Of a stretch of 64,000 bases of DNA, positions 1-64,000 are shown one piece after another. The DNA lies in the NCBI GenBank assembly GCA_030130125.1, contig JARZZM010000013.1:124001-188000 (forward strand). The letters run 5' to 3'. The stretch is from Thermoproteota archaeon (lineage in GTDB: Archaea > Korarchaeota > Korarchaeia > Korarchaeales > Korarchaeaceae). How positions within the stretch are numbered: the stretch's first letter is position 1; the number at the start of each line of letters is the position of its first letter. The notes beneath the pieces were generated by a model that searched no databases, had not been told where the DNA came from, and saw only the letters and a program-made list of their open reading frames with translations. Position numbers and translations under genes: made by a program.

Positions 1-837
1 CCTTTCACGGACATGTACTTGGAACCTTTGGCGGAGATGGGTCAACTCGAGCCCATAGGGGGCGGCAAGTATAGGCCCATCGACCTTCACGGCGAGCCTG
101 AACTACCCAAGTTGGATGAGGTAGAATGGTTCCTCGAACTTGCCAACGAGATGAACTTCGACTTGTCCACAGTCAGGCTCCCCCTAACGGGCCCCTTCAC
201 ACTGGCGAGCAGGGTAGAGGTAGGGGATGGCGGGGTCTTTAACTCACTCTTGGCGGACAAGAAAGCTCTATTCGACTTCTTCGTCCCCTACGTGTCAAAG
301 ATAGCCGAGAGAATGGATTCCGTTGGGTTCGGATACATCTTCGTCGATGAGCCGGTCATAGGGCTCTTGGTGGGGAGGAGGATCCTCTTCGATTACAGGG
401 AGGAGGACATAATAGAATCATATGAGCGGGTCTTCTCCAGCGTAAAGGCCGAGAAAGGCACCCATATATGCGGGAAATTATCTCCCAAGCTCTCGGAATT
501 GCTGATGAAGGTTCCCGTGAGGTATCTGAGCCACGAGTTCTTCGACTCCAGATCTAATCTCGAGAGGTTCTCCCGACAGAAGCTGGAGGATGCTGACAAG
601 GTTATCTCCCCCGGTGTGGTGAGCGCGCAGAGCATGGAGGTGGAGAGGAGAGAGGTGGTAAGCGGGCTCCTCAAGGAGTTGATGGAGAGGTTCGGGGCTG
701 AGAGAATAGACTTGATCAGCGGGGATTGTGGGTTCGGTGGATTGAAGGCCGCTGGACCCCGAGCGTATGAAGTGGCCATAAGTAAGCTCAGAGTAATAGT
801 GGAGGTGGTCACATCCCTACAGAGCGAGTGCGGGTGA
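1..837 (+). CDS. Core methionine synthase (MetE C-terminal domain only), 5' partial
   Basis: The frame is open at base 1, so the true start lies upstream; 278 residues are visible. The fold and motifs are those of the catalytic zinc domain of cobalamin-independent methionine synthase, which moves a methyl group to homocysteine. The expected zinc ligands are visible: H155 and C157 (THICGK), E179 (SHEFFD) and C243 (GDCGFGG), counting from base 1. The folate-binding N-terminal half of full-length MetE is unlikely to fit, because the family start (PFTDMYLEPL region) lies only a short way upstream in core enzymes. The stop overlaps the start of a corrinoid-protein activator by ten bases, which suggests the methyl donor is a methylated corrinoid protein rather than methyl folate. 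The exact subfamily (MesA to MesD) cannot be decided by eye. Confidence 0.8.
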   Translation, partial: PFTDMYLEPLAEMGQLEPIGGGKYRPIDLHGEPELPKLDEVEWFLELANEMNFDLSTVRLPLTGPFTLASRVEVGDGGVFNSLLADKKALFDFFVPYVSKIAERMDSVGFGYIFVDEPVIGLLVGRRILFDYREEDIIESYERVFSSVKAEKGTHICGKLSPKLSELLMKVPVRYLSHEFFDSRSNLERFSRQKLEDADKVISPGVVSAQSMEVERREVVSGLLKELMERFGAERIDLISGDCGFGGLKAAGPRAYEVAISKLRVIVEVVTSLQSECG

Positions 838-2450
838 AGATCCTACCCGCTGGCGTGGAGGTCGAGGCGGACAAGGGCGAGCTACTATCCGATATACTCA
901 GCAGAACCGTATCATTCCCCCTGCCGTGTGGAGGCGCTGGGTACTGCGGAGGATGCGCCGTGAGAGTGCTCGAGGGAAAGGTGACCCCTCCTACTAGGGA
1001 AGAGCGACTGACCGGTGTGATAGAGAGGGAGATGAGGCTAGCTTGCAGGACTAAAGTGATGGGGAATGTAGCTGTCGAGGTCCCCAGAATAGCCCCTGTG
1101 GCCACAGTCTCGGGAATGATGCCCCGATTCGAGCTGAGCCCTCTGATCAGGAAATCCGGACTTGGAGATATGGCCCTCCCCAGATCTCTCCCTCAACCCT
1201 CATTCAGCTTCAAAGGAATCGCCTTCCGCTCCGGAGGGGGAGAAATCGGACTTGCGGTGGATCTTGGGACTACCAACATATCCGGATCGCTGCTCGACCT
1301 GAGGAACGGGAGACCTCTGGTCGAGGGTTTCGTGAGGAACCCCCAAGTGTCGAGGGGAGCTGATGTGATCACTAGGATGGAGAAGGCCTTGGAAGGTGAG
1401 AGGGAGGCGTTGAGGAACATGGCGATTCAAGGCATAGAGGATCTGTCCTCGAAACTCTGCAAAGCTGTAGATGTCAGGGAGGAGGATGTATCCATAGTCT
1501 CGGTAGTCGGAAACTCGGTGATGCATGCTCTCCTTCTTGGATTGCCCGTCGATTCCCTATCTGCAGCGCCGTTCGAGCCCCCCCTCAAGATGTGGGTCTC
1601 AGGGCCAGCGGATGAGGCCGGATTTGAGAGGCTCTCCGAGAGCTGGCTCTTGGTTCCCCCGCCCTTGGCAGGCTTCGTTGGCTCCGACGCCTTATCCGAC
1701 CTTGTAGTTGCGGAGATGCTTGAGCTGGAGAGGCCCTACCTCCTGATCGACTTGGGAACGAACACGGAGGTGATGCTAGTGACGGACGATGTGCTGGCGA
1801 CCAGCGCACCAGCAGGCTCTGCCTTTGAATCTAACGTCCCGTCGGGGGTGGGTGGCGTTCGGGGGACAATAAACAGGGTGAGAATCACCGAGGAGGGAAT
1901 CGAGGTGGAGGTAGAGGGTAGACCCGTGGGCCTGAGCGGCTCAGGACTCATCTCAGCCGTGGCTGAGATGCTGAGATGGGGTCTCCTCTCAGAGAACGGG
2001 AGGATGTCTAGGGAGCTTGGGGGGAAGCTCAGGCTAGTGGACTCCCCGAGGATAGAGGTGACGCAGAGGGATGTGAGAGAGGTCCAGAAGGCGGTGGCTG
2101 CGGTGTACTCGGCTTGGAGGATCCTCATGCGGAGGAAAGGCTTGAGCCATGAGGACTTAAAAGGGGTCTACCTCGCCGGTACCTTCGGGAGTCACGTGGA
2201 TCCGTCGGATGCCATCGAGATAGGCCTCATCCCACCAGTTGATCCGGAAACGGTAGTCTCCCTAGGTAACACAGCGTTATCAGGGGCTAAACTCTTAATA
2301 CTGAGTGAGGATGCGTTCACTAAGTTCAACGAGCTGTACTCCATGGTCACTTATGTGGATCTGGCCAGAGACCCTGAATTTAGTGAAGCCTTCATAGAGG
2401 GAACGTACCTGAGGGGGCCCCCTCCTGATCCTTCATCCGGCAGCCTTTAA
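828..2450 (+). CDS. RACo-like reductive activator of corrinoid proteins (2Fe-2S plus ASKHA domain)
   Basis: Residues 1-85 form a plant-type 2Fe-2S ferredoxin domain with C34, C40, C43 and C73. Residues from about 140 onward form an ASKHA ATPase-like domain (DUF4445), with the phosphate-binding AVDLGTTN motif and a second LIDLGTNTE motif. Proteins of this build (RACo, RamA relatives) use ATP hydrolysis to reduce the inactive Co(II) form of corrinoid methyl carriers back to Co(I). The GTG start at 828 overlaps the methionine synthase gene, so the two are probably co-translated. The pairing suggests the activator keeps the corrinoid donor of the neighbouring methyltransferase active. The corrinoid protein itself is not in the window. 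At 540 residues the protein is a little shorter than many RACo proteins because the linker domain is short. Confidence 0.85.
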   Translation: MRVKILPAGVEVEADKGELLSDILSRTVSFPLPCGGAGYCGGCAVRVLEGKVTPPTREERLTGVIEREMRLACRTKVMGNVAVEVPRIAPVATVSGMMPRFELSPLIRKSGLGDMALPRSLPQPSFSFKGIAFRSGGGEIGLAVDLGTTNISGSLLDLRNGRPLVEGFVRNPQVSRGADVITRMEKALEGEREALRNMAIQGIEDLSSKLCKAVDVREEDVSIVSVVGNSVMHALLLGLPVDSLSAAPFEPPLKMWVSGPADEAGFERLSESWLLVPPPLAGFVGSDALSDLVVAEMLELERPYLLIDLGTNTEVMLVTDDVLATSAPAGSAFESNVPSGVGGVRGTINRVRITEEGIEVEVEGRPVGLSGSGLISAVAEMLRWGLLSENGRMSRELGGKLRLVDSPRIEVTQRDVREVQKAVAAVYSAWRILMRRKGLSHEDLKGVYLAGTFGSHVDPSDAIEIGLIPPVDPETVVSLGNTALSGAKLLILSEDAFTKFNELYSMVTYVDLARDPEFSEAFIEGTYLRGPPPDPSSGSL

Positions 2451-2451
2451 T

Positions 2452-2475
2452 AGTTCCGGGGCGGAACTAAGTTCC
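2452..2475. promoter_or_regulatory. Three alternating AGTTCC/GGAACT half-sites before the ATPase gene
   Basis: AGTTCC at 2452-2457 and GGAACT at 2463-2468 make a perfect inverted repeat with a 5-base spacer, and a third copy AGTTCC lies at 2470-2475. The group begins at an AT-rich TTTAATAG element that could be the TATA box and ends 12 bases before the ATG at 2488. It could be an operator, or an RNA hairpin near the ribosome-binding site. Confidence 0.4.
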
Positions 2476-2487
2476 GGGGGGGGACTG

Positions 2488-3501
2488 ATGCTATTCGACC
2501 TGAGGCCCAAGAAATCTAGGAAAGACCTCTTCGATAGGGAATGGGAGCTAGAGGAGCTGGAAAGAGCCTCTGGCAGATATCCTCTCATCCTACTACTGGG
2601 TATTAGGAGGATAGGTAAGACCAGTGTGGCTTGGTGCTTCTTAGAGGGGAAGAGGGGATTCTTAGTTGACATGAGAGGTGTCGTCCGGCGGGCTGATCTC
2701 TACGAGAGGGTGGCTAGGGGACTTGAGGAATCATTAAGCAAGATGAGAAGGTTCCTGAGGGGTATAAGGGGCATTAAGATAGCAGGCGCTGAGGTTGAGA
2801 TCCAGTGGAGAGGAATGGATTCCCTGAGCCTCGCAGGTCTTCTGACAGAATTGAACAAGCTGGACGAGTTCGTTGTGATCTTGGACGAGGTCCAGCATCT
2901 GAGGCAACCCCTCATGTCCGAGGTGAGGGAGATGATAGCCTACGCCTACGACAATCTGGACAATGTGACCCTCATCCTCACGGGCTCGGAGATAGGCATG
3001 CTCAGAAGGTTCCTCAGACTCGAAGATCCATCTTCCCCCCTCTATGGGAGGTACGCATATGAGGTCGAGGTGAGAAGGTTCACCAAGGAGCAATCTAAGG
3101 AGTTCTTGGTGAGGGGATTCAGAGAAGTAGGAATGGAACCGCCGATGGAGGAAGTGGAGAAGGCCGTGGAATTCTTCGACGGGATAGTGGGGTGGCTCGT
3201 CATTTTCGGTAAATCCTACTCAGAGGGTAAAGGGGGCTTCGAGGCCATAGCGGAGATGGCCATTGGGATGGCCATCACCGAATTGATGAAACTCGATCCT
3301 AGGGAGAAACTCGTCCTCAAGGCCGTTGCCAGGGGGGCGAGGGGCTGGAGCCAAGTAAGAGAGCTGATAGAGGAGAAGGAAGGAGCCGTAATACCTAAAT
3401 CCTCCCTGTCCAGAACAATCAAGAGGCTGGAGAGGCTAAGCCTCATCAAGGACTATGAGTTCTTGGATCCCGTTTACGAGAAGGCTGCACTGAGACTGTA
3501 G
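2488..3501 (+). CDS. Archaeal AAA-type ATPase (ATPase_2 family) with C-terminal winged helix
   Basis: A 337-residue protein of the archaeal ATPase_2 family (PF01637 type). Walker A is GIRRIGKTS near residues 38-46, Walker B is VVILDEVQ near residue 130, and a sensor-like LTGSE follows about 30 residues later. The last 70 residues (VLKAVARGARGWSQ to the end) read as a winged-helix DNA-binding domain. The family is abundant in archaea, often linked to mobile or defence contexts, but individual functions are mostly unknown. It stands alone between metabolic genes and has its own control region with inverted repeats just before the ATG. No partner gene is visible. Confidence 0.8.
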   Translation: MLFDLRPKKSRKDLFDREWELEELERASGRYPLILLLGIRRIGKTSVAWCFLEGKRGFLVDMRGVVRRADLYERVARGLEESLSKMRRFLRGIRGIKIAGAEVEIQWRGMDSLSLAGLLTELNKLDEFVVILDEVQHLRQPLMSEVREMIAYAYDNLDNVTLILTGSEIGMLRRFLRLEDPSSPLYGRYAYEVEVRRFTKEQSKEFLVRGFREVGMEPPMEEVEKAVEFFDGIVGWLVIFGKSYSEGKGGFEAIAEMAIGMAITELMKLDPREKLVLKAVARGARGWSQVRELIEEKEGAVIPKSSLSRTIKRLERLSLIKDYEFLDPVYEKAALRL

Positions 3502-3533
3502 CTCCTACTCCATGATGTGCGGAGCGAATCGCA

Positions 3534-3547
3534 CTTTAACTTAAATT
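3534..3547 (+). promoter_or_regulatory. TATA promoter for the DHQ synthase II gene
   Basis: The stretch CTTTAACTTAAATT ends 23 bases before the ATG at 3570. This spacing predicts transcription starting at or very near the start codon, that is, a leaderless mRNA. Confidence 0.5.
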
Positions 3548-3569
3548 AGTTGGATAGCCCCCTAGAGCA

Positions 3570-4583
3570 ATGCCAGCGAGCTCCAAGGAGTTCTTCCTAT
3601 TGGCTGATGGTTCTCCGGATGACGTGATCAGGAAAGCTAGTGAGATGGGCTTTAAGATAGTTGCTCTATCCTCGGGAGCTAAGGAGAAGGTCAAAGACCT
3701 CGTGGATCCGGCGCACATCGTGAGAGTTGAGGAGTGGCCCTCTAAGGGAGAGATCACCCTAGTGAGGATAAAGGGGCCCGAAGACATGTCGGTGGTCGAG
3801 GAGACAGCCTCTACAGGCAAGGTGCTTATAGATAGCGAGGGGTGGAAGATAATCCCCCTAGAGAACCTGATAGCTAGTCTGGGGGGAGGCGACAGGATAT
3901 ACGCGATTGCTGAAACATTGGATGAGGCCAGATCCCTGCTGGGAGTGCTGGAAGTGGGAATAAAAGGCGTTGTGATGCCGCTGAAGGATCCCAGCGAGTT
4001 GAAAGACGTAAGGAGAATGTTGGAGGAAGCCTCTCCCCTTCAACTGGTCGTGGCCGAGGTCACAGAGGTCAAAGAGGTCGGGATGGGAGATAGAGTTTGC
4101 GTGGATACCACATCAATCCTCTCCAAGGGCGAAGGGATGCTTGTAGGGGGGTCAGCCTCCTTCTTCCTGCTGGTCCACAGTGAGAACGTAGAATCCCCGT
4201 TCACCTCACCTAGAGAATTCAGGGTGAACGCGGGAGCGGTCTCCAACTACATCTTGGTGCCCGGCGGTAGGACCAAGTACCTGTCGGAGGTCAAGTCCGG
4301 GACTGAAGTGCTTGCCGTCACGAAGGACGGTAAGAGGAGGGCGGTGAGCGTCGGAAGGGCCAAGGTGGAGAGGAGGCCCTTGGTGCTGGTGCGAGCTAGG
4401 TCTCAGGATGCCGAGGGATGGGCAGTGCTGCAGCTTGCTGAAACGGTACCCCTCATGAAACCTGACGGGACCCCCATACCGGTCAGTGAGGTGAAGCCAG
4501 GGGATCAGGTCTTAGCGTACGTGGAGGAGAAGAAGGCGAGGCACTTTGGGATGGCAGTGAACGAGTTCATAGAAGAGAGGTAA
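3570..4583 (+). CDS. aroB': 3-dehydroquinate synthase, archaeal type II
   Basis: This 337-residue protein matches archaeal DHQ synthase II (PF01959) over its whole length. The family converts 2-amino-3,7-dideoxy-D-threo-hept-6-ulosonate to 3-dehydroquinate with NAD, opening the archaeal version of the shikimate pathway. Recognisable stretches include LIASLGG near residue 100, the VGMGDRVCVDT and LSKGEGMLVGG segments near 170-190, the HSENVESPF and FRVNAGAVSNYI segments, and the C-terminal VKPGDQVLAYVEE. It is leaderless by its promoter spacing. No other shikimate gene is nearby, so it appears to be a stand-alone transcription unit convergent with the next gene. Confidence 0.93.
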   Translation: MPASSKEFFLLADGSPDDVIRKASEMGFKIVALSSGAKEKVKDLVDPAHIVRVEEWPSKGEITLVRIKGPEDMSVVEETASTGKVLIDSEGWKIIPLENLIASLGGGDRIYAIAETLDEARSLLGVLEVGIKGVVMPLKDPSELKDVRRMLEEASPLQLVVAEVTEVKEVGMGDRVCVDTTSILSKGEGMLVGGSASFFLLVHSENVESPFTSPREFRVNAGAVSNYILVPGGRTKYLSEVKSGTEVLAVTKDGKRRAVSVGRAKVERRPLVLVRARSQDAEGWAVLQLAETVPLMKPDGTPIPVSEVKPGDQVLAYVEEKKARHFGMAVNEFIEER

Positions 4584-4627
4584 AGAGAAACGAGGGGCTT
4601 AAGAGGAGCTGACTAGATTAACACCGC

Positions 4628-5059
4628 TCAGGGCTCTATCCCGAACTTAGGAGCTATTTCCTGTCTGAAGTAGTCTATCGCGAAGACAACCGAGTTGAAC
4701 TCGCTGGCGAAAATTTCTTTGTTCATTCCCGAGACAGGAATGGTCTTGCTGGATCCCAAGTTGCCCTCCTCATCCACATCGTACCTTACTTCCGCTAGCG
4801 TATAGTGGGCGTTGAGCAGGGCCCTGTAGAACTCCGCGCTTTCCGGTACCTTCTCACTCTCCAGTATGGTGGTCCTTATAGCCACCCAGTCGTCACCTAC
4901 GAGGACGAACACCCAGTACTCACCGTCCCCGACCTTCCAGAGGGAGGCTATGACACCCCCCTCCTTCTGATACTTCACACCCATTCCGTTGAGGAATTCC
5001 TCTATCTGAGATTCCACTTCTACAGACAGAAGATCACCACTATGACCCACAGTGAGCAA
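4628..5059 (-). CDS. Hypothetical protein with possible YbjN-like fold
   Basis: An acidic protein of up to 143 residues. The alternation of an N-terminal helix ([14 protein letters not shown]), beta strands ([22 protein letters not shown]) and the central helix ([20 protein letters not shown]) resembles the YbjN or type III secretion chaperone-like fold, a small alpha/beta domain of unknown role in archaea. The longest frame uses a TTG start at 5059; GTG codons at 5050 or later may be the true start. It diverges from the DUF84 NTPase gene, with only about 35 bases between them. Function unknown. Confidence 0.6.
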
Positions 5060-5093
5060 TAATAAGTATGCCTATACTGTCGGGGCGATAGAG

Positions 5094-5612
5094 ATGCTCG
5101 TGGCAGTGGGCTCGACCAATCCCGTGAAGATCGAAGCAGTTAGGAGGGCCTTCTCCTCGGTCTGGGAGGTCAAAGTGAGGGGCGTGGAAGTGAACAGCGG
5201 TGTCTCTCCAGAGCCAATAGGTCAGGAGGCCATTATAGGTGCAATGAACAGAGCTAGAAAAGCGATGGCCACTCTGAACGCGGATTTCGGCGTGGGCATA
5301 GAGGGAGGCGTCTTTCACTTGGGTGGCCGGTACTACTGCGCCGGCTTCGTCTGGGTGGAGAGGAAGGATGGCGCTTACGGCACAGGCACCAGCGGGTGGT
5401 TCGAATGCCCAAAGAGTTTCACAGCTAGCTTGCTCACCGGAGTGGAGCTCGGGGACCTCATGGCAAGGATAAGCGGGAAGGCCGAGATAAAGAGGGAGGA
5501 GGGGGCGATAGGCTACTTCACCAGGGGCGTGGTGAGCAGGACCGATCTGTACACACACGGCGTGCTGATGGCCCTAGCGAAGTTCATCGCAGGTGACAGG
5601 TGGCCGGGATGA
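5094..5612 (+). CDS. Inosine/xanthosine triphosphatase (DUF84, YjjX family)
   Basis: A 172-residue protein starting [16 protein letters not shown], the typical N-terminus of the YjjX/DUF84 non-canonical NTPases, which remove ITP and XTP from the nucleotide pool. Other family marks are [32 protein letters not shown] and the C-terminal [17 protein letters not shown] stretch. The frame extends 42 bases further upstream, but the conserved start supports ATG at 5094. The stop is followed after four bases by the start of the next gene, so the two are likely co-transcribed. Confidence 0.88.
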
Positions 5613-5616
5613 TAGC

Positions 5617-6132
5617 ATGATGATCGTGGCTCTCTTAGGAGGTAGGAGGGATCTACTCTATAAACCGCTGGTTAACATGCTGGCCAGCTCCGGATACAGG
5701 GTCGCTGCGGCCGTTCAGCTGAGGAAGGTCGAACTCGCCAAGGAGATGAGGGAGCTGGCTGAAGCAGGAGCCGGTCTGATAGTGGCACATTCAACCAACA
5801 GGGTGGTCCTATCGACGACGTACGTGCCAGACGCCTTGGATGAGATCAGCAAGATGGTGGGCTGCCTTGCACCTGTGGATCCCGATGTCCTCATCCTACT
5901 CGGATTCCAGAAGTTGGTGCGAGACGATGAGAGGGTTCTAAAAGCCTTAGCTGTTTGGAGCACCAAGGAAGCCGAGTCCCTACTTGCCGAGATCGCCCCT
6001 CCAGTAGTAGGAGTGTACTCCGAGAGAAGGGACTATCTTGGGGGGTACTCCACACCGGATGAGCTGGCAAATGCTATAGTAGAGGAGGGAATGAGGAGGA
6101 GGCTCATCCAGCCTAGAGTGAGGAAGGCCTGA
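5617..6132 (+). CDS. MobB-like protein lacking a normal P-loop
   Basis: A 171-residue protein that reads like MobB, the GTP-binding adapter in molybdopterin guanine dinucleotide synthesis: MIVALLGGR at the N-terminus, helix, the GYRVAAAVQLRKVE strand, a central AGAGLIVAH segment, and DVLILLGFQK where MobB has an EGFK-like motif. The glycine-rich GSGKTT nucleotide-binding loop is absent (GGRRDLLYK instead), so it probably does not hydrolyse GTP in the usual way. A bis-MGD enzyme, formate dehydrogenase, is encoded later in the window, which would fit, but the assignment is tentative. It starts five bases after the DUF84 gene. Confidence 0.4.
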   Translation: MMIVALLGGRRDLLYKPLVNMLASSGYRVAAAVQLRKVELAKEMRELAEAGAGLIVAHSTNRVVLSTTYVPDALDEISKMVGCLAPVDPDVLILLGFQKLVRDDERVLKALAVWSTKEAESLLAEIAPPVVGVYSERRDYLGGYSTPDELANAIVEEGMRRRLIQPRVRKA

Positions 6133-6156
6133 GCACCGAGCAGGGGAACCCCCTTG

Positions 6157-6555
6157 ATGAGGATCCATATAATCTTTCACAGCATTCGTTCTCCATTGGG
6201 CCTCGCTGCTACTCAAGTGGAGACCGGATCCGCTTCCATTCACAGCCTGTCTAGTTGCGTCCCTCTTCCCAGATCTGGATTACTACTTGAGGAGCCTCCC
6301 CATAGTTGAGCATAGGAAGACCCTCCGCAACATTTGGGCCCTATTGATCACGATGTATATGCTCCACCTGTACAGGCTCTCGGATTCGGTAACTAGGTCC
6401 GGTGTTGACGTGCTTCTCCTAGGCAGGAGGGCGAAAGGCCCTTAAAAACGGGCGGATTGGTAGATGGACTTCTATTCTACTCCATCATGGCCTTCTTCGC
6501 CGCAGTCGCCTTCAGACTTTTCCCACAACTGCAAACCTTAAGTATTTTGAGCTAG
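6157..6555 (+). pseudogene. Decayed DUF457 membrane metal-dependent hydrolase (YdjM/YbcI family)
   Basis: This gap contains no intact frame but reads as a broken DUF457 protein. ATG at 6157 gives MRIHIIFH; a shift of frame then gives VLHWASLLLKWRPDP, SLFPDLDYYL (about 6265-6285), VEHRKTLRNIWALL (about 6307) and LSDSVTRSGVDVLLL, all family-typical. The frame ends at a TAA near 6443; adding one base in the C-run just before it restores GPLKTGGLVDG and then a membrane helix (LLFYSIMAFFAAVAF) ending at TAG 6553-6555. About 40 expected residues between the HRKT motif and the SVTRSG motif are missing. So there are at least two frameshifts and one internal deletion. Confidence 0.7.
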
Positions 6556-6573
6556 GGGGTTGTATGATAAACC

Positions 6574-6900
6574 ATGCTGGAACTCTACTTGGAGGTGACC
6601 GAGGTCAGGAAGACTCCCTCTGGGATAGTCCTCTCCCTCAGCAGGCCTCGAGGCGTGGAGGAGGTCCCACCTCCGGAGAGCGAGGAGGAGGCTATGATGT
6701 TCCAGGTAGTCAGGGCCATGGAGAAGTACATGAAAATCCCCCTGCCCATGGGCCAAGTGCAGATGCCCACCGTTACAATAACCCTCACGATAGACGAGTA
6801 CGAGACTCTCGGCAGACCTACCGTAGGAGATATGTTGAAGCTCACCATGAAGAAAGGGGAGGTCAGGACATTCTCCCCGGACAGCGGCATGGAGTACTGA
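6574..6900 (+). CDS. Small protein resembling arcadin-1
   Basis: A 108-residue protein: a beta-rich N-terminus (LELYLEVTEVRKTPSG), an acidic helix (SEEEAMMFQVVRAMEKYMK), a PTVTITLTIDEYETLG segment and a GRPTVGDMLKL ending. This order resembles arcadin-1, a partner of the actin homologue crenactin in Thermoproteales and Korarchaeota. I recognise the pattern only from memory. No crenactin or other arcadin gene is in the window. The promoter lies inside the 3' end of the DUF457 relic. If it is not arcadin-1, it remains a conserved-looking hypothetical protein. Confidence 0.4.
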   Translation: MLELYLEVTEVRKTPSGIVLSLSRPRGVEEVPPPESEEEAMMFQVVRAMEKYMKIPLPMGQVQMPTVTITLTIDEYETLGRPTVGDMLKLTMKKGEVRTFSPDSGMEY

Positions 6901-6942
6901 TTAAAGGGAACTGTTTTAACGGATCACCGTCCAATCTAATCG

Positions 6943-7239
6943 ATGTCGATAGAGGAAGCTATAACCGTAAGCAAAAAGGGTAGGAGGGAGATTAGGACAA
7001 TCGTTTCTAGGGGAAGGTTCGCTCTGATAGAGTACAGGGATCCGATAACCAAGGAGAGAACGGAGGACAAGTACAAACTGGTCCTCTACCACGACGACGG
7101 AAGAGTAGATGAGTACTTCGTAATCCCAACTAGGACGCCACACCGTCAACTCCTGATAGAGCCCAAGGAGAAGAAAGGTATGAAGCTGAAGGTTTGGAAC
7201 CCCAAGACGAATCAAATCGAGGACATGTTTCCCGAGTAA
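6943..7239 (+). CDS. Small basic hypothetical protein
   Basis: A 98-residue protein rich in Lys and Arg, with predicted beta strands (RFALIEYRD, KYKLVLYHDDGRVDEYFVIP) and a charged ending. I do not recognise the family. An upstream TGTTTTAACGG element about 25 bases before ATG 6943 fits a leaderless promoter, and base use matches the neighbouring genes, so it is likely real. It is convergent with the CBS gene, with only ten bases between the stops. Its size and charge would allow nucleic-acid binding, but no known motif supports that. Confidence 0.6.
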   Translation: MSIEEAITVSKKGRREIRTIVSRGRFALIEYRDPITKERTEDKYKLVLYHDDGRVDEYFVIPTRTPHRQLLIEPKEKKGMKLKVWNPKTNQIEDMFPE

Positions 7240-7249
7240 AAATAGAGAA

Positions 7250-7747
7250 TTAGGAGGGAGCGAGCACCTCCAGCAGCAACCAAGCAACGTCTATTATGTC
7301 TCTCATCGTGATCATGCCGATAGGCTTGCCTTCCCCGTCCACCACCGGTAGGTGCTTAATGTCAGCATCTCTCATCTTCTTCATGGCATCGATCACCAGA
7401 TCGCTGGGCGAGATGGTTATTGGATTCTCGGTCATGAGCATATGAATTGGAAGTCCCTTCCCCACCTTGCCCTCAGCCACGGCGAACCTCAGATCCCTGT
7501 CGGTGAATATGCCCACAAGCTTACCGTCCTTATCCACGACCATCACGCTGCTGATCCTGTTGTCGTCCATCACCTTGGCGGCCTGCTCTATAGGGGTTTC
7601 CTTATCCACCGTTATGGGAGGGGTGCTCATCACATCCTCCACCCTCAGGGGGAGGTGCCTCTTTCTCCTCAAGAGCGGCAATATCCCACCTCCGCTAGAA
7701 ATACTCTGTTCATAGCTAAAATCTTTTACAAACCGGGGGGCGGTCAT
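7250..7747 (-). CDS. CBS-domain pair protein
   Basis: A 165-residue protein with two CBS repeats: VEDVMSTPPITVDKETPIEQAAKVM to GIFTDRDLRFAVAEG, then MLMTENPITISPSDLVIDAMKKM to GMITMRDIIDVAW. CBS pairs bind adenine nucleotides or S-adenosyl ligands and act as energy sensors. The first 35 residues lie outside the domain and are basic near their end. Its ATG overlaps the stop of the ModE-like regulator by the ATGA arrangement, so the two are translationally coupled and may work together, perhaps as sensor and regulator. Confidence 0.88.
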   Translation of the reverse strand: MTAPRFVKDFSYEQSISSGGGILPLLRRKRHLPLRVEDVMSTPPITVDKETPIEQAAKVMDDNRISSVMVVDKDGKLVGIFTDRDLRFAVAEGKVGKGLPIHMLMTENPITISPSDLVIDAMKKMRDADIKHLPVVDGEGKPIGMITMRDIIDVAWLLLEVLAPS

Positions 7748-8787
7748 GAGATGACCTCTCCCACGTTATCGGGGATCCGGTAACCCCTCAGCTCAGAGGA
7801 GGACCTCCTCACATCTTCCGATTTGAGTTTGTCGATGAACTTCTTTATAGAGGGTTTCTTGAACGATTCTTTCCGTACGACGAAATCGTAACTCTCCCAC
7901 ATGACCCGCAGGAATCCCAAACCGAAAGATTCCGCCACCTCCCTTATGCCGAACCCAACGTCAGCCTCACCCTTGACTATTTTCTTGGCCACTCCCACGT
8001 GAGTTCTGACCTGAACATTGTATCCCTTCACGAACTTAGACAGGTCGGTCTCCTCGAGACCCATCCTCCTCATCTCCATTATCAATATCCTGTCTGCCAG
8101 CAACCTAGTGGCTGATCCGGGAGACATGTTGATGTACCTTAACCCCCTCTTTATGATGTCAGATATGCACTCCAGTCCTGCATCCTTCCTGAACATGATC
8201 CCTAGCTCCCTGTCGTACCCCCTGATTAATGCCACCGTTTTTGACAGCCAGAACCTGCCTATGAACGGTTTGTTGAAGTCACCACTTTCGGGGTCGTAAA
8301 GGTGAACGGCCGCTATGTCTGCCTCGCCCGTGATGAGTTTAGCTATTCCTCCGAGAGAACCGCTCCATGTGAGATCTATTCTATCCCTGAGGGTTTCCAC
8401 GACCTTTTCCAACAGAGGATCGTACCCTCCAGCTAAGGTGGACTCCTTCCTAGGTTCCGTCCTGCCTTCGATTAGATTCTCCATGTAGAGGTTGAGGAGC
8501 TCCTTTCCTACATCTGTCAGGACTGCGCCGCCACCCTTCGATCCTCCTCGCCTCACTGATATTAGCTTCTCCCCCAACAGTTCCTCTACCCTATTGATTT
8601 TGCTCCAGACCCAAGAATAGGATATACCTTGGGATCTAGCGGCAGCGAGAAGGGATCCCCTCCTCTCGACCTCTTCGAGTATCTTGGCGAGTCTCGCATC
8701 CAAAATTACATGTCCTCTATATAGCAGCATCACATCTTTGCGAACCCTTATCTCCCTCAGCTTCTTTCTCAGTTCCGTTTCCATCAT
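7744..8787 (-). CDS. ModE-like winged-helix regulator fused to a periplasmic-binding-protein-like domain
   Basis: Residues about 10-110 match the ModE N-terminal DNA-binding domain: ILDARLAKILEEVERRGSLLAAARSQGISYSWVWSKI and the SVRRGGSKGGGAVLTDVG wing typical of molybdate regulators. Residues about 120-345 form a PBP_like domain (PF12727 type), a cytoplasmic version of an oxyanion-binding protein, with the AAVHLYDPESGDFN and GLRYINMSPGSATRLL motifs. It is probably a one-component sensor of molybdate, tungstate or a related ligand. It lies downstream of the nickel importer and upstream of a CBS protein. Half-sites like those of the E. coli ModE operator occur before the hydrogenase and formate dehydrogenase operons in this window, making these possible targets (inference). 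Confidence 0.8.
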   Translation of the reverse strand: MMETELRKKLREIRVRKDVMLLYRGHVILDARLAKILEEVERRGSLLAAARSQGISYSWVWSKINRVEELLGEKLISVRRGGSKGGGAVLTDVGKELLNLYMENLIEGRTEPRKESTLAGGYDPLLEKVVETLRDRIDLTWSGSLGGIAKLITGEADIAAVHLYDPESGDFNKPFIGRFWLSKTVALIRGYDRELGIMFRKDAGLECISDIIKRGLRYINMSPGSATRLLADRILIMEMRRMGLEETDLSKFVKGYNVQVRTHVGVAKKIVKGEADVGFGIREVAESFGLGFLRVMWESYDFVVRKESFKKPSIKKFIDKLKSEDVRRSSSELRGYRIPDNVGEVIS

Positions 8788-8843
8788 TATTCGGGACAGC
8801 CTACAGGGATTTCTAATAATTCTAGTGGTGAGGATAATGACAC

Positions 8844-8863
8844 GCGTGAAACACTATTCACGC
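8844..8863. promoter_or_regulatory. Perfect inverted repeat GCGTGAA-N6-TTCACGC
   Basis: Arms of seven bases at 8844-8850 and 8857-8863 with a six-base spacer lie between the stop of nikO (8889) and the start of the ModE-like gene (8787). It may be an operator of the regulator, or the stem of an RNA hairpin at the 3' end of the nickel-transport transcript. No T-run follows it on the minus strand, which weakens the terminator reading. Confidence 0.45.
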
Positions 8864-8888
8864 TACCAATAACCACGGGATCTCTAAG

Positions 8889-9710
8889 CTAGGGACGACT
8901 GCTCCTAGAATTCGTACGTTCGAGTCTATCTAGGAGATCCTCAAACCTCAGCACGGGAGGATCGGCGGGGAAGATCATCCTAGAAACTGAAGGGACCAGT
9001 GGAGGCCTTATCCCAATCTCACGAAGCTCTTCCACTCTCACCAGCAGGTCGGAAGCTAAGCCACTCATGACCAGCTCGCCATTCTTCAGAATGTGGACTG
9101 TATCGGAGATCTCGGCGGCCATGTCGGAGTTCTGGGAACTGATTACTACGATTCTATTCCTCTCCTTGAAGAGCTTTATAAGCTCGAGGAGATGCTCCGT
9201 TCCTTCTGCATCGAGAGAAGACCAAGGTTCATCCAGAAGAAGGACCTCGGGATCGTGGGCGAGGAGCCCCGCTAAGATCACCTTGGCGGCCTGTCCCCTG
9301 CTCAATCTCAGTGGAGATCTGGACGCTAGGTCCTCTATCCCGAAGTACCGGAGGGCCTCCTCGACCCTGCTCATCACCTCTCCCTCATCCAATCCAAGCT
9401 GCTTGGGCGCCAGAGCTACATCCTCCCACACAGTTGGAGCTAGGAGCTGATCTCTAGGATCTTGAAACAGTATTCCGCAGTGTTTTCTGAACCAATTTCC
9501 TAGGGGCTTTCCATAGAAGGTCACCCCCCCTTCGGTTGGAGTCAGGAGGCCAGCCATCAAGAGGAGCAGAGTGGTCTTTCCCGAGCCGTTAGGTCCCATA
9601 ACGAATGCTATCTCTCCCGACCTGACCTCTAAGTTCACATCCCTTAGAGCAGGCGTTCCGTCTGGATAGGAGTAGCTGACATTCCTAAGGGAGAGTATCA
9701 CAGGACCCAC
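8889..9710 (-). CDS. nikO: Nickel ABC importer ATP-binding subunit (NikO/CbiO type)
   Basis: A 273-residue ABC ATPase of the energy-coupling (ECF group I) type. Walker A GPNGSGKTT is at residues 39-47, the Q-loop is FQDP near 82, the signature LSRGQ at 136-140 and Walker B VLLLDEPWSSLD near 157-167. The C-terminal 60 residues after the switch region (IGIRPPLVPSVSR onward) are the extension seen in CbiO/NikO proteins. It powers metal import together with the M, N and Q subunits upstream. The ATG lies inside the end of nikQ. Nickel rather than cobalt is inferred from the hydrogenase genes next door. Confidence 0.9.
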   Translation of the reverse strand: MGPVILSLRNVSYSYPDGTPALRDVNLEVRSGEIAFVMGPNGSGKTTLLLLMAGLLTPTEGGVTFYGKPLGNWFRKHCGILFQDPRDQLLAPTVWEDVALAPKQLGLDEGEVMSRVEEALRYFGIEDLASRSPLRLSRGQAAKVILAGLLAHDPEVLLLDEPWSSLDAEGTEHLLELIKLFKERNRIVVISSQNSDMAAEISDTVHILKNGELVMSGLASDLLVRVEELREIGIRPPLVPSVSRMIFPADPPVLRFEDLLDRLERTNSRSSRP

Positions 9711-10426
9711 CTCGCGCAGGACAGGGACATAGACAGGAGGAATACCAACATCAGAATGATATCCCTCTTCTCAAGGGAACTATCGGGTATGGAGTTCCAT
9801 GTTCTCGATCTCTTGGCCAAGGAGATGGAGAAAGCTCTCTCCCTCCCGCGGTTGAGCAGTTCAGAGGCCGCGAGTGATATAACCTCATACCTCATGGAAG
9901 GACTCTCATCGAAGTTCCTAGATCCCTTTGCAATTATCAGCCAGCCTATATTCCTCAAGTAGTACGAGATCTGCCCGAGCATTATGTCTAAAGATTCGGG
10001 GAGCTGGGGAGCTATCAATGCAAGCCCCTCAAATATCGACTTGGTACCGAAGAGGGTCGCGGAAGCTTCTAGGACTAGTAGACTGGACAGGACCCTGAGA
10101 GGCGTCATTAGGGGGTCTAGGGACCCGGACAGGTACACCTTGGGGAGCATTATCACCGAGGTGAAGATCGCCCACATCATCGAGATCTTCAGGAACCTCG
10201 TCCACGCGCGGCCAACGAACCAGAATCCCCATAGGGTGGATACAATGGAGAGGTACGCGAGCTGGATCGCATCGGAGGAGAATGAGGGGATGGACACCAG
10301 AAAAACGGTTATGAGGAGGGATAGAATTGGGGAGACGTGTGCCTTTCCTATAAGCAGTTCGAAGGAGGTTACCCAGTCTCCCAGCCCCCTCGTCAAATCG
10401 GTGAAGGTCTTTTCCAACCACATCAA
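9698..10426 (-). CDS. nikQ: Nickel ABC importer transmembrane subunit (NikQ/CbiQ type)
   Basis: A 242-residue integral membrane protein with about five hydrophobic helices (PILSLLITVFLVSIPSF, FLKISMMWAIFTSVIML, a terminal ILMLVFLLSMSLSCAR). The cytoplasmic loop that couples to the ATPase is probably in the ASELLNRGRERAFSISLAKRSR part. Size and place between NikN and NikO identify it as the T component. The start overlaps the nikN stop by four bases and its end overlaps nikO by 13 bases, so the four genes form one tightly coupled unit. Confidence 0.85.
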   Translation of the reverse strand: MMWLEKTFTDLTRGLGDWVTSFELLIGKAHVSPILSLLITVFLVSIPSFSSDAIQLAYLSIVSTLWGFWFVGRAWTRFLKISMMWAIFTSVIMLPKVYLSGSLDPLMTPLRVLSSLLVLEASATLFGTKSIFEGLALIAPQLPESLDIMLGQISYYLRNIGWLIIAKGSRNFDESPSMRYEVISLAASELLNRGRERAFSISLAKRSRTWNSIPDSSLEKRDIILMLVFLLSMSLSCARWVL

Positions 10427-10689
10427 TCTCTTCTACCCCTCAGCAAGGCGGGCAGGAGGAGGACCCCTACACCAACAAACCCCGATATCACATATCCTAT
10501 CACATCCGGTACGCCAGGTACCGTGTAGTCCGGGAAGATCCCCGTCCAGATAGGTTCACTCTCGCCAAGTCCGATCAGTTCCGCGGCTACATCCAGTGGC
10601 TCATGGTATCCTACAATCTCTGCCCCGATTACCCCGAAGATGGGGCTCACGAGGACCAATATAAGTATCAAGAGATAGGATCTGCTCAC
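10423..10689 (-). CDS. nikN: Small nickel-importer subunit (NikN, PDGLE-like)
   Basis: An 88-residue protein with a hydrophobic helix at each end (YLLILILVLVSPIFGVIGA and VIGYVISGFVGVGVLLLPALL) and a short external loop (YHEPLDVAAELIGLGE...PDYTVPGV). This is the layout of NikN/CbiN-type or PDGLE-domain subunits, which are needed with NikM for metal transport. It overlaps nikM and nikQ by four bases each. Confidence 0.8.
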   Translation of the reverse strand: MSRSYLLILILVLVSPIFGVIGAEIVGYHEPLDVAAELIGLGESEPIWTGIFPDYTVPGVPDVIGYVISGFVGVGVLLLPALLRGRRD

Positions 10690-11291
10690 TTACCGATCAC
10701 CTCCACCCGGCTGACGATGAACCCAGTGGCCACCCCCTCCACCAGTCCTAGGAGGAGGTGCCAAGTCCCCATAACGGGAACGGTCACGCTCAGCGGATAG
10801 CCGAACTGAGGAGAGAGCCCTATCTCCACCCCACAGACGACGGCAGCTGCGGCTATGGCCAGCCAACCCGCGAGGAAACCGGCTACGAATTTCTTCCCAC
10901 CAGATATGCGCATCACCATCCTGTAAATGAGGTAGCCTAGGAATACATCCACCACGGCCATGTTGAATGCGTTCGCGCCCAGCGCGGTGATCCCCCCATC
11001 ACCCATGAGGATGCACTGGACAAGTAGGTTCATGAACATGGCCAAACATCCACCGAATGGGCCCAATAGAATGCCAGCAAGAGCTCCTCCCACTAGGTGC
11101 GCGGAGGTTCCTCCGGGTATCGGCCAGTTCAGCATCTGGGCAGCGAAGATGCCTGCTGCCATCACCGATAAGTAGTAGATATCACCTCCCTCATTGAAAT
11201 ACCTCCTTCCCGAGTACGCGACCACAAGTAGGGAGATGATGTAGAAGGACAGGGCTACTAGGGGGCTCAGGAATCCGTCAGGTATGTGCAC
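10686..11291 (-). CDS. nikM: Nickel ABC importer substrate-specific subunit (NikM/CbiM type)
   Basis: A membrane protein of 201 residues starting MHIPDGFL, the metal-binding N-terminus of CbiM/NikM where the amino group and His2 hold the metal. That motif fixes the start at GTG 11291, preceded by a good ribosome-binding sequence (GGGGGAT), and rules out a longer frame that begins 24 bases earlier. Other family motifs are PIPGGTSAHLVGGALAGILLGP and FNMAVVDVFLGYLIY, with His in GGTSAHLVGG. Seven or so membrane helices are visible. The hyp and hydrogenase genes beside it argue for nickel. A TATA-like AGTAATACTTAT element near 11325 may give it a separate promoter behind hypD. Confidence 0.92.
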   Translation of the reverse strand: MHIPDGFLSPLVALSFYIISLLVVAYSGRRYFNEGGDIYYLSVMAAGIFAAQMLNWPIPGGTSAHLVGGALAGILLGPFGGCLAMFMNLLVQCILMGDGGITALGANAFNMAVVDVFLGYLIYRMVMRISGGKKFVAGFLAGWLAIAAAAVVCGVEIGLSPQFGYPLSVTVPVMGTWHLLLGLVEGVATGFIVSRVEVIGK

Positions 11292-11358
11292 GGCGCATCC
11301 CCCGTACAGCTCCAAGGATCACTCATAAGTATTACTAAACGGATGTTATAGTGTTACT

Positions 11359-12510
11359 TTAAGGTTGAGAGAACTCTTCCCTGAGCCCCCTGAGCAGCTC
11401 ATCACCACCGTACTTTGCCCATATGAGACACGTACCCTCCGATGAGACCATGCAGGGACCATAAGGCCTCTCAGGAGTGCATATTTTCTTGAATAGAGGA
11501 CAATCGGTGGGTTTGGCCATGCCTAGAGTGACCTCAGCACACCTGCACCCGGGTGGGAGGTCCTCCATCCACCTCTCCTCAGATAGCTCTGGTATACCGT
11601 ACTTGAGTAGAGCATCGTACCTCTTGTAAGCATCCTTCAATTGGAGGCCGCTATCGGGAACAAAGCCTATCCCCCTCCATCCAGCGTCGACCACCTCGCA
11701 GGTAGATTTCATGACCTCCTTAGCCCTCAGGTTCCCTTCCCACCTAACCACTCTCGAGTACTCGTTGACCAACTCAGCGCGACCTTCCCTTATCTGCCTC
11801 AATATCTCCAGTATAGAGAGGAGCACATCCACCGGCTCAAAACCTGACACTACAACTGGAATTCCGTAGTCCTTGGCCACGAACTCCCACTCTGATGCAC
11901 CAGTTATGGCCGAAACATGCCCGGGAGCTATTATCCCCCTTATAGGCGATTGAGGATAGTTCTCTAGGACGTACTTGGTTATGGGCGGGGTCAGCCTATG
12001 GACGATGATGAAGCTCAGGTTATCCGGAATAACTCCTCTGTGGATGGGGCCTAAAGTAGCAGGAGCTGTGGTCTCGAAACCGACGGCGAGGAAAACGGAT
12101 TCCTTACCGTCTCCAGACAGCTTTATTGCATCAGTCACACTGTAAACTATTTTAACGTCAGCTCCCTCCGATCTAGCCTCCTCTAAGTTCTTAGGAGCGC
12201 CTCTAGAGCTTCCCGGTAACCTGTATACGTCTCCGAATGTGAAAACCCTCACTCCCTCCATGGCAAACTTGACGGCGATGTCCACATAGTATCCCGGTGT
12301 GATGCAAACCGGGCATCCGGGGCCAGCGACGAGCTCAACGTTCTGGGGCATCAGGGACCTTATACCGTAATGGGTGATGGTCCACTCGTGAGTTCCGCAG
12401 AAGTCCATTATCTTAACATGATCTTCCAGCTCGCTAGCTATCTTGGCAATCTCACCCACGATCAATCGGGAGATCTTAGGATCCCTATAGGGGCTGGAGA
12501 TCTCCATCAT
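11359..12510 (-). CDS. hypD: [NiFe]-hydrogenase maturation protein HypD
   Basis: A 383-residue HypD, the iron-sulfur scaffold on which the Fe(CN)2CO unit is assembled together with HypC. Characteristic motifs are all present: DFCGTHEW, VAGPGCPVC (active cysteine pair region), GFETTAPAT, APGHVSAITG, VVSGFEPVD, and the C-terminal cluster-binding cysteines in PPGCRCAEV, PTDCPLFKKIC and PYGPCMVSSEGTC. Its ATG overlaps the hypF stop (ATGA), so HypF and HypD are coupled. Length is normal for the family. Confidence 0.97.
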   Translation of the reverse strand: MMEISSPYRDPKISRLIVGEIAKIASELEDHVKIMDFCGTHEWTITHYGIRSLMPQNVELVAGPGCPVCITPGYYVDIAVKFAMEGVRVFTFGDVYRLPGSSRGAPKNLEEARSEGADVKIVYSVTDAIKLSGDGKESVFLAVGFETTAPATLGPIHRGVIPDNLSFIIVHRLTPPITKYVLENYPQSPIRGIIAPGHVSAITGASEWEFVAKDYGIPVVVSGFEPVDVLLSILEILRQIREGRAELVNEYSRVVRWEGNLRAKEVMKSTCEVVDAGWRGIGFVPDSGLQLKDAYKRYDALLKYGIPELSEERWMEDLPPGCRCAEVTLGMAKPTDCPLFKKICTPERPYGPCMVSSEGTCLIWAKYGGDELLRGLREEFSQP

Positions 12511-14783
12511 CCATCACCCAATTGAGCTGCAACCTGACCCAAGGCGATTCCACCATCACCTGGAGGTACCTTAGAGTTCAGAACGAGTTGAACTCCCTCC
12601 CTACCAAGCGCATCTTCTATACCCCTGATCAGTAAGGTGTTGACGGCCGCCCCTCCGGATACCATCACTATCTCGGAATCCGTCCTATTCAGAGCTCTAA
12701 GGGCAACCTCACCTAAGGCCCTTCCTAGCAGGTAAATCGATGTGTACGCCAGATCCCTCCTGCTTCCATCCTCGTTGTAGAGGATCCGCTTCAGAAGCTC
12801 GCTGGTGTCCACTACACCTCCTTCCACGGGGATATCCAAGTTCCGAACGAGAGATCCCTTTTCAGCGAAGGCCTCGAGTTTCATTGCTGGCTCTCCCTCA
12901 TAAGTCCTCTCAAAGCAAACTCCAAGCAGAGCCGACACAGAATCCAAGACCCTCCCGACGCTCGATATGAGAGGAGCCTTGGAACACTGTCTCAGTGCCA
13001 ATTCCACCTCCATCTCTCCACCAGGAAGCTTATCCATCAAGTGTTTTTCTCTCAGGACCTCCCGTATCTCTGACTCAGAGAGGAACGTGCTCAACATTCC
13101 TACCAGCATCCTGACCGGGTACTTGGAAGCCCTGTCTCCTCCGGGCATGGGCTGGGGTCTGAGATGTCCGATCCTCCTATATCCTTCATAGCTCGCAACG
13201 AGAACCTCTCCCCCCCAAAGCGTACCGTCATCTCCGTAACCCAGCCCATCGATCGCTATCCCTACGACCTCCTCTCCAGGTCTGACCCTCATCTCGGACA
13301 TCACAGAGGTTATATGAGCATGATGATGCTGCACGAGCTTGAGTTCGGACCGGTAGAGGTTAGCCCATCTCTCAGCCAACTTTCTCGTGGTGTAGCTGGG
13401 ATGCATATCCGCTACCAGTATCGCCTCCTCCGGATCTATCCCGTAAATTCCCGTGAAGAACCTGAGCATCCTCTCTAGAAACTCTAGGTTCTCCAATTCA
13501 TCTGTATCCCCTATGTACTGGGTGAGCACAACTTTATCGGAGAATCCCACGGCACCGCTGGTCTGCAACTCGGCCCCGAACGCTATGACAGGCCGATCCA
13601 GCTGAGAGGGAAGCCTTATCCAAGCGGGAGCGTACCCCCTTCCCCTCCTCAGCATGGTTACCCTTCCGGCCGTGAACCTGACGACGCTATCGTCCACCCT
13701 GTTAACTATGCGCCTGTTGTGATGCAGGAAGTAATCAGCAATGCCCCTCAACCGCTTCCTAGCGCACTCGATTGTGGTGCACATTGGTTTATTGTGCTCG
13801 TTTCCGCTCGTCATCACCAAGATCTTGTCTCTCGTGCTATTGAGCAACATGTGGTGGAGAGGTGTGTAGGGGAGCATCACACCTATCGTCGCCAGTCCGG
13901 GAGCCACCTGTTCCGATATGAGGCTTCCTTTTTTCTTGGGAACAAGTAAGATAGGCCTCTCCGGACTTGTGAGGATACTCTCAGCGATTCGATCTAGGTA
14001 AAAGTGTGAGCGAGCGATATTCAAGTCTAGAGCCATGAGAGCGAAGGGCTTCTCCTTCCGCCTCTTCCTCCTCCTGAGTTCCGAAACAGTATCGTCGTCC
14101 GTGGCTAGGCAAGCGATGTGATAGCCCCCCAACCCCTTTATTGCAACTATCCCTCCCTCGTCTATGATCCTTGCAGCCTCTTCTATGGGATCCTCCGCTT
14201 CTATCCTTCTCCCATCGGAGTCCTCAAGCCAGAGGCCTGGACCGCATCGCGGGCACGAGATTCCCTGAGCGTGGAACCTTCTCAGGTTGGAAGGATCCCC
14301 GTACTCCTCCCTACAATCATTGCATAGTGGGAAATCAACCATTGTAGTGTTGTGTCTATCGTAGGGCACGTCCATCATCATGGAGAACCTAGGGCCGCAC
14401 CAGGCGCAGCTGTTGAAGGCGTACCTGTAGTGCCTATCCGTGGGATCGTACACTTCCTCAAGGCAATGGTCACAAACAGCTATGTCTGGAGGTATCATTG
14501 AGTAAACGTGCTTCTCCTCACCACTTGGAAGTATGCGGAAATCCGAGTAGCCAGCAGGAGGGACTACTCTGAACTCCAACTCTTCTATCTTGGCTGGAGG
14601 CGGTTTCTCAACGAATATAAGCTTGAGAAAGTCAGCAATGCTCTCATAACTGCCCTCAATGAAAATCTCCACCTCGCTCCCACCCATGTTCCTTATATGG
14701 CCCATCAACCCTGTTCTCGTAGCGATCCTGTATATGAAAGGCCTGAAACCGACTCCTTGCACTATGCCACTCACTCTGAGCAT
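12507..14783 (-). CDS. hypF: Carbamoyltransferase HypF
   Basis: A 758-residue protein making the cyanide precursor for the [NiFe] site from carbamoyl phosphate and ATP. Domains run in the normal order: acylphosphatase (RVSGIVQGVGFRPFIY at the N-terminus), two zinc-finger repeats (CDHCLEEVYDP with CAWCGPRF, then CNDCREEYGDP with CPRCGPGL), a YrdC-like domain (GIVAIKGLGGYHIACLA, RRRKRRKEKPFALM), and a Kae1-like domain with the HHHAHITSVM metal site and VSGGAAVNTLL. Start: ATG 14783 gives the conserved N-terminus; a TTG/GTG start 30-33 bases upstream is possible. It diverges from the hydrogenase operon across a shared AT-rich control region. Confidence 0.96.
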   Translation of the reverse strand: MLRVSGIVQGVGFRPFIYRIATRTGLMGHIRNMGGSEVEIFIEGSYESIADFLKLIFVEKPPPAKIEELEFRVVPPAGYSDFRILPSGEEKHVYSMIPPDIAVCDHCLEEVYDPTDRHYRYAFNSCAWCGPRFSMMMDVPYDRHNTTMVDFPLCNDCREEYGDPSNLRRFHAQGISCPRCGPGLWLEDSDGRRIEAEDPIEEAARIIDEGGIVAIKGLGGYHIACLATDDDTVSELRRRKRRKEKPFALMALDLNIARSHFYLDRIAESILTSPERPILLVPKKKGSLISEQVAPGLATIGVMLPYTPLHHMLLNSTRDKILVMTSGNEHNKPMCTTIECARKRLRGIADYFLHHNRRIVNRVDDSVVRFTAGRVTMLRRGRGYAPAWIRLPSQLDRPVIAFGAELQTSGAVGFSDKVVLTQYIGDTDELENLEFLERMLRFFTGIYGIDPEEAILVADMHPSYTTRKLAERWANLYRSELKLVQHHHAHITSVMSEMRVRPGEEVVGIAIDGLGYGDDGTLWGGEVLVASYEGYRRIGHLRPQPMPGGDRASKYPVRMLVGMLSTFLSESEIREVLREKHLMDKLPGGEMEVELALRQCSKAPLISSVGRVLDSVSALLGVCFERTYEGEPAMKLEAFAEKGSLVRNLDIPVEGGVVDTSELLKRILYNEDGSRRDLAYTSIYLLGRALGEVALRALNRTDSEIVMVSGGAAVNTLLIRGIEDALGREGVQLVLNSKVPPGDGGIALGQVAAQLGDG

Positions 14784-15155
14784 CGCAGCAGTCCGTGAAC
14801 CCCTCGAATGCACCAAGGAGGTAACCCCAGTGGAATCTAATAAGCGGGACGACGGCTTCCTAGCAGGACCATTTTTACAAATATTTGAATGAATAACGGT
14901 GAATTACCTCAGTTAATCTTGAAATATGTTGCCGTTATACATTATATTAAATTTTTTGATTTTTTTAATCTTTTAATTTGAACCCCACGTTAAGTATCAA
15001 AATAAGTGAATATAACGTCCTATTCTCCCAATTCGCCTTTTTTATCTTAAAATACAATCATATTTCCAGACTTATAGCTGAACATTTAACAAAATTTATA
15101 GGTATACCGGTTCACTACTACAGTGGCGCACATGTACATGCGAGGTGTTTTTGGG
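14784..15155. promoter_or_regulatory. Divergent AT-rich control region between hypF and the hydrogenase operon
   Basis: About 370 bases without a gene. Four CGTTA/TAACG half-sites stand out: TAACGG 14894-14899, CCGTTATA 14932-14939, ACGTTA 14987-14992 and TATAACGT 15011-15018; the last two form a perfect ACGTTA/TAACGT inverted repeat with a 20-base spacer, and the first two pair as ATAACGG/CCGTTAT. A TATA box for the hydrogenase (AAAATTTATAGG, 15091-15102) predicts transcription from about 15123; one for hypF is likely near 14870-14888 on the minus strand. Long A and T runs fill the rest. The half-sites resemble those of ModE operators. Confidence 0.55.
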
Positions 15156-16415
15156 ATGAAGCATCGAGAGGGAGGTTCACTAGCTTCTATCTCCCTTACT
15201 AGAAGGGACTTTCTGAAACTCTCTGCAGCCGCTTCACTACTTTTAGCAGACTTTCAGAAACTCCAAAAGGCAGCTGCTGAGACGCTTAAACAGGGATCCG
15301 TTAATCTGATCTGGTTTGAGTCCCAGGACTGCGCTGGTAACACGATCTCGATGATTGAGGGTAGCGCTCCCGATCTGATACAAGTGCTGGTCGGGGAGAA
15401 CCCAGCGATAGGTCCCGGGAAGGTCAGAGTAGTGTTCCATGAGACCATAATGCCCGAGTGGGGTGAAGCAGCTATAGAATATCTCCACAAGGCAGAAGCC
15501 GGGGAACTCGATCCCTACGTGCTCGTCTTGGAGGGTTCCTTCCCGGATGAGGACGCCGCCGCTAAGACGGGTGGCTGGTGGTTCGTTCTTGGGGAGGAGG
15601 ACGGGAGACCCATCACGGGGAATGAATGGGTCAGACGCCTCCTCAAGAGGGCTGTGGCCGTGGTCGCAGTAGGCAATTGCGCGTGTTACGGCGGCATCGT
15701 CGCCAGTCAGGTGCTGGATAGCACCAGCTATTCCGCCGATGGGTGGAGCCCCACGGGAGCTTTCGGTTTCTTTGATGATCCGCTTAAGGGAATAAAGGGG
15801 GCGGTGAGCAGGTGGCCAGAAGCTAGGCCCTTCTTAAACTTCATAGAGGGAAAGGGCAAGCTTGAGGTATCTCCTACCGGGGAGGCGAGACCTGCCGTTG
15901 CCATCCCCGGATGCCCAGCTAATGGCAACGCGATACTCAGGGTGCTGGGACACTTGATCCTCGCGGTTGACGGCCTGCTCCCCTTGCCAGAGCTGGACGA
16001 GTACTGGAGGCCCGTTTACATATTTGGGAGGACCACGCACGAGCAATGTCCTAGGGCAGGCTTCTATGCTGCCGGAGACTTCAGGGAGAACCCTGGAGAC
16101 AACGATTTCAAGTGTCTCTTCCAAGTGGGATGCAAGGGACCGGTGAGCAACTGCCCGTGGAACAGAGTTGGATGGATAGACGGGATCGGTGGCCCTACCA
16201 GAACGGGAGGCGTCTGCATTGGATGCACCATGCCAGGGTTCCCAGACAGGTTCGAACCCTTCTACAAACCTCTGCAGGCTCCCTCCATGCCTGACACAGT
16301 AACTCTGACCGGCATAACCGCTGGAGCTGCTGCGGTGGGGCTGGCTGCTGGCTACATAATGAGCGAACCGGCTAGGAAGGGTGGAAAGGGGGAGAAAGAG
16401 GGGGGAGGTGGTTAG
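15156..16415 (+). CDS. hynS: [NiFe]-hydrogenase small subunit, Tat-exported and membrane-anchored
   Basis: The electron-transfer subunit of a group 1 uptake-type hydrogenase. The N-terminus has a twin-arginine signal (LTRRDFLKLSAAASLLLA), so the enzyme faces outside the cytoplasm, and a hydrophobic helix near the C-terminus (VTLTGITAGAAAVGLAAGYIM) anchors it. Distal and medial cluster ligands are normal (THEQCPRAGF, KCLFQVGC, SNCPWN, GVCIGC). The proximal cluster is odd: the usual CxxC is DCAGN here, with Asn in place of the second Cys, while the next ligand motif carries an extra Cys (GNCACYGG); PGCPANG is normal. ATG 15156 is chosen for the GAGGTG ribosome-binding sequence before it; upstream GTG or ATG starts at 15123-15138 are possible. 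Confidence 0.93.
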   Translation: MKHREGGSLASISLTRRDFLKLSAAASLLLADFQKLQKAAAETLKQGSVNLIWFESQDCAGNTISMIEGSAPDLIQVLVGENPAIGPGKVRVVFHETIMPEWGEAAIEYLHKAEAGELDPYVLVLEGSFPDEDAAAKTGGWWFVLGEEDGRPITGNEWVRRLLKRAVAVVAVGNCACYGGIVASQVLDSTSYSADGWSPTGAFGFFDDPLKGIKGAVSRWPEARPFLNFIEGKGKLEVSPTGEARPAVAIPGCPANGNAILRVLGHLILAVDGLLPLPELDEYWRPVYIFGRTTHEQCPRAGFYAAGDFRENPGDNDFKCLFQVGCKGPVSNCPWNRVGWIDGIGGPTRTGGVCIGCTMPGFPDRFEPFYKPLQAPSMPDTVTLTGITAGAAAVGLAAGYIMSEPARKGGKGEKEGGGG

Positions 16416-18185
16416 ATGGGGGAGAGGACCATATTCATAGACCCCATAACTAGGATTGAGGGTCATCTGGGTTTGAATGCTGTGGTCGATACAGCCACCA
16501 AGGTGGTGAAGGAAGCTTGGGCCTTTTCCGCTATGTTCAGGGGGTTCGAGGTCTTCCTCAGGGGCAGGGAGCCGCCAGATGCGGTTCACCTGACCAGCAG
16601 GATATGCGGGGTCTGCGCGGCTTCTCACGCCAACGCGTCGGTGAGGGCCAACGACATGGCGCTTGGGGCTGTGCCCAAGCCCTTCGGCGTGGTGATCAGG
16701 AACCTCGCTTGGGCTGCCACAGACCACATGTACGACCACCCGACTCACCTGAACATACTGGCTGGTCCCGACTACAGCGGGATGGTAGTTTCCAAGTTGA
16801 CGCCCTCCGTTTACGAGGAGGCCAAGGCCACGAAGGCCGAGAACTCCGACATACACGGTTTCTCCACTATTGCTGACCTGCTGGATGGCCTGAATCCCCT
16901 CCAAGGGAAGATCTACATCCTTGCTTTGAAGATGCAGAGGATAGCCAGGCAAGCTGGAGTCCTATTTTATGGCACCCACCCGCACCCGAGAACCCTCATT
17001 CCTGGAGGCATAGGGGCTACCGTTACTACCGAGAACCTGATCGAGTACTCTTACCGCCTTACCAAGCTCACAGCGTGGGTCAAGATGGTAGTTGCGGTCT
17101 GGGAGGATATAGCGAACTTCTACAACTCCATAGGGTACGAGAAGCAGGGAATGACCTATGAGAAGCCCAACCTCCTCAGCGTCGGAATATTCGAGGATCC
17201 AGAGGTCTACTCGTCACTTGGAGAGAGCCCGGACGAGATATACGCTAATATAGATGAGGCCGGAAGGAAGAGGTTCATAAAACCGGGTCTCATACTGGAC
17301 GGAGAGCTAGTCACGGACAAGCTGACCGACATGAACTTGGGCACGATCGAGCTGGTTGATAGGGGCTTCTACAAGGACTGGGACACGACCTTCGTGGACA
17401 AGGATCCGATGGGCAATCCAGTCGTCTGGGGCAACGCCGAACTGGCGAAGTACCACCCGTGGAACAAGACCACTATCCCCAACCCGAAGGCTCAGGACTG
17501 GCAGTCCAAGTACACTTGGACCGGGACGGTCAGGTTCGTCTGGAGGGGGAATATCTACCCGATAGAGGTCGGTCCCATTGCTAGGATGTGGGCTCACGCC
17601 CTCCACAACGGCGGGAAGGTCAAGATAGAACTCCCACGCACGAACGGCGTTCTCGAGCTGCCCTCGGGCACTTGGGATGCTATCACCTTTGAGTGGAACC
17701 TTCCGAAGGTCGGTGCCTCCACGACCATAGAGAGGATGAGGGCTAGGGCCTACAACGTCGCCCTCGATGTGGCAGCAGCATGGCACAACCTCCTGATGGG
17801 CTTAGAGCTAGCTAAGGCCGGTAAGACAGAGACGTCAAGGCCTTGGAAGAAGCCCTCGTTCTCCGTGGCCTTCGGATTCGACGAGGCACCGAGGGGAAGC
17901 GTGAGGCACTGGATGGTCGTGGAGAACTATAGGATAAAGAACTACCAGATACACGCTCCCACGACGGCGAACCTATCACCCAAGGGCAGGTGGGGCAAGA
18001 CCGGACCCTACGAGGAGTCGGTGATAGGTACCGCAATAACTGAGGAAGTACCCGAGGATCAGTGGACCGGATTAGACTTGGTCAGGGCCATAAGGAGCTT
18101 CGACCCGTGCATAGCGTGCTCAGTGCACGTATTCGTTGGAAACAGGAGAATAGAGAAGCTCATCACCCCCGTCTGCAGCGTATGA
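16416..18185 (+). CDS. hynL: [NiFe]-hydrogenase large (catalytic) subunit
   Basis: A 589-residue catalytic subunit. The nickel ligands are in RICGVC (C64, C67) and DPCIACSVH (C565, C568) near the C-terminus, and FRGFE of the first conserved motif is present. After H571 an 18-residue tail remains, which is the peptide removed by the maturation endopeptidase after nickel insertion; the protease gene lies 2.8 kb downstream. There is no signal peptide, as expected for a protein exported piggyback with the Tat-carrying small subunit. It starts directly after the small-subunit stop. The sequence around motif L1 (CAASHANASVRAND) is unlike bacterial group 1 enzymes and may fit the archaeal branch. 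Confidence 0.96.
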   Translation: MGERTIFIDPITRIEGHLGLNAVVDTATKVVKEAWAFSAMFRGFEVFLRGREPPDAVHLTSRICGVCAASHANASVRANDMALGAVPKPFGVVIRNLAWAATDHMYDHPTHLNILAGPDYSGMVVSKLTPSVYEEAKATKAENSDIHGFSTIADLLDGLNPLQGKIYILALKMQRIARQAGVLFYGTHPHPRTLIPGGIGATVTTENLIEYSYRLTKLTAWVKMVVAVWEDIANFYNSIGYEKQGMTYEKPNLLSVGIFEDPEVYSSLGESPDEIYANIDEAGRKRFIKPGLILDGELVTDKLTDMNLGTIELVDRGFYKDWDTTFVDKDPMGNPVVWGNAELAKYHPWNKTTIPNPKAQDWQSKYTWTGTVRFVWRGNIYPIEVGPIARMWAHALHNGGKVKIELPRTNGVLELPSGTWDAITFEWNLPKVGASTTIERMRARAYNVALDVAAAWHNLLMGLELAKAGKTETSRPWKKPSFSVAFGFDEAPRGSVRHWMVVENYRIKNYQIHAPTTANLSPKGRWGKTGPYEESVIGTAITEEVPEDQWTGLDLVRAIRSFDPCIACSVHVFVGNRRIEKLITPVCSV

Positions 18186-18195
18186 GGGGGTAGGA

Positions 18196-18984
18196 ATGGG
18201 ACTCTATGAGTTCGCGGTCTACGATATGTTCGTACCGACCGTAGCTATCTTCGCGTTCGGCATGGTCTACAGACTATCTAGGTACGTGTTCCTATACAAG
18301 AGGGCAGCTCAGCCGATGTGGAGGAAGACATCCATATCTCACAAGATCTATCTGCTCATAGACGCCTTCGTACACGCGATAGTGGCCGCAATAAAGAGAT
18401 CTAAGGTGACCTTCGTCTCTGGAATCTTCCTCTTACACTTCTTTGGAGTCATTCCAATCCTCTTCCTGCTCTCCCATCACATCGTCTGGTGGTCCTACTA
18501 CTTCCCGCCGTACAGCATCCTGAATCCCCTCGCGATACCCACGAGCGCAACCTCCTCGGCCCTGACGGTCACTGCACCGTTCTCGCCTGTGACGGGGATG
18601 TCCCATGGCTTCGTCAACACCATTTGGGGCCCGTTGACTGTGGTACTCAACGGGGACGTCTTGGCGATCTTGGCAATTATAGGGACGACCTTCAAGCTAT
18701 TGGAGAAGATACCCGAGAAGTTCAAGGAGAAGCTCGCTAGGGTGAGGCTGGGGGACTTCGTCGCCCTCCTGCTCCTGCTGGCCATATTGATAAGCGGGTA
18801 CATGGCGACCCATCACCTCCCCTCTGGAGATATAGAGACCTACAAGTTCATGCTGGGCCTGCACATCCTCACCGCCGAGATCCTCGTGTTACTGCTGCCA
18901 TTCACAAAGTTCTTCCACTTCGTGTTCAGCTTCTGGTACGGGAAGCTCCACGAGGCTTATGATCTGTGGAGGAGAGGGTTATGA
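18196..18984 (+). CDS. Hydrogenase cytochrome b-like membrane subunit (Isp1/NarI type)
   Basis: A 262-residue protein with about five membrane helices. Histidines near helix ends (LHFFGV, LLSHHIVWW, MATHHL, LGLHILTAE, FFHFVF) are candidates for two b-type hemes, as in NarI, HdrE and the Isp1 proteins of HynSL-Isp hydrogenases. It would carry electrons from the external small subunit across the membrane to the cytoplasmic HdrD-like subunit, whose gene overlaps it by four bases. The start ten bases after hynL has a GGGGGTAGG ribosome-binding sequence. Confidence 0.8.
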   Translation: MGLYEFAVYDMFVPTVAIFAFGMVYRLSRYVFLYKRAAQPMWRKTSISHKIYLLIDAFVHAIVAAIKRSKVTFVSGIFLLHFFGVIPILFLLSHHIVWWSYYFPPYSILNPLAIPTSATSSALTVTAPFSPVTGMSHGFVNTIWGPLTVVLNGDVLAILAIIGTTFKLLEKIPEKFKEKLARVRLGDFVALLLLLAILISGYMATHHLPSGDIETYKFMLGLHILTAEILVLLLPFTKFFHFVFSFWYGKLHEAYDLWRRGL

Positions 18985-20321
18985 TAGAGGGAATTGAGAA
19001 GGCCATTGATACTGTGCTCTCCGATCTGGACTCGGTCACGTTACACTTCTTGGAGTCATGTGTCTCCTGCGGCATCTGCGCACCGTTCTGTCCCTACACA
19101 ATAGCTGGCCCGATTTATGAGCCAGCGGACAAGGCGGAGGAGATGAGGTATATATACAGGAAGAAGATGACGATAGCTGGCAAGGTCCTAGGTCCTCTAG
19201 TGGGGGCTAAGTACCCCAAAGACGAGAAGGACTTGGATAGAATGATTAACATGGCCTACAGATGCGTCAACTGCAGGTACTGCTACCAGACCTGCGCCTT
19301 CGGGATATACAGCGGCAAACTGGTCATAATGCTGAGGAGGATCCTTGACAAGGTGGGCAGGACCCCCTCAACCCTCAAGTACCTCCAGTCCATCGAGCTC
19401 TCTGATAGTGTACTGATCAATGATAAGGTCAGAGAGAAGTGGGAGGGAATATTGAAGGAGGCTAAGGAGGCGATAGGAAAGGATCTTCCCCTCGATAAGC
19501 AGGGGGCTGAGATAGTCTATCTCCCGTGGCTCGTGGAGGCTTTACTCACCCCTGAAGTGATAGTTTCCACGATAAAAATCTTGGACATGGTCGGCGAGAA
19601 CTGGACCATGCCCTCCGAGCCCCTCGGATTCGAACCCCCGATGGGCGTGATCGTAGGGGACAGGGAGTCCGAGAGGAAGGTGTTCAGGAGGATCAACTCC
19701 TACATGGCTAAGGTGAGTGGGAAGAAGGCGCTCATATCACATGGTGGGACGCCGTACATGGAAATGAGGTTCGAAATGCCCTTCGTGATGAATGAGAGGC
19801 CTTCTTACGATGTGATCCATGTGACCGAGTACCTAGCTGACCTGTACGAGAAGGGGAAGATCAGGATAAGAAGGGAGGAGAACGGAAAGGTGACGTGGCA
19901 CGATCCTTGCAAGCTGGCTAGGGGAAGTGGTGTGGTAGAGCAGCCTAGGATATTGGTCAAGGCGTCCACCTCGAACTACGAGGACCTGCCCCGTGGCACG
20001 GGAATGTACTCACACTGCTGTGGAGGTGGCACGGGCATCGCCCTCATAACTTGCGATGGTAGGAAGCTGGTGGAAGAGTTCACAGGGGAGAAGATAAAAC
20101 CGGCTGAATGGGAGGAGAGATTCTGTCCTCCACTTGAGGAGGACTACAAGAAGGCCATAAAGCAGAAGGTAGACGAGATCTCCGAGATAAACGCCAACAT
20201 CGTGGTTACCGGGTGCTCGACCTGCATATACAACATAAACAAGGGAGCGACCCTTTACGACAGGGACTTCCAGGCCGTTCACATCGTTCAGTACCTCCTA
20301 GATAAAATCGAGGTGACCTGA
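18981..20321 (+). CDS. HdrD-like iron-sulfur subunit of the hydrogenase (Isp2)
   Basis: A 446-residue cytoplasmic protein. Two 4Fe-4S motifs are at the N-terminus (C27, C30, C33, C37 and C95, C98, C101, C105), followed by two cysteine-rich CCG-like regions (HDPCKLARGSG, YSHCCGGGTG and VTGCSTCIY), as in the catalytic HdrD subunit of heterodisulfide reductase and in Isp2. In Isp hydrogenases this pair with cytochrome b links H2 oxidation to a cytoplasmic thiol/disulfide or sulfur acceptor. The ATG at 18981 overlaps the Isp1 stop and has GGAGGAG upstream; an in-frame GTG 15 bases earlier is less likely. The HdrE-like partner is the preceding gene, so the locus resembles hdrED fused to a hydrogenase. 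Confidence 0.9.
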   Translation: MIEGIEKAIDTVLSDLDSVTLHFLESCVSCGICAPFCPYTIAGPIYEPADKAEEMRYIYRKKMTIAGKVLGPLVGAKYPKDEKDLDRMINMAYRCVNCRYCYQTCAFGIYSGKLVIMLRRILDKVGRTPSTLKYLQSIELSDSVLINDKVREKWEGILKEAKEAIGKDLPLDKQGAEIVYLPWLVEALLTPEVIVSTIKILDMVGENWTMPSEPLGFEPPMGVIVGDRESERKVFRRINSYMAKVSGKKALISHGGTPYMEMRFEMPFVMNERPSYDVIHVTEYLADLYEKGKIRIRREENGKVTWHDPCKLARGSGVVEQPRILVKASTSNYEDLPRGTGMYSHCCGGGTGIALITCDGRKLVEEFTGEKIKPAEWEERFCPPLEEDYKKAIKQKVDEISEINANIVVTGCSTCIYNINKGATLYDRDFQAVHIVQYLLDKIEVT

Positions 20322-20350
20322 CCCCCCTCCCCCCATTTTTAGTGATCTGT

Positions 20351-21073
20351 ATGGATCTGAAGGGCTTGGCAAGGTTCTTGGGAGGTCTGGTAGGTCAAGT
20401 GAACGAGCTGGAAGAATCGGTGAAGCAGGCCCTCATGAGGAGGCTGGAGGTTGATAAGCTCCTCCTCTACAACATGCCAGATGCCGAGAGAGAGGACGTC
20501 AACGAATTGGAGGAGGAGGTCAAGAGGGCTTTAGGTGGAGATTCGCTGGAAGAAGCTATAAGAAATGCCTTTAGTGCGGAGAAGAGGCGCAGGATCAGAA
20601 TGGGCGGGAGGAGGTTAGCGGTCATTTTCTCGGGTAACGAATTTGAGGGCGACAGGTCGATACCCCTGAAGATAATGGAGAGGCTGGAGGTGAGGGGAAA
20701 TGCCAAGAAATTCGACGCGAGCTCCTATCCTTTAGCCACTATCCAAGAGGTCGTGGAGTTCGATCCTGACGTGGTGGTGATAGTCTCGGTCGAGCGCGGC
20801 GAGGGGATGTCGCTCGTGATGGAGCGCATGGAATTGGAGGTCCCAACAGATCGCTTAAAAGCTAGTGATATGATTGCCCCTCCCCTGTTGGGAGTCAACG
20901 ATCCCGAGTCCCTCGCCTCCGCTCTCATCGCTATGATGGGATCTAGGGAGATCTGGAAGGTCGTGTGCTTATCACCTCACGTGGAGGGTGATGGTGTCTC
21001 AGAGGTGGGCAGGAAGTGCTCGGAGGATCTGCAGAGGAGTCTGGAGAAGCTAATAAGGGAGCTAGGATTCTAA
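20351..21073 (+). CDS. Hydrogenase maturation protease-like protein without the metal-binding residues
   Basis: A 240-residue protein. The first 85 residues are helical and charged and unknown to me. From RRLAVIFSGNEFEGDRSIPLKIMERL onward it follows the fold of HyaD/HycI proteases: strand, GN loop, helix, DVVVIVSVE strand, and a VVCLSPHVEGDG segment followed by the typical C-terminal helix. The protease metal ligands look lost: the Glu of the DEG loop is Arg (GDRS), the Asp after the third strand is Glu (SVERGE), and no His is in the expected place. It sits directly upstream of an intact protease gene, overlapping it. It may be a non-catalytic helper in hydrogenase maturation; that role is inference. 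Confidence 0.55.
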   Translation: MDLKGLARFLGGLVGQVNELEESVKQALMRRLEVDKLLLYNMPDAEREDVNELEEEVKRALGGDSLEEAIRNAFSAEKRRRIRMGGRRLAVIFSGNEFEGDRSIPLKIMERLEVRGNAKKFDASSYPLATIQEVVEFDPDVVVIVSVERGEGMSLVMERMELEVPTDRLKASDMIAPPLLGVNDPESLASALIAMMGSREIWKVVCLSPHVEGDGVSEVGRKCSEDLQRSLEKLIRELGF

Positions 21074-21606
21074 TCTTGGGAATAGGGAACAGGCTCCTCA
21101 CCGATGAAGGCGTGGGATCCTGCTTCGCCGAGGCTCTATCTACCTTCGATCTCCCCAAGTGGATAGAGGTGGTCGACGGGGGCTTGGGGGGGCTAAATTT
21201 GATAGACTACATGGAGGGGAAGGAGATCCTCTTCTTAGTAGATGCCCTCGACCCACGAGATGGAGAACCGGGTGAGGTGAGGCTCTTTAAAGTGAATCCC
21301 AAGGCAGTCGAGCCGACTGAAGCGGTTAGAATGCTGGTTGAGGCTGGGAGCCACGGAGTAGTTCCGGAGCTGCTCGTGGCAGCTGCAGATGCCATGGGCT
21401 ACCTTCCCGAGGAGTCGTATGTGCTCGGAATAGTACCCTGCCTCATCGATCTGGGGGAGGGGATAACCGTACCAGCGGCCCGAGGTTGTTTAAAAGCCCT
21501 CCACATACTCAGGGAAACGCTCCTCGGTAGGGATTTCCATCTCCCGGTTGACGATCACCGTTTTAAGGAAAGGTTAAGGGAGATATGTCCTGAGATCAAC
21601 TGTTGA
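21016..21606 (+). CDS. [NiFe]-hydrogenase maturation endopeptidase (HycI/HyaD family)
   Basis: The protease that removes the C-terminal tail of the large subunit once nickel is in place. Motifs: ILGIGNRLLTDEGVG (nickel-sensing Glu), DGGLGGLNL, LVDALDPRDGEPG (Asp) and EAGSHGVVPELL (His), then VLGIVPCLIDLGEGIT. All three metal ligands are present, unlike the preceding paralogue. The start is uncertain: GTG 21016 lies 58 bases inside the upstream gene and gives 16 extra residues, and no ATG, GTG or TTG lies between it and the first conserved strand. It is followed after nine bases by hypA. Confidence 0.9.
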   Translation: MLGGSAEESGEANKGARILILGIGNRLLTDEGVGSCFAEALSTFDLPKWIEVVDGGLGGLNLIDYMEGKEILFLVDALDPRDGEPGEVRLFKVNPKAVEPTEAVRMLVEAGSHGVVPELLVAAADAMGYLPEESYVLGIVPCLIDLGEGITVPAARGCLKALHILRETLLGRDFHLPVDDHRFKERLREICPEINC

Positions 21607-21615
21607 GGTGATCGC

Positions 21616-22047
21616 ATGCACGAGTGGTCGCTGGCGGATGCCGTCGTCAGATCGCTCTTGGGATTTATGGCCTCGGAGGGACTGAGCTCGATTAAGGAGG
21701 TAGAGGTCACCTGGGGGGAGATATTGGAGCTCGATACCGGTATATTCGAGCAGGCCTTCTACGAGTTATCCAAGGGGACTCCGCTGGAGGGAGCGAAACT
21801 GGTTCTCATGGAGGAAAAGGCGTACTTCAGGTGCAACTCCTGCGGTGCGGAGTGGGACTTCAAGACCGCTGACGAAATACTCTCGAGGGAGTTCGAGATA
21901 TTGGAGGAACCGGCAGGTGTGAAGGAAAGCCCGCTTCACTTTCTTCCGGATCTGGCTAGGACTCTTCTAAAGTGCCCCAAGTGCGGCAGCAGGGATTTCG
22001 ACCTGATCAGCGGCAAGGACCTTAGGGTGTCCAAGGTGGTGGCATGA
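21616..22047 (+). CDS. hypA: Hydrogenase nickel-insertion protein HypA
   Basis: A 143-residue HypA starting MHEWSLADAVV; Met1, His2 and Glu3 form the nickel site. The zinc site is CNSCG and CPKCG, separated by about 60 residues rather than the roughly 15 of bacterial HypA. Such an inserted loop is known in Thermococcales HypA, where it contacts a Mrp/MinD-type partner. The next gene encodes exactly such an ATPase and overlaps by four bases. Confidence 0.93.
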   Translation: MHEWSLADAVVRSLLGFMASEGLSSIKEVEVTWGEILELDTGIFEQAFYELSKGTPLEGAKLVLMEEKAYFRCNSCGAEWDFKTADEILSREFEILEEPAGVKESPLHFLPDLARTLLKCPKCGSRDFDLISGKDLRVSKVVA

Positions 22048-22820
22048 TGCGGATCCCCGATGTACTACAGGACGAGGCCCTTAGGAGGGTCTCAAGGGCG
22101 AAGAGGCTTCTCATGGTGGCCTCAGGAAAAGGAGGCGTTGGTAAGAGCCTTATATCCATGGCACTCGCCTCCACTCTGTCGGAGATGGGGAGGAAGGTGG
22201 GCCTGCTGGATTTGGACGTGCACGGGCCCTCGATTCCCCAAATATTCCGATCCGAGCTCCTCATTAAGGCGACGAGGCATGGGCTCGAGCCCCTGAGGAT
22301 AGATGGACTCGAGCTCATGTCACTGGGCTACATAGTTGGGGACTCTCCCGTCCCGCTCAGGGGCGAGGACAAGATGTCTCTCCTGAAGATGATGATAGCC
22401 CTGACCAATTGGAGCCCCCTGGACTATTTAGTGGTCGATCTACCTCCGGGAACCGGGGATGAAATGACACTGGCGATCAGAGCCCTCAAGAAGCATCCTA
22501 GGTCTGGCACGGTCCTCATCACGCTTCCCTCGAGGCTCTCGCTCTCCGTCGTCAAACGGGCTCTGGACCTGCTGAGGGACGAGGGCGTGAGGGTCTTGGG
22601 GATAATAGAAAATATGGCCTACATCAGATGCGGTGAGGACGTTGTGAGGCCCTTCGGTTCCTTAGACTACTCCTCACTCGGTACTGAGGTGTTGGGAAGT
22701 CTCCCCTTGGATCCAGCTGTTGAGGAAGCGCTTGCCTCAGGAAGACCACTGCACAAGGCCTCTAGGGAGGTAATGGAGTCCATCTCGGCTATAGCCTCGA
22801 AGATAGAGGTGATGATGTGA
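22044..22820 (+). CDS. Mrp/MinD-family P-loop ATPase, likely non-canonical HypB
   Basis: A 258-residue ATPase of the Mrp/NBP35/MinD group with the deviant Walker A GKGGVGKS at residues 28-35, DLDVHGPSIPQIF, and LDYLVVDLPPGTGDE. Canonical HypB is a G3E GTPase, and none is present in this hyp cluster. The gene sits between hypA and hypC, where HypB would be. In Thermococcus kodakarensis a Mrp/MinD-type ATPase works with HypA for nickel insertion, and the long HypA loop here fits the same arrangement. The CxxC used for iron-sulfur transfer in Mrp proteins is reduced to one Cys (IRCGEDVVRPFG), which argues against an ordinary cluster carrier role. It overlaps both neighbours. Confidence 0.82.
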   Translation: MMRIPDVLQDEALRRVSRAKRLLMVASGKGGVGKSLISMALASTLSEMGRKVGLLDLDVHGPSIPQIFRSELLIKATRHGLEPLRIDGLELMSLGYIVGDSPVPLRGEDKMSLLKMMIALTNWSPLDYLVVDLPPGTGDEMTLAIRALKKHPRSGTVLITLPSRLSLSVVKRALDLLRDEGVRVLGIIENMAYIRCGEDVVRPFGSLDYSSLGTEVLGSLPLDPAVEEALASGRPLHKASREVMESISAIASKIEVMM

Positions 22821-23047
22821 TGTGCTTGGGAATACCGGGGAAGGTGGTTGAGATCAGGGAGAGGACCGCCATAGTGGACTTCGGCGGGGTGCTCAGGGAG
22901 GTAGACGCGACTCTAGAGGAGGTGAATCCGGGAGACTATGTGATAGTCCACGTGGGAGTGATAATCTCGAGGATGGATCCCGAAACGGCTAGGGAGACGA
23001 TAGAAGCTTGGGAAGAGATGATAAAGGCGCTAGAGGGATCCCAGTGA
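22820..23047 (+). CDS. hypC: Hydrogenase maturation chaperone HypC
   Basis: A 75-residue HypC beginning MCLGIPGKVVEI; Cys2 becomes N-terminal and binds the Fe(CN)2CO unit and the large subunit. This requirement fixes ATG 22820 as the start over the GTG three bases upstream. The rest (AIVDFGGVLREVDATLEEVNPGDYVIVHVG) is the usual OB-like barrel with a C-terminal helix. The stop of the upstream ATPase overlaps the ATG, and the hypE start overlaps the hypC stop. Confidence 0.96.
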   Translation: MCLGIPGKVVEIRERTAIVDFGGVLREVDATLEEVNPGDYVIVHVGVIISRMDPETARETIEAWEEMIKALEGSQ

Positions 23048-24075
23048 CGGAAGAGGTCAGGCTAGCCCACGGATCCGGTGGTAAAGAGACGCAGGGGCTC
23101 CTGAACGAGGTGATCCTCTCTTTATTGGGGGAGGATATGAAGAAGGTGAAAGGAGGCGTCGGCACCGACGAGCTGGATGACGGAGCCGCGATACCCATCC
23201 CGGGCGGATACGCAGTCATCACGGTAGATTCCTACACCGTGAAACCATACTTCTTCCCGGGAGGCGATATAGGTGAGTTGGCTGCCTCGGGCACGATAAA
23301 CGATCTGCTGATGATGGGCGCCAAGCCCTTGGCGATACTCGACTCGATAGTCGTTGAGGAGGGATTCCCCCTAGAAGATTTGAGGAGGATAACGGGGAGC
23401 ATGGTGGACACGCTTAAGCGAGTCGGCGTCAAGCTCGTGGGCGGTGATTTGAAGGTAATCCCCAAGGGTGGACTCGACGGTATAGTGATCACAACTGCTG
23501 GTCTCGGTTTAGCCGAGAGGATAATAGTGGACTCCAATCTCAAGCCGGGGGACAAGATCATAGTCAGCGGTACGGTAGGAGATCATGGCGCCGCTATACT
23601 AGCGGCTCAGGAGGGTCTGGAGGTGGAGGGAGGGATAGAGAGTGATGTGGCACCCCTGCACGATCTCATGATGCCCCTTATAGAGGAATACGGCCCCGCC
23701 ATACACGCCGCCCAAGATCCCACCAGAGGGGGATTGGCTCAGGCCCTCAATGAATGGGCATCCAAAACCGGCTACCTGATCACAGTGGAGGAGGATAAAA
23801 TACCGGTGAGGGAGAAGGTGAGAGCCTTCACAGAAATGCTCGGTGTGGATCCTCTTACCTTAGCGTGCGAGGGGAAGGCCGTCTTGGGGGTGTCCGGGGA
23901 CGAGGCCGAGGACATCCTCAGCATGGTGAGGGACTTGAGTTTTGAGGAAGCATCTATCATAGGTGAGGTTAGGGAGTCCGAGAGGTACGGCGGGATGGTA
24001 GTCATTAAAGCAATTACAGGCGGATTGAGGATATTAGAACCTCCATCAGGTGTTATCGTTCCCAGAATATGCTGA
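23044..24075 (+). CDS. hypE: Hydrogenase maturation protein HypE
   Basis: A 343-residue PurM-like ATPase that dehydrates the carbamoyl group on its C-terminal cysteine to the cyanide ligand. It starts VTEEVRLAHGSGGKETQ with GTG at 23044 overlapping the hypC stop (GTGA), and ends in PRIC, the conserved catalytic tail. Other motifs are DELDDGAAIP, VITVDSYTVKP, GTINDLLMMGAKP, VSGTVGDHGAAIL and AAQDPTRGGLAQALNE. The last gene of the hydrogenase and maturation run; a small opposite-strand gene ends four bases after it. Confidence 0.96.
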   Translation: MTEEVRLAHGSGGKETQGLLNEVILSLLGEDMKKVKGGVGTDELDDGAAIPIPGGYAVITVDSYTVKPYFFPGGDIGELAASGTINDLLMMGAKPLAILDSIVVEEGFPLEDLRRITGSMVDTLKRVGVKLVGGDLKVIPKGGLDGIVITTAGLGLAERIIVDSNLKPGDKIIVSGTVGDHGAAILAAQEGLEVEGGIESDVAPLHDLMMPLIEEYGPAIHAAQDPTRGGLAQALNEWASKTGYLITVEEDKIPVREKVRAFTEMLGVDPLTLACEGKAVLGVSGDEAEDILSMVRDLSFEEASIIGEVRESERYGGMVVIKAITGGLRILEPPSGVIVPRIC

Positions 24076-24078
24076 ACT

Positions 24079-24234
24079 CTACCTACTTACGAATTTATCC
24101 CTCTTTTTGGCCCCTCTCTTCCTGCATTTGGACCTCACCGGGTATAGCATTTCTTCGTAAGCGAACTCGTCCTCTGGGATCTCTTCTACGAAGCTCTCAT
24201 CTCCATTCTCAAGGTCCTCATCCGATTCTTTCAT
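24079..24234 (-). CDS. Small 51-residue hypothetical protein
   Basis: A short frame from ATG 24234 to TAG 24079. The first half is strongly acidic (ESDEDLENGDES, EEIPEDEFAYEE) and the last 20 residues are basic (SKCRKRGAKKRDKF). A TATA box on the same strand at 24252-24266 (CTTTTATAAGC) stands about 25 bases before the ATG, the spacing of a leaderless archaeal gene, which is the main reason to accept it. It is convergent with hypE. I do not recognise the family. Confidence 0.5.
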   Translation of the reverse strand: MKESDEDLENGDESFVEEIPEDEFAYEEMLYPVRSKCRKRGAKKRDKFVSR

Positions 24235-24251
24235 CGATCTCAACTCAACGG

Positions 24252-24266
24252 GAAAGCTTATAAAAG
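24252..24266 (-). promoter_or_regulatory. TATA promoter for the 51-residue gene
   Basis: The minus-strand sequence CTTTTATAAGC is centred about 27 bases upstream of ATG 24234. It predicts a leaderless transcript running toward hypE. Confidence 0.45.
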
Positions 24267-24356
24267 ATCGCGGTCGCTAGGCTCCTCCCAGAAATCTTTA
24301 AATATTTATACTGTATCATATGTTAGGATCATACTAAAATAAGTTGAGGTTATCTC

Positions 24357-24389
24357 CGTTAAATATAACGAAAATGGATCTTCGTTATA
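24357..24389. promoter_or_regulatory. Cluster of CGTTA/TAACG half-sites before the formate dehydrogenase operon
   Basis: CGTTA 24357-24361 and TAACG 24366-24370 form a perfect inverted repeat with a four-base spacer. TATAACGAA 24364-24372 and TTCGTTATA 24381-24389 form a second, 9-base-arm perfect inverted repeat with an eight-base spacer. They lie 35-70 bases upstream of the TATA box at 24425. The same half-sites stand before the hydrogenase operon. E. coli ModE operators use CGTTATAT and ATATAACG half-sites, which these resemble. Confidence 0.55.
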
Positions 24390-24424
24390 CAATTCATTGA
24401 TAATTAAGATAATAAACAGCATTC

Positions 24425-24436
24425 CTTATAAAATAA
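24425..24436 (+). promoter_or_regulatory. TATA box of the formate dehydrogenase operon
   Basis: CTTATAAAATAA is centred near 24430, predicting transcription from about 24455 and a 5' leader of roughly 40 bases before ATG 24496. Confidence 0.5.
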
Positions 24437-24454
24437 CCCTGATGCATTTCTGCT

Positions 24455-24488
24455 GGAGCTAGTGCTCCGTTCCCCCCTAGGGGGTGAT
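24455..24488 (+). promoter_or_regulatory. Two leader hairpins covering the fdhA ribosome-binding site
   Basis: In the predicted short leader, GGAGC-TAGT-GCTCC (24455-24468) is a perfect stem-loop. Next, CCCCCTAGGGGG (24473-24484) is a 12-base perfect palindrome whose 3' half is part of the ribosome-binding sequence GGGGGTGAT. Pairing of the C-run with the G-run would hide the site. Translational control is therefore possible; no ligand or protein is suggested by the sequence. Confidence 0.4.
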
Positions 24489-24495
24489 ATTTTTG

Positions 24496-27400
24496 ATGCA
24501 AAGTCCCAGAATATCGAGAAGAACCTTTCTAAAGATGGCGGGCCTAGGCACCTTCTCACTACTCTTCTCCGGCTCAATCCGAAAGGTCTTGGGAGTGCCC
24601 AAGCCCAAGAGATACAGGCTGGGGGAGATAGGAGGCAAGGATCTGCAGCTCACTAGGGAAGTCAGGGGGGTCTGCGGCTACTGCTCTGTGGGCTGCGGCA
24701 TAATCTTCTATAGGACAGGCGACAAGGTGATCCACCTAGAGGGCGACCCGGACAATCCGTTGAACGAGGGCAAGCTCTGTTCTAAGGGAGAGGCCTCTCT
24801 GGAGCTGTTCGGGCAGCATAATCCGAGGAGACTTAGGACGCCGCTTATAAGGGTTAACCCCAAGCCTCCAGCCGAAGAGCTCAAGAAGGTTAAAACGCAA
24901 GATGAACTCAGGGCCATCTTGGATAAATACAAGCCGATATGGAGACCCGCCACTTGGGATGAGGCCTTCAGGTACATAGCCGAGAGGATGAGGGAGATCC
25001 TTGATGAGGTAGGATGGGATCCGAGGAAGGAGGACGGCTACTACCACTTAGGCAAGAAGTTCCCGTTGTGGATAGAGGCGGGCGCCAAGCTCACCAACGA
25101 GGAGGCCTACATAATAAAGAAGATCGCCACCATGCTGGGAAGCTACAACATAGACCACGACGCTAGGAGGTGCCACTCCACCACCGTGGCCGGTTTGGCC
25201 GGGACGGTTGGCTTCGGGGCCCAGACTCAGAGCTTCATAGATACCCAGTTCATCTCCACTTATCTGATCTTCGGCGGCAATCCCGCGGAGAATCATCCGG
25301 TCAGCATGAGGCATACCCTCAAAGGTAAGGAGAGGGGGACCCTCAAGCTGGTGGTCGTTGATCCCAGATACAATAGGACCGCCTCCCAGGCTGACGTGTT
25401 CGCCTTCTTCAGACCGGGCTCGGACCTAGCGTTCCTCCTATACATCCTTCACTACGCCTTCTGGGAGAGGAATCCACCGGTGGATCAACTGGACACTTTC
25501 AAGGAGTTCGTCACCAGGTTTAACGTGGATCTGGAGGAGATAAAGGAGTTCAAGGAGATAACCAAGGATTACACGGCTGAGGAGGTTTCGAGGATAACGG
25601 GAATACCGGTGGACAAACTCAGGAAGATAGCAGAACTCTACGTGGAAAACAGTGGAGTGACTACCAACTTCAAGAGGTTCGGTTCCATCCAGTGGGCAAT
25701 GGGGCAGACCCAGCACCATGTGGGGACCCAGATCACGAGGCTCAGCACCCTCGTGCAGCTGACCTTGGGAAACATGGGATTCCCGGGCGGAGGCCTGAAT
25801 CCGTACAGGGGCCACAGCAACGTGCAGGGGACCACCGACATGTGCATACTCTCGCACATACTGCCGGGTTACATAAAGCAACCCTCCAGCCCTCTCCAGA
25901 TAAGGGTTTATCAGGACTGGAAGAATCAGGGCTTCCCCGACGCCTGGCACTGGGAGATCCCCGATTGGGCTGGCAGCAGCTTCGGTCCCAATGAGAGGGG
26001 TAAGGTGAACTCGACCAAGGTGCTCTGGTCGTGGTGGTTCCAGAACTGGAGGAGGTTCGAGTTGACTTGGGGCATCTTCGTCGGTACAGATCCTGAATCG
26101 GATCCGAAGAACGGGACCGTGATAAGCGACTTCCCATTCGGAAAGGGATACACAGAGAACACCTGGTGGCAGGGAGTCCTCTTCGACGATGTGCTGAAGG
26201 CCGCGATCATAATGGCGGAGAACATAGCTGTCAGCGACGGGGATGCGATAACTACCTATATAGCCCTAGCATCGCTCAAGCTGCTTGTTGTGGTTGACCT
26301 GTGGGAGACTGAGACAGCAACTTTCGCTGATGTCCTCCTACCTGGCGCATTCCAGTACGAGAAGTACGGGTCGATAACGAACAGCAACCGCTGGGTCCAG
26401 TGGCAGGACAGGGTCGTGCCACCAGCAGGCGATGCCAAACCCGATCTCTGGATAATGCTCAAACTCTGGGACTACTTCAAGAGCTACGGGATTGTGAGGC
26501 TTCCAAGCCAGATATACGGCAAGAGGGAGGAGAAGGTCTCCATAAAGAATCCCAATACAGGAGAGATGGTCGAGCTTTACGAGAGGAAGATAGAGCCCTT
26601 CATGGACTACGCGACCGGCAGATTCGCTGATCCTGACTACGCATATGCTGATCCCGAGCTGATATACAAGGAGATAGACTTGGCAGTTGATCTGTACAAC
26701 GGGATGTATGATTGGGTTGACGGGAAGATACTGGCGAAGAGGAGGAAGCCCCTGCTGAGGACTGAGTCAGACATAGATGGCATTCTGGACAGGGAGTTCC
26801 TGATGTACAAGGACTGGGCGTGGACATGGCCCAAGAATGTGAGGATACTCTATGACCTCTGGACTCTCTCCAAGACCTTGGGGAGGACCTTCCAGTTCAC
26901 CTTCACTCCCGGCGAATATTCCGTTGGGGACACGCTTAATGGTAAGACTGTGTCCATAACTGGAGAAACCGGAGAGATCAGGGACGCAAAGAGCGGTAAG
27001 TGGAGGCCAGCTTTCATACCCGGCCATAACTTCGTGGTCGGCAAGATGTACAAGAGGCTGTGGTCCGGCATGACCGACCTGCTGACCGGCGCCGTTACGG
27101 CGAAGGACCTCCTATGGTATGGGAAGGTGATGGGGAAGTTCGTGATATTCAGCGGGGAATCCCACACCGTGACCACCTACGAGGATCTGGGCATCAAGTG
27201 TCCCCTCTGCGAGAGCTTCTACTACGATGAGGACGTGATAAATGTCGGTAAGGCGAACTACAAGAAGCCCTATTTCAAGGGGACGAAGGACTACAAAGGG
27301 AAGAAGATAAAGTACGTGGGATTCTATGACTGGAAGAAGGTGAGAGACAAGTTCTCCGAGGAGTTTAGGAGTCTAGCCAAGTCCTTGGGCATAAGAGAAG

Positions 27401-28116
27401 CGGTCAAGAGCATGAAGGAGAAGTACGGCGAGTGGTACGCCTATCCTAATCCGAGCAATTCCGGTGAGATCCTAGCTTGGGATATGAGGTACCCGATCCA
27501 CTACGAACCTGTGGAGTCTCCAGACTTCGAGCTGGCCACCAAGTATCCAGCGATGGCTTGGAGGAGAGCAGAGAATTACAGATTCTTGGAACCACCTAAG
27601 GGATTCGAGCACCTCAAGGATACGGTCACCATGATCCCGGAGGATATGTCACCGCCCGAGGGTGCTGAGGTAGTTGTGGTGACCACGAACAGGATGACGG
27701 AGCATTTCCACACCGGTCAGCTCACTAGGAATGTCCCTCTCCTAGCGGAGCTCGTCCCGGAGCCGTTCGCTGAGATACCTAAGCCCCTAGCGGATAAGCT
27801 CGGAATAAAGCCCGGAGATATCGTCGAGGTGGGAAACAAGAGGAACGTGATTTACGTGAGGGCGATGGTTACCCACAGGGTCCCCAAGCTATCAGTCAAT
27901 GGTAAGGAGGTCTACGTGATAAACCTGCCATGGCACTGGGGATGGGCCGGGGCTCACAGCACCTATGCGGTGGTGAATACGATAACGGACGTGTACATGG
28001 ACGTGGTCACCACTATGCAGGAGACCAAGGCGTTCCTGGCCTACGTTAGGAAGGCTCCCATCGAGAAATACGACTACAGGGCAAAGGAGGAGAATTTACC
28101 GGGGATAAGGCCGTGA
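24496..28116 (+). CDS. fdhA: Formate dehydrogenase-N-like catalytic subunit (Mo/W bis-MGD), Tat-exported
   Basis: A 1206-residue member of the DMSO reductase superfamily closest in motifs to FdnG. The Tat signal SRRTFLKMAGLGTFSLLF is at the N-terminus. The 4Fe-4S ligands are C60, C63, C67 and C95. The metal ligand is C226 in ARRCHSTTVAGL, the place of selenocysteine in FdnG, followed by the conserved His; the codon is TGC. FDH-N marks include RGHSNVQGTTD, TTNRMTEHFHTG, PLADKLGIKPGD and LPWHWGWAG. It oxidises formate to CO2 outside the membrane. It is about 190 residues longer than FdnG; the extra length lies mostly in the lysine- and tyrosine-rich region of residues 780-1010. The ATG is chosen for the GGGGGTGAT site; a GTG 12 bases upstream is in frame. 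Confidence 0.92.
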   Translation: MQSPRISRRTFLKMAGLGTFSLLFSGSIRKVLGVPKPKRYRLGEIGGKDLQLTREVRGVCGYCSVGCGIIFYRTGDKVIHLEGDPDNPLNEGKLCSKGEASLELFGQHNPRRLRTPLIRVNPKPPAEELKKVKTQDELRAILDKYKPIWRPATWDEAFRYIAERMREILDEVGWDPRKEDGYYHLGKKFPLWIEAGAKLTNEEAYIIKKIATMLGSYNIDHDARRCHSTTVAGLAGTVGFGAQTQSFIDTQFISTYLIFGGNPAENHPVSMRHTLKGKERGTLKLVVVDPRYNRTASQADVFAFFRPGSDLAFLLYILHYAFWERNPPVDQLDTFKEFVTRFNVDLEEIKEFKEITKDYTAEEVSRITGIPVDKLRKIAELYVENSGVTTNFKRFGSIQWAMGQTQHHVGTQITRLSTLVQLTLGNMGFPGGGLNPYRGHSNVQGTTDMCILSHILPGYIKQPSSPLQIRVYQDWKNQGFPDAWHWEIPDWAGSSFGPNERGKVNSTKVLWSWWFQNWRRFELTWGIFVGTDPESDPKNGTVISDFPFGKGYTENTWWQGVLFDDVLKAAIIMAENIAVSDGDAITTYIALASLKLLVVVDLWETETATFADVLLPGAFQYEKYGSITNSNRWVQWQDRVVPPAGDAKPDLWIMLKLWDYFKSYGIVRLPSQIYGKREEKVSIKNPNTGEMVELYERKIEPFMDYATGRFADPDYAYADPELIYKEIDLAVDLYNGMYDWVDGKILAKRRKPLLRTESDIDGILDREFLMYKDWAWTWPKNVRILYDLWTLSKTLGRTFQFTFTPGEYSVGDTLNGKTVSITGETGEIRDAKSGKWRPAFIPGHNFVVGKMYKRLWSGMTDLLTGAVTAKDLLWYGKVMGKFVIFSGESHTVTTYEDLGIKCPLCESFYYDEDVINVGKANYKKPYFKGTKDYKGKKIKYVGFYDWKKVRDKFSEEFRSLAKSLGIREAVKSMKEKYGEWYAYPNPSNSGEILAWDMRYPIHYEPVESPDFELATKYPAMAWRRAENYRFLEPPKGFEHLKDTVTMIPEDMSPPEGAEVVVVTTNRMTEHFHTGQLTRNVPLLAELVPEPFAEIPKPLADKLGIKPGDIVEVGNKRNVIYVRAMVTHRVPKLSVNGKEVYVINLPWHWGWAGAHSTYAVVNTITDVYMDVVTTMQETKAFLAYVRKAPIEKYDYRAKEENLPGIRP

Positions 28117-28129
28117 TGGGGGTGATGTT

Positions 28130-28933
28130 ATGGGAGAGATGGCAATAGCCTTCAATGTGGATAACTGTATCTTCTGCAGGGCATGTCAGGTTGCCTGCCA
28201 CGTGTGGAACAACACTAGACCCCAAGTAACTGAATTTTCCCCTACATTGACGAATCCCCCAGATCTTCTGCCTAACGTCTGGATGGTGATGGAGGCTAAG
28301 GAGGTAGTGGAGGGAGATGAATTCCACTGGCTATTCCTCAAGAGGCAATGCATGCACTGCAGCGAGGCCCCCTGCGCTAAAGCTTGTCCAGTAAATGCCA
28401 TAGAGATCCATCCGGAGGGGGCTGTCGTAATAAGAGAGGACAAGTGTACCGGATGCAGGTTCTGCATAGAGGCATGTCCCTACGATGTCCCCAAGTACGA
28501 TGAGAGTAGTGAGAAGGTGTACAAGTGTACTTTCTGCATAGACAGGATACAGAACGGCTTGGAGCCCGCTTGCGTCGCTGCATGCCCCACTGATGCCTTG
28601 GTATTCGGCGATTACGATGAACTGGTCAACAGGTACAGGTCTCAGGGCTTTGAGGTGTATGGTGACTCGGTCAACGACTACGTGGGTAGGACCCACTACA
28701 TCTACGTCACTAGGAAATTCAAGGGCAAGCTGACCGACCCCAAGTACTTCGGTGAGAGGCTGAAGAAGGATCCGAGAAAGGCGTCAGTACAGGTCGGAAC
28801 CAACGTGGTAGAACCTGTCGGCTGGGGCCTTATTGGTCTCACTTTACTGGCCGCAGCCGGCCACTTCATCTACTGGAGGACCAAGAGGATCGAGGAGAAG
28901 TCCGAATCTGAAGGTGAGAAGGGAGGTGAGTGA
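28130..28933 (+). CDS. fdhB: Formate dehydrogenase iron-sulfur (beta) subunit with membrane anchor
   Basis: A 267-residue ferredoxin-type subunit with four 4Fe-4S motifs: CIFCRACQVACHVW, CMHCSEAPCAKACP, CTGCRFCIEACP and CTFCIDRIQNG with CVAACP. A single C-terminal membrane helix (GWGLIGLTLLAAAGHFIYW) matches FdnH, which relays electrons from the catalytic subunit to cytochrome b. It lacks its own Tat signal, so it probably travels with FdhA. The start is 13 bases after fdhA and its stop abuts the next gene. Confidence 0.92.
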   Translation: MGEMAIAFNVDNCIFCRACQVACHVWNNTRPQVTEFSPTLTNPPDLLPNVWMVMEAKEVVEGDEFHWLFLKRQCMHCSEAPCAKACPVNAIEIHPEGAVVIREDKCTGCRFCIEACPYDVPKYDESSEKVYKCTFCIDRIQNGLEPACVAACPTDALVFGDYDELVNRYRSQGFEVYGDSVNDYVGRTHYIYVTRKFKGKLTDPKYFGERLKKDPRKASVQVGTNVVEPVGWGLIGLTLLAAAGHFIYWRTKRIEEKSESEGEKGGE

Positions 28934-29665
28934 ATGGCCGAGGAGTATGTGAGCCTTGCGGAGTGGAGGAGCAAGTGCGAGGCAGTGAAGGCGTTCAGCG
29001 AGGCCCAGATATGGGTACACAAGCATCTGATACACTTCACCCTGTTCTTCCTCATCACAGGCTTACCCTTAATTAGCAGAGAGTGGTTCGGCTGGCTTGC
29101 TTTCGTCTTCGGCTATCCGCTTTCCACTGTGATAGGGAGCTACGATCCCTACAGCCTCGGCATACAGGTGGCCAGGTTCATACACAGGATCTCGGCCATA
29201 GGGCTGGCTCTAGTGCTGGTACCTTTCCTCCTCAAAATGCTGGGAGAGCTCAGGCGTATGGAGATATGGCCCGAATGCTGGAGCTTTTCCTGCTTCAAGA
29301 AAGGTTTCGAGGACATGATAGATTTCTACGTGCACAGGAAGAAGGTGACATTCCCCAAGTATAATGTGGGACAGAAGGGATGGATCTGGACCGTAATAGT
29401 AGGGATGGTGATAATGTACGTAACTGGAACCGTGATGTGGCTGAGGGACCTCTTCCCGCCCAGCGCTTGGGAGGTGGCCCATCTCCTCCACGATATAGGG
29501 TTCTTCATAGCAGCCATAGGCCTCATAATTCACGTGTACATGGCCCTGTTGATTCCAGAACATAGGCCTTTCGTCAGGGCCATGTTCAGAACGGGTAGAT
29601 TGACTGAGGAGTACGTTAAGGAGCACCATCCCAAGTGGCACGAGAAGATCGAGAAGGAAGGCTGA
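28934..29665 (+). CDS. fdhC: Formate dehydrogenase cytochrome b556-like (gamma) subunit
   Basis: A 243-residue membrane protein with four helices, of the FdnI type. Heme-ligand histidines are expected in WVHKHLIHFTLFF, VARFIHRISAIG, VAHLLHDIGFFIAA and IIHVYMALL, enough for two b hemes. It takes electrons from FdhB and hands them to a quinone or to another membrane carrier. The gene starts on the base after fdhB stops. The conserved C-terminal tail (EHRPFVRAMFRTGRLTEEYVKEHHPKWHEK) is cytoplasmic and family-typical. Confidence 0.9.
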   Translation: MAEEYVSLAEWRSKCEAVKAFSEAQIWVHKHLIHFTLFFLITGLPLISREWFGWLAFVFGYPLSTVIGSYDPYSLGIQVARFIHRISAIGLALVLVPFLLKMLGELRRMEIWPECWSFSCFKKGFEDMIDFYVHRKKVTFPKYNVGQKGWIWTVIVGMVIMYVTGTVMWLRDLFPPSAWEVAHLLHDIGFFIAAIGLIIHVYMALLIPEHRPFVRAMFRTGRLTEEYVKEHHPKWHEKIEKEG

Positions 29666-29683
29666 TCCCCACCCCACTTTTTT

Positions 29684-30610
29684 ATGCCCTCCGATGTCTC
29701 TCGGATAGGTGAGTTCATAGTGTCGGACGCGTCGAGCAAGTTCAAGCGGGCAGTGGACCTGATTTCGATTGAAACCCCCGAGCTGAGGCCTTCCCTCCTA
29801 TTCTACGCTGATATGATCTCTCTATTGAACGAGTTATCCGATGAGGTTGTATTGGAGCTGGAGGATAGAAGGGAGCTTATTGAAGAGCTCGCCAAGAGGG
29901 TCAGCGAGGAGGGATCTCCGCTCCTGAATTTACTCGGTACAATACCCGTATCCGCAGGGATATGGCAAAGGATACTCGAATCAGTTGTATCAATAGTGAG
30001 AGATCACCGGGAGGAGCTAACGGAAGATCTAAATAAGCTATTAGAGGCGTCGGAAGGTGGTTCCTTTAGTATACGCGACCTAGCCACCTACTCCCTAAAA
30101 GGGGATCCGAATTACGCTAGGGGGGTGGCTGCCGGACTTGATGTGGACTTGGACTTAGTGAACGCAATTGCCCTATGGACAATACAGCCCCTCCTCATTG
30201 CCCTGAGGAGGATCGCCGAAAGGAAGATAGATGCTAACAACTGGTTGAGAGGCTATTGTCCGGTCTGCGGAAGCTACACGAGGACCGGATTCATGGAAGG
30301 GGAGGGTAGGAAGCTACACCTCAAATGCGAGATATGCGGGATGGAGTGGCCCTTCCTCAGGTTGAAATGTCCCTTCTGTGGTAACGAAGATGAGAAGAAG
30401 TTGGGTTTCTACTCTCTAAACGACAATAAGTTCCGCCTTTACGTATGCGAAAGTTGCGGAGAATACTGGAAGGTGGTCGACGAGGAACTAGCTGGTAAGA
30501 ACGTTCCTAGGGAACTCTATCCAGTATGGACCTTTGAACTAGATGAGCTGGCCTCCAAGCTCAGCAAGGAGAGATCATCAGAAGACGAGGAAGGTGACAT
30601 AAAGAGCTGA
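29684..30610 (+). CDS. fdhE: Formate dehydrogenase accessory protein FdhE
   Basis: A 308-residue FdhE-family protein. The C-terminal third has four CxxC pairs for metal binding (CPVCGSY, CEICGMEW, CPFCGNE, CESCGEYW), as in the rubredoxin-like FdhE of bacteria that checks or assembles exported formate dehydrogenases. It begins 19 bases after the cytochrome subunit with TTTTTT before the ATG, so it is probably the last gene of this operon. It converges with fdhD, leaving only two bases between the stops. Confidence 0.9.
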   Translation: MPSDVSRIGEFIVSDASSKFKRAVDLISIETPELRPSLLFYADMISLLNELSDEVVLELEDRRELIEELAKRVSEEGSPLLNLLGTIPVSAGIWQRILESVVSIVRDHREELTEDLNKLLEASEGGSFSIRDLATYSLKGDPNYARGVAAGLDVDLDLVNAIALWTIQPLLIALRRIAERKIDANNWLRGYCPVCGSYTRTGFMEGEGRKLHLKCEICGMEWPFLRLKCPFCGNEDEKKLGFYSLNDNKFRLYVCESCGEYWKVVDEELAGKNVPRELYPVWTFELDELASKLSKERSSEDEEGDIKS

Positions 30611-30612
30611 GG

Positions 30613-31383
30613 TCAGCAGAGAGGGCTGTCTGCCTCCTTCCCATGCCATCTCACTAGGGGTCCCCCCTTGGACACCATGGGACCTCCCCTCACCCTCTCC
30701 GGATAAGTGAAGACTTTCAACTCCCTAGTGAAGTCTTTTGATATGAGGGTTATCCCCCTCTGATCTGCTGATGCCGCTCCACTAACTAAAACGTGCCTCA
30801 TGCTAGCAACGATCCTTATCCCCGTCAGAGACAGGAGCTTTATGATGTCGCCCGAGATCCTCCCGGTGCTAATCATAACTGGTGTAAGCTCCTTGAGATC
30901 GTCACTGCGCTTCATTATCCAACCAGCAATCTTCATCGCAGCGGTGTGCCTACTTATATCGACAAGCAGCATCTTTTGAACTACGGAGGATCCCTTTAGG
31001 GCGTATAGCCCGGTGACGTGAAAGGCGAAGGGGCATATGCTCTTGGGAATGGATTTGGATGCATCGGACATCAGGCTCAGGATCGTGCTCCATTCGACTG
31101 GCTCGTCCCTCCATCTAGGGGGACTCAATTCCCCCTCGTCAGTGATCCTCAGCAGATACTCTAGGTCGCTCAGTCTTATTTCCTCCACCCTGACATCCCT
31201 TGTAATCCCCTTCATCAGCAAGTAACCTATTACTGCCTCCTCGATCATATTTGGGCTAGCGAAGAAGCTCCCTACCTTTCGGCCATCCACCCACTCCACC
31301 TCGTACCTGAAGTCGGCAGCCATCTGCGTACCTCTCCAGCGGACGACGGACCTTTCACACACCCTCCTCAGTTCATCTTGCAT
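30613..31383 (-). CDS. fdhD: Divergent FdhD-like sulfurtransferase
   Basis: A 256-residue protein related to FdhD, which passes sulfur to the molybdenum cofactor of formate dehydrogenase. Family traces: FHVTG, VDISRHTAAMKIAGW (normally DVGRHNAxDKxIG), STGRISGDIIKLLSLTGIRIVAS, and ITLISKDFTRELKVFTYPERV. The usual CxxC sulfur-carrying pair is reduced to C117 alone (KSICPFAF), and the second Gly of the TGG motif is Leu. It faces the fdh operon on the opposite strand. A promoter with a palindrome lies just upstream of its leaderless ATG. Function is supported by position, but the chemistry may differ. Confidence 0.75.
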   Translation of the reverse strand: MQDELRRVCERSVVRWRGTQMAADFRYEVEWVDGRKVGSFFASPNMIEEAVIGYLLMKGITRDVRVEEIRLSDLEYLLRITDEGELSPPRWRDEPVEWSTILSLMSDASKSIPKSICPFAFHVTGLYALKGSSVVQKMLLVDISRHTAAMKIAGWIMKRSDDLKELTPVMISTGRISGDIIKLLSLTGIRIVASMRHVLVSGAASADQRGITLISKDFTRELKVFTYPERVRGGPMVSKGGPLVRWHGKEADSPLC

Positions 31384-31403
31384 TTAGGAGACACCCTTGG
31401 TGC

Positions 31404-31424
31404 TCAATATTAAGTGCATGCACT
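31404..31424 (-). promoter_or_regulatory. fdhD promoter with adjoining 12-base palindrome
   Basis: The minus strand reads TTAATATTGA at 31404-31413, about 25 bases before ATG 31383, a leaderless TATA box. Immediately upstream, 31413-31424 is the perfect palindrome AGTGCATGCACT. This could be an operator overlapping the BRE of fdhD. Confidence 0.4.
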
Positions 31425-31784
31425 CTAGATGAGCCCTAACTCCCCAACCACCTTAACAGCTAGATTGCACTTTTCCCTGAACTCCTGCTCGCTCACAGTA
31501 TGAGTGGCAGGACAGTACTCATCCAGTACGCACTTCCCAGCGTCGAGATCGTAGATCACGGGATAGGCCCTGCATCCCAGAGGCCTATGCTCGTAGACGG
31601 AACACATCCCGTTCTTTAGGAAGTAGCACTTTCCATCAACGTTCTTGAGCCTGATGAATCCTCCTCTAAGCTCGGAGAAATCCCCTCTTCTATATCCTAG
31701 GGACTCAAGTCTCCTTATGTCGCTTTCAGTGAGGATCATCTCGGTCTCAAGGCAGCAGAGGTGGCACCCCTCGGGACATATCAT
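31425..31784 (-). CDS. YkgJ-family cysteine-rich protein
   Basis: A 119-residue zinc/iron-chelating protein of the YkgJ (UPF0153) type. It starts MICPEGCHLCCLETEM and has NGKCYFLKNGMCSVYEHRPLGCRAYP, the CxxCC...C...C..Y..RP..CR.YP signature, plus CVLDEYC. The longer frame to 31871 overlaps tldD and is not needed; ATG 31784 precedes the first conserved Cys. Members are thought to bind a metal cluster, but the role is unknown. It diverges from tldD. Confidence 0.8.
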   Translation of the reverse strand: MICPEGCHLCCLETEMILTESDIRRLESLGYRRGDFSELRGGFIRLKNVDGKCYFLKNGMCSVYEHRPLGCRAYPVIYDLDAGKCVLDEYCPATHTVSEQEFREKCNLAVKVVGELGLI

Positions 31785-31818
31785 CAGGGTTATATCGGTC
31801 TCTCCATTAAAATTCCGT

Positions 31819-33177
31819 ATGGATTTGGAGGACGCAGTATCCCTAGGTCTCGATGAAGGGGCTGACTTCATCGAGGTCAGGGAAGAGAGAACCTACATGA
31901 CCATGATCAGGATGATCGATGGAGTAGTGAGGGAGTTGACTAGGGGAAGGGAGTTCAGGATAAGTGTCCGGGCCCTATACAGAGGTGGATGGGGCTTCGG
32001 CATAGCTAACTCCCCTAATGAGATAGCCGACGCGGTTAAAGATGCAGTGAGCCTAGCTAAACTCTCATCTAGGTGGGCAGAGCCGATAGAAGTGAATTGG
32101 CCCTCCTTCAAGGGAAGCTACGAGGTTAAAGGGAGGAAGCCCGCGTGGCAGATTCCGATAGAGGAGAAGATAGGGATAGTCGATGAGCAGGATCGACTCG
32201 CCAAATCAATTGATAAGGTGACCAACAGGAACATAATGATGGGAGACACGCTCAGGGAGACCAGAGTAATCAACTCCTTGGGAACTGACATCAGGCAGAC
32301 ACTGCCTAGGGTCAGGCTGGCCGCCTACATATTTGCTCACGAGGCGGGAGTGACGGAAAGCGCGTTCGAATCGAGGGGAGGGATAGGAGGACTGGAGGTG
32401 ATTGAGGGGACTGGGATCGCGGAGGAGGCAGCCAAAAGGGCCGTGGAAGCTCTATCGGCCAAACCAGCCCCTCCTGGGCCCCATCCCGCGATACTGGATC
32501 CGAAGCTGGCTGGTGTGTTCATACACGAGGCTTTCGGTCACGCGGCCGAGGGAGACGCGGTAGTTAACAACGAGAGCATCCTCACAGGAAAGCTGGGTGA
32601 AAGGGTGGGCTCCGAGGTGGTCAGCGTCGTCGACGATCCCACCATAGAAGGGTTATACGGGTTCTACAGGTACGATGACGAGGGGACCGAGTCCAGGCGC
32701 AAGTACATAGTCAAGGGAGGCATACTTTCCGGCTACATGACCAACTTGGAGACCGCTTCCAAGCTCGGGCTCGAACCTACCGGAAACGCTCGCTCGATGG
32801 ATTACAGCAATCCACCTATTGTGAGGATGTCCAACACGTTCATAGACAGGGGGGATTGGACGTTCGAGGAGATGGTGTCCGATATGAAGCAAGGAATATA
32901 CGCGTTCGGGTCCCTTTACGGATACACCGATCCGGCTAAGGGACAGTTCATGTTCAAGGCCGAGGGAGGCTGGCTGATTGAGAACGGAGAGCTCAAGCAG
33001 AGGTTGAGGGAGGTGGCCATAACCGGTATGACCCTCGAGGTCCTGAACAACATAGATGCGGTCGGGAAGGACTTATCTCACGATCCAGGGATGTGCGGGA
33101 AGATGGGCCAGTGGGTTCCCGTAACCACTGGAGCGCCCCATGTTAGGGTGAGCAACCTGGTGTTCGGGGGGAGGTAA
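31819..33177 (+). CDS. tldD: TldD metalloprotease subunit
   Basis: A 452-residue TldD. The zinc site HEAFGHAAEGD is present near residue 235, with the GNARSMDYSNPP segment downstream. TldD and TldE form a heterodimeric protease that degrades unfolded peptides and matures some modified peptides. The longer frame starting at 31645 is spurious: the conserved protein begins at ATG 31819. tldE starts one base after its stop. Confidence 0.95.
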   Translation: MDLEDAVSLGLDEGADFIEVREERTYMTMIRMIDGVVRELTRGREFRISVRALYRGGWGFGIANSPNEIADAVKDAVSLAKLSSRWAEPIEVNWPSFKGSYEVKGRKPAWQIPIEEKIGIVDEQDRLAKSIDKVTNRNIMMGDTLRETRVINSLGTDIRQTLPRVRLAAYIFAHEAGVTESAFESRGGIGGLEVIEGTGIAEEAAKRAVEALSAKPAPPGPHPAILDPKLAGVFIHEAFGHAAEGDAVVNNESILTGKLGERVGSEVVSVVDDPTIEGLYGFYRYDDEGTESRRKYIVKGGILSGYMTNLETASKLGLEPTGNARSMDYSNPPIVRMSNTFIDRGDWTFEEMVSDMKQGIYAFGSLYGYTDPAKGQFMFKAEGGWLIENGELKQRLREVAITGMTLEVLNNIDAVGKDLSHDPGMCGKMGQWVPVTTGAPHVRVSNLVFGGR

Positions 33178-33178
33178 G

Positions 33179-34498
33179 ATGCTGAGGGAAGAAGCAGTTA
33201 AGGCCGCTCTCTCCTCCGGAGCTGAGGAGGCGGAGGCTTTCGAGCTCTTTACTCGCGAGATCTCCATACACGTGGAAAAGGGGAAGGTCAAGACGGCCAG
33301 TTCGGTCAGGATGGTGGGTCTAGGAGTGAGGGCAGCCATGGGGCAGAAGCTGGGCTTTGCATTCGCCACGAACCCCGCTTCAGGCGGGGAGGTTGGGAGG
33401 GAGGCGGCCGAGAGCGCTAAAGCAGCTCCAGAGGATCCGGATTTCAGGGGACTCCCAGATGCCAGGAAGGTGGACTACCTCAGCGAGATCATGGATCCGA
33501 AGCTCAGGGACTTGGATCTGAACGACGCCGCTGACCTGTTCCTCGCGGCTGTGGAGTCAGCTCGTCTCTCGGACAAGGTGATCTCAGTCTCCGGCAAACT
33601 GGAGGTGTCCTTCTCCAAGGTGGCGGTGTTCAGCTCCAAGGGCATCGATGTCTCCGAGGAGAGGACATACCTAACCGCCTACATCGAAGCAGCCAGCAAG
33701 GACGGTGATAGGAGGGGATCAGGCTTCGGCTTCGCCGATGGAAGGAGGTTGGACATGTTCGATCCCGAGAAGGTGGGTACGGAGGCCGGAGATCTGGCCA
33801 TCAGGACTCTGGATGCCACCACCATAGGAGTGGAGGAGCTGCCTGTGGTATTCCAGCCAAAGGCCCAGTTCACCCTGATCCCCTTCTTGGTGGGTCAGGC
33901 GGCTAACGCCGAGAACCTGCAGTACGGCAGGAGCTTCTTAACCAACAGGATAGGAGATCAGATAGCAAGGGAGGAGGTAAGCATAGTCGACGACGGGCGC
34001 ATCCCTTGGCTCCCCGGCAGCTCGAGCTTCGACGCGGAGGGGATCCCCACCGGAAGGACTTACGTCATAGAGAATGGTGTCTTCAAGTCGCCGATACACA
34101 ACTGGTACACAGCTATGAAGGAGGGTGTGGAGAGCACGGGCAACGCTTCCAGAGATCACACTAGGCCACCGGCGATCTCATCCCACACGGTAAGTATCGA
34201 GGCCCCGTCCCTGCAGATGAAGAAGGATGAGTTGCTTGACGTAAAGAGAGGGGTACTAGTGGTCTACACCATGGACACTCCCAACCTGTCCACCGGGGAG
34301 TTCAGCGGGATGGCGGAGACGGCCTTCCTCATAGAGAACGGGGAGGTGACAAAGTCACTGAGGCAGACCAGCATGGGCTTCCGGATCGAGGACTTCCTGA
34401 AGACCATGGACGCTGTAGGTGATGATGTGGAGACTTTAATGGGATTCAAGGGCGGCTCCGTCAGGGTGAAGATCAAGGTAGCGGGTCCGGGTGCCTGA
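33179..34498 (+). CDS. tldE: TldE/PmbA protease partner subunit
   Basis: A 439-residue TldE/PmbA protein, the non-catalytic partner: it has the same fold as TldD but no HExxxH motif. Visible family marks are EEAEAFELFTREISIHVEKGKV, GLGVRAAMGQKLGFAFA, and TGNASRDHTRPP. It overlaps the guaA start by one base, so tldD, tldE and guaA are probably one transcript. Confidence 0.93.
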   Translation: MLREEAVKAALSSGAEEAEAFELFTREISIHVEKGKVKTASSVRMVGLGVRAAMGQKLGFAFATNPASGGEVGREAAESAKAAPEDPDFRGLPDARKVDYLSEIMDPKLRDLDLNDAADLFLAAVESARLSDKVISVSGKLEVSFSKVAVFSSKGIDVSEERTYLTAYIEAASKDGDRRGSGFGFADGRRLDMFDPEKVGTEAGDLAIRTLDATTIGVEELPVVFQPKAQFTLIPFLVGQAANAENLQYGRSFLTNRIGDQIAREEVSIVDDGRIPWLPGSSSFDAEGIPTGRTYVIENGVFKSPIHNWYTAMKEGVESTGNASRDHTRPPAISSHTVSIEAPSLQMKKDELLDVKRGVLVVYTMDTPNLSTGEFSGMAETAFLIENGEVTKSLRQTSMGFRIEDFLKTMDAVGDDVETLMGFKGGSVRVKIKVAGPGA

Positions 34499-36015
34499 TG
34501 ATTCTGGTGGTGAACTTCGGTGGGCAGTACGCCCACCTAATCACCCGGAGGATAAGGGACATAGGCGTCTACGCCGAGATAATTCCCTACACGGAGATCT
34601 CCCCATCCACCATAGAGGAGAAGAAACCAAAGGCTCTCATCCTGTCAGGGGGTCCTAGCAGCGTTTACGGGCCTTCAGCTCCTAGGATAGGGAGCTGGGT
34701 CTTGGAGATGGATATCCCGGTCTTAGGGATATGCTACGGGTTCCAGCTGATAGCCCACATGATGGGGGGAGAAGTGAGGCGCTCCACGGGCGAGTACGGC
34801 CCCACCAAGGTGAAGGTTCTGGAGAGGGGAGGGCTGTTCGCTGGCTGGGGAGAGGAGGAGCTTGTCTGGATGAGTCACTCTGATCACGTTGCTAGAGTTC
34901 CTGAGGGATTTGTGGTGACCGCATTGTCTGAGAACGGATACGTGGCGGCCTTCAGGCACGAGGAAAAGCCCATATATGGGGTCCAGTTTCACCCGGAGGT
35001 CAAGCACACTCCCAAGGGTAAACTCCTCCTCGAGAACTTCGCGGCAATGTCGAGGGCCGAGAAGAACTGGAGTCCCGAGAGGATGATTCAGCTGATAGAT
35101 GAGTACCTGAGGAGAGAGCTAGCTGATTGTAATAACATTCTCTCTGCCGTGAGCGGTGGGGTTGACTCCACCGTGGCCACGGTACTAGTCAGTAGAATAG
35201 CAGGTGATCGTCTGACCTCCATATTCGTGAATCACGGGCTTTTGCGGAAAAACGAGGAGAAAGAGGTCCTCAACCTGCTAAGGGATCTTGGAATAAATCC
35301 TATATACGTGGATGCATCCCAAGAGTTCCTCTCTGCCCTGAGGGGTGTAGAGGACTGCGAGACGAAGAGGAGGATAATCGGGGAGAAATTCGTGGAGGTC
35401 TTCTCTAGGGCGCTTGAGGGTAGGAGATTTGATTGCTTGGTGCAGGGGACCCTCTATCCCGACGTCATAGAGAGCGGTGGAGAGGTAGGAGCTGATAGGA
35501 TAAAGAGCCATCATAACGTTGCAGCCCTACCGGAGTGGCTCGAAGCTAAGGTGGTGGAACCCCTGAGGTACCTCTACAAGGACGAGGTTCGATCTCTCTC
35601 TAGGCACCTTGGATTACCTGATTGGATCGCCGAGAGGCATCCGTTCCCCGGACCAGGTTTGGGGGTAAGAATAATTGGCGAGGTGACCGAGGACAAGTTG
35701 AGGGTTGTTAGGGAGGCTTCAGTCATAGTGGAGGATGTCTTGAGGGAGAGGGAGCTCTACTCAAAGGCCTGGCAGGCGTTCGCTGTAGTAGGAGATGATA
35801 GGTGGGTTGGGGTGAAGGGAGACGCTAGGGTAGAGGGTTACATCGTCACAGTGAGAATCGTGGAGAGCGAGGACGCGATGACCGCTGACTGGCTGAAGTT
35901 GCCTCCCGATGTTTTAAACGAGATAGCTAGGAGGATAACCTCGGAGATATCGGAAGTCACCATGGTGACTTACGCGATCACGACCAAACCTCCAAGCACG
36001 ATAGAGCCCTGCTGA
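34498..36015 (+). CDS. guaA: GMP synthase (glutamine-hydrolysing), fused two-domain form
   Basis: A 505-residue enzyme converting XMP to GMP. The class I glutaminase domain comes first (GICYGFQ with C79, and VQFHPEVKHT with the His-Glu pair), then the ATP pyrophosphatase domain (SAVSGGVDSTVATVL) and the dimerisation domain ending ITTKPPSTIEPC. Most archaea carry the two halves as separate genes, so the fused bacterial layout here is worth noting. Base use matches neighbours. Confidence 0.96.
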   Translation: MILVVNFGGQYAHLITRRIRDIGVYAEIIPYTEISPSTIEEKKPKALILSGGPSSVYGPSAPRIGSWVLEMDIPVLGICYGFQLIAHMMGGEVRRSTGEYGPTKVKVLERGGLFAGWGEEELVWMSHSDHVARVPEGFVVTALSENGYVAAFRHEEKPIYGVQFHPEVKHTPKGKLLLENFAAMSRAEKNWSPERMIQLIDEYLRRELADCNNILSAVSGGVDSTVATVLVSRIAGDRLTSIFVNHGLLRKNEEKEVLNLLRDLGINPIYVDASQEFLSALRGVEDCETKRRIIGEKFVEVFSRALEGRRFDCLVQGTLYPDVIESGGEVGADRIKSHHNVAALPEWLEAKVVEPLRYLYKDEVRSLSRHLGLPDWIAERHPFPGPGLGVRIIGEVTEDKLRVVREASVIVEDVLRERELYSKAWQAFAVVGDDRWVGVKGDARVEGYIVTVRIVESEDAMTADWLKLPPDVLNEIARRITSEISEVTMVTYAITTKPPSTIEPC

Positions 36016-36058
36016 CTCCCGAGAAACTTTATCTATCTTTCCCACCTAGCACAGTGGG

Positions 36059-36295
36059 ATGAAGGTGGAGGTAAGGGTGGACTCCAAAGGGAGGATCCTC
36101 CTCCCCAAGGAAGTCAGAGAGGAGCTGGGAGATGTTATTGTGATCGAGAAAACGGATGAAGGGTACATCCTCAGGAAGGGTAAGGGATCCTTCTTAGAAG
36201 AGTTCAAAGAGGTGATTTCATCGGAGCCTCCACGTGAGGGAAAACCCGAGAACTGGCCACCCTCCAAGATTAAGGGTATATGGGTGAGCGAGTGA
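36059..36295 (+). CDS. AbrB/MazE-type antitoxin (VapB)
   Basis: A 78-residue protein with a swapped-hairpin AbrB domain at the N-terminus (VEVRVDSKGRILLPKEVREELG...VIVIEKTDEGYILRKG) and an acidic toxin-binding tail. The TATA box AACTTTATC at 36025-36033 gives a leaderless start. It overlaps the PIN-domain gene, the usual VapBC arrangement, and should repress its own promoter and neutralise the toxin. Confidence 0.88.
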   Translation: MKVEVRVDSKGRILLPKEVREELGDVIVIEKTDEGYILRKGKGSFLEEFKEVISSEPPREGKPENWPPSKIKGIWVSE

Positions 36296-36789
36296 TCGTG
36301 GGGCTGGATTCGAACATCCTATGCTACTCCCTAGATCCCGCATATCCCGAGCATAGTTTCGTTAAGGACCTGCTGCTGAATCTCTCTCCAGATAATCTAG
36401 TAGCTGTGAACCCTACGGTGATTCACGAGACTTATCATGCCTTAGTCTTCGGTCAGAAATGGGTTCCAAGGGAGGCCTCTAGGAGGCTCGGCCTACTGCT
36501 AAAGCATCCATACGTGAAATTCCTGAATCAAACAAAGGAAATTACTTCAATAGGTTTGAGGTTAGCTGTCAAGTATGGACTGGGGGGTAGAGACTCGCTC
36601 ATCTTGGCCAATTTCATTTCCAATCGCATACCGGTCATATACACGCATGACTCTGATATTCTCTCTCTAGAGGAGATAAACTGGAGGGGATGGACGCTGA
36701 GACCCGTGGATTCCAGTAGCACTTGGAGATCAGGGTGTTACCATCCACTAAATATGCCAGATTGTCGATGGAGTGCCTCGCATCTCTGA
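36292..36789 (+). CDS. PIN-domain toxin (VapC)
   Basis: A PIN-domain ribonuclease of about 165 residues. Acidic metal-binding residues are in VGLDSNILCY (Asp), VIHETYHAL (Glu) and GGRDSLILANF with YTHDSDILSLEE (Asp). The frame also allows GTG/ATG at 36280; GTG 36292 lies in the ATGGGTGAGCGAGTG overlap with the antitoxin end. The last 25 residues after LRPVDSS are unlike other PIN proteins and may be a tail of low importance. Confidence 0.85.
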   Translation: MIVGLDSNILCYSLDPAYPEHSFVKDLLLNLSPDNLVAVNPTVIHETYHALVFGQKWVPREASRRLGLLLKHPYVKFLNQTKEITSIGLRLAVKYGLGGRDSLILANFISNRIPVIYTHDSDILSLEEINWRGWTLRPVDSSSTWRSGCYHPLNMPDCRWSASHL

Positions 36790-36865
36790 AGTATCTTTTT
36801 AAGTTCCATTCGAGGGAACCTCAAAATCTTCCAACGAATTTGTGATGCTCAACGGAGGTGATCAA

Positions 36866-38914
36866 GTGGAGGTCGTAGAACTCGTCCCCTCCGTCATAGG
36901 CATAGTGGGAATGGTCTTTGTTGCCTTGATTTACTATCTAGTCACGAAAGAGGATCCGGGAACCCCTGAGATGGTTGCCCTAGCTTCCTACATACAGGAG
37001 GGTGCGAACGCCTACCTTAAGAGGCAGTTCTACACGATAATAGTGTTCATAGTGATAATAGCTGCCATCTTGGGAATTTTGCAGGGAGCAGTACCCGCGG
37101 CCTCGTTCATAGCTGGAGCAGTGCTCTCCCTCATAGCCGCGTACATAGGGATGAACGCTGCGGTGAGGGCTAACGTGAGGACCACGAATGCAGCGAGGAC
37201 ATCCCCCAAGAAAGCGCTGAAGATAGCCTTCTGGGGCGGCTCAATCATGGGACTGTCCGTGGTGAGTCTGAGCGTCCTTGGAATAGGCCTCCTCTACTTG
37301 GCGATAAGGGCCTTCTTCCCCACCACAGCTCCCGAGCAGCTGGAAGCGGCCCTCCACACGATAGTTCCCTTCGGCATGGGAGCCAGTTTGGCCGCCCTGT
37401 TCGCGCAACTGGGGGGAGGTATCTACACCAAGGCCGCCGACATAGCTGCTGACTTGGTGGGCAAGGTCGAGGCCGGGATTCCGGAGGACGATCCTAGGAA
37501 CCCGGCCGTCATCGCGGATCAGGTGGGTGACAACGTGGGAGACTGCGCCGGCAGAGGTGCGGATCTCTTCGAGTCCTTCTCCGACAACATAATCGGCATG
37601 ATGATCTTGGGAGTGGCTTTCTACGCCCTATACGGGTTCAAGGGGATAATGTTCCCCCTGCTGGCGGAATCCTTGGGGGTCATCTCAACCATAGTGGCGA
37701 TATTCCTCATAAGGGAGAATGTGAAGAACCCGATAACCGCCATAAACTTCTCTCTACTCGTGGCCGGCGTACTTAACCTCCTATTCTTCTACGTACTGGC
37801 CGTGAACTACTTGGGCAGGATAGAGGTATTCTACGCGGCAGTACTGGGCTTGGTGGCCAGCTTGGTGGTGGGCGTGCTGATCCAGTACTACACGGGAACC
37901 GAATATAGACCGGTCAAATATATAGCGGAGTCTGCCAAGTTCGGTCCAGCCTTGGACGTGATAGCTGGACTTGCAGTGGGTCTGGAGAGCGCATTCCTAC
38001 CCCTGATAGTGATAGGCGCTGTTGTATCCCTAGCCTTCGTGATAGATGGACTGTACGGTATAGCAGCAGCCACTGCCGGCATACTCTCCACCACCGGGAT
38101 AATAATGGCGGCTGACACCTTCGGGCCCATCTCTGATAACGCTGCGGGAATAGCAGAGATGTCAGGTCTGAGCAAAGAGGTAAGAGAGGGATTGGACCTA
38201 CTGGATGCCGTCGGTAACACCACTAAGGCCATAACCAAGGGATACGCGATGGCATGTGCTCTTCTCTCCGCGTTCGTACTGTTTGCTGCCTACCTAACGG
38301 CTGCCGGACTCAAGACGTACCTCTTCCACGATAAAGTGATAAACGCAGCTAAGACCGGCGTTGAGCTCGCGGATCCCCTCATACTTGTAGGTGTGATCCT
38401 TGGATCTACGCTGGCCTACCTCTTCTCCGCACTGGCTATGCAGGCCGTTGGTAAGACCGCTAATAAGATGGTCGATGAGGTCAGGAGGCAGTTCAGGGAG
38501 ATACCCGGATTGCTGGAGGGTAAGGCCAAGCCCGACTATGCTAGGGCCGTGGACATATCCACCAAGCACGCACTGAAGGAGATGATCTTCCCGACACTGA
38601 TAACATTCTTGGCTCCCATAGTAATAGGTCTCCTCTTCGGAAGGAAGCCGTTAGGTTCTTTCGTCGTTGGAGCGACGATAGCAGGAGGACTTCTAGCGAT
38701 CTTCATGATAAACGCCGGAGGAGCCTTGGACAATGCAAAGAAGCTGATAGAATCAGGGTTATTCGGAGGAAAGGGATCCGATGCTCACAAGGCCGCTGTG
38801 GTCGGAGATACAGTGGGAGATCCGCTCAAGGATACTGCTGGCCCGTCGCTGCACATATTCGTCAAGCTAGTCACGATAGTCGCTCTGACTTTCGTGGCTT
38901 TCTTCCCGCCGTGA
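36866..38914 (+). CDS. hppA: Membrane-bound proton-pumping pyrophosphatase, K+-independent type
   Basis: A protein of about 682 residues and some 16 membrane helices that couples pyrophosphate hydrolysis to ion pumping. Catalytic motifs: ADLVGKVEAGIPEDDPRNPAVIADQ and DNVGDCAGRGADLFES, then DTFGPISDNAAGIAEM and GDTVGDPLKDTAGPSLH. At the site that separates the two classes the sequence is GNTTKA, with Lys, the mark of K+-independent enzymes, which pump protons. The GTG at 36866 has GGAGGTGAT just upstream and is preferred over the frame opening at 36842. A hairpin follows at 38992. Confidence 0.95.
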   Translation: MEVVELVPSVIGIVGMVFVALIYYLVTKEDPGTPEMVALASYIQEGANAYLKRQFYTIIVFIVIIAAILGILQGAVPAASFIAGAVLSLIAAYIGMNAAVRANVRTTNAARTSPKKALKIAFWGGSIMGLSVVSLSVLGIGLLYLAIRAFFPTTAPEQLEAALHTIVPFGMGASLAALFAQLGGGIYTKAADIAADLVGKVEAGIPEDDPRNPAVIADQVGDNVGDCAGRGADLFESFSDNIIGMMILGVAFYALYGFKGIMFPLLAESLGVISTIVAIFLIRENVKNPITAINFSLLVAGVLNLLFFYVLAVNYLGRIEVFYAAVLGLVASLVVGVLIQYYTGTEYRPVKYIAESAKFGPALDVIAGLAVGLESAFLPLIVIGAVVSLAFVIDGLYGIAAATAGILSTTGIIMAADTFGPISDNAAGIAEMSGLSKEVREGLDLLDAVGNTTKAITKGYAMACALLSAFVLFAAYLTAAGLKTYLFHDKVINAAKTGVELADPLILVGVILGSTLAYLFSALAMQAVGKTANKMVDEVRRQFREIPGLLEGKAKPDYARAVDISTKHALKEMIFPTLITFLAPIVIGLLFGRKPLGSFVVGATIAGGLLAIFMINAGGALDNAKKLIESGLFGGKGSDAHKAAVVGDTVGDPLKDTAGPSLHIFVKLVTIVALTFVAFFPP

Positions 38915-38991
38915 CCTCTTTTTAACCTCCCCTATTCTCCTTTTCCTCTGTTCCCTTCTAGAGCGATCCTGCACTGGCTATTGCAAAAATG

Positions 38992-39011
38992 AGGGAGTCC
39001 TTTGGCTCCCT
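38992..39011 (+). terminator. Stem-loop in the gap after hppA
   Basis: AGGGAG (38992-38997), an eight-base loop and CTCCCT (39006-39011) form a perfect six-base stem ending in TTT. It lies 78 bases after the hppA stop. T-runs right after the stop (CTCTTTTTAACC at 38919) could also end transcription. Archaeal termination does not need a hairpin, so this is tentative. Confidence 0.3.
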
Positions 39012-39038
39012 TTCGCACGGGATCGATCGAAGCAGGTC

Positions 39039-39362
39039 TCACTCCACTTCTATCTGTTCCTCAGGTATCCCCCACTTCTCCTTCAGTAGCTTGGCCACCT
39101 TGTACCTGTGATCTCCCTGCAGCAGCACGTATCCATCCTTATAGGTGCCGCCGCACGCCAGTATTCGCTTCATTTCCTTCAGGAAAGATTTCATGGTCTC
39201 CTTGGAGAAAGGTAGGTTCTCGATTATGGTGACGTCCCTTCCCCTCCTTCTCTCAGTCCTTATTCTCACGGGTCTGAGTTCCTTCTCGACCTCCTCCCAA
39301 GAGAAAAGCTCGATCGGGAGGCCGGTTACGGGATCCCTCAATCTCTCGTCGAACGCAACCAT
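39039..39362 (-). CDS. Translation initiation factor aIF1 (SUI1 family)
   Basis: A 107-residue SUI1-domain protein. The core runs from VRIRTERRRGRDVTIIENLPF through LKEMKRILACGGTYKDGYVLLQGDHRYKVAKLL; GGTYKDG and LQGDHR are diagnostic. aIF1 binds the small ribosomal subunit near the P site and keeps start-codon choice accurate. A strong TATA box (TATATAAAAA, 39388-39397 plus-strand coordinates) lies about 30 bases upstream. Confidence 0.92.
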   Translation of the reverse strand: MVAFDERLRDPVTGLPIELFSWEEVEKELRPVRIRTERRRGRDVTIIENLPFSKETMKSFLKEMKRILACGGTYKDGYVLLQGDHRYKVAKLLKEKWGIPEEQIEVE

Positions 39363-39387
39363 TCCAAGCTATTCCGTCGCTGGGTGA

Positions 39388-39397
39388 TATATAAAAA
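39388..39397 (-). promoter_or_regulatory. TATA promoter for the aIF1 gene
   Basis: TTTTTATATA on the minus strand is centred 30 bases from ATG 39362. Confidence 0.5.
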
Positions 39398-39444
39398 CAT
39401 ATGGTCGGGGTGGGAGGGTCCTTTTTGATTCGAGAATTGCCGGA

Positions 39445-39867
39445 TCAGAAGAGACCAACAATGTTGCTAGCGGAGTCCATCCACCACCTGTTATACTCAT
39501 CCTTCTTCCTCTCTAACTCCTCATCCGAGTAGAAGGCGAACCTCACATCGTCAGATGACCTGAAGATCTCTAGGGTCTTGAGTTCCCCAACGTCCCAAAC
39601 TAATCCAGAGACTTGGGTCTTGAGCCAGTCTAGGGGGTTCTCCCCTTGGGGGGCGAGCTTGGAGGGCCAGTCCACCCTCCCCCTGAACTTGAGGTGGTAT
39701 CTTCCATCCTCTGTCTTCACTCCCTCAACCATGAATCCATCTAAATCCAGATCCAGCTTTCCCTCCTTTACTTCCTCTATAGATGCACCTAATCTCTCTA
39801 AAAAGGACCTAAGCTGATCTTCATCCTTGAATACGAGCTCCCCCTCTACTTCAACCTCTGAACTCAT
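39445..39867 (-). CDS. Hypothetical acidic protein
   Basis: A 140-residue protein with alternating beta strands and helices (VEVEGELVFKDEDQLRSFLERLG, LDLDLDGFMVEGVKTEDGRYHLKFRGRVDWP) and a Trp-rich helix near the end (EYNRWWMDSASNIVGLF). No known motif. The frame allows a GTG start nine bases further upstream. A CTTTTATTCC promoter element lies about 25 bases before. Function unknown. Confidence 0.6.
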   Translation of the reverse strand: MSSEVEVEGELVFKDEDQLRSFLERLGASIEEVKEGKLDLDLDGFMVEGVKTEDGRYHLKFRGRVDWPSKLAPQGENPLDWLKTQVSGLVWDVGELKTLEIFRSSDDVRFAFYSDEELERKKDEYNRWWMDSASNIVGLF

Positions 39868-39915
39868 GCTGATCACGGCCTATGGAGGAATAAAAGGTTT
39901 GAGGATCCCTAGAAA

Positions 39916-40803
39916 TTACAGGAGGATCCTGAACAAGCCATCAACGGCGATACCTAGGAACGCCATGCCCTCAACAGGGCTGGCTGTTTTGTACATTCTC
40001 TTGGCCCCCTCTATCACCGGGTTCTTGGCATAGAGGATGGACCTGTACAGAAGCAGTAGGGTGGAGGGCAGGGAAATGATCAGGAAGGCCGGACTGAACG
40101 GTCCCACTATGAAGAGAGCCAGTTCGCTGGCCAACATGACGACCACTGATGCCACGATGATTTTAGCCGTCCTCTCTACTCCTACCACAACTGGAAGCAT
40201 GGGAACTCCGGCTGCCCGGTAGTCCTCAACGTGATAGATGGCTATGTACCATATATGTGCCGGGATCCAAGTTATGGTGATCAGGGCTATGAGTAAAGCC
40301 GGAAGCTCCAGCATTCCTCTGGCTGCGGCCCAACCAGCTAGAGAGGGAGCGGCACCGGCTACTCCACCGAATACTATGGATAGGGGCGTCCTCCTCTTGG
40401 TCCAGAGAGTGTACACGATGAGATCGAACATGACTCCTAGGGAGGTGGAGAAGGCTGTCCAGACATTGATCAGATACGCAACGGCCACTCCAAGCAGGAA
40501 CAAGAGTATGCCGAAGGACAGTGCTTCGCCCCTGCCGACCCTACCAGCCGGGATGGGTCGCTGCTTAGTCCTCCCCATCATGGAGTCTATGTCCGCATCC
40601 AAGGCCATGTTCACAGCCGTCGTCCCGGAGATCGATAGGACCATGGCTGCCGTGAGAAGCGTGAGTATATCTAGTCTGTAGCCTCCAGCGCCTATGTAAG
40701 TGAATACGGAGGTCAGCAACAAGAGAAACGTCTGTTTGGGCTTAGTCAGGCATACATAGTCAGAGATCCTGCTGGATAGCTTGGATACGGCCCTCGCTTC
40801 CAT
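39916..40803 (-). CDS. UbiA-family prenyltransferase, probable protoheme IX farnesyltransferase
   Basis: A 295-residue membrane protein with about nine helices. The Asp-rich prenyl-diphosphate motif is NMALDADIDSMMGRTKQRP, the second is YHVEDYRAAGVP. WTKRRTPLSIVFGGVAGAAPSLAGWAA is the hallmark of heme O synthase (CyoE/CtaB), which adds a farnesyl group to heme B. No terminal oxidase gene is in the window. TATA spacing (AAGTTATTAGG near 40838) supports ATG 40803 over the longer frame to 40827. Other UbiA substrates, for example in lipid or quinone synthesis, remain possible. Confidence 0.8.
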   Translation of the reverse strand: MEARAVSKLSSRISDYVCLTKPKQTFLLLLTSVFTYIGAGGYRLDILTLLTAAMVLSISGTTAVNMALDADIDSMMGRTKQRPIPAGRVGRGEALSFGILLFLLGVAVAYLINVWTAFSTSLGVMFDLIVYTLWTKRRTPLSIVFGGVAGAAPSLAGWAAARGMLELPALLIALITITWIPAHIWYIAIYHVEDYRAAGVPMLPVVVGVERTAKIIVASVVVMLASELALFIVGPFSPAFLIISLPSTLLLLYRSILYAKNPVIEGAKRMYKTASPVEGMAFLGIAVDGLFRILL

Positions 40804-40917
40804 ACCGGAAGGTTGTGAAATGCCCACCTAATAACTTTGTGAATTAGGTCGCATCACCCAACCCCGTCAAAAGGGCCGTAGAGCGGACACAAACCAGAGG
40901 AAGTATAGGGAGAGGGA

Positions 40918-42018
40918 TCAGGGCCTGAAGGCGTAGAGCTTCTCCACCTCTCTAGTTACAGGCTCTCCCTCAATTATCTCGTTATCTACGCTCACTACCA
41001 CTCCACCAAACGGTATCGCAGGATTCACATACTCTACCGTGAACCCGGATACGGCCATTTTCCAGTCTGGATACTTCAGCGCGTACTTTATGACCAGAGT
41101 GCCCTTCACGTACCTCTTCCCTACAGGATGGACGATAGATCTAGGAATATCCTTACCCCCGATCCTCCAAGTGGTCCTGTTATCCACCGACTCCATCTTG
41201 AATGCAATAAAGACTAAGGGCTCCTTAGGGTTGGCTCTCCCTGGCTCAGGACATTTCTCGATACTCGCATTAACTTTGTCGTCTATAAATTGAACGGTTC
41301 TGCAGAAATGAGGCCTTCCCAAGTGATCGAGCAGGTTGACCTCCACCGTGGTGTAGTTGACGCCTAAATACATGTAGGTCCTCGTCCTAGTCACATTATA
41401 GAGGGTGGTTCCGTTCTCCTCGACTCGGCCTAATACCCTCCACTCATCAGTTCCCCAAGGGATGGGCTGGTATATCCTCTTCTCTTTGTTGTAGTTATAC
41501 CTCTCGACGTAGTATATAGCGAAAGAGCCATTGCTAAGAGCGATCCCGTAGCCAGCCTTCATCCATAAGCGAGTTATCCCTAGGAGGGTTCGGTCCTTGA
41601 AGAAGAAGGCCGAGGCCTCAAGGGTCTCCTTCCTAGTGTGACCGGCGAGAACGACGATGTCCCTCCCACCTTTAAAGACGGACACTAAGAATGTCCTAGG
41701 TTCCTGTATGAGGGCAGTCGCGTTCTGCGGGGGTATATAGCTGGAGGAGATGTTTCCGACTCCATCGTACGCCTTGGGACCGCCGAGGATCAGGATGACC
41801 TCGTAGTTCTTCAGTGCCTCTTTGAAGTCGCTAGGCCCCATTATCTCGTATTCCACGCTCGAATTGGTGAGTATCTCCCCTATGAACTGGGCGGTGGGCA
41901 TATCGGCATAGTTGCTGATTATGGCCACCTTAGGGGCCTTCCCACCGACCGCTTGGTTGAAGGCCAAGGCCATTGGTAGCGCAAGCAGAGCGATTAGAAT
42001 GACGGCTGCGTATCTCAT
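40918..42018 (-). CDS. Secreted protein with cell-wall-binding-like domain
   Basis: A 366-residue exported protein with signal peptide (YAAVILIALLALPMALA). Residues 28-130 contain KVAIISNYADMPTAQFIGEIL, ILILGGPKAYDGVGNISSSYI and RDIVVLAGHTRKETLEASAFF, a Rossmann-like unit like the cell-wall-binding or S-layer-associated repeats of archaea. The same unit forms the short protein encoded at 60368-60883. The C-terminal 220 residues are beta-rich with several NxS/T glycosylation sites. Likely an envelope protein of unknown role. Confidence 0.7.
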   Translation of the reverse strand: MRYAAVILIALLALPMALAFNQAVGGKAPKVAIISNYADMPTAQFIGEILTNSSVEYEIMGPSDFKEALKNYEVILILGGPKAYDGVGNISSSYIPPQNATALIQEPRTFLVSVFKGGRDIVVLAGHTRKETLEASAFFFKDRTLLGITRLWMKAGYGIALSNGSFAIYYVERYNYNKEKRIYQPIPWGTDEWRVLGRVEENGTTLYNVTRTRTYMYLGVNYTTVEVNLLDHLGRPHFCRTVQFIDDKVNASIEKCPEPGRANPKEPLVFIAFKMESVDNRTTWRIGGKDIPRSIVHPVGKRYVKGTLVIKYALKYPDWKMAVSGFTVEYVNPAIPFGGVVVSVDNEIIEGEPVTREVEKLYAFRP

Positions 42019-42065
42019 CCCACCACATCTCCGCCACGACTTAAAGAGCTTTACGCGTCGCTTGG

Positions 42066-43382
42066 CTACATCCCCTTTATGCTCAGCTCGATGAGCCTCT
42101 TTATCTCATTGGCGTACTCGAACGGTATGTCCCTCACCACGGGCTCGAAGAATCCCAGCACTATCATGGTGATGGCCTCCTCCTCGTTGAGCCCCCTGCT
42201 CATCAGATAGAAGAGCTTGTCCTCCGCCACCTTCCCCACGTAGGCCTCGTGGCCCAGTTCGGAGTCTATTTCATCGCTCCTCAACGCCGGTATAGTCTCG
42301 CTCGAGGCTTCCGGTGACAGGAGCAGGGAGTCGCATTGAACAAATCCGCTGGATCCTTTGGCACCCTGAACGATCTCCACCTTCCCATAGAAGTTGGTGG
42401 AGCCCCTGTCCTTGGCCACGCTTTTACTAATGACCTGACTCTTGGTGTTTGGAGCTAGATGCCTTATCACCACACCGGCATCGTGCCTCTCCTCCCCCTT
42501 TACGAAGGAGAGACCGACGTTCCTAGCCGATGATCCCTCTCCCCTCAAGTGTATGACCGGCCTTACTGCAGTGTGCTTGCTCCCCATCAGCGACTCAACC
42601 CACTCTATCTTCGCACGGCTCATGGCAACGCCCCTCTTAGTGGGGAGGTTGATCACATGGTTCGCCCAGTTCTGCATGGTCGTTATCCTCACCTCTGCGC
42701 CGGGATAGGCCCAGACCTCAGTAACGCCGTAATGCAGGGCCTCCCTTATGTAGGAGGGGGCGGAGCACCCCTCGATGTAGTGAACCTTGGCTCCCTCCTC
42801 AGCCACGACAATCGTGTGATCGGCCTGGGCGATGGGAAGGGACCTCATCACGAAGAGGGCGCTTACGGGAAACGGGACCTCAACCCCCTCGGGCACGTAT
42901 ATGAATGTGCCACCGGCCCAGAGGGCGTAGTGTAGGGCCAGTATTTTGTTCTCCTCAGGGCCAGCCAGTCTGGCGAAGTAACTCCTCACCAGATCCTCGT
43001 GCTCCCTTATGGCCCTGTCTATGGGCATGGCTATAACACCGAGGGACTTTAGCTGATCGGAGAAAGTCTGGTACACGATGGAGGAGTCCACCTGAACCTG
43101 CATCCCCGCCAACATCTCCATTTCCTCCTCTGGTATGCCCAGAGCCTCCAAAGTCTCCCTGATCTCCTGCGGCAGCTCCTCCAGCTTCTCCGCCTTCTCC
43201 GCCGGGGAGAAGTATTCCAAGGACTCGAAATCCACCTTCACGTGTCTGGCGTGTTCTGGCATGTCTAGCTTGAAGAAGAGCCTCGCCGACCTCTCCCTCA
43301 TCTCCCTCAACCAGTCAGGCTCCCCCAGCTCCTTGGATATCTGCCTAGCCTTACTTACCAGAAACTCCTCCGTCAGGCTCAC
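42066..43382 (-). CDS. sufB: Iron-sulfur cluster assembly scaffold SufB
   Basis: A 438-residue SufB/SufD-type protein. The C-terminal half shows the beta-helix core and family motifs (EGCSAPSYIREALHYGVTE, NWANHVINLPTKRG, ALRSDEIDSELGHEAYVGKV, the last with the His of SufB). It forms the SufBC complex for assembling iron-sulfur clusters. It follows sufC with a four-base overlap. No separate sufD is seen, so SufB may act as homodimer, as in other archaea. Confidence 0.95.
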   Translation of the reverse strand: MSLTEEFLVSKARQISKELGEPDWLREMRERSARLFFKLDMPEHARHVKVDFESLEYFSPAEKAEKLEELPQEIRETLEALGIPEEEMEMLAGMQVQVDSSIVYQTFSDQLKSLGVIAMPIDRAIREHEDLVRSYFARLAGPEENKILALHYALWAGGTFIYVPEGVEVPFPVSALFVMRSLPIAQADHTIVVAEEGAKVHYIEGCSAPSYIREALHYGVTEVWAYPGAEVRITTMQNWANHVINLPTKRGVAMSRAKIEWVESLMGSKHTAVRPVIHLRGEGSSARNVGLSFVKGEERHDAGVVIRHLAPNTKSQVISKSVAKDRGSTNFYGKVEIVQGAKGSSGFVQCDSLLLSPEASSETIPALRSDEIDSELGHEAYVGKVAEDKLFYLMSRGLNEEEAITMIVLGFFEPVVRDIPFEYANEIKRLIELSIKGM

Positions 43383-44128
43383 CTAATCACCACCTCGAAC
43401 CCGCTCTCCTGAATCCTCTCAAAGAGGTCGCCTCCGCCACTGGCCACGATCCTACCGTCGTACATCACATGGACTCTGTCCACCTTCAAGTGCCTGTACA
43501 GTCCTCCCGTGTGGGTTATGAGCAAGAGGGTGATACCCTCCTGCAGTGCCCTATGGAGCAGCCTCCCAATGACATTCAGGGAGTCCACATCAACCCCCGA
43601 GTCAGGCTCGTCCAGTATGGCAAGCTTGGGCCTGAGGGCGAACATCTGCAGAATCTCAAACTTCTTCTTCTCCCCTCCAGAGAAGCCCACGTTTATCTCC
43701 CTATCCAAGAATTCCTCACTGAATCCGAGGGCCTCTAGGTAGGGTCCGATCTTCTCCACCACGAACTCAACCATATGCTCCCTCAGCGGGGTCAGGGGCT
43801 TTTCTCCAGTCCTCTTCTCGATGAGCTTCGCCAGGTAATCGACCATTTTTAGACCCTCTATCTCCACGGGATTCTGAAATGCTAGAAAGATACCTCTCTT
43901 AGCTCTCTCGTCTGGAGGGAGTGATGTGATGTCCCTACCCTCGAAGAGGATCTTCCCTCCCACCACCTCGTAGGCCGGATGGCCCGCCACAGCGAGGGCT
44001 AAGGTGGACTTCCCGGACCCATTGGGGCCAATGATCAGATGAACCTGTCCCCCTTGAACCTCCAGATCAGCCCCCTTGATTATCTCCCTGTCCTCCACGC
44101 GGACCCTGAGCCCTTCAAGTCTCAGCAT
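43379..44128 (-). CDS. sufC: Iron-sulfur cluster assembly ATPase SufC
   Basis: A 249-residue ABC ATPase: Walker A GPNGSGKST near residue 34, Q-loop FQNPVEIEGL, signature GFSGGEKKK near 150, Walker B LAILDEPDSGVDVD, and THTGGLYRHL. The GEKKK signature is specific to SufC. It drives conformational change in SufB. The promoter (AAAATAAG element near 44165) faces left, diverging from the beta-propeller protein gene. Confidence 0.95.
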   Translation of the reverse strand: MLRLEGLRVRVEDREIIKGADLEVQGGQVHLIIGPNGSGKSTLALAVAGHPAYEVVGGKILFEGRDITSLPPDERAKRGIFLAFQNPVEIEGLKMVDYLAKLIEKRTGEKPLTPLREHMVEFVVEKIGPYLEALGFSEEFLDREINVGFSGGEKKKFEILQMFALRPKLAILDEPDSGVDVDSLNVIGRLLHRALQEGITLLLITHTGGLYRHLKVDRVHVMYDGRIVASGGGDLFERIQESGFEVVIR

Positions 44129-44232
44129 TTCAGAACACCTTCCCGTCTAACCGAATGCGACTTATTTTACCTTCACCTATAGAACTATTGTTATAGATTC
44201 AACATTATAAAGTTACGCAGACGGAGGGCGCG

Positions 44233-45540
44233 ATGAAGGGTCTCCCCCTCCTGTTGCTCCTAGCTGCGTTCACCATCTTGCCGATGCTGCACGGCGGTGC
44301 TCTACCCCTGATAGAGGTGTGGGTCGAGGACGCCTCGGCCAAACAGGTCGCGATATCCAGCGAACTGATGGCATATCTTAGTGAGAACGGAACTCTCGTG
44401 ATCACGAGCGATCGTGGGAGGCTGGCGATAAGGGTGGGTGAGGGAAAGCTCGTAGCCGGGAGGGATGTGTTCCTTCAGGAAGGGAATGCTCTATACCTAG
44501 TCACCGCTAAGGGCCTCGAGAGAGTAATGGGATGCGAGAGATGCTCCTTCTATCCCTATTCCAGGGATAAGATCGCTATAGTGGATTCCAAAGGCCTGCT
44601 GCTGATCTCGGGTGGGGAGAAGAGGAGGTTAAGGGTGAGAGGCACGATAAGATGGTCCGACGATGGCTCAAGACTCTCGGTAATATCCGGCGATGAGCTC
44701 CTCGTCGTGAATGCCTTCGGCTCTATAGTATGGAGGAAGGACATGAACACCCAGCTCTTCGATGCCGAGCCGGATGATCTCACTTACGTGTGTATGAAGG
44801 GATGCGAGGTCTACGCGATAAACGACAAGTCCTTCGTGGCTTGGACCAACAAGCTATGCAAATGCTGCATCCCCGGCAAGCTCGACAGGTCCGGTGATCA
44901 CCTCTTCGTGCTGATCCAAGGGAAGGAGCTGGCAGTACTGAACGCGAGGAACGGGAGGAGGATTCAGTCCCTGAGCATGGAGGGGTACGAGATAGATGCC
45001 ATTCCGGAGATCGTCGCTGTTAGGGATGGAGACGGGAGGATACATGTGGTGGTGGATGCCAGAAGGGTGCATATCAGAGGGGAGAGCGGTGGTGTGCTGA
45101 TCAGCTGGGATGTCCCCAGCTGGCTGAAGTCCGGAGAGCTCACGGTGGAACATCCCCAAGGCAGGACAGCCATCCCAGTCGGCTCTGACAGCTTTGTGCC
45201 GATCCCCGTGGAGGGAGACGTCAACGTGACCTTGAGGGGTTTCTATGGAGAGGTCTCCCTTATCGTGGAAGTGAGACCGCTAAACGTGACCGCTACGCCC
45301 TTCGGAGATATTCGCATATCCGGAGACGGGGTCTTTGAGGTTGAGGTCGATGGTAGGAGGTACGTTCCCCCTGTCCGGGTGGATACCGGGTGGCTTCCTA
45401 CATACACTTTAAGGGTTTACAACCACGGCGTTTTGGTGGCCGAAAGCACCTCGATTAACGCGAGATTCTTGGTTATGATGCTTGTAACCTCAATAATGAT
45501 TATAGCTCTACTCCTCTGGAGAGTTCGCTCTAGATCCTGA
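44233..45540 (+). CDS. Exported, membrane-anchored beta-propeller-like protein
   Basis: A 435-residue protein with signal peptide (LPLLLLLAAFTILPMLHGGA) and a C-terminal membrane helix (LVMMLVTSIMIIALLLWRV), so the body lies outside the cell. The body is made of repeated beta strands, each about 40 residues (GTLVITSDRGRLAIRVGEG, DKIAIVDSKGLLLISGG, DELLVVNAFGSIVWRKD), consistent with a PQQ- or WD-like beta propeller. A cysteine cluster CKCCIPG is unusual for an external protein. A TATA element ATTATAAAG lies near 44206. Function unknown. Confidence 0.65.
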   Translation: MKGLPLLLLLAAFTILPMLHGGALPLIEVWVEDASAKQVAISSELMAYLSENGTLVITSDRGRLAIRVGEGKLVAGRDVFLQEGNALYLVTAKGLERVMGCERCSFYPYSRDKIAIVDSKGLLLISGGEKRRLRVRGTIRWSDDGSRLSVISGDELLVVNAFGSIVWRKDMNTQLFDAEPDDLTYVCMKGCEVYAINDKSFVAWTNKLCKCCIPGKLDRSGDHLFVLIQGKELAVLNARNGRRIQSLSMEGYEIDAIPEIVAVRDGDGRIHVVVDARRVHIRGESGGVLISWDVPSWLKSGELTVEHPQGRTAIPVGSDSFVPIPVEGDVNVTLRGFYGEVSLIVEVRPLNVTATPFGDIRISGDGVFEVEVDGRRYVPPVRVDTGWLPTYTLRVYNHGVLVAESTSINARFLVMMLVTSIMIIALLLWRVRSRS

Positions 45541-45594
45541 GATTCAAGGGAGATCTCCTACTACTCTTTATTTTTATCCCGTCCTCCATGGCCT

Positions 45595-46374
45595 ATGGAA
45601 CTGGGATTGGCCGATAAGCTGGCTGTTGTAACTGGAGGAAGCTCTGGCCTAGGTAAGGCCGCCGCTGTATCGCTACTCAAGGAGGGTGCAAGAGTCCTGA
45701 TTGCTTCAAGAACGGAGGAGAGGTTAAGGAGAGCTATGAGCGATCTATCTAGCCTGGGAGAGGTGCAGGCCTTGAGGACCGACCTGACAAAACCGGATGA
45801 CATAGAGTCCCTCTTCAGGAAATCCGAGGAGATGGGTGGAGCTGACATACTTGTGATCAGCTATGGAGGGCCAAGAATAGCCAGATTCCCCGAGCTAAAC
45901 GACAGGGATTGGTATCACGCCTACGAACTCTTGGTGATGAGTGTCGTGAGGCTCGCCCGGCTGTTCGGCTTCAGGATGAAGGAGAGGGGGTGGGGCAGGA
46001 TGGTTCTGGTCACCTCAGTGGCCATCAAGGAGGTGAACATGAACATACCCCTATCCACCAGCGTGAGGCTCTCCTTAGCTGGTCTCGTCAAGGTCCTATC
46101 GAGGGAACTAGCCCCCGAAGTGAACGTTAATGCTGTAATGCCCGGTCATTTCATGACGGAGAGGCAACGGGATCTCCTCAGATCGAGGGCAGCTGAGAAG
46201 GGCCTGTCACTCGAGGAGATGGAGGTTAAAGCGGCAAAGGAGATTCCTTTGGCCAGATTTGGCAGACCTGAGGAGCTGGGCGATGTGATCGCCTTTCTGG
46301 TGAGTGAGAGGGCGAGCTACATAACGGGCTCCCTTATACCCGTGGATGGGGGTCTGCTGTCCTGCACCCTTTAA
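45595..46374 (+). CDS. Short-chain dehydrogenase/reductase with replaced catalytic Tyr and Lys
   Basis: A 259-residue SDR. The cofactor motif TGGSSGLG (13-20), the D64 in RTDLTKPDD and catalytic-type S141 are present, as is the C-terminal ASYITGSLIPVDGGL. At the place of the YxxxK catalytic pair the sequence is STSVR (S154, R158). A branch of SDRs with SxxxR occurs in archaea and bacteria; its substrates are not known to me. NAD(P) binding is likely, normal SDR chemistry is not assured. The next gene starts four bases after the stop. Confidence 0.8.
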   Translation: MELGLADKLAVVTGGSSGLGKAAAVSLLKEGARVLIASRTEERLRRAMSDLSSLGEVQALRTDLTKPDDIESLFRKSEEMGGADILVISYGGPRIARFPELNDRDWYHAYELLVMSVVRLARLFGFRMKERGWGRMVLVTSVAIKEVNMNIPLSTSVRLSLAGLVKVLSRELAPEVNVNAVMPGHFMTERQRDLLRSRAAEKGLSLEEMEVKAAKEIPLARFGRPEELGDVIAFLVSERASYITGSLIPVDGGLLSCTL

Positions 46375-46378
46375 GGTG

Positions 46379-47419
46379 ATGAGGATGTCGGAGTGGATTG
46401 ATCTTTTGGAGAAACTGTCGGTCGCAGCTGGCCCTCCCGGCTTTGAGGACGAGGTTCGGGATCTCCTGATAGATGAACTCAGGGAAAGCGTCGATCAGCT
46501 GTTCACCGATCCTTTCGGGAATCTATACGCAGTGAAGAGGGGTAAGAGCGAGAGGAAGCTGATGATTGCTGCCCACATGGATGAGGTGGCTCTCATGGTC
46601 AGGTACTTGGAGCCCGATGGGTTTCTCAGGGTCACTAACTTGGGGGGACTAAATCCGGCCCAGCTCCTATCTCAGAGAGTGCTAGTGCATGGGAGGAAGA
46701 AGCTCAGGGGAGTTATAGGAACACTACCTGTTCACATGGGGAAGGAGGAGCCCCCAAAGATAGAGGACCTCTACATCGATGTTGGGGCTACCAACAGGGA
46801 GCAGCTGGAAGAACTGGGTGTCAGGCCCGGAACTCCCGTGACCTTCGACGTCCCCTTCATCCATCAAGAGGACACGGGTGTGTTGATAGGGAAGGCACTG
46901 GATGACAGGCTGGGTTGCCTCGTACTGGCCGAGTCCCTAAAGGGGGTGGATGACCCAGATATGACGGTCTACGGGGTGTTCACCTCCCAAGAGGAGAGGG
47001 GGATGAGGGGAGCGACGGTCGCGGTGAACAGGGTCCAGCCGGATCTGGCATTCGTGCTCGAGGGGACTATAGCGTCCGATGTACCGGGAGTCCCAGCCCA
47101 CAAGTACGTCACCGAGTTGGGCAAGGGACCAGCCCTGAGGGTGATGGATAGGACCGTGATCGTCCAGAGGTGGCTCCTCGAGGAAATGGTATCTAGGGCG
47201 GAGGAGCTCGGCATACCCTACCAGCTGCAGCTCTCTCCGACGAGCGGGACCGATGCAGCTGCCATAAGCGTTGGGGGGAAGGGAACACCCGTTGGGATAG
47301 TATCGGTCCCAGCTAGATATATCCACACGCCCTCCAGCCTCGCCCGGGTCGAGGACGTAGAAAACACGGTAAAGCTGATGACTGATCTAGTGGGATCACC
47401 ACCGGAACCTAGATATTGA
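46379..47419 (+). CDS. M42-family metallopeptidase (TET-type aminopeptidase)
   Basis: A protein of about 346 residues. The di-metal site is intact: AAHMDEVALMV, GKALDDRLGCLV, TSQEERGMRGA, AFVLEGTIASD and a C-terminal VPARYIHTPSS with His. M42 enzymes form large tetrahedral particles that trim peptides to amino acids. An ATG six bases later (46385) is an alternative start. Its last 11 bases overlap the end of the convergent saccharopine dehydrogenase-like gene. Confidence 0.92.
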   Translation: MRMSEWIDLLEKLSVAAGPPGFEDEVRDLLIDELRESVDQLFTDPFGNLYAVKRGKSERKLMIAAHMDEVALMVRYLEPDGFLRVTNLGGLNPAQLLSQRVLVHGRKKLRGVIGTLPVHMGKEEPPKIEDLYIDVGATNREQLEELGVRPGTPVTFDVPFIHQEDTGVLIGKALDDRLGCLVLAESLKGVDDPDMTVYGVFTSQEERGMRGATVAVNRVQPDLAFVLEGTIASDVPGVPAHKYVTELGKGPALRVMDRTVIVQRWLLEEMVSRAEELGIPYQLQLSPTSGTDAAAISVGGKGTPVGIVSVPARYIHTPSSLARVEDVENTVKLMTDLVGSPPEPRY

Positions 47420-48611
47420 GAAGGATTTTTTCTCGAAATTCCATCCTCCTCTTCTTCATCTCATCCAAGAAGGGTCTTGGATCGATGATCTCCTCTGGAT
47501 AGTGAACGCCGGGCAGGCTCAGGATCCCCAGCCCGACCCACTGAGCCGCCAAGGAGGCGGGACTTCCCACGAGCAGGGCCTGAGCGCTCACATTCCATCT
47601 CTCACTCCAGCTTATCAGGGCCTCCATCAAGATCTCCGCCTTAACACCCCCTCTCCAACCCCTAGCAACAACCAACATCACATCATGATCGTTTGGCTTG
47701 AATCTCTTCCCCCTTAAAGAGCCGAGAATCAACTCCCTGATTATATCTCTCGGGACCACGCTCACATTCCCCAACCTTATTGGTCGGTCAGACGTCAATC
47801 CTAGGTCGTGGAGCAGCTTGTACTTCAGAAAGAGGTCTCTGGGGAAGGAGAGCTTGTAGTCGACTAACCTCAATCCCTTACTCTTGAAGGTCTCGCCAAG
47901 GGAATAAACCTCAGGATGCTCGACATAGTATAGCTCCTGCTCTCCAACTGGTGGGGGGAAGGACATAACCTCCCTGCCAGAGAAGGGGGCAACCAGCTCG
48001 ATACTGCCGTCCCTCCACACTTCTACAGGTTGATCCATTTCATCGAATATCGTGTCCAGGGAGTATGGAACGGGGAGCGGCACGCCCATCGAATCGTAAT
48101 CGTTTAGATCTACCCACCCCTCCCTCAAGAGAAGCGTATCAACCCTGTCGAGTTCCTTAACGGCCTTAGCAGCCATCACGTTTATGAGCCCCGGGCTCCC
48201 GCCCATCTCCAATAGAGCAATTAGACCTTTGCTCTTGAACTGATGGTCCATTTCCCTCTGGGCCAATAGTGTCTCTACGTCATCTCCCAAGTCCAGATAG
48301 TGGACTCCCGCCTCTAAAGCAGCTCTCATGACGACCGGTATGGTTGTATAGAGAGCTGCATCGATGACCACGTCTGCCTTGAACCCTTTGAGAGAGGATA
48401 TCACCTCATCAAGCTTCGTGGCATCCAGCTTGGCATGCCTCACCTCCTTGTACTTGGTTAAAGTGCTCGCCTCATCCGCGACACTGCGCGCCTTATCACC
48501 GTCTATATCAGCAACTAGTACGGACTCGACATCCGGGCTCATTGAATCATCAGCTAGGTCCAGCACTGCTGCTCTCCCCATAATACCGGCTCCTATAACC
48601 GCAATTCTCAT
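47409..48611 (-). CDS. Saccharopine dehydrogenase-like oxidoreductase
   Basis: A 400-residue NAD(P)-binding protein. The Rossmann motif GAGIMGRAA is at the N-terminus, with the acidic end of strand 2 (LVADIDGDKA) pointing to NAD. The middle (DVVIDAALYTTIPVVMRAALEAGVHYLDLGD, EMGGSPGLINVMAAKAV) is typical of the saccharopine dehydrogenase/LYS9 family. Archaeal members act in lysine or carboxynorspermidine metabolism or are uncharacterised. No pathway partner lies next to it. Confidence 0.82.
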   Translation of the reverse strand: MRIAVIGAGIMGRAAVLDLADDSMSPDVESVLVADIDGDKARSVADEASTLTKYKEVRHAKLDATKLDEVISSLKGFKADVVIDAALYTTIPVVMRAALEAGVHYLDLGDDVETLLAQREMDHQFKSKGLIALLEMGGSPGLINVMAAKAVKELDRVDTLLLREGWVDLNDYDSMGVPLPVPYSLDTIFDEMDQPVEVWRDGSIELVAPFSGREVMSFPPPVGEQELYYVEHPEVYSLGETFKSKGLRLVDYKLSFPRDLFLKYKLLHDLGLTSDRPIRLGNVSVVPRDIIRELILGSLRGKRFKPNDHDVMLVVARGWRGGVKAEILMEALISWSERWNVSAQALLVGSPASLAAQWVGLGILSLPGVHYPEEIIDPRPFLDEMKKRRMEFREKILLNI

Positions 48612-48695
48612 CGCGCTTCTAACACATGCTGTTCATCAAATAATTAAACGATTTTTACTTCAGGACGGCAGCGCTCAGGATCTCAAATTTTCGAT

Positions 48696-48735
48696 CCGCG
48701 CTTCTAGATCGATGAGTTCGGATTACAAAGCGCGG
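48696..48735. repeat. Inverted repeat CCGCGCTT/AAGCGCGG between divergent genes
   Basis: Eight-base perfect arms at 48696-48703 and 48728-48735 with a 24-base spacer lie in the 246-base gap between the saccharopine dehydrogenase-like gene and the transglutaminase-like gene. Function unknown; an operator or a hairpin is possible. Confidence 0.35.
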
Positions 48736-48857
48736 AAAAGGGAGAGCCTACTTTATAATTTCGCGCGTGTACCATAAAAATTTAAATGATTATAATGACG
48801 TACGCCATCAAACAGCGTAAACTTTTATTAAACGATCGCCTGATTGGCCGGGTGCTT

Positions 48858-50441
48858 ATGTCGCTCTCTGGAAAAAACCTAGTTAACCTAGTTCTTATTG
48901 CCTTAATAGTTGCTGTCGGTGTCCTGACCTTCACTGGCTCGGCCGCACTGGGTGGAGAGCCGAAACTGGACATCAAGGTGCATTATAAGGAGCAGATAAT
49001 ATCAGCGGCCTACAAAGTGTATGGAAGACCGAGCCTGAAATTCTGGGTCGCCAAGACAGTTCTGAAGAACACGGGTGATGTGCCCGTGAGGAACGTCAAG
49101 GTGAGTTACTACATAGAGGGGTACACCTCTTGGTCGACTCCCATTAAATACGACGAGATACCACCAGGAGGCGCCGTGGTAGATGCCTACTACCCTAAGC
49201 TACCGAAAAAGGTGGCGGAGCTCACTTCCCCGGTCCCCACCAAGCTGTACATAAAGGTCACTTACGATAAGGGTGGGAGGACTGAGGAGGTAGTTCAGAG
49301 CAAGGATATAGAGATCCTAGGAGTTCATGACATAGTATACTCTTCAATACCGGCCGAGGAATCCCTGCTCACATTCCCTGATGTGTTCAGCAACGCTCCT
49401 CTTTTGGCCGCTTGGGTAACTCCGACCGATCCTGTAGTTAGGGAATTCTCTGACTTGGGGAACAAGCTAGCTGGAGGCGCAGGAGCATCTCTATCTGATG
49501 AAGGGGCACTAAAAACAATGCAGGGGATATGGCAGGCCCTTTTGATAAGAGGAACGACCTATAAAACTGAACCAGAGGGTTTCTGGACCGGGAAATACGC
49601 ACAGTACGTAAAATTCCCCAGGGACACTATCCTAGATGGAGAAGGGACCTGCATAGATCTAGCGATAATGTACGCAAGCTTAGTGGCAGCGCAGGGGCTT
49701 ACAGATGTCTACATAATGCTGGTACCAGGTCATGCTTTCCCCATCGTTAGGCTGCCGAAGAGCGGGGCGATGATACCTATCGAGACCACAACTCTGAATC
49801 AAGGCGCCACATTCAAGCAAGCCGTGCAAACGGCGGTGTACAACTGGCAGCAGAAATTCAGCAAGGGGCCTTATATCCCAATAAGCATCAAGGTGTGGCA
49901 AGCTTCTGGAGTAACCCCACCAGAACTGCCTCCCTTGCCATCGGATATACTTGAGAGGAAGGGGATCAAGCAAAAGCTACTTGCAGTTATCAACAAGCTG
50001 GGTGGAGAACTCAGGTCCTATTCCAACAATTACTTCTCCATAAGCTACCCATCATCTTGGAGGGAGGACAGCGGTACGGACGATGAGGGGAGCTACATAA
50101 GCTGGGCCTACCCAGAAGACGAGGGGATGTTCCTCTATATATCGTGGACTCCCTTCCAAGGATCTTTGAGCGATTACATCTCGTACATCGAGTCCCTGTA
50201 CGAAGAGCAGAGGATGGGAATGCAGCAGGGCCAGATGGGCACCTGTCCCTACGTGGTGGCGTCCTATGCTTGGGAATACGAGGGCCAGCCGTGGATGAGC
50301 AATGAGATATACATCCTCTGCAAGGGAGTGGGGATACACCTATCCTTCCAAGCGGAGAAACGCTACTGGGACGATGGGACGGCAAGTACCGTCTGGGAGA
50401 GGGTGATAGGCACGTTCTATCCTATGATAGCGGGGGGATGA
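48858..50441 (+). CDS. Exported transglutaminase-like protein
   Basis: A 527-residue protein beginning with a membrane or signal segment (LVNLVLIALIVAVGVLTFTGSAAL). A beta-sandwich of about 120 residues follows, then a transglutaminase-like core: GEGTCIDLAIMYASLVAAQG (Cys), LVPGHAFPIVRLP (His) and MIPIETT (acidic). The C-terminal 130 residues (YFSISYPSSWREDSG...) resemble a PsbP-like beta domain. It may be a protease or cross-linking enzyme on the cell surface. The TATA-like CTTTTATTAAAC at 48821-48832 supports ATG 48858, although the frame is open from 48786. It is followed four bases later by a second envelope protein. Confidence 0.75.
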   Translation: MSLSGKNLVNLVLIALIVAVGVLTFTGSAALGGEPKLDIKVHYKEQIISAAYKVYGRPSLKFWVAKTVLKNTGDVPVRNVKVSYYIEGYTSWSTPIKYDEIPPGGAVVDAYYPKLPKKVAELTSPVPTKLYIKVTYDKGGRTEEVVQSKDIEILGVHDIVYSSIPAEESLLTFPDVFSNAPLLAAWVTPTDPVVREFSDLGNKLAGGAGASLSDEGALKTMQGIWQALLIRGTTYKTEPEGFWTGKYAQYVKFPRDTILDGEGTCIDLAIMYASLVAAQGLTDVYIMLVPGHAFPIVRLPKSGAMIPIETTTLNQGATFKQAVQTAVYNWQQKFSKGPYIPISIKVWQASGVTPPELPPLPSDILERKGIKQKLLAVINKLGGELRSYSNNYFSISYPSSWREDSGTDDEGSYISWAYPEDEGMFLYISWTPFQGSLSDYISYIESLYEEQRMGMQQGQMGTCPYVVASYAWEYEGQPWMSNEIYILCKGVGIHLSFQAEKRYWDDGTASTVWERVIGTFYPMIAGG

Positions 50442-50445
50442 GGGT

Positions 50446-51153
50446 ATGAGGGTCAAACTAAAGCTATTGTTTCTGATCATGATTTCGCTCTTCCTGTATG
50501 GTCTACCTCAGTTGGAAGCCCAGCCCATAGCCTTGGGCCAACCTGTCAAGGGAATAGAGCTTCCGGTAAAGGTGGAGATGGATGACCTGCTGAACATGAC
50601 CGTACTGGAGAACGGCCTAGTCAAGGTCAATGAGGTGGTTAAAGCCACTGCAACTGGTTATCTTGTCTTGAAGCAGCAGTATCCCCTAACCTTCCTGTTC
50701 AAGAGGTTTATAGAGATGGATAAGGCGGATGTAGAACTCGAGAACCTAACAGTGAATTTCGACGATGCCAACAGGAGGGTGACAGCGAGCTACGTGGCAC
50801 TAGGGATGACCGCTAAGAAAATGGACAAGTGGGTTTTCTCCATAGAGGGAGATGCGAAACTGACAACCAGAGCCGGAAATACCCTGGTCTTCAGCAAAAC
50901 TTTCCCCCTTCCCTTGGGCGGGAAGAAGAACATGGTGATTACCGTCCACCTCCCCGAGTCGGCTAGCGATGTGTCTGTGACCACCGAGGGAGGCTACACC
51001 AGGATCTATTACAGACTTCCCTCGAATGGATTAGGTGGGAATCCGATCCTCATCGGTATCTTGGGAATCTTGATAATTCTCCTAGTACTGAACTTAGTGC
51101 CGAAAGAGGGGTTGCTGGGTCTTCCAAAGATGTTAAAGAGGAGGAAGAGTTGA
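50446..51153 (+). CDS. Exported membrane-anchored protein, partner of the transglutaminase-like protein
   Basis: A 235-residue protein with an N-terminal signal (LKLLFLIMISLFLYGLPQLEA), an external beta-rich body (VEMDDLLNMTVLENGLVKVNEV, LENLTVNFDDANRRVTASYV) with NxT sites, and a C-terminal helix (NPILIGILGILIILLVLNLV) plus basic tail. I do not recognise the family. It starts four bases after the transglutaminase-like gene, so the two are probably made together and act at the outer surface. It converges with the giant glycosidase-like gene. Confidence 0.65.
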   Translation: MRVKLKLLFLIMISLFLYGLPQLEAQPIALGQPVKGIELPVKVEMDDLLNMTVLENGLVKVNEVVKATATGYLVLKQQYPLTFLFKRFIEMDKADVELENLTVNFDDANRRVTASYVALGMTAKKMDKWVFSIEGDAKLTTRAGNTLVFSKTFPLPLGGKKNMVITVHLPESASDVSVTTEGGYTRIYYRLPSNGLGGNPILIGILGILIILLVLNLVPKEGLLGLPKMLKRRKS

Positions 51154-51159
51154 CGGTTC

Positions 51160-54100
51160 TCACCCTCCTGTACCCAACCTCACTACCTCCTTTATTTCAC
51201 TCAGTTCCACAGTACCATCACCATCATCCTTCCACTCGAGGAGAGTCAATCTATTACTGACCCCTTTATTCACTAACCAGAGCAATCCCGCTCTAGTTCC
51301 ATATCTTGTCACGCCAGCTACCTTGTAAAAGGTGAAGTTACCGCATTTCGTTCTCTCTATTAACGAGTAATCTGTATCTCCGAAACTGGATGTGTAGGTC
51401 CGATTGCCGACCCTTATACCCACGAACACGCCACCACGTTGAATGAATTCGAAATCCTCACCGCTCAACCAGCTCGGATCAACGGCGGGCCCACCCAGCC
51501 TTATGACGGTCCCTGAGGAGGTGAAGGGGACATCGATTTTGGATATTATATCAGCGTTAAGGAACCTATCTACCCCGGAAGCCGTGATGGCTGCCCTTTT
51601 TGGCTTGGAGTAACCACCCTCATCTCCTACGAAAACGAGCAGGAAGGTATCAGGAGCGTCAACATGATCGGAAGCTGGCTTCACCGTGAGCGAATCAAAG
51701 TAGAGGACCCATCCCCTTGGTACGCCTATCTTCCCCTTTACACCCTCAATATTCACTAGAGAGAGCACCTCGCACTTATCTCCGAATCCATCCATTAGGA
51801 TCCCCCTTGGGATCCCCGCTTGAGCTCGAACGAATGTGGGCAAGGATTCAATGTCTATCCTCGCGCCAACTCCCAGCTCCTTAACATCCCCACCACTCTC
51901 GTCAAGGACACCAAGCTTCCCCACGACTAGGAGTTTGCCCCTGTATGAGGTCAAGATGCTCCTAGCCTCGCGACTGAGGACCCTCAACTCAGGAGCGATG
52001 AGCACATCGTACTGGGATAGCTCCGACTGGGAGGCCATCTCAATGGGGATCACGTCGAATTGAATATGTTCCTCGGCCAAGGCCCTGACTACCTCCCTGA
52101 AGGTCCTTATGTGGATTGTCCCCTCTACGTCGTAAGGGTCCGCTATGTATGTGTCCACGAAGTCCCTCGTAAAGGAGGAGAAGAGCACCCCAACCCTGTT
52201 CCTCGTACTCCTCTCAATCCCCGAGAGCATCTCCACCAACCAGAAGGCCCGTTTCCTGAATTCGACACCCACACTCCCCGTCATCAGTCCATTAGAGTTG
52301 GTCTCGAAGAAGCCGTTGGCCAGCGGGAGTAGGAGCCCGAGTTGCTTGGCGGAATCAGAAGCATCCCTCCCGTAGGTCAGGGGGATGATGACACCATCTC
52401 GGACGGATCCTCTCGCATGCTTCAGCATTGCGTAAAAGTGGACCCATTCAGAGAGGCTGGAATTGGAGAGACCCGCCTCCCATGTTGGAGGGCCAATCTC
52501 AGGGACTAGGACAATTATCGGATTGTATCGTAGGAACACCTGGTCGAATCCCAGCTCCGTGGCCCCAGCATCGCAGGCGGAACTCCCCACCAAGAGGGGC
52601 TTGCCGAGAGAGAAGGACTCTTCAGCAATGGCGAGAACGAAGTCGAGCGCCATGTCATGCCTCCACCTCAACCACAGTGGGAACGAGGGGTCATCCGTGG
52701 AGCTTGGGGAAGACACCCAGTATTCCTCTTCGAATCCTTCCTTTCCCCAATCGGAAGCGTCGGGCCACAGACCACTCATCTCCTCTGTTAAATACTCGGG
52801 GAGATGAGGAACATCTAGCCAGACACCGTCGGCCACTTCCATCAACTTCCTGACCCTGTCAATCAGGATCTCTCTGTGAGGCGACAGGGGGGACATCCAA
52901 AGATCGAATTCACCTCCCTCCACCCACGGCACATCCAGCTCCTCCCCAGTAATCACCAGCCTCCTTCCATCCAAGGAAACTTGGGCCCATTCCTTATGGA
53001 TAGGCTCGTCACAAACAACCTCCAGAGCGGGAACGTAAACCACCACCCTCATACCCAAGGAGTGGGCCTCTCTGGTGATGACTTTCACGGTCTCTAATGC
53101 CTTGGAGAAGTCCCTATACAGCATGTCGCACGAACTGAGCCCTACATCCAGCTCCACCAAAGACACCCCCTGATCCCTCAGGATAGAGATATCGACATCA
53201 GGAGATTCAGTATATACTGAGACCACACGTGCTCCCTTCAACCAATTCGGGGCTTGGTAATCCTTGGCCCTCCTGAATTCATCGAATATAACTCTCATCA
53301 GCCCATATCTCTCCTCACCCACGCCCTCCCAGAAGATGTATATGCCGTCTGCTCCGGCGGATGCTATCCAGAGGGCCCTTTTCCTAGCCTCCTCCTCGCT
53401 CAACTCCGGCAGGTCTGAAAGATAGGTGGATGCTACCACCTTACTGGCTACTTGACGGGCCCTCCACACAGTTTTGAAGTGCCTCAACCTGCTCTCACTG
53501 GATGGGATCATCACGTAGAGGGTCCCCGTCACTGCCGCTATACCGGAGAAGTCTATTCCATATGTCTCCAAAGGATCCCATATCAGGAGGTGGGGTCTCA
53601 CCTCTATGCTAGGCCTCACCTGTCTGGCTGCTGAGGTGATAATCCTGATCAGTTCTGTAACCTGCTTGGCCCTCCACTCCATCCATTTCCCCCTTATCTG
53701 GTCGTTTCCCTCGATGAACGACGCCCACCCTTCCGGAGAGTCCCCCTTAACCGTCACACCGGTATCTCTCTCGAACGCTCTCACGGTAAACTCATCGTAG
53801 CTCGTCAGAAGGGATTGATCCTCTCTTTCCAAGTAGACATCGGAGAACTGGAAGTTGTCGTTGATGTCAATGCCGTCGACACCCAAGGCAGCCACCTCTC
53901 TCGCCACACCTCTCAATAGATCAATGCATTCTCTTTCCCTCACTATCCTCGATGGAGGGACTATCCTGTGGAAGTAATCGGAGGAGTAAAAATCGGAAGG
54001 TCTGCCGTTGGACAGAACGGCTATCCACTCAGGATGCTTCTTCAACCACATCTCATGTGGGATATTCACCCATCCATAAACCCTCATCCCAAGTTTCTTT

Positions 54101-54384
54101 GCCTCCTTAATAGTTCTGAGGGTAATATCTACCATTTCATCCCTTACCGGAAGCAAGTTAGATGGGTACAGGGCGTACCCCTCTCCGTCAACTAAGGTAA
54201 CTAGTATGGCGTTGGCCCCCACATCCTTGAGCTTTCGGAGCATCAAGGATGGATCGCAGGATGGGTCGGTACATGGATCATAGACTCCCAACTCTAAACT
54301 CTTCACCTTGTTAGTGGAAATTCCGATCTGTACATGAAGGGCGAGCGTGAGGAGAGCTAAGGTTAGAGCGTACTTCGAGCTCAC
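51160..54384 (-). CDS. Large secreted glycoside-hydrolase-like protein with two barrel regions
   Basis: A 1074-residue protein with signal peptide (YALTLALLTLALHVQIGIS). Residues 30-400 look like a GHL10/DUF187-type TIM barrel (LELGVYDPCTD..., GMRVYGWVNIPHEMWLKKHPEW, LGVDGIDINDNFQFSD, GADGIYIFWEGV). Residues 405-690 repeat the pattern (VSVYTESPDVDISILRDQGVSLVELDVG, GMRVVVYVPALEVVCDEPIHKEWAQ, ADGVWLDVPHLPEYL). Residues about 700-880 resemble a glutaminase-like beta-galactosidase trimer domain (RVGVLFSSF, YDVLIAPELRVLS). The end is beta-rich. Probably acts on extracellular or cell-surface polysaccharide; the substrate is unknown. Confidence 0.7.
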   Translation of the reverse strand: MSSKYALTLALLTLALHVQIGISTNKVKSLELGVYDPCTDPSCDPSLMLRKLKDVGANAILVTLVDGEGYALYPSNLLPVRDEMVDITLRTIKEAKKLGMRVYGWVNIPHEMWLKKHPEWIAVLSNGRPSDFYSSDYFHRIVPPSRIVRERECIDLLRGVAREVAALGVDGIDINDNFQFSDVYLEREDQSLLTSYDEFTVRAFERDTGVTVKGDSPEGWASFIEGNDQIRGKWMEWRAKQVTELIRIITSAARQVRPSIEVRPHLLIWDPLETYGIDFSGIAAVTGTLYVMIPSSESRLRHFKTVWRARQVASKVVASTYLSDLPELSEEEARKRALWIASAGADGIYIFWEGVGEERYGLMRVIFDEFRRAKDYQAPNWLKGARVVSVYTESPDVDISILRDQGVSLVELDVGLSSCDMLYRDFSKALETVKVITREAHSLGMRVVVYVPALEVVCDEPIHKEWAQVSLDGRRLVITGEELDVPWVEGGEFDLWMSPLSPHREILIDRVRKLMEVADGVWLDVPHLPEYLTEEMSGLWPDASDWGKEGFEEEYWVSSPSSTDDPSFPLWLRWRHDMALDFVLAIAEESFSLGKPLLVGSSACDAGATELGFDQVFLRYNPIIVLVPEIGPPTWEAGLSNSSLSEWVHFYAMLKHARGSVRDGVIIPLTYGRDASDSAKQLGLLLPLANGFFETNSNGLMTGSVGVEFRKRAFWLVEMLSGIERSTRNRVGVLFSSFTRDFVDTYIADPYDVEGTIHIRTFREVVRALAEEHIQFDVIPIEMASQSELSQYDVLIAPELRVLSREARSILTSYRGKLLVVGKLGVLDESGGDVKELGVGARIDIESLPTFVRAQAGIPRGILMDGFGDKCEVLSLVNIEGVKGKIGVPRGWVLYFDSLTVKPASDHVDAPDTFLLVFVGDEGGYSKPKRAAITASGVDRFLNADIISKIDVPFTSSGTVIRLGGPAVDPSWLSGEDFEFIQRGGVFVGIRVGNRTYTSSFGDTDYSLIERTKCGNFTFYKVAGVTRYGTRAGLLWLVNKGVSNRLTLLEWKDDGDGTVELSEIKEVVRLGTGG

Positions 54385-54446
54385 AGGCGGAGGTGCGTCA
54401 TCATTATATTAACGAGTTACGGGTGTGATATAACAATTGTAATTCA

Positions 54447-55160
54447 ATGTGGGTGAGGAGCATGCGGGCCCTGAGGGTTCCTAAAGAAAGTGGATTGCTG
54501 TCTCTATGGCTGGCTACCCTGATCTACGCCCTCCTAAAGGTTAGAACGTGGGACCTGCTCGTCCTATCGTCACTAGCTGGTTCAATAGCACTCCTCCTCT
54601 TATCAGATGAGATCCTACACCTAATAGCCAGCAGGAGGATCAAGAAACTTATTAAGCAGCTGTCAGTGGTCCTCATCTTCTATATCCCCCTGCTCCCTGT
54701 AAATCCAATAGTCCTCTTCTTGGGTCTCATTACGGTTCCCTTCGTCGTGATTATTCTTCTATCCACTTCTACCGGTAGGGAGATCACATATGGATCTACA
54801 ATAGCGGGTTCCGCAGCTGTGGCAATGCACTCACCAATCCTGATGATCTCAGGGGGTGAACTTGATCTAGCCTATTTGATGATACCACCCCTCTACTCGA
54901 TCATGGCTACTAGTCACGCGTCAATAAGGGTCCTAGGTTATGATTTAAAGGCCCTCCTCTCGGGAATAGTGGCTGGAGCAATTCTTATCTCGATCACTTT
55001 ACCGTCTCTAGCCCTTGCAACCGTAATTCTAGTTGACATATCCAGCAGGCTGCTTCAGGAGATCGCAGGGCTATCCTCCAAGGTCAGGGTTAGGACCTTT
55101 GGGTTCATCGAACTTGCGAGGTCCTGCCTCACGCTCGCGGTCTCGGCCATGGTTGGTTGA
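54447..55160 (+). CDS. Polytopic membrane protein of unknown function
   Basis: A 237-residue protein with about seven membrane helices (LSLWLATLIYALL, LLVLSSLAGSIALLLLS, QLSVVLIFYIPLLPVNPIVLFLGLI, TIAGSAAVAMHSPILMISG and others) and a polar break STSTGREITYG. Promoter TATA-like GATATAACAATT at 54425-54436 suggests a start at ATG 54447 or 54462. It precedes the CruF-like gene by about 40 bases and might share its pathway, but that is only by position. Some features recall YwiC-like proteins; I cannot assign it. Confidence 0.6.
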   Translation: MWVRSMRALRVPKESGLLSLWLATLIYALLKVRTWDLLVLSSLAGSIALLLLSDEILHLIASRRIKKLIKQLSVVLIFYIPLLPVNPIVLFLGLITVPFVVIILLSTSTGREITYGSTIAGSAAVAMHSPILMISGGELDLAYLMIPPLYSIMATSHASIRVLGYDLKALLSGIVAGAILISITLPSLALATVILVDISSRLLQEIAGLSSKVRVRTFGFIELARSCLTLAVSAMVG

Positions 55161-55200
55161 GCGAAAGGCGGATAAGCCGCGAACAGGTACTGCTTATGTG

Positions 55201-55815
55201 ATGTTCATCAGACGCTTTAGAGTATCTATAATCATTCTCACTTTGGGATATCTGTTAAATGGACTGATGTTCCTTTTGGGGTCTAGGAGAGAAGCTGACA
55301 TGACCCTGACAATTTCCCTAATAATCTCTCTGGCCCTTGCATCATCCGAGTGGAGAAGCGCGCCCGCTTTATTCCTGTCTGGATGCCTCGTGGGCTTCTT
55401 CATGGAGCTGATAGGAATTCATTACGGGATTCCCTTCGGGAAATACAGCTATCTGTCCTTCGAAGGGGTGAGTTTATGGGGCGTGCCTATTCCTATAGCG
55501 CTGGCTTGGGGCCTCTACCTTTATACGGCTTACCTAGCATCCCTGCCCATAGCTAAGAGAAATTGGAGGATCGTTTTCACCTCCCTGCTCATGGTGGTAC
55601 TGGACATGGCCGTGGATCCAGTCATGGTAGATCGCGGAGTATGGATATGGAAATCAGGCGGCCCATGGTTTGGTATCCCGTTATCGAACTTCCTAGGGTG
55701 GTTCGTCACGTCAGCCCTGGCCCTCAGCGTATTCGAGCAATTGGCTGGTTCGTCAATCCAGTATGGCGCTCTAGACAAGTCTACGCGCCTTATCTCGCTA
55801 GCTTCTTCCCCATAA
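55201..55815 (+). CDS. Carotenoid biosynthesis protein, CruF-like (DUF422), probably frameshifted near its 3' end
   Basis: A membrane protein with the DUF422 signature: MELIGIHYGIPFGKYSY, GVPIPIALAWGLYLYTAY, LLMVVLDMAVDPVMVDRGVWIWKSGGPWFGIPLSNFLGW. In haloarchaea CruF hydrates C50 carotenoid ends. The visible frame stops at 55815 after a non-typical ending (SSIQYGALDKSTRLISLASSP). A one-base shift near 55753 instead gives FVNPVWRSRQVYAPYLASFF followed by a membrane helix, ending at 55928, which looks like the real C-terminus. Either a genuine mutation or a sequence error. ATG 55201 is the natural start; the longer frame to 55033 overlaps the upstream gene. No other carotenoid gene is present. 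Confidence 0.8.
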   Translation: MFIRRFRVSIIILTLGYLLNGLMFLLGSRREADMTLTISLIISLALASSEWRSAPALFLSGCLVGFFMELIGIHYGIPFGKYSYLSFEGVSLWGVPIPIALAWGLYLYTAYLASLPIAKRNWRIVFTSLLMVVLDMAVDPVMVDRGVWIWKSGGPWFGIPLSNFLGWFVTSALALSVFEQLAGSSIQYGALDKSTRLISLASSP

Positions 55816-55928
55816 TGCTATTATCCGGGACAGAATCGATCCTTGCTGTCGTGATCTCGCTCTCTCTAGCTGTAATCCTGCTGGTAGGGATGTATAAAAT
55901 CACTCAACGGGCCTCACCGCACTCCTGA
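55753..55928 (+). other. Out-of-frame C-terminal segment of the CruF-like gene
   Basis: The alternative frame reads FVNPVWRSRQVYAPYLASFFPIM, then a hydrophobic helix (SILAVVISLSLAVILLVGMY) and a short polar end at 55928. It could also be read as an independent 37-residue membrane peptide from ATG 55815, which overlaps the upstream stop as TAATG. The frameshift reading is preferred because the region upstream of that ATG is also well-formed in this frame. It overlaps the 3' end of the antiporter gene. Confidence 0.5.
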
Positions 55929-57543
55929 ACTTCGATATGAGTTTGTCAGACCCCATCACTATTCCCACCGAAAGCAGGATTACCGATATGAAAGACAGGG
56001 GATTAGAGAACGTTAGCACGATCCCCCTCCTGAAGAACTCATCGGCAATGCTGAGCATGGGGAGGACTGTCATGTAAAGTATGAGCACTCTAAGCAGGAT
56101 GCTGAATGCAGAAGAGATGCCCAACTCGCTTATCCTCCTTATGTCGCTGGCCATCCTCTGGAATATTATGTAGATAGCCGCCATTATGGAGGAGAACAGG
56201 GCTATGAGTATAACTTGATGGAAACCCACCCTGAGGTTGAAGAGGAAGGACAGCACGTAGGTTATGCTGATTACCAGGGCCAGCTGGTAGACGTGGTACT
56301 TGAAGTCCACGTCCGCTATGAGGTTGTTTATGAGGTCGCTCACCTCTTCGTGGATCTTCAGTATGCTGTCCATCAGGGGCTTGGGTGTTTTCAGCATTAT
56401 CGCATTCACTATCGTATCGACCCTCTTGCTTATCACGTTGAGGAAGGTCAGGTTGAACGCGTAGGCGAACATGGCACCTAGGGCGAGCTCAGTAGGGAGT
56501 TCAACGCCCTGAGCTAGAAGGGTCGCCAGCACTAGCAAGCCGAACTCTCCAGTATTGGCCAGAACGAGGCTCAGCCTCATCCCCCTTATGAACTCCAAAC
56601 CGCTGAGGAAGCTCGCCGCGAACAGGGCGATGGCCCTGAACACGTAGGCTAATATTGCGAGGGTGAACCCTATCGAGGCCGCCTTCGCGTAGACCCAGAA
56701 GATCTCGGCTGTGGTGGCCTCCAAGACATGGACCTCGTAAGGCAGCGTCATCACGAAGCCCATGAGGGCCAAGGTCATCAGTCCCTCGAGCACCTCGAAC
56801 ACAGGCTTGTCCATCCCCTGTATGGCCATGGATATGGCTCCGATGAACACAACTAGGGCCTCAGGTAAATGTAGGAACTCGGATATGGATATGAGTATCA
56901 ACATGTAGAGGAGAACCGTAAGCAGCTTGGTGCTCTCACCAGCCCCCCTCACTATCCTGTCTATCCACCTCGCTAGGATCACTGTTATGGCTAGTACGAC
57001 AATGCTCCAAGCGATGAGTCCGTAAACTGCTTCTCTAGAAAGCCCTTCCAGCCCTAAGGTGAAGTAACCCACCGATGCTAGAAACACGGCCAAGGAATCC
57101 TCTAGGATGGAGATGGCTATCCCATAGTTGGCCAGCTCCCTATCGACGCTTTTACCGTACTCGTATGCGAAAGCCTCGTTTGACGCTATCATTATGGCGG
57201 TGAGCGTGAGAGCGCCGGCTGGGTTCATTACCGTCCTCAGGAACCCGTAAAGGGTGAGTAGGATGGAAGCTTCGAAGAAGATGAAGAGGAGGAGCCTCTC
57301 CTTCTCCTTCCTCATGAAATCCACGTCTAATTCGACACCAGCTATGAACACCAGCAGAGCGAGGGCGAAAGGGCTCAAATTTACCAAGAGGGTTGGTATC
57401 TCAAGACCGAGGGCCTTCCCCACTAGGGAACCTATCATCAGGGCTGGTAGTATAACGACGGGCCTTATCCTGCTGTAGGCCACGGCTATCAGCGACACCA
57501 CGGCCAAGTACAGTATGTGGGGAAGGGCCACCTCGGTCAACAA
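55900..57543 (-). CDS. CPA2-type sodium/proton antiporter (Kef/NapA family)
   Basis: A 547-residue membrane protein with about 12-13 helices in the first 380 residues. The ion-binding region is LTLTAIMIASNEAFAYEYGKSVDRELANYGIAISILEDSLAVFLASVG; the conserved SILED.LAV helix of CPA transporters is clear. The last 160 residues add a linker (KIHEEVSDLINNLIADVDFK) and more helices rather than the TrkA-N domain of Kef channels. It probably exchanges Na+ or K+ for protons. The exact ion is not predictable by eye. Confidence 0.85.
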   Translation of the reverse strand: MLTEVALPHILYLAVVSLIAVAYSRIRPVVILPALMIGSLVGKALGLEIPTLLVNLSPFALALLVFIAGVELDVDFMRKEKERLLLFIFFEASILLTLYGFLRTVMNPAGALTLTAIMIASNEAFAYEYGKSVDRELANYGIAISILEDSLAVFLASVGYFTLGLEGLSREAVYGLIAWSIVVLAITVILARWIDRIVRGAGESTKLLTVLLYMLILISISEFLHLPEALVVFIGAISMAIQGMDKPVFEVLEGLMTLALMGFVMTLPYEVHVLEATTAEIFWVYAKAASIGFTLAILAYVFRAIALFAASFLSGLEFIRGMRLSLVLANTGEFGLLVLATLLAQGVELPTELALGAMFAYAFNLTFLNVISKRVDTIVNAIMLKTPKPLMDSILKIHEEVSDLINNLIADVDFKYHVYQLALVISITYVLSFLFNLRVGFHQVILIALFSSIMAAIYIIFQRMASDIRRISELGISSAFSILLRVLILYMTVLPMLSIADEFFRRGIVLTFSNPLSFISVILLSVGIVMGSDKLISKFRSAVRPVE

Positions 57544-57563
57544 TTTTACTCCCGTAGATTCAG

Positions 57564-58148
57564 CTAGATGGCCGATAAATAATGGTTACCCAGTTCCATG
57601 CAGAGATCTAAGTATGCCCTGTACTTGAGCGGTATGGACAGCGAGGCAGGCGCGCTACTGACTACCTTGGACACGGAAGCTACGGGGGGAGGCGCGAATA
57701 TGGCTGCCTTAGAGACCTCCAACTCAGCTCCAGCGAACTCCACGATGAACTTCAGTTCTTTCAGCTCTTCCATAAGGGGGTTGAGGACCCTCTCAACAGA
57801 CGCGCTTCTGAGAAGGATCCTAGCTCTGAGTTCACCTTCCTCGATCTCCAATCCGACTATCTCATCTCCTCTTCTTTTGGCCAGCGACTCTAGATCCTTG
57901 AGTCTCCCCCTCTCCACGGACAAATTTAGCTCGAAGGTACCGTCTTCCAGATCGGATTCCCCGAGCTCCCTCAGATGACCAATTCCCTCATAAGAAGATT
58001 TAGCTTCCTCGAGAGCCTCCCTCAACAGGTTCTCCATATAACTAGGGTTAATCACCACGGTAACCCGCGCCGAGGTGAAGTTCACCACGACCTCCTCCAC
58101 CTCTGGTCTTTCCCAGAGACTTCTCGCTACTGACAGTAACTCTCTCAT
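57564..58148 (-). CDS. Hypothetical protein, paralogue of the next gene
   Basis: A 194-residue protein, alpha/beta and acidic, with no signal peptide. The central part (GRLKDLESLAKRRGDEIVGLEIEEGELRARILLRSASVE) matches the corresponding part of the protein encoded just upstream (NSLDDLVEVAKKSEDVIGTLELKDDKFGALIYPRGSLS), so the two are tandem duplicates. Its ATG overlaps the stop of that gene by four bases. The C-terminal segment (KYRAYLDLCMELGNHYLSAI) is its own. Function unknown. Confidence 0.65.
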   Translation of the reverse strand: MRELLSVARSLWERPEVEEVVVNFTSARVTVVINPSYMENLLREALEEAKSSYEGIGHLRELGESDLEDGTFELNLSVERGRLKDLESLAKRRGDEIVGLEIEEGELRARILLRSASVERVLNPLMEELKELKFIVEFAGAELEVSKAAIFAPPPVASVSKVVSSAPASLSIPLKYRAYLDLCMELGNHYLSAI

Positions 58149-58717
58149 GGGATAACCCCCTCCCCCTCATCCCCGTGTTCATGTTCGTGCTCATGTTCAT
58201 GGGCATGCTCAGGCTCATGCTCAGGTGAACATTCCTCAGCGGTCGAAACGTACACGGAGACCTCGACACACTCCCTCGTAAGCTCGTAACCAATGAGGGA
58301 GAACGTCTTCACCTCAGGTGGAAGTACCTTGGATATCAGATAGGCCATATGGATTGAAAAGGCACTCAGAGAACCTCTAGGATATATAAGGGCACCGAAT
58401 TTATCATCCTTCAGCTCTAAAGTACCTATTACATCCTCGCTCTTCTTGGCCACCTCGACTAAATCATCTAGGGAGTTCAGATCGCCCTCAACATATATCC
58501 AAGCGTCAACGCCCTCCTCATCCATTCCCCCCTCGGAGACTTTCCCGTATCTCTTCTCCGCGTTAACGTACGACTCTCGAAGCACCTCCTTCATGTGGGT
58601 GATCTCCTCTCTAGGGAAGCGGATGGTGACTATGAAGAGGTCGGGATCCTCTGGATCCCTAGACACTTTAGTAACTGGAGCGATCCCCTTGATGGCCTCT
58701 AGTATTCTGAGAAGCAT
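58145..58717 (-). CDS. Hypothetical protein with His/Glu-rich metal-binding tail
   Basis: A 190-residue protein. The body resembles that of the downstream gene product (see there). The tail contains seven His within about 20 residues (PEHEPEHAHEHEHEHEHG), a pattern seen in nickel, zinc or cobalt storage and chaperone proteins. With nickel-using hydrogenase genes in the window a nickel link is possible but not shown. ATG 58717 with AGAGG eight bases upstream is preferred over a TTG start at 58777. The divergent TATA at 58779-58790 could serve this gene and its neighbour. Confidence 0.65.
   Translation of the reverse strand: MLLRILEAIKGIAPVTKVSRDPEDPDLFIVTIRFPREEITHMKEVLRESYVNAEKRYGKVSEGGMDEEGVDAWIYVEGDLNSLDDLVEVAKKSEDVIGTLELKDDKFGALIYPRGSLSAFSIHMAYLISKVLPPEVKTFSLIGYELTRECVEVSVYVSTAEECSPEHEPEHAHEHEHEHEHGDEGEGVIP
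58176..58227. repeat. Imperfect hexanucleotide repeat encoding the His-Glu tail
   Basis: The plus strand repeats units such as TTCATG, TTCGTG, CTCATG and GGCATG. Read on the minus strand they are the alternating His-Glu codons of the tail. Such low-complexity DNA can gain or lose units, so the tail length may vary between strains. Confidence 0.6.
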
Positions 58718-58778
58718 GGTCCATTCCTCTGAAGGGGCTGAACTTAAAAGTCCATCCGCACATGGGAGCCGTGTCAAC

Positions 58779-58790
58779 CTTTAATATATC
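58779..58790. promoter_or_regulatory. Near-symmetrical TATA element between divergent genes
   Basis: CTTTAATATATC lies about 25 bases before ATG 58815 on the plus strand. Its symmetry (TTAATATATC/GATATATTAA) lets it act for the minus strand too, where it would give a leader of some 40 bases before ATG 58717. Confidence 0.4.
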
Positions 58791-58814
58791 ACACATCAGA
58801 CCTTCCGGGTGGAG

Positions 58815-59060
58815 ATGACTAGGGTCGAGGTCTCTCAAGGAGTTTACGTCATCTGCGAGATCAAAGAGGAGAACGGAGGTACCTTCCTCGAGTGCAGCCT
58901 TCGAAGACAGGGGAGGCTGGGATTGAAGCTTCACGAGAAGCTGAGGGATATGGAAGAGATCGAGGAGATAATGAAGAGACCTAGGTGGCTGGGGGAGGAG
59001 TCCGATAGAGCTTTGAGAAGGGCGCTGTCCCTCTTACTTGGGAAGGTGAGGGAGAATTAG
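58815..59060 (+). CDS. Small hypothetical protein
   Basis: An 81-residue protein with a beta hairpin at the N-terminus (TRVEVSQGVYVICEIKEENGGTFLECSLRRQG) and two charged helices. A GTG six bases upstream is in frame. TATA spacing fits a leaderless start. It is followed by another small gene on the same strand. No family recognised. Confidence 0.55.
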   Translation: MTRVEVSQGVYVICEIKEENGGTFLECSLRRQGRLGLKLHEKLRDMEEIEEIMKRPRWLGEESDRALRRALSLLLGKVREN

Positions 59061-59100
59061 CCTCAATCTCACCAAACTGGATGTTCTGGATAAAATAGAC

Positions 59101-59343
59101 ATGGTGTGCGTGGGAGCTGAGAGGGTGGACGAGTACGAGGCTGAAGGATTTCTCCTGAGGGATGAGGAGGGATACACGGTCCTAGTAGTGGAAAGGGAAA
59201 ATTTAGAGGGCAAGTTCCCGGCCGTCTGGATAGGTAAATTCTCTAACTTGGAGGAGGCCAGGAATGCGCTCAGGGACATGCTCTACAACTTGGGTAGGCT
59301 GAACGACAGGGGATTCGGCTGTCACGAGGCGCCTCTGACCTGA
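59101..59343 (+). CDS. Small hypothetical protein
   Basis: An 80-residue protein. A predicted beta sheet (GFLLRDEEGYTVLVVERENLEGKFPAVWIGKF) is followed by a helix (NLEEARNALRDMLYNLGRLNDRG). The frame is open back to 59050, reading ISLNLTKLDVLDKID before the ATG; no usual start codon lies there, so ATG 59101 is taken. Its 3' end overlaps the opposite-strand gene by 22 bases. Function unknown. Confidence 0.5.
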   Translation: MVCVGAERVDEYEAEGFLLRDEEGYTVLVVERENLEGKFPAVWIGKFSNLEEARNALRDMLYNLGRLNDRGFGCHEAPLT

Positions 59344-60365
59344 TAATCCGTTTCCAATGAAATTAGGGCAACTCCCCTCTCCTTGAACGGCCATGGAATG
59401 GCACTGACTCCCGTAGGCCTACCGACCCTCTCGAAAGACCCTTCTCCCTGCTTGCTCATCCAAAGGTCAGGAGCTGACGGGTAAATTGCGTAAAACCTTA
59501 GAATCCTCCTCCTTAACTTGGCTCCAAGCAGAGAGATTTTCCTCCTTCGACTCCAATCTCTTAACTCATTGGATAGCTGATCCAAAACCTCCTCAAGAGA
59601 AGAGATTCTCGGCAGCTTGGCGCGTAAGAGCCTTCTCATGATCAGATAGACCTTCACTCTCAGCTCTCCGTAAATCTCACCAACGTCTTGGGCGAACCTC
59701 AGCAACTCCAAGGTCTCAGACTTGGGAACAGGGAGATAGACGCAAAGACCCTCTCTCAGGCGCAACATCTTAGATGAGACCTCTTCGGGCACATCAGACG
59801 CTCTAAGGGGGAGGAAGCCCTTGGCCGTGCCACCGTACCCGAAGGGGTAGAGGATCAACTTCACTAGGGCATTCAGGCTCTTCCTGCTAAGGAGGGGTTC
59901 TAACCCCAGTGACATGAGGTAAAAGGCTTCTTTGGAGCTCGGCCCCCACCTGCTCGCGTAGTCCCTCATGTATTCCAGGTAGAGCTCCCTCATGTCCTTT
60001 ATAGGAATCCTCTCTCCCCATCCGATGCGGTTAAGGAGCATCCAAGCTAGGGAAAAGAGGACCACATCTCTGAGCGGGGAGACCGCGTACCTGCTGCCGA
60101 CACCGAGTGGGCGTGGGGCTACAGGTTGGATCAGACCTTCCCTTCCCAATCTCTCCATCCTCCGGATGTCACCCTCCAAGGGGACTAGTGGGGGGCCGGA
60201 GAGTATGAGAGCTTCTGTCAGGGATGTCTTAATATTCGGGGTCCAGAGTATCCCCTCACCTATCTCAGGGGAGAAGTCTCTAGGTGAGACTTCTCCTCCC
60301 CTCAACAGGCGCTCCATCAGTAGGGCCAGCCTCTCCACTCCCGTCTCTTGGGAGTGAGAGGTCAT
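59322..60365 (-). CDS. Hypothetical protein
   Basis: A 347-residue mainly helical, basic protein without signal peptide or clear motif. Recognisable only as a regular coding region: helices such as RLALLMERLLRGG, PLRDVVLFSLAWMLLNRIGWGERIPIKDMRELYLEYM and SLEEVLDQLSNELRDWSRRRKISLLGAKLRRRILRFY, the last rich in Arg and possibly nucleic-acid binding. It follows the S-layer-like gene by two bases on the minus strand, so the pair is co-transcribed. I do not recognise the family. Confidence 0.6.
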   Translation of the reverse strand: MTSHSQETGVERLALLMERLLRGGEVSPRDFSPEIGEGILWTPNIKTSLTEALILSGPPLVPLEGDIRRMERLGREGLIQPVAPRPLGVGSRYAVSPLRDVVLFSLAWMLLNRIGWGERIPIKDMRELYLEYMRDYASRWGPSSKEAFYLMSLGLEPLLSRKSLNALVKLILYPFGYGGTAKGFLPLRASDVPEEVSSKMLRLREGLCVYLPVPKSETLELLRFAQDVGEIYGELRVKVYLIMRRLLRAKLPRISSLEEVLDQLSNELRDWSRRRKISLLGAKLRRRILRFYAIYPSAPDLWMSKQGEGSFERVGRPTGVSAIPWPFKERGVALISLETDYQVRGAS

Positions 60366-60367
60366 GC

Positions 60368-60883
60368 TCAGCCACCCGCTGGGGTTCCCATTATAACAAC
60401 AACGGGGCCGGGAGAGGAAATTAAGGCATCCACTTGCTTCAATCCTTTTAGCAGAAAAGTATTGGCTGCCCTGTAGGTTCCATACCTATCATTTCCCGCC
60501 ACGACGACCACGGGTTTCCTTCCAGGGCCTCTCTTGACGAAGTAGTAAGCGTAGTTCTTCCTTTCAAGCTTACTCTTCTCCTCAGGGGACAGAAGAGAGG
60601 AAGATATCTGGCCTATCCCCTCCGGAGCCTTGTGCCCGCCCAACACTATGACGAACTGACCGTATTCCAGCGCCTCGCTGTATTCCTGTGGGGAGAAGAT
60701 CCTCACCCCGAACCCCATGGCCTCCAGTACGGACCTCATTCTCTCAGCAGTGGGCATATCGATCGAGTTGGAGACTATAGCTACGGGTCCCGTGAGAGAA
60801 GAAGCTTGGATCAGTGTTAAGGACTGAGCTAAGAGGATTGCGAGGGTCATGAGGGTCATAAATGCGAGGAGGTTTCTCATCAT
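60368..60883 (-). CDS. Secreted cell-wall-binding-like domain protein
   Basis: A 171-residue protein with signal peptide (LLAFMTLMTLAILLAQSLTLIQA) and one Rossmann-like domain: PVAIVSNSIDMPTAERMRSVLEAMG, FVIVLGGHKAPEGIGQISSSLLS, KPVVVVAGNDRYGTYRAANTFLL. The last segment is common in archaeal S-layer-associated proteins. The domain is shared with the larger protein at 40918-42018. It probably sits in or near the S-layer. Confidence 0.7.
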   Translation of the reverse strand: MMRNLLAFMTLMTLAILLAQSLTLIQASSLTGPVAIVSNSIDMPTAERMRSVLEAMGFGVRIFSPQEYSEALEYGQFVIVLGGHKAPEGIGQISSSLLSPEEKSKLERKNYAYYFVKRGPGRKPVVVVAGNDRYGTYRAANTFLLKGLKQVDALISSPGPVVVIMGTPAGG

Positions 60884-60987
60884 TGATGAGAGCTGGGGAG
60901 CCCTATTAAAGGTTTACCTGTCGTTCGCTTTTATTACAATCGACAGATCCTCCAGAAAACGTTAAATGTCCTCCTCGGGAGTCGAAT

Positions 60988-61051
60988 GGGCCGATGATGA
61001 TAATTCCTTAAACCAACTCAAGATGAGGTCTGACGGGCGGACTGAAGGCCC
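60988..61051 (+). ncRNA. C/D box sRNA predicted to guide 2'-O-methylation of 16S rRNA C1402
   Basis: A 64-base element in a 246-base gap. Terminal stem: GGGCC 60988-60992 pairs with GGCCC 61047-61051. Box C is ATGATGA 60994-61000 and box D is CTGA 61042-61045, placed directly inside the stem as in a kink-turn. Box C' is probably ATGAGG 61023-61028 and D' a weak CTCA 61017-61020. The D guide (61031-61041, ending GACGGGCGGA) is complementary to CCGCCCGUC of the universal 16S 3' region (E. coli 1399-1407). The fifth guide base before box D pairs with C1402, so the N+5 rule puts the methyl group there. The D' guide (61001-61016) I could not assign. Confidence 0.75.
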
Positions 61052-61129
61052 CCTATCCCATTCAGGGTGATTCCGCTGGGGGAGACATCTGGAGAACCTA
61101 GTAAAAGTAGGAAAATAGCACTGATCCCA

Positions 61130-61574
61130 GTGAGGAGGAAGGATCTGGAAGAGATAGAAGAAATCTTGAGGAGGGCATTTGATTGCAGAATAGCGCTATA
61201 CTAAGACGACAGATCCATTTGCGTTACCCATGATATACTGCTACAAGGAGGGCGCTATATACCTCCACTCTGCCAAGGAGGGAAAGAAGCTTGAAGTGTT
61301 GAAGAAGAATAACAGGATATGCTTCGAGGTGGAGATGGATGCCGGGTTGGTCACGGAAGGGAGACCCTGTTCTTGGACCTTAAGATACAGGAGCGTCGTG
61401 GGGAGGGGGAAGGGTTACGTAGTTGATGATCTGAACGAGAAGAGGAAAGCCTCGGAATGCATGGTGGAGAGGTTTGCGCCCGGCTACAAGTACCAGTTCA
61501 CTGAAGAAGGGCTGGTTAGTGTCGTCGTAATAAGGATAGAAGTGGATGAGTTGAGTGGTAAGAAATCCGAATGA
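61130..61574 (+). pseudogene. NimA-like (PNP oxidase-fold) flavin-binding protein broken by one frameshift
   Basis: The first part, from GTG 61130, reads RRKDLEEIEEILRRAFDCRIALY and stops at TAA 61202-61204. Skipping the T at 61202 removes the stop and gives KTTDPFALPMIYCYKEGAIY in one frame that continues to 61574: LHSAKEGKKLEVLKK, NRICFEVEMDAGLV, PCSWTLRYRSVVGRGKG. This is the pyridoxamine-phosphate-oxidase-like family that includes NimA flavoproteins. The remaining intact open frame (61230-61574, 114 residues) lacks the N-terminal strand. A single-base insertion or a sequencing error fully explains it. Confidence 0.75.
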
Positions 61575-61658
61575 TCACATTTTCCGGGCGTATAGCAATC
61601 TTTTTTAATGATGGGATCACACCGTGCGAGGTGATGCGTCTTTGCGGAGAGTAACTTC

Positions 61659-62048
61659 TTGGTAGTTGCTTACTCTCCTGATCCTCTCTCGATCCCTAGT
61701 GTGGCCTCCCGCAATGGGGGAAAGGTTCTCCCCTCTCCTCAGAAAGTTTTTCAATGGCATTCTTTGGAAGGGGCGTTGACGAACCACTGTGTAGTGAAGG
61801 TGGAAGTCTCAAACGATGAGGGATTGGAACACACCTACCTGCTAGCTTTCCCCTCTGAGAAGGGAGCACAGGACTTTCTAACCGATCTATCGACTGTTGC
61901 ACACCTCAAAGCGGTGGTGGAGGTACCTTCCCAAGAGATCGATGCTCTAGCGCCGAAGTGGATCATCTTCAAGGTATCGAAGTACGAGGGAGGGGCACGC
62001 TACAGCATGGCGGAAAAATGGATGGGGGCTCAGGAGATCTTGATTTAG
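61659..62048 (+). CDS. Hypothetical protein, start uncertain
   Basis: A 129-residue frame, taken from TTG 61659, with acidic alpha/beta character (VVKVEVSNDEGLEHTYLLAFPSEKGAQDFLTDL). No family recognised. A good ribosome-binding sequence GAGGTG before ATG 61634 leads into MRLCGE and a TAA stop, while the plus-one frame reads CVFAESNFLVVAYSPDP continuously into this gene. So either the gene starts at the TTG or a frameshift separates ATG 61634 from the body. Confidence 0.5.
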   Translation: MVVAYSPDPLSIPSVASRNGGKVLPSPQKVFQWHSLEGALTNHCVVKVEVSNDEGLEHTYLLAFPSEKGAQDFLTDLSTVAHLKAVVEVPSQEIDALAPKWIIFKVSKYEGGARYSMAEKWMGAQEILI

Positions 62049-62066
62049 CCCCCTTGTGATCCCTTT

Positions 62067-63047
62067 TTATCCCCCGAATATGAGCCTCCTGACTCGGCGG
62101 CCCACCTCCTCTATGGGATGCTCCTCTACCCTCCTCATCAGCTCGTTGAATCTCCCCCCTCCGTTCCTGTAGACCTTCACCCACTCCCTCGCGAACTCGC
62201 CGCTGACCACTCTCTCAGCGTACCTCCTCATCCTGTCCTTGACCCCGTCGTCCAGCACCTTGGGTCCGACGGTCAGTCCACCATACCTAGCGGTCACCGA
62301 CACCCTCTCTAGCATCCCCTTTATGCCGTACCTCCATATCAGGTCCATTATCAGCTTAGCCTCGTTTAACGCCTCGAAGTACGCCACCTCCGGCTGGTAG
62401 CCCATGTCCACCAAGGTCTCCCAGCCCTTCAGAATTAGCTCCATTAACCCGCCGACCAGCACATTCTGCTCACCTATCAGGTCCGTCTCCGTTTCCTCCG
62501 CGAAGGTCGTCTCTATGACCCCTGCCCTCGTGGCGCCGATTCCCTTGGCTATGGCTAAAGCATACTCTAGGGCCATTCCCGAGCTGTCCTGCTGAACGGC
62601 CACTAGTGCGGGTACCCCCTTACCCCTGAGGAACTCTTCCCTCACGGCCGCACCCGGAGCCTTCGGGGCCACCATCACGACATCCACGCTGCTCTTTGGC
62701 TTTATAAGTCCGTAGTGCACGGTGAAGCCGTGTGCGAAGTCGACCACCGCTCCATCCCTGAGGTTGGGCTCCACCTCGTTCATCCACACGTCGGGTTGCA
62801 CCATGTCAGGTAGGAGGTATAGTATGACATCCGCCTTGGAGACGGCTTCTCCCACCTCATACACCTCGAAACCCTCTCCTTCAGCCCTTTCCCAAGATTT
62901 ACCTCTCCTCACTCCCACAATCACGTCCACACCGCTGTCTCTAAGGTTCAGAGCTTGCGCCCTGCCCTGTATTCCATAGCCGACGACCGCCACCTTCTTC
63001 CCCATTAGGGGGTCTAGGCTGACGTCCTCGTCCCTGTACATCCTAGC
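62067..63047 (-). CDS. ilvC: Ketol-acid reductoisomerase (class I)
   Basis: A 326-residue enzyme of branched-chain amino-acid synthesis; it isomerises and reduces acetolactate with NADPH. Motifs: [38 protein letters not shown] (cofactor loop), [30 protein letters not shown] (metal ligands) and [22 protein letters not shown] 63047 with GAGGTGATT just before is preferred over the GTG at 63059. It follows the regulatory subunit by 13 bases, in the order ilvB, ilvN, ilvC. Confidence 0.96.
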
Positions 63048-63060
63048 CATTCCAATCACC

Positions 63061-63339
63061 TCACGGCAGCACCACTTCGGTGAGGGGATCCTCGAACTCC
63101 ACCCTCCTCGGCCTCGGCTCCACCGACAGCACTTCCGGCAAGGCGGACATCTTCTTCATGACCCACTCCACTTCCTCCGCCCTACCCTCGAGCTCCATAC
63201 AGGCCACAGCATGCCCATCCTCGAACTTGGCCTCCATGCACCTGTAGACCACCTTTCCCCTCCTAGCTATATTCAGAACGCGAGTCAACTGATCCAGACC
63301 TCCGAACACCTTCACACACAACTTGGTCTCGACCCACAT
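63061..63339 (-). CDS. ilvN: Short ACT-domain acetolactate synthase regulatory subunit
   Basis: A 92-residue protein with one ACT-like domain ([65 protein letters not shown]). Usual archaeal IlvN is about 160 residues with a second domain, which is missing here, so it resembles the short IlvM type. ATG 63339 has GGAGGTGAT upstream. The gene starts five bases after ilvB, which argues for this role despite its weak family identity. Confidence 0.7.
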
Positions 63340-63344
63340 ACAGA

Positions 63345-64000
63345 TCACCTCCACTCGAGGCTCACATCCATTCCCGGGGGCAGTATCGCCTGGGTGAGCC
63401 ACTTCCCAGGCTGAACCCACGGTAGGACCACATCCTTCTCATTATCCAAAAGAACATCCAATATGAGGGGCTCGTTATTCCTGACAGCCCATTCCACCTG
63501 CTTCTCGAGATCATCGTAGCTCTCAGGCCTCCTGTAATCGATGTTGTAGGCGTCAGCCACCTTGGCGAAGTCCGGATTCTCCTTGAACTCTGTGGCGATG
63601 ATCCTCCTATCGTAAAGGTACATCTGCCACTGCTTCACCAGCATGAGAGCCCTGTTGTCGAAGATCACCTCGATAAAGGGCAGATCGTAGTCCCTAACAA
63701 GTGAGAGGTTGTTCAAGGTCATCTGGAATGAGCCGTCGCCGTCGATGCAGACTACCTGCCTGTCCCTAGCAGCGAGCTTCGCCCCCAGCGCGGCAGGGAT
63801 GCCGAAGCCCATGGTCCCCAGCCCAGCTGATGTCACGAATGTGCCAGGTACGAGGACGTCCCAGTGGATCTCCGCCCACATCTGGTGTCCTCCCACTCCC
63901 GTGACCGTTATTGTATCGTTGGGAACGGATCTCCTGACGGTCTTCAGGACTCTCCACGGCACTAGCCCGTTGAACTCTTTCTCCCACTCCTTCATCGACC
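63345..64000 (-). CDS. ilvB: Acetolactate synthase large subunit, partial (N-terminus outside the window)
   Basis: The C-terminal 218 residues of the catalytic subunit are visible, in frame to the window edge. The thiamin-diphosphate site is VCIDGDGSFQMTLNNLSLVRDYDLPFIEVIFDN (GDGS to the Asn), preceded by TSAGLGTMGFGIPAALGAKLA. The C-terminal QAILPPGMDVSLEWR is odd but close to the stop. It carries out the first step of valine/isoleucine synthesis. The stop is followed after five bases by the ilvN-like gene. Confidence 0.93.
   Translation of the reverse strand, partial: SMKEWEKEFNGLVPWRVLKTVRRSVPNDTITVTGVGGHQMWAEIHWDVLVPGTFVTSAGLGTMGFGIPAALGAKLAARDRQVVCIDGDGSFQMTLNNLSLVRDYDLPFIEVIFDNRALMLVKQWQMYLYDRRIIATEFKENPDFAKVADAYNIDYRRPESYDDLEKQVEWAVRNNEPLILDVLLDNEKDVVLPWVQPGKWLTQAILPPGMDVSLEWR

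Follow-up and report, generated by a model that had tools for sequence, protein, structure and literature searches.

The window, a 64,000-nucleotide stretch of a 1.52-Mb archaeal draft genome, contains a C/D box sRNA gene in a gap of 346 bp that is flanked by a minus-strand ORF at 60368-60883 and, on the plus strand, by a pyridoxamine phosphate oxidase-like ORF at 61230-61574. No ORF of at least 60 aa in the ORF list overlaps the sRNA, and the window, when scanned for additional C/D sRNAs, yielded only 60988-61051. The features of the locus are:

60955..60967, + strand: BRE/TATA-like promoter element GAAAACGTTAAAT, ~23 nt upstream of the stem
60988-61051, + strand: C/D box sRNA gene, assigned from sequence and conservation
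60988..60992, + strand: terminal stem, 5′ half GGGCC; GGCC is invariant in 15 sequences
60994..61000, + strand: box C AUGAUGA, near-invariant in the 15-copy alignment
61001..61012, + strand: D′ guide UAAUUCCUUAAA, complementary to 16S 911-922; AUUCCUU is invariant in 15 sequences
61013..61016, + strand: box D′ CCAA, degenerate, its register uncertain by one base
61023..61029, + strand: box C′ AUGAGGU, degenerate, with UG..G conserved
61031..61040, + strand: D guide UGACGGGCGG, pairing with 16S 1399-1408; G61037 faces C1402
61042..61045, + strand: box D CUGA, invariant in the 15-copy alignment
61047..61051, + strand: terminal stem, 3′ half GGCCC, from the sequence and from pairing counts in relatives

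Read 5′ to 3′, the RNA is laid out as GGGCC-G-AUGAUGA-UAAUUCCUUAAA-CCAA-CUCAAG-AUGAGGU-C-UGACGGGCGG-A-CUGA-A-GGCCC, where the loop CUCAAG separates the D′ from the C′ box and a single unpaired base on each side (G60993 and A61046) lies between the boxes and a perfect 5-bp terminal stem. Two hallmarks of archaeal C/D box sRNAs are thus present, namely a RUGAUGA box C and a CUGA box D beside a terminal stem, and a ~10-nt rRNA-complementary guide 5′ of box D with the target base at the fifth guide position.

Conservation of the sRNA and its upstream region

Comparison of a 161-bp region with related genomes (BLAST) gave 15 matches, the distant relatives matching across the sRNA alone. The columns without variation in an alignment of these 15 copies are those of the stem GGCC, of most of box C, of AUUCCUU in the D′ guide, of the D guide and of box D. 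Outward pairing of the terminal stem extends over 4-6 bp in all 13 copies checked; its pairs were counted by hand in 13 of the 15 sequences, since MAFFT places the 3′ half of the stem one column off wherever box D is not followed by an extra base. The original prediction of a C/D sRNA enclosed by a perfect 5-bp stem therefore holds, with the stem both seen in the sequence and conserved in relatives. A sequence model built from the 15 copies finds the sRNA in 22 of our 26 sampled genomes of the class (G000-G025), with E < 1e-9 in 21 of the 22. The class is most likely Korarchaeia, and NCBI assigns Korarchaeum to the Thermoproteota. The four genomes in which the model found no copy are three that are 63-71% complete and G012, a 99% complete genome of the same genus in which neither the model nor a pattern search located the sRNA. 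The 16S of G012 (L027) has both of the target sites described below even though no sRNA copy was found there.

At least 12 of the sRNA loci share one upstream neighbour gene, which makes the copies orthologous. In the window this neighbour is the divergently oriented ORF of 171 aa at 60368-60883, for which no Pfam match was found. The 15 aligned upstream regions also have in common an A/T-rich block resembling BRE + TATA (AAACGTTAAAT) at a fixed -39 to -28 from box C, its best columns carrying ~0.8-1.3 bits against ~0.2 in the surroundings, and this fixed distance suggests that the sRNA has its own promoter.

The single-sequence fold is no better than that of shuffled sequences (z = -0.41), an uninformative result that is expected for a C/D sRNA, and searches of Rfam returned no match at gathering scores and generic C/D matches only up to E = 10. 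Both observations would suit a fortuitous C/D-like sequence or a relic that is no longer transcribed, and yet the orthologous position, the promoter element and the guide covariation (see below) are all conserved, and the chance hits look different, as the bacterial matches among those listed have neither a C′ box nor a terminal stem. We consider such an origin hardly credible, conservation being the ground on which a fortuitous C/D-like sequence was rejected. Because shuffled guides often equal the score of the real guide against the rRNA operon, complementarity within a single genome is weak evidence, and the case for the sRNA is built on conservation, covariation and layout and not on per-genome complementarity scores. 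Together these data describe a real and well conserved sRNA whose function, as read from sequence, is very probable.

The D guide and position C1402 of 16S rRNA

The D guide UGACGGGCGG pairs with CCGCCCGUCA, which corresponds to E. coli 16S 1399-1408, over 9-10 bp, and within it GACGGGCGG is the exact complement of 1399-1407. Counted upstream from box D, the fifth base is G61037, which lies opposite C1402, and under the N+5 rule this register makes G61037 the base that selects C1402. The target was read from the 16S of relatives, the window assembly's own 16S ending before C1402 at the contig end, and the sequence CCGCCCGUC is present in all ten class genomes whose 16S reaches the site; in the sRNA copies, likewise, the guide base five positions before box D is a G that faces C1402. 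Both the complementarity to the decoding site and the assignment to C1402 that had been proposed for this guide are borne out by these relatives.

Across archaea, changes of the target at position 1405 are met by changes in the guide. All four genomes with A1405 (G047, G128, G232 and G283; 16S CCGCCCAUC or a close variant) carry a guide U at the facing position (GAUGGGCG(G/A)), while genomes with G1405 carry a guide C (GACGGGCGG) in at least 11 cases and a guide U, forming a wobble pair, in 3 (Fisher p = 0.011 over 18 genomes, without correction for ancestry). The D guide very probably directs 2′-O-methylation of C1402, by what would be the ordinary C/D-guided mechanism.

Fibrillarin is encoded in all five genomes tested, the window's own included (PF01269 in G000, E = 9.5e-88). 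Models for RsmI (TIGR00096) and RsmH (PF01795) found neither enzyme in any of five class genomes tested, so no known bacterial-type protein enzyme accounts for a mark at C1402 in them. The bacterial enzymes also methylate C1402, but they are proteins working without a guide RNA, and their product is m4Cm and not Cm, RsmI adding the 2′-O-methyl and RsmH the N4-methyl group according to PMC5053481. The earlier suggestion that this archaeon may make the same mark as bacteria would thus apply to the ribose methyl only, as a C/D RNP can match the ribose half alone of the bacterial m4Cm.

An RNA-guided route to this residue, which was also suggested, fits the guide but is not new for archaea. In P. 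abyssi 16S a Cm1376 has been mapped that is equivalent to E. coli m4Cm1402, yeast Cm1639 and human Cm1703 (PMC7005279), a site listed under a different numbering as Cm1369 in PMC11542601, where AtU43 is the Arabidopsis guide. Archaeal sR12 was predicted to guide methylation of the C1402 equivalent (Gaspin 2000, cited in PMC3511168), and AtU43, U43 and snR70 are the eukaryotic guides for the same residue (PMC3511168, PMC11542601); the statements of PMC3511168 on this site leave open whether the archaeal and eukaryotic guides are homologous. The idea of RNA-guided Cm1402 is therefore already established in archaea and eukaryotes. Compared by D target and by model, sR12 (RF01147; Pyrococcus, Sulfolobus) has the same predicted target (the equivalent of yeast Cm1639, PMC3511168), but RF01147 is not among the models that the window sRNA matches up to E = 10, and among the other loci this model gave sub-threshold matches only, for L196 and L198. 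SNORD43/snR70/AtU43 (clan CL00059) likewise place a Cm at this residue (human Cm1703, yeast Cm1639, Arabidopsis Cm1645), and the CL00059 covariance models also do not match the window sRNA.

The D′ guide and 16S 911-922

The original prediction left the second guide without a target and proposed a search of the genome's own 16S and 23S rRNA and tRNAs with it. A search run on the rRNA operon stretches of relatives gives a well-supported site at 16S 911-922 (UU(A/G)AAGGAAUUG), which is the best D′ site in the complete operon stretches of three genomes (G009, G001 and G011) and also the best within the part that was searched in G013 and in G019. The duplex comprises 8-12 bp. Opposite position 913 the guide has U where the 16S has A (G009, G011) and C where it has G (G013, G019, G022, G023), while the window's own clade has an A opposite G913 and hence a mismatch.

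It is conceivable that the D guide acts on C1402 while the D′ guide is directed at some other target (a tRNA, an mRNA or an unsampled rRNA) or at none. The short duplex, the frequency with which shuffled guides score alike in a single genome, and G022, in whose searched stretch 911-922 is outscored by two further sites, would all agree with this. However, AUUCCUU is invariant in 15 species, 911-922 is the top site in the five genomes just named, and the base facing 913 matches its partner in six, and we regard another D′ target, or none, as unlikely.

With 911-922 as the D′ site, the predicted target base is A915 if the D′ box is read as CCAA and A914 if it is read one base later. In bacterial 16S, positions 912-915 are the region of streptomycin resistance, which lies near the decoding centre. 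The function of the D′ guide is less certain than that of the D guide, because its boxes are degenerate and the end of the guide is able to pair with C′ in several relatives. Box D′ reads CUGA in G003, G016, G020 and G025. In L187 (G025), L188 (G016) and L021 (G019), box C′ and the 3′ end of the D′ guide are able to pair as a hairpin, which in G025 is CCUUCAC/GUGAAGG. This potential arises because the 16S target is itself C′-box-like, and in these relatives the internal pairing could compete with the 16S target.

Distribution of C1402 guides and a model for the sRNA

A strict 22-base pattern (C′ spacing, GAYGGGCGG, N, CUGA) was searched for in a sample of 394 archaeal genomes and occurs in 43, of which 20 belong to the class and 23 come from ~17 other families, while the reversed pattern used as a control had no match in the same sample. 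The full C/D layout was inspected in some of the 43, and the match in G246 looks doubtful. Phage records gave no match to the sRNA region. At least six Aciduliprofundum/DHVE2 loci (L041, L056, L074, L102, L105 and L196) have a C1402 guide with the D guide GACGGGCGG, the box D register and the C′-to-guide spacing of the window sRNA, but their D′ guide, UUCAGCCUU, is complementary to 16S 900-908 and not to 911-922. In G118 (L200) this D′ guide for 900-908 has a change that fits the genome's own 16S (AAGACUGAA with UUCAGUCUU). C1402 guides with a common D guide and differing D′ guides are, by their sequences, found in many archaeal families. Outside the phylum, L190 (G139) has a near-identical D′ guide (AAUUCCUUUA) and a D guide that differs by a single change (GACAGGCGG), which mismatches its own 16S at 1404.

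Our overall reading, which we hold with high confidence, is of a stand-alone C/D sRNA gene whose D guide would lead to Cm1402 and whose D′ guide would address 16S 911-922. The sRNA would be transcribed from its own archaeal promoter, and its terminal stem and boxes C and D would fold into a kink-turn and so recruit L7Ae, Nop5 and fibrillarin. Pairing of the D guide with 16S 1399-1408 would then let fibrillarin 2′-O-methylate C1402 in the P-site/decoding region, and pairing of the D′ guide with 911-922 would probably direct a methyl group to A915 (or A914) or, failing that, hold the strand. As the two target sites are neighbours in the 30S neck/decoding region, the sRNA may double as a folding clamp during assembly.

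Taken further, the RNA might be made and bind both 16S sites yet serve mainly as an assembly chaperone, with methylation weak or absent at one or both sites, most plausibly that of the D′ guide. The degenerate D′/C′ boxes, the G913-A mismatch in the window's own clade, the meeting of both targets in the neck/decoding region and the D′ guides to nearby 900-908 carried by other C1402 guides are all compatible with such a role. A pure clamp, however, would need none of the features that are kept exactly here, that is box C, box D, the stem and the C1402 register, and the equivalent residue is methylated in P. abyssi (PMC7005279), so that a role mainly as a chaperone appears improbable to us, and guided methylation of C1402 remains our preferred reading.

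The novelty of the sRNA is modest and consists of a family member without an Rfam match, a second target, and C1402 guides with unrelated D′ guides across many archaeal families. It would extend RNA-guided C1402 modification to an archaeal class that is deep and has hardly been cultured, and it assigns the second guide to a neighbouring site in the decoding region. The spread of C1402 guides with different partners also provides material on whether sR12 and U43/snR70 stem from common ancestry or convergence, the question that the statements of PMC3511168 on this site leave open. As a tentative idea, which we think somewhat doubtful, a C1402 guide may go back to the common ancestor of archaea, the D guide being kept and the D′ guide swapped by lineage, and be a true homologue of U43/snR70. 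If so, this SSU 2′-O-methyl group would be common to the three domains, placed by RNA guides throughout the line of archaea and eukaryotes and by protein enzymes in bacteria.
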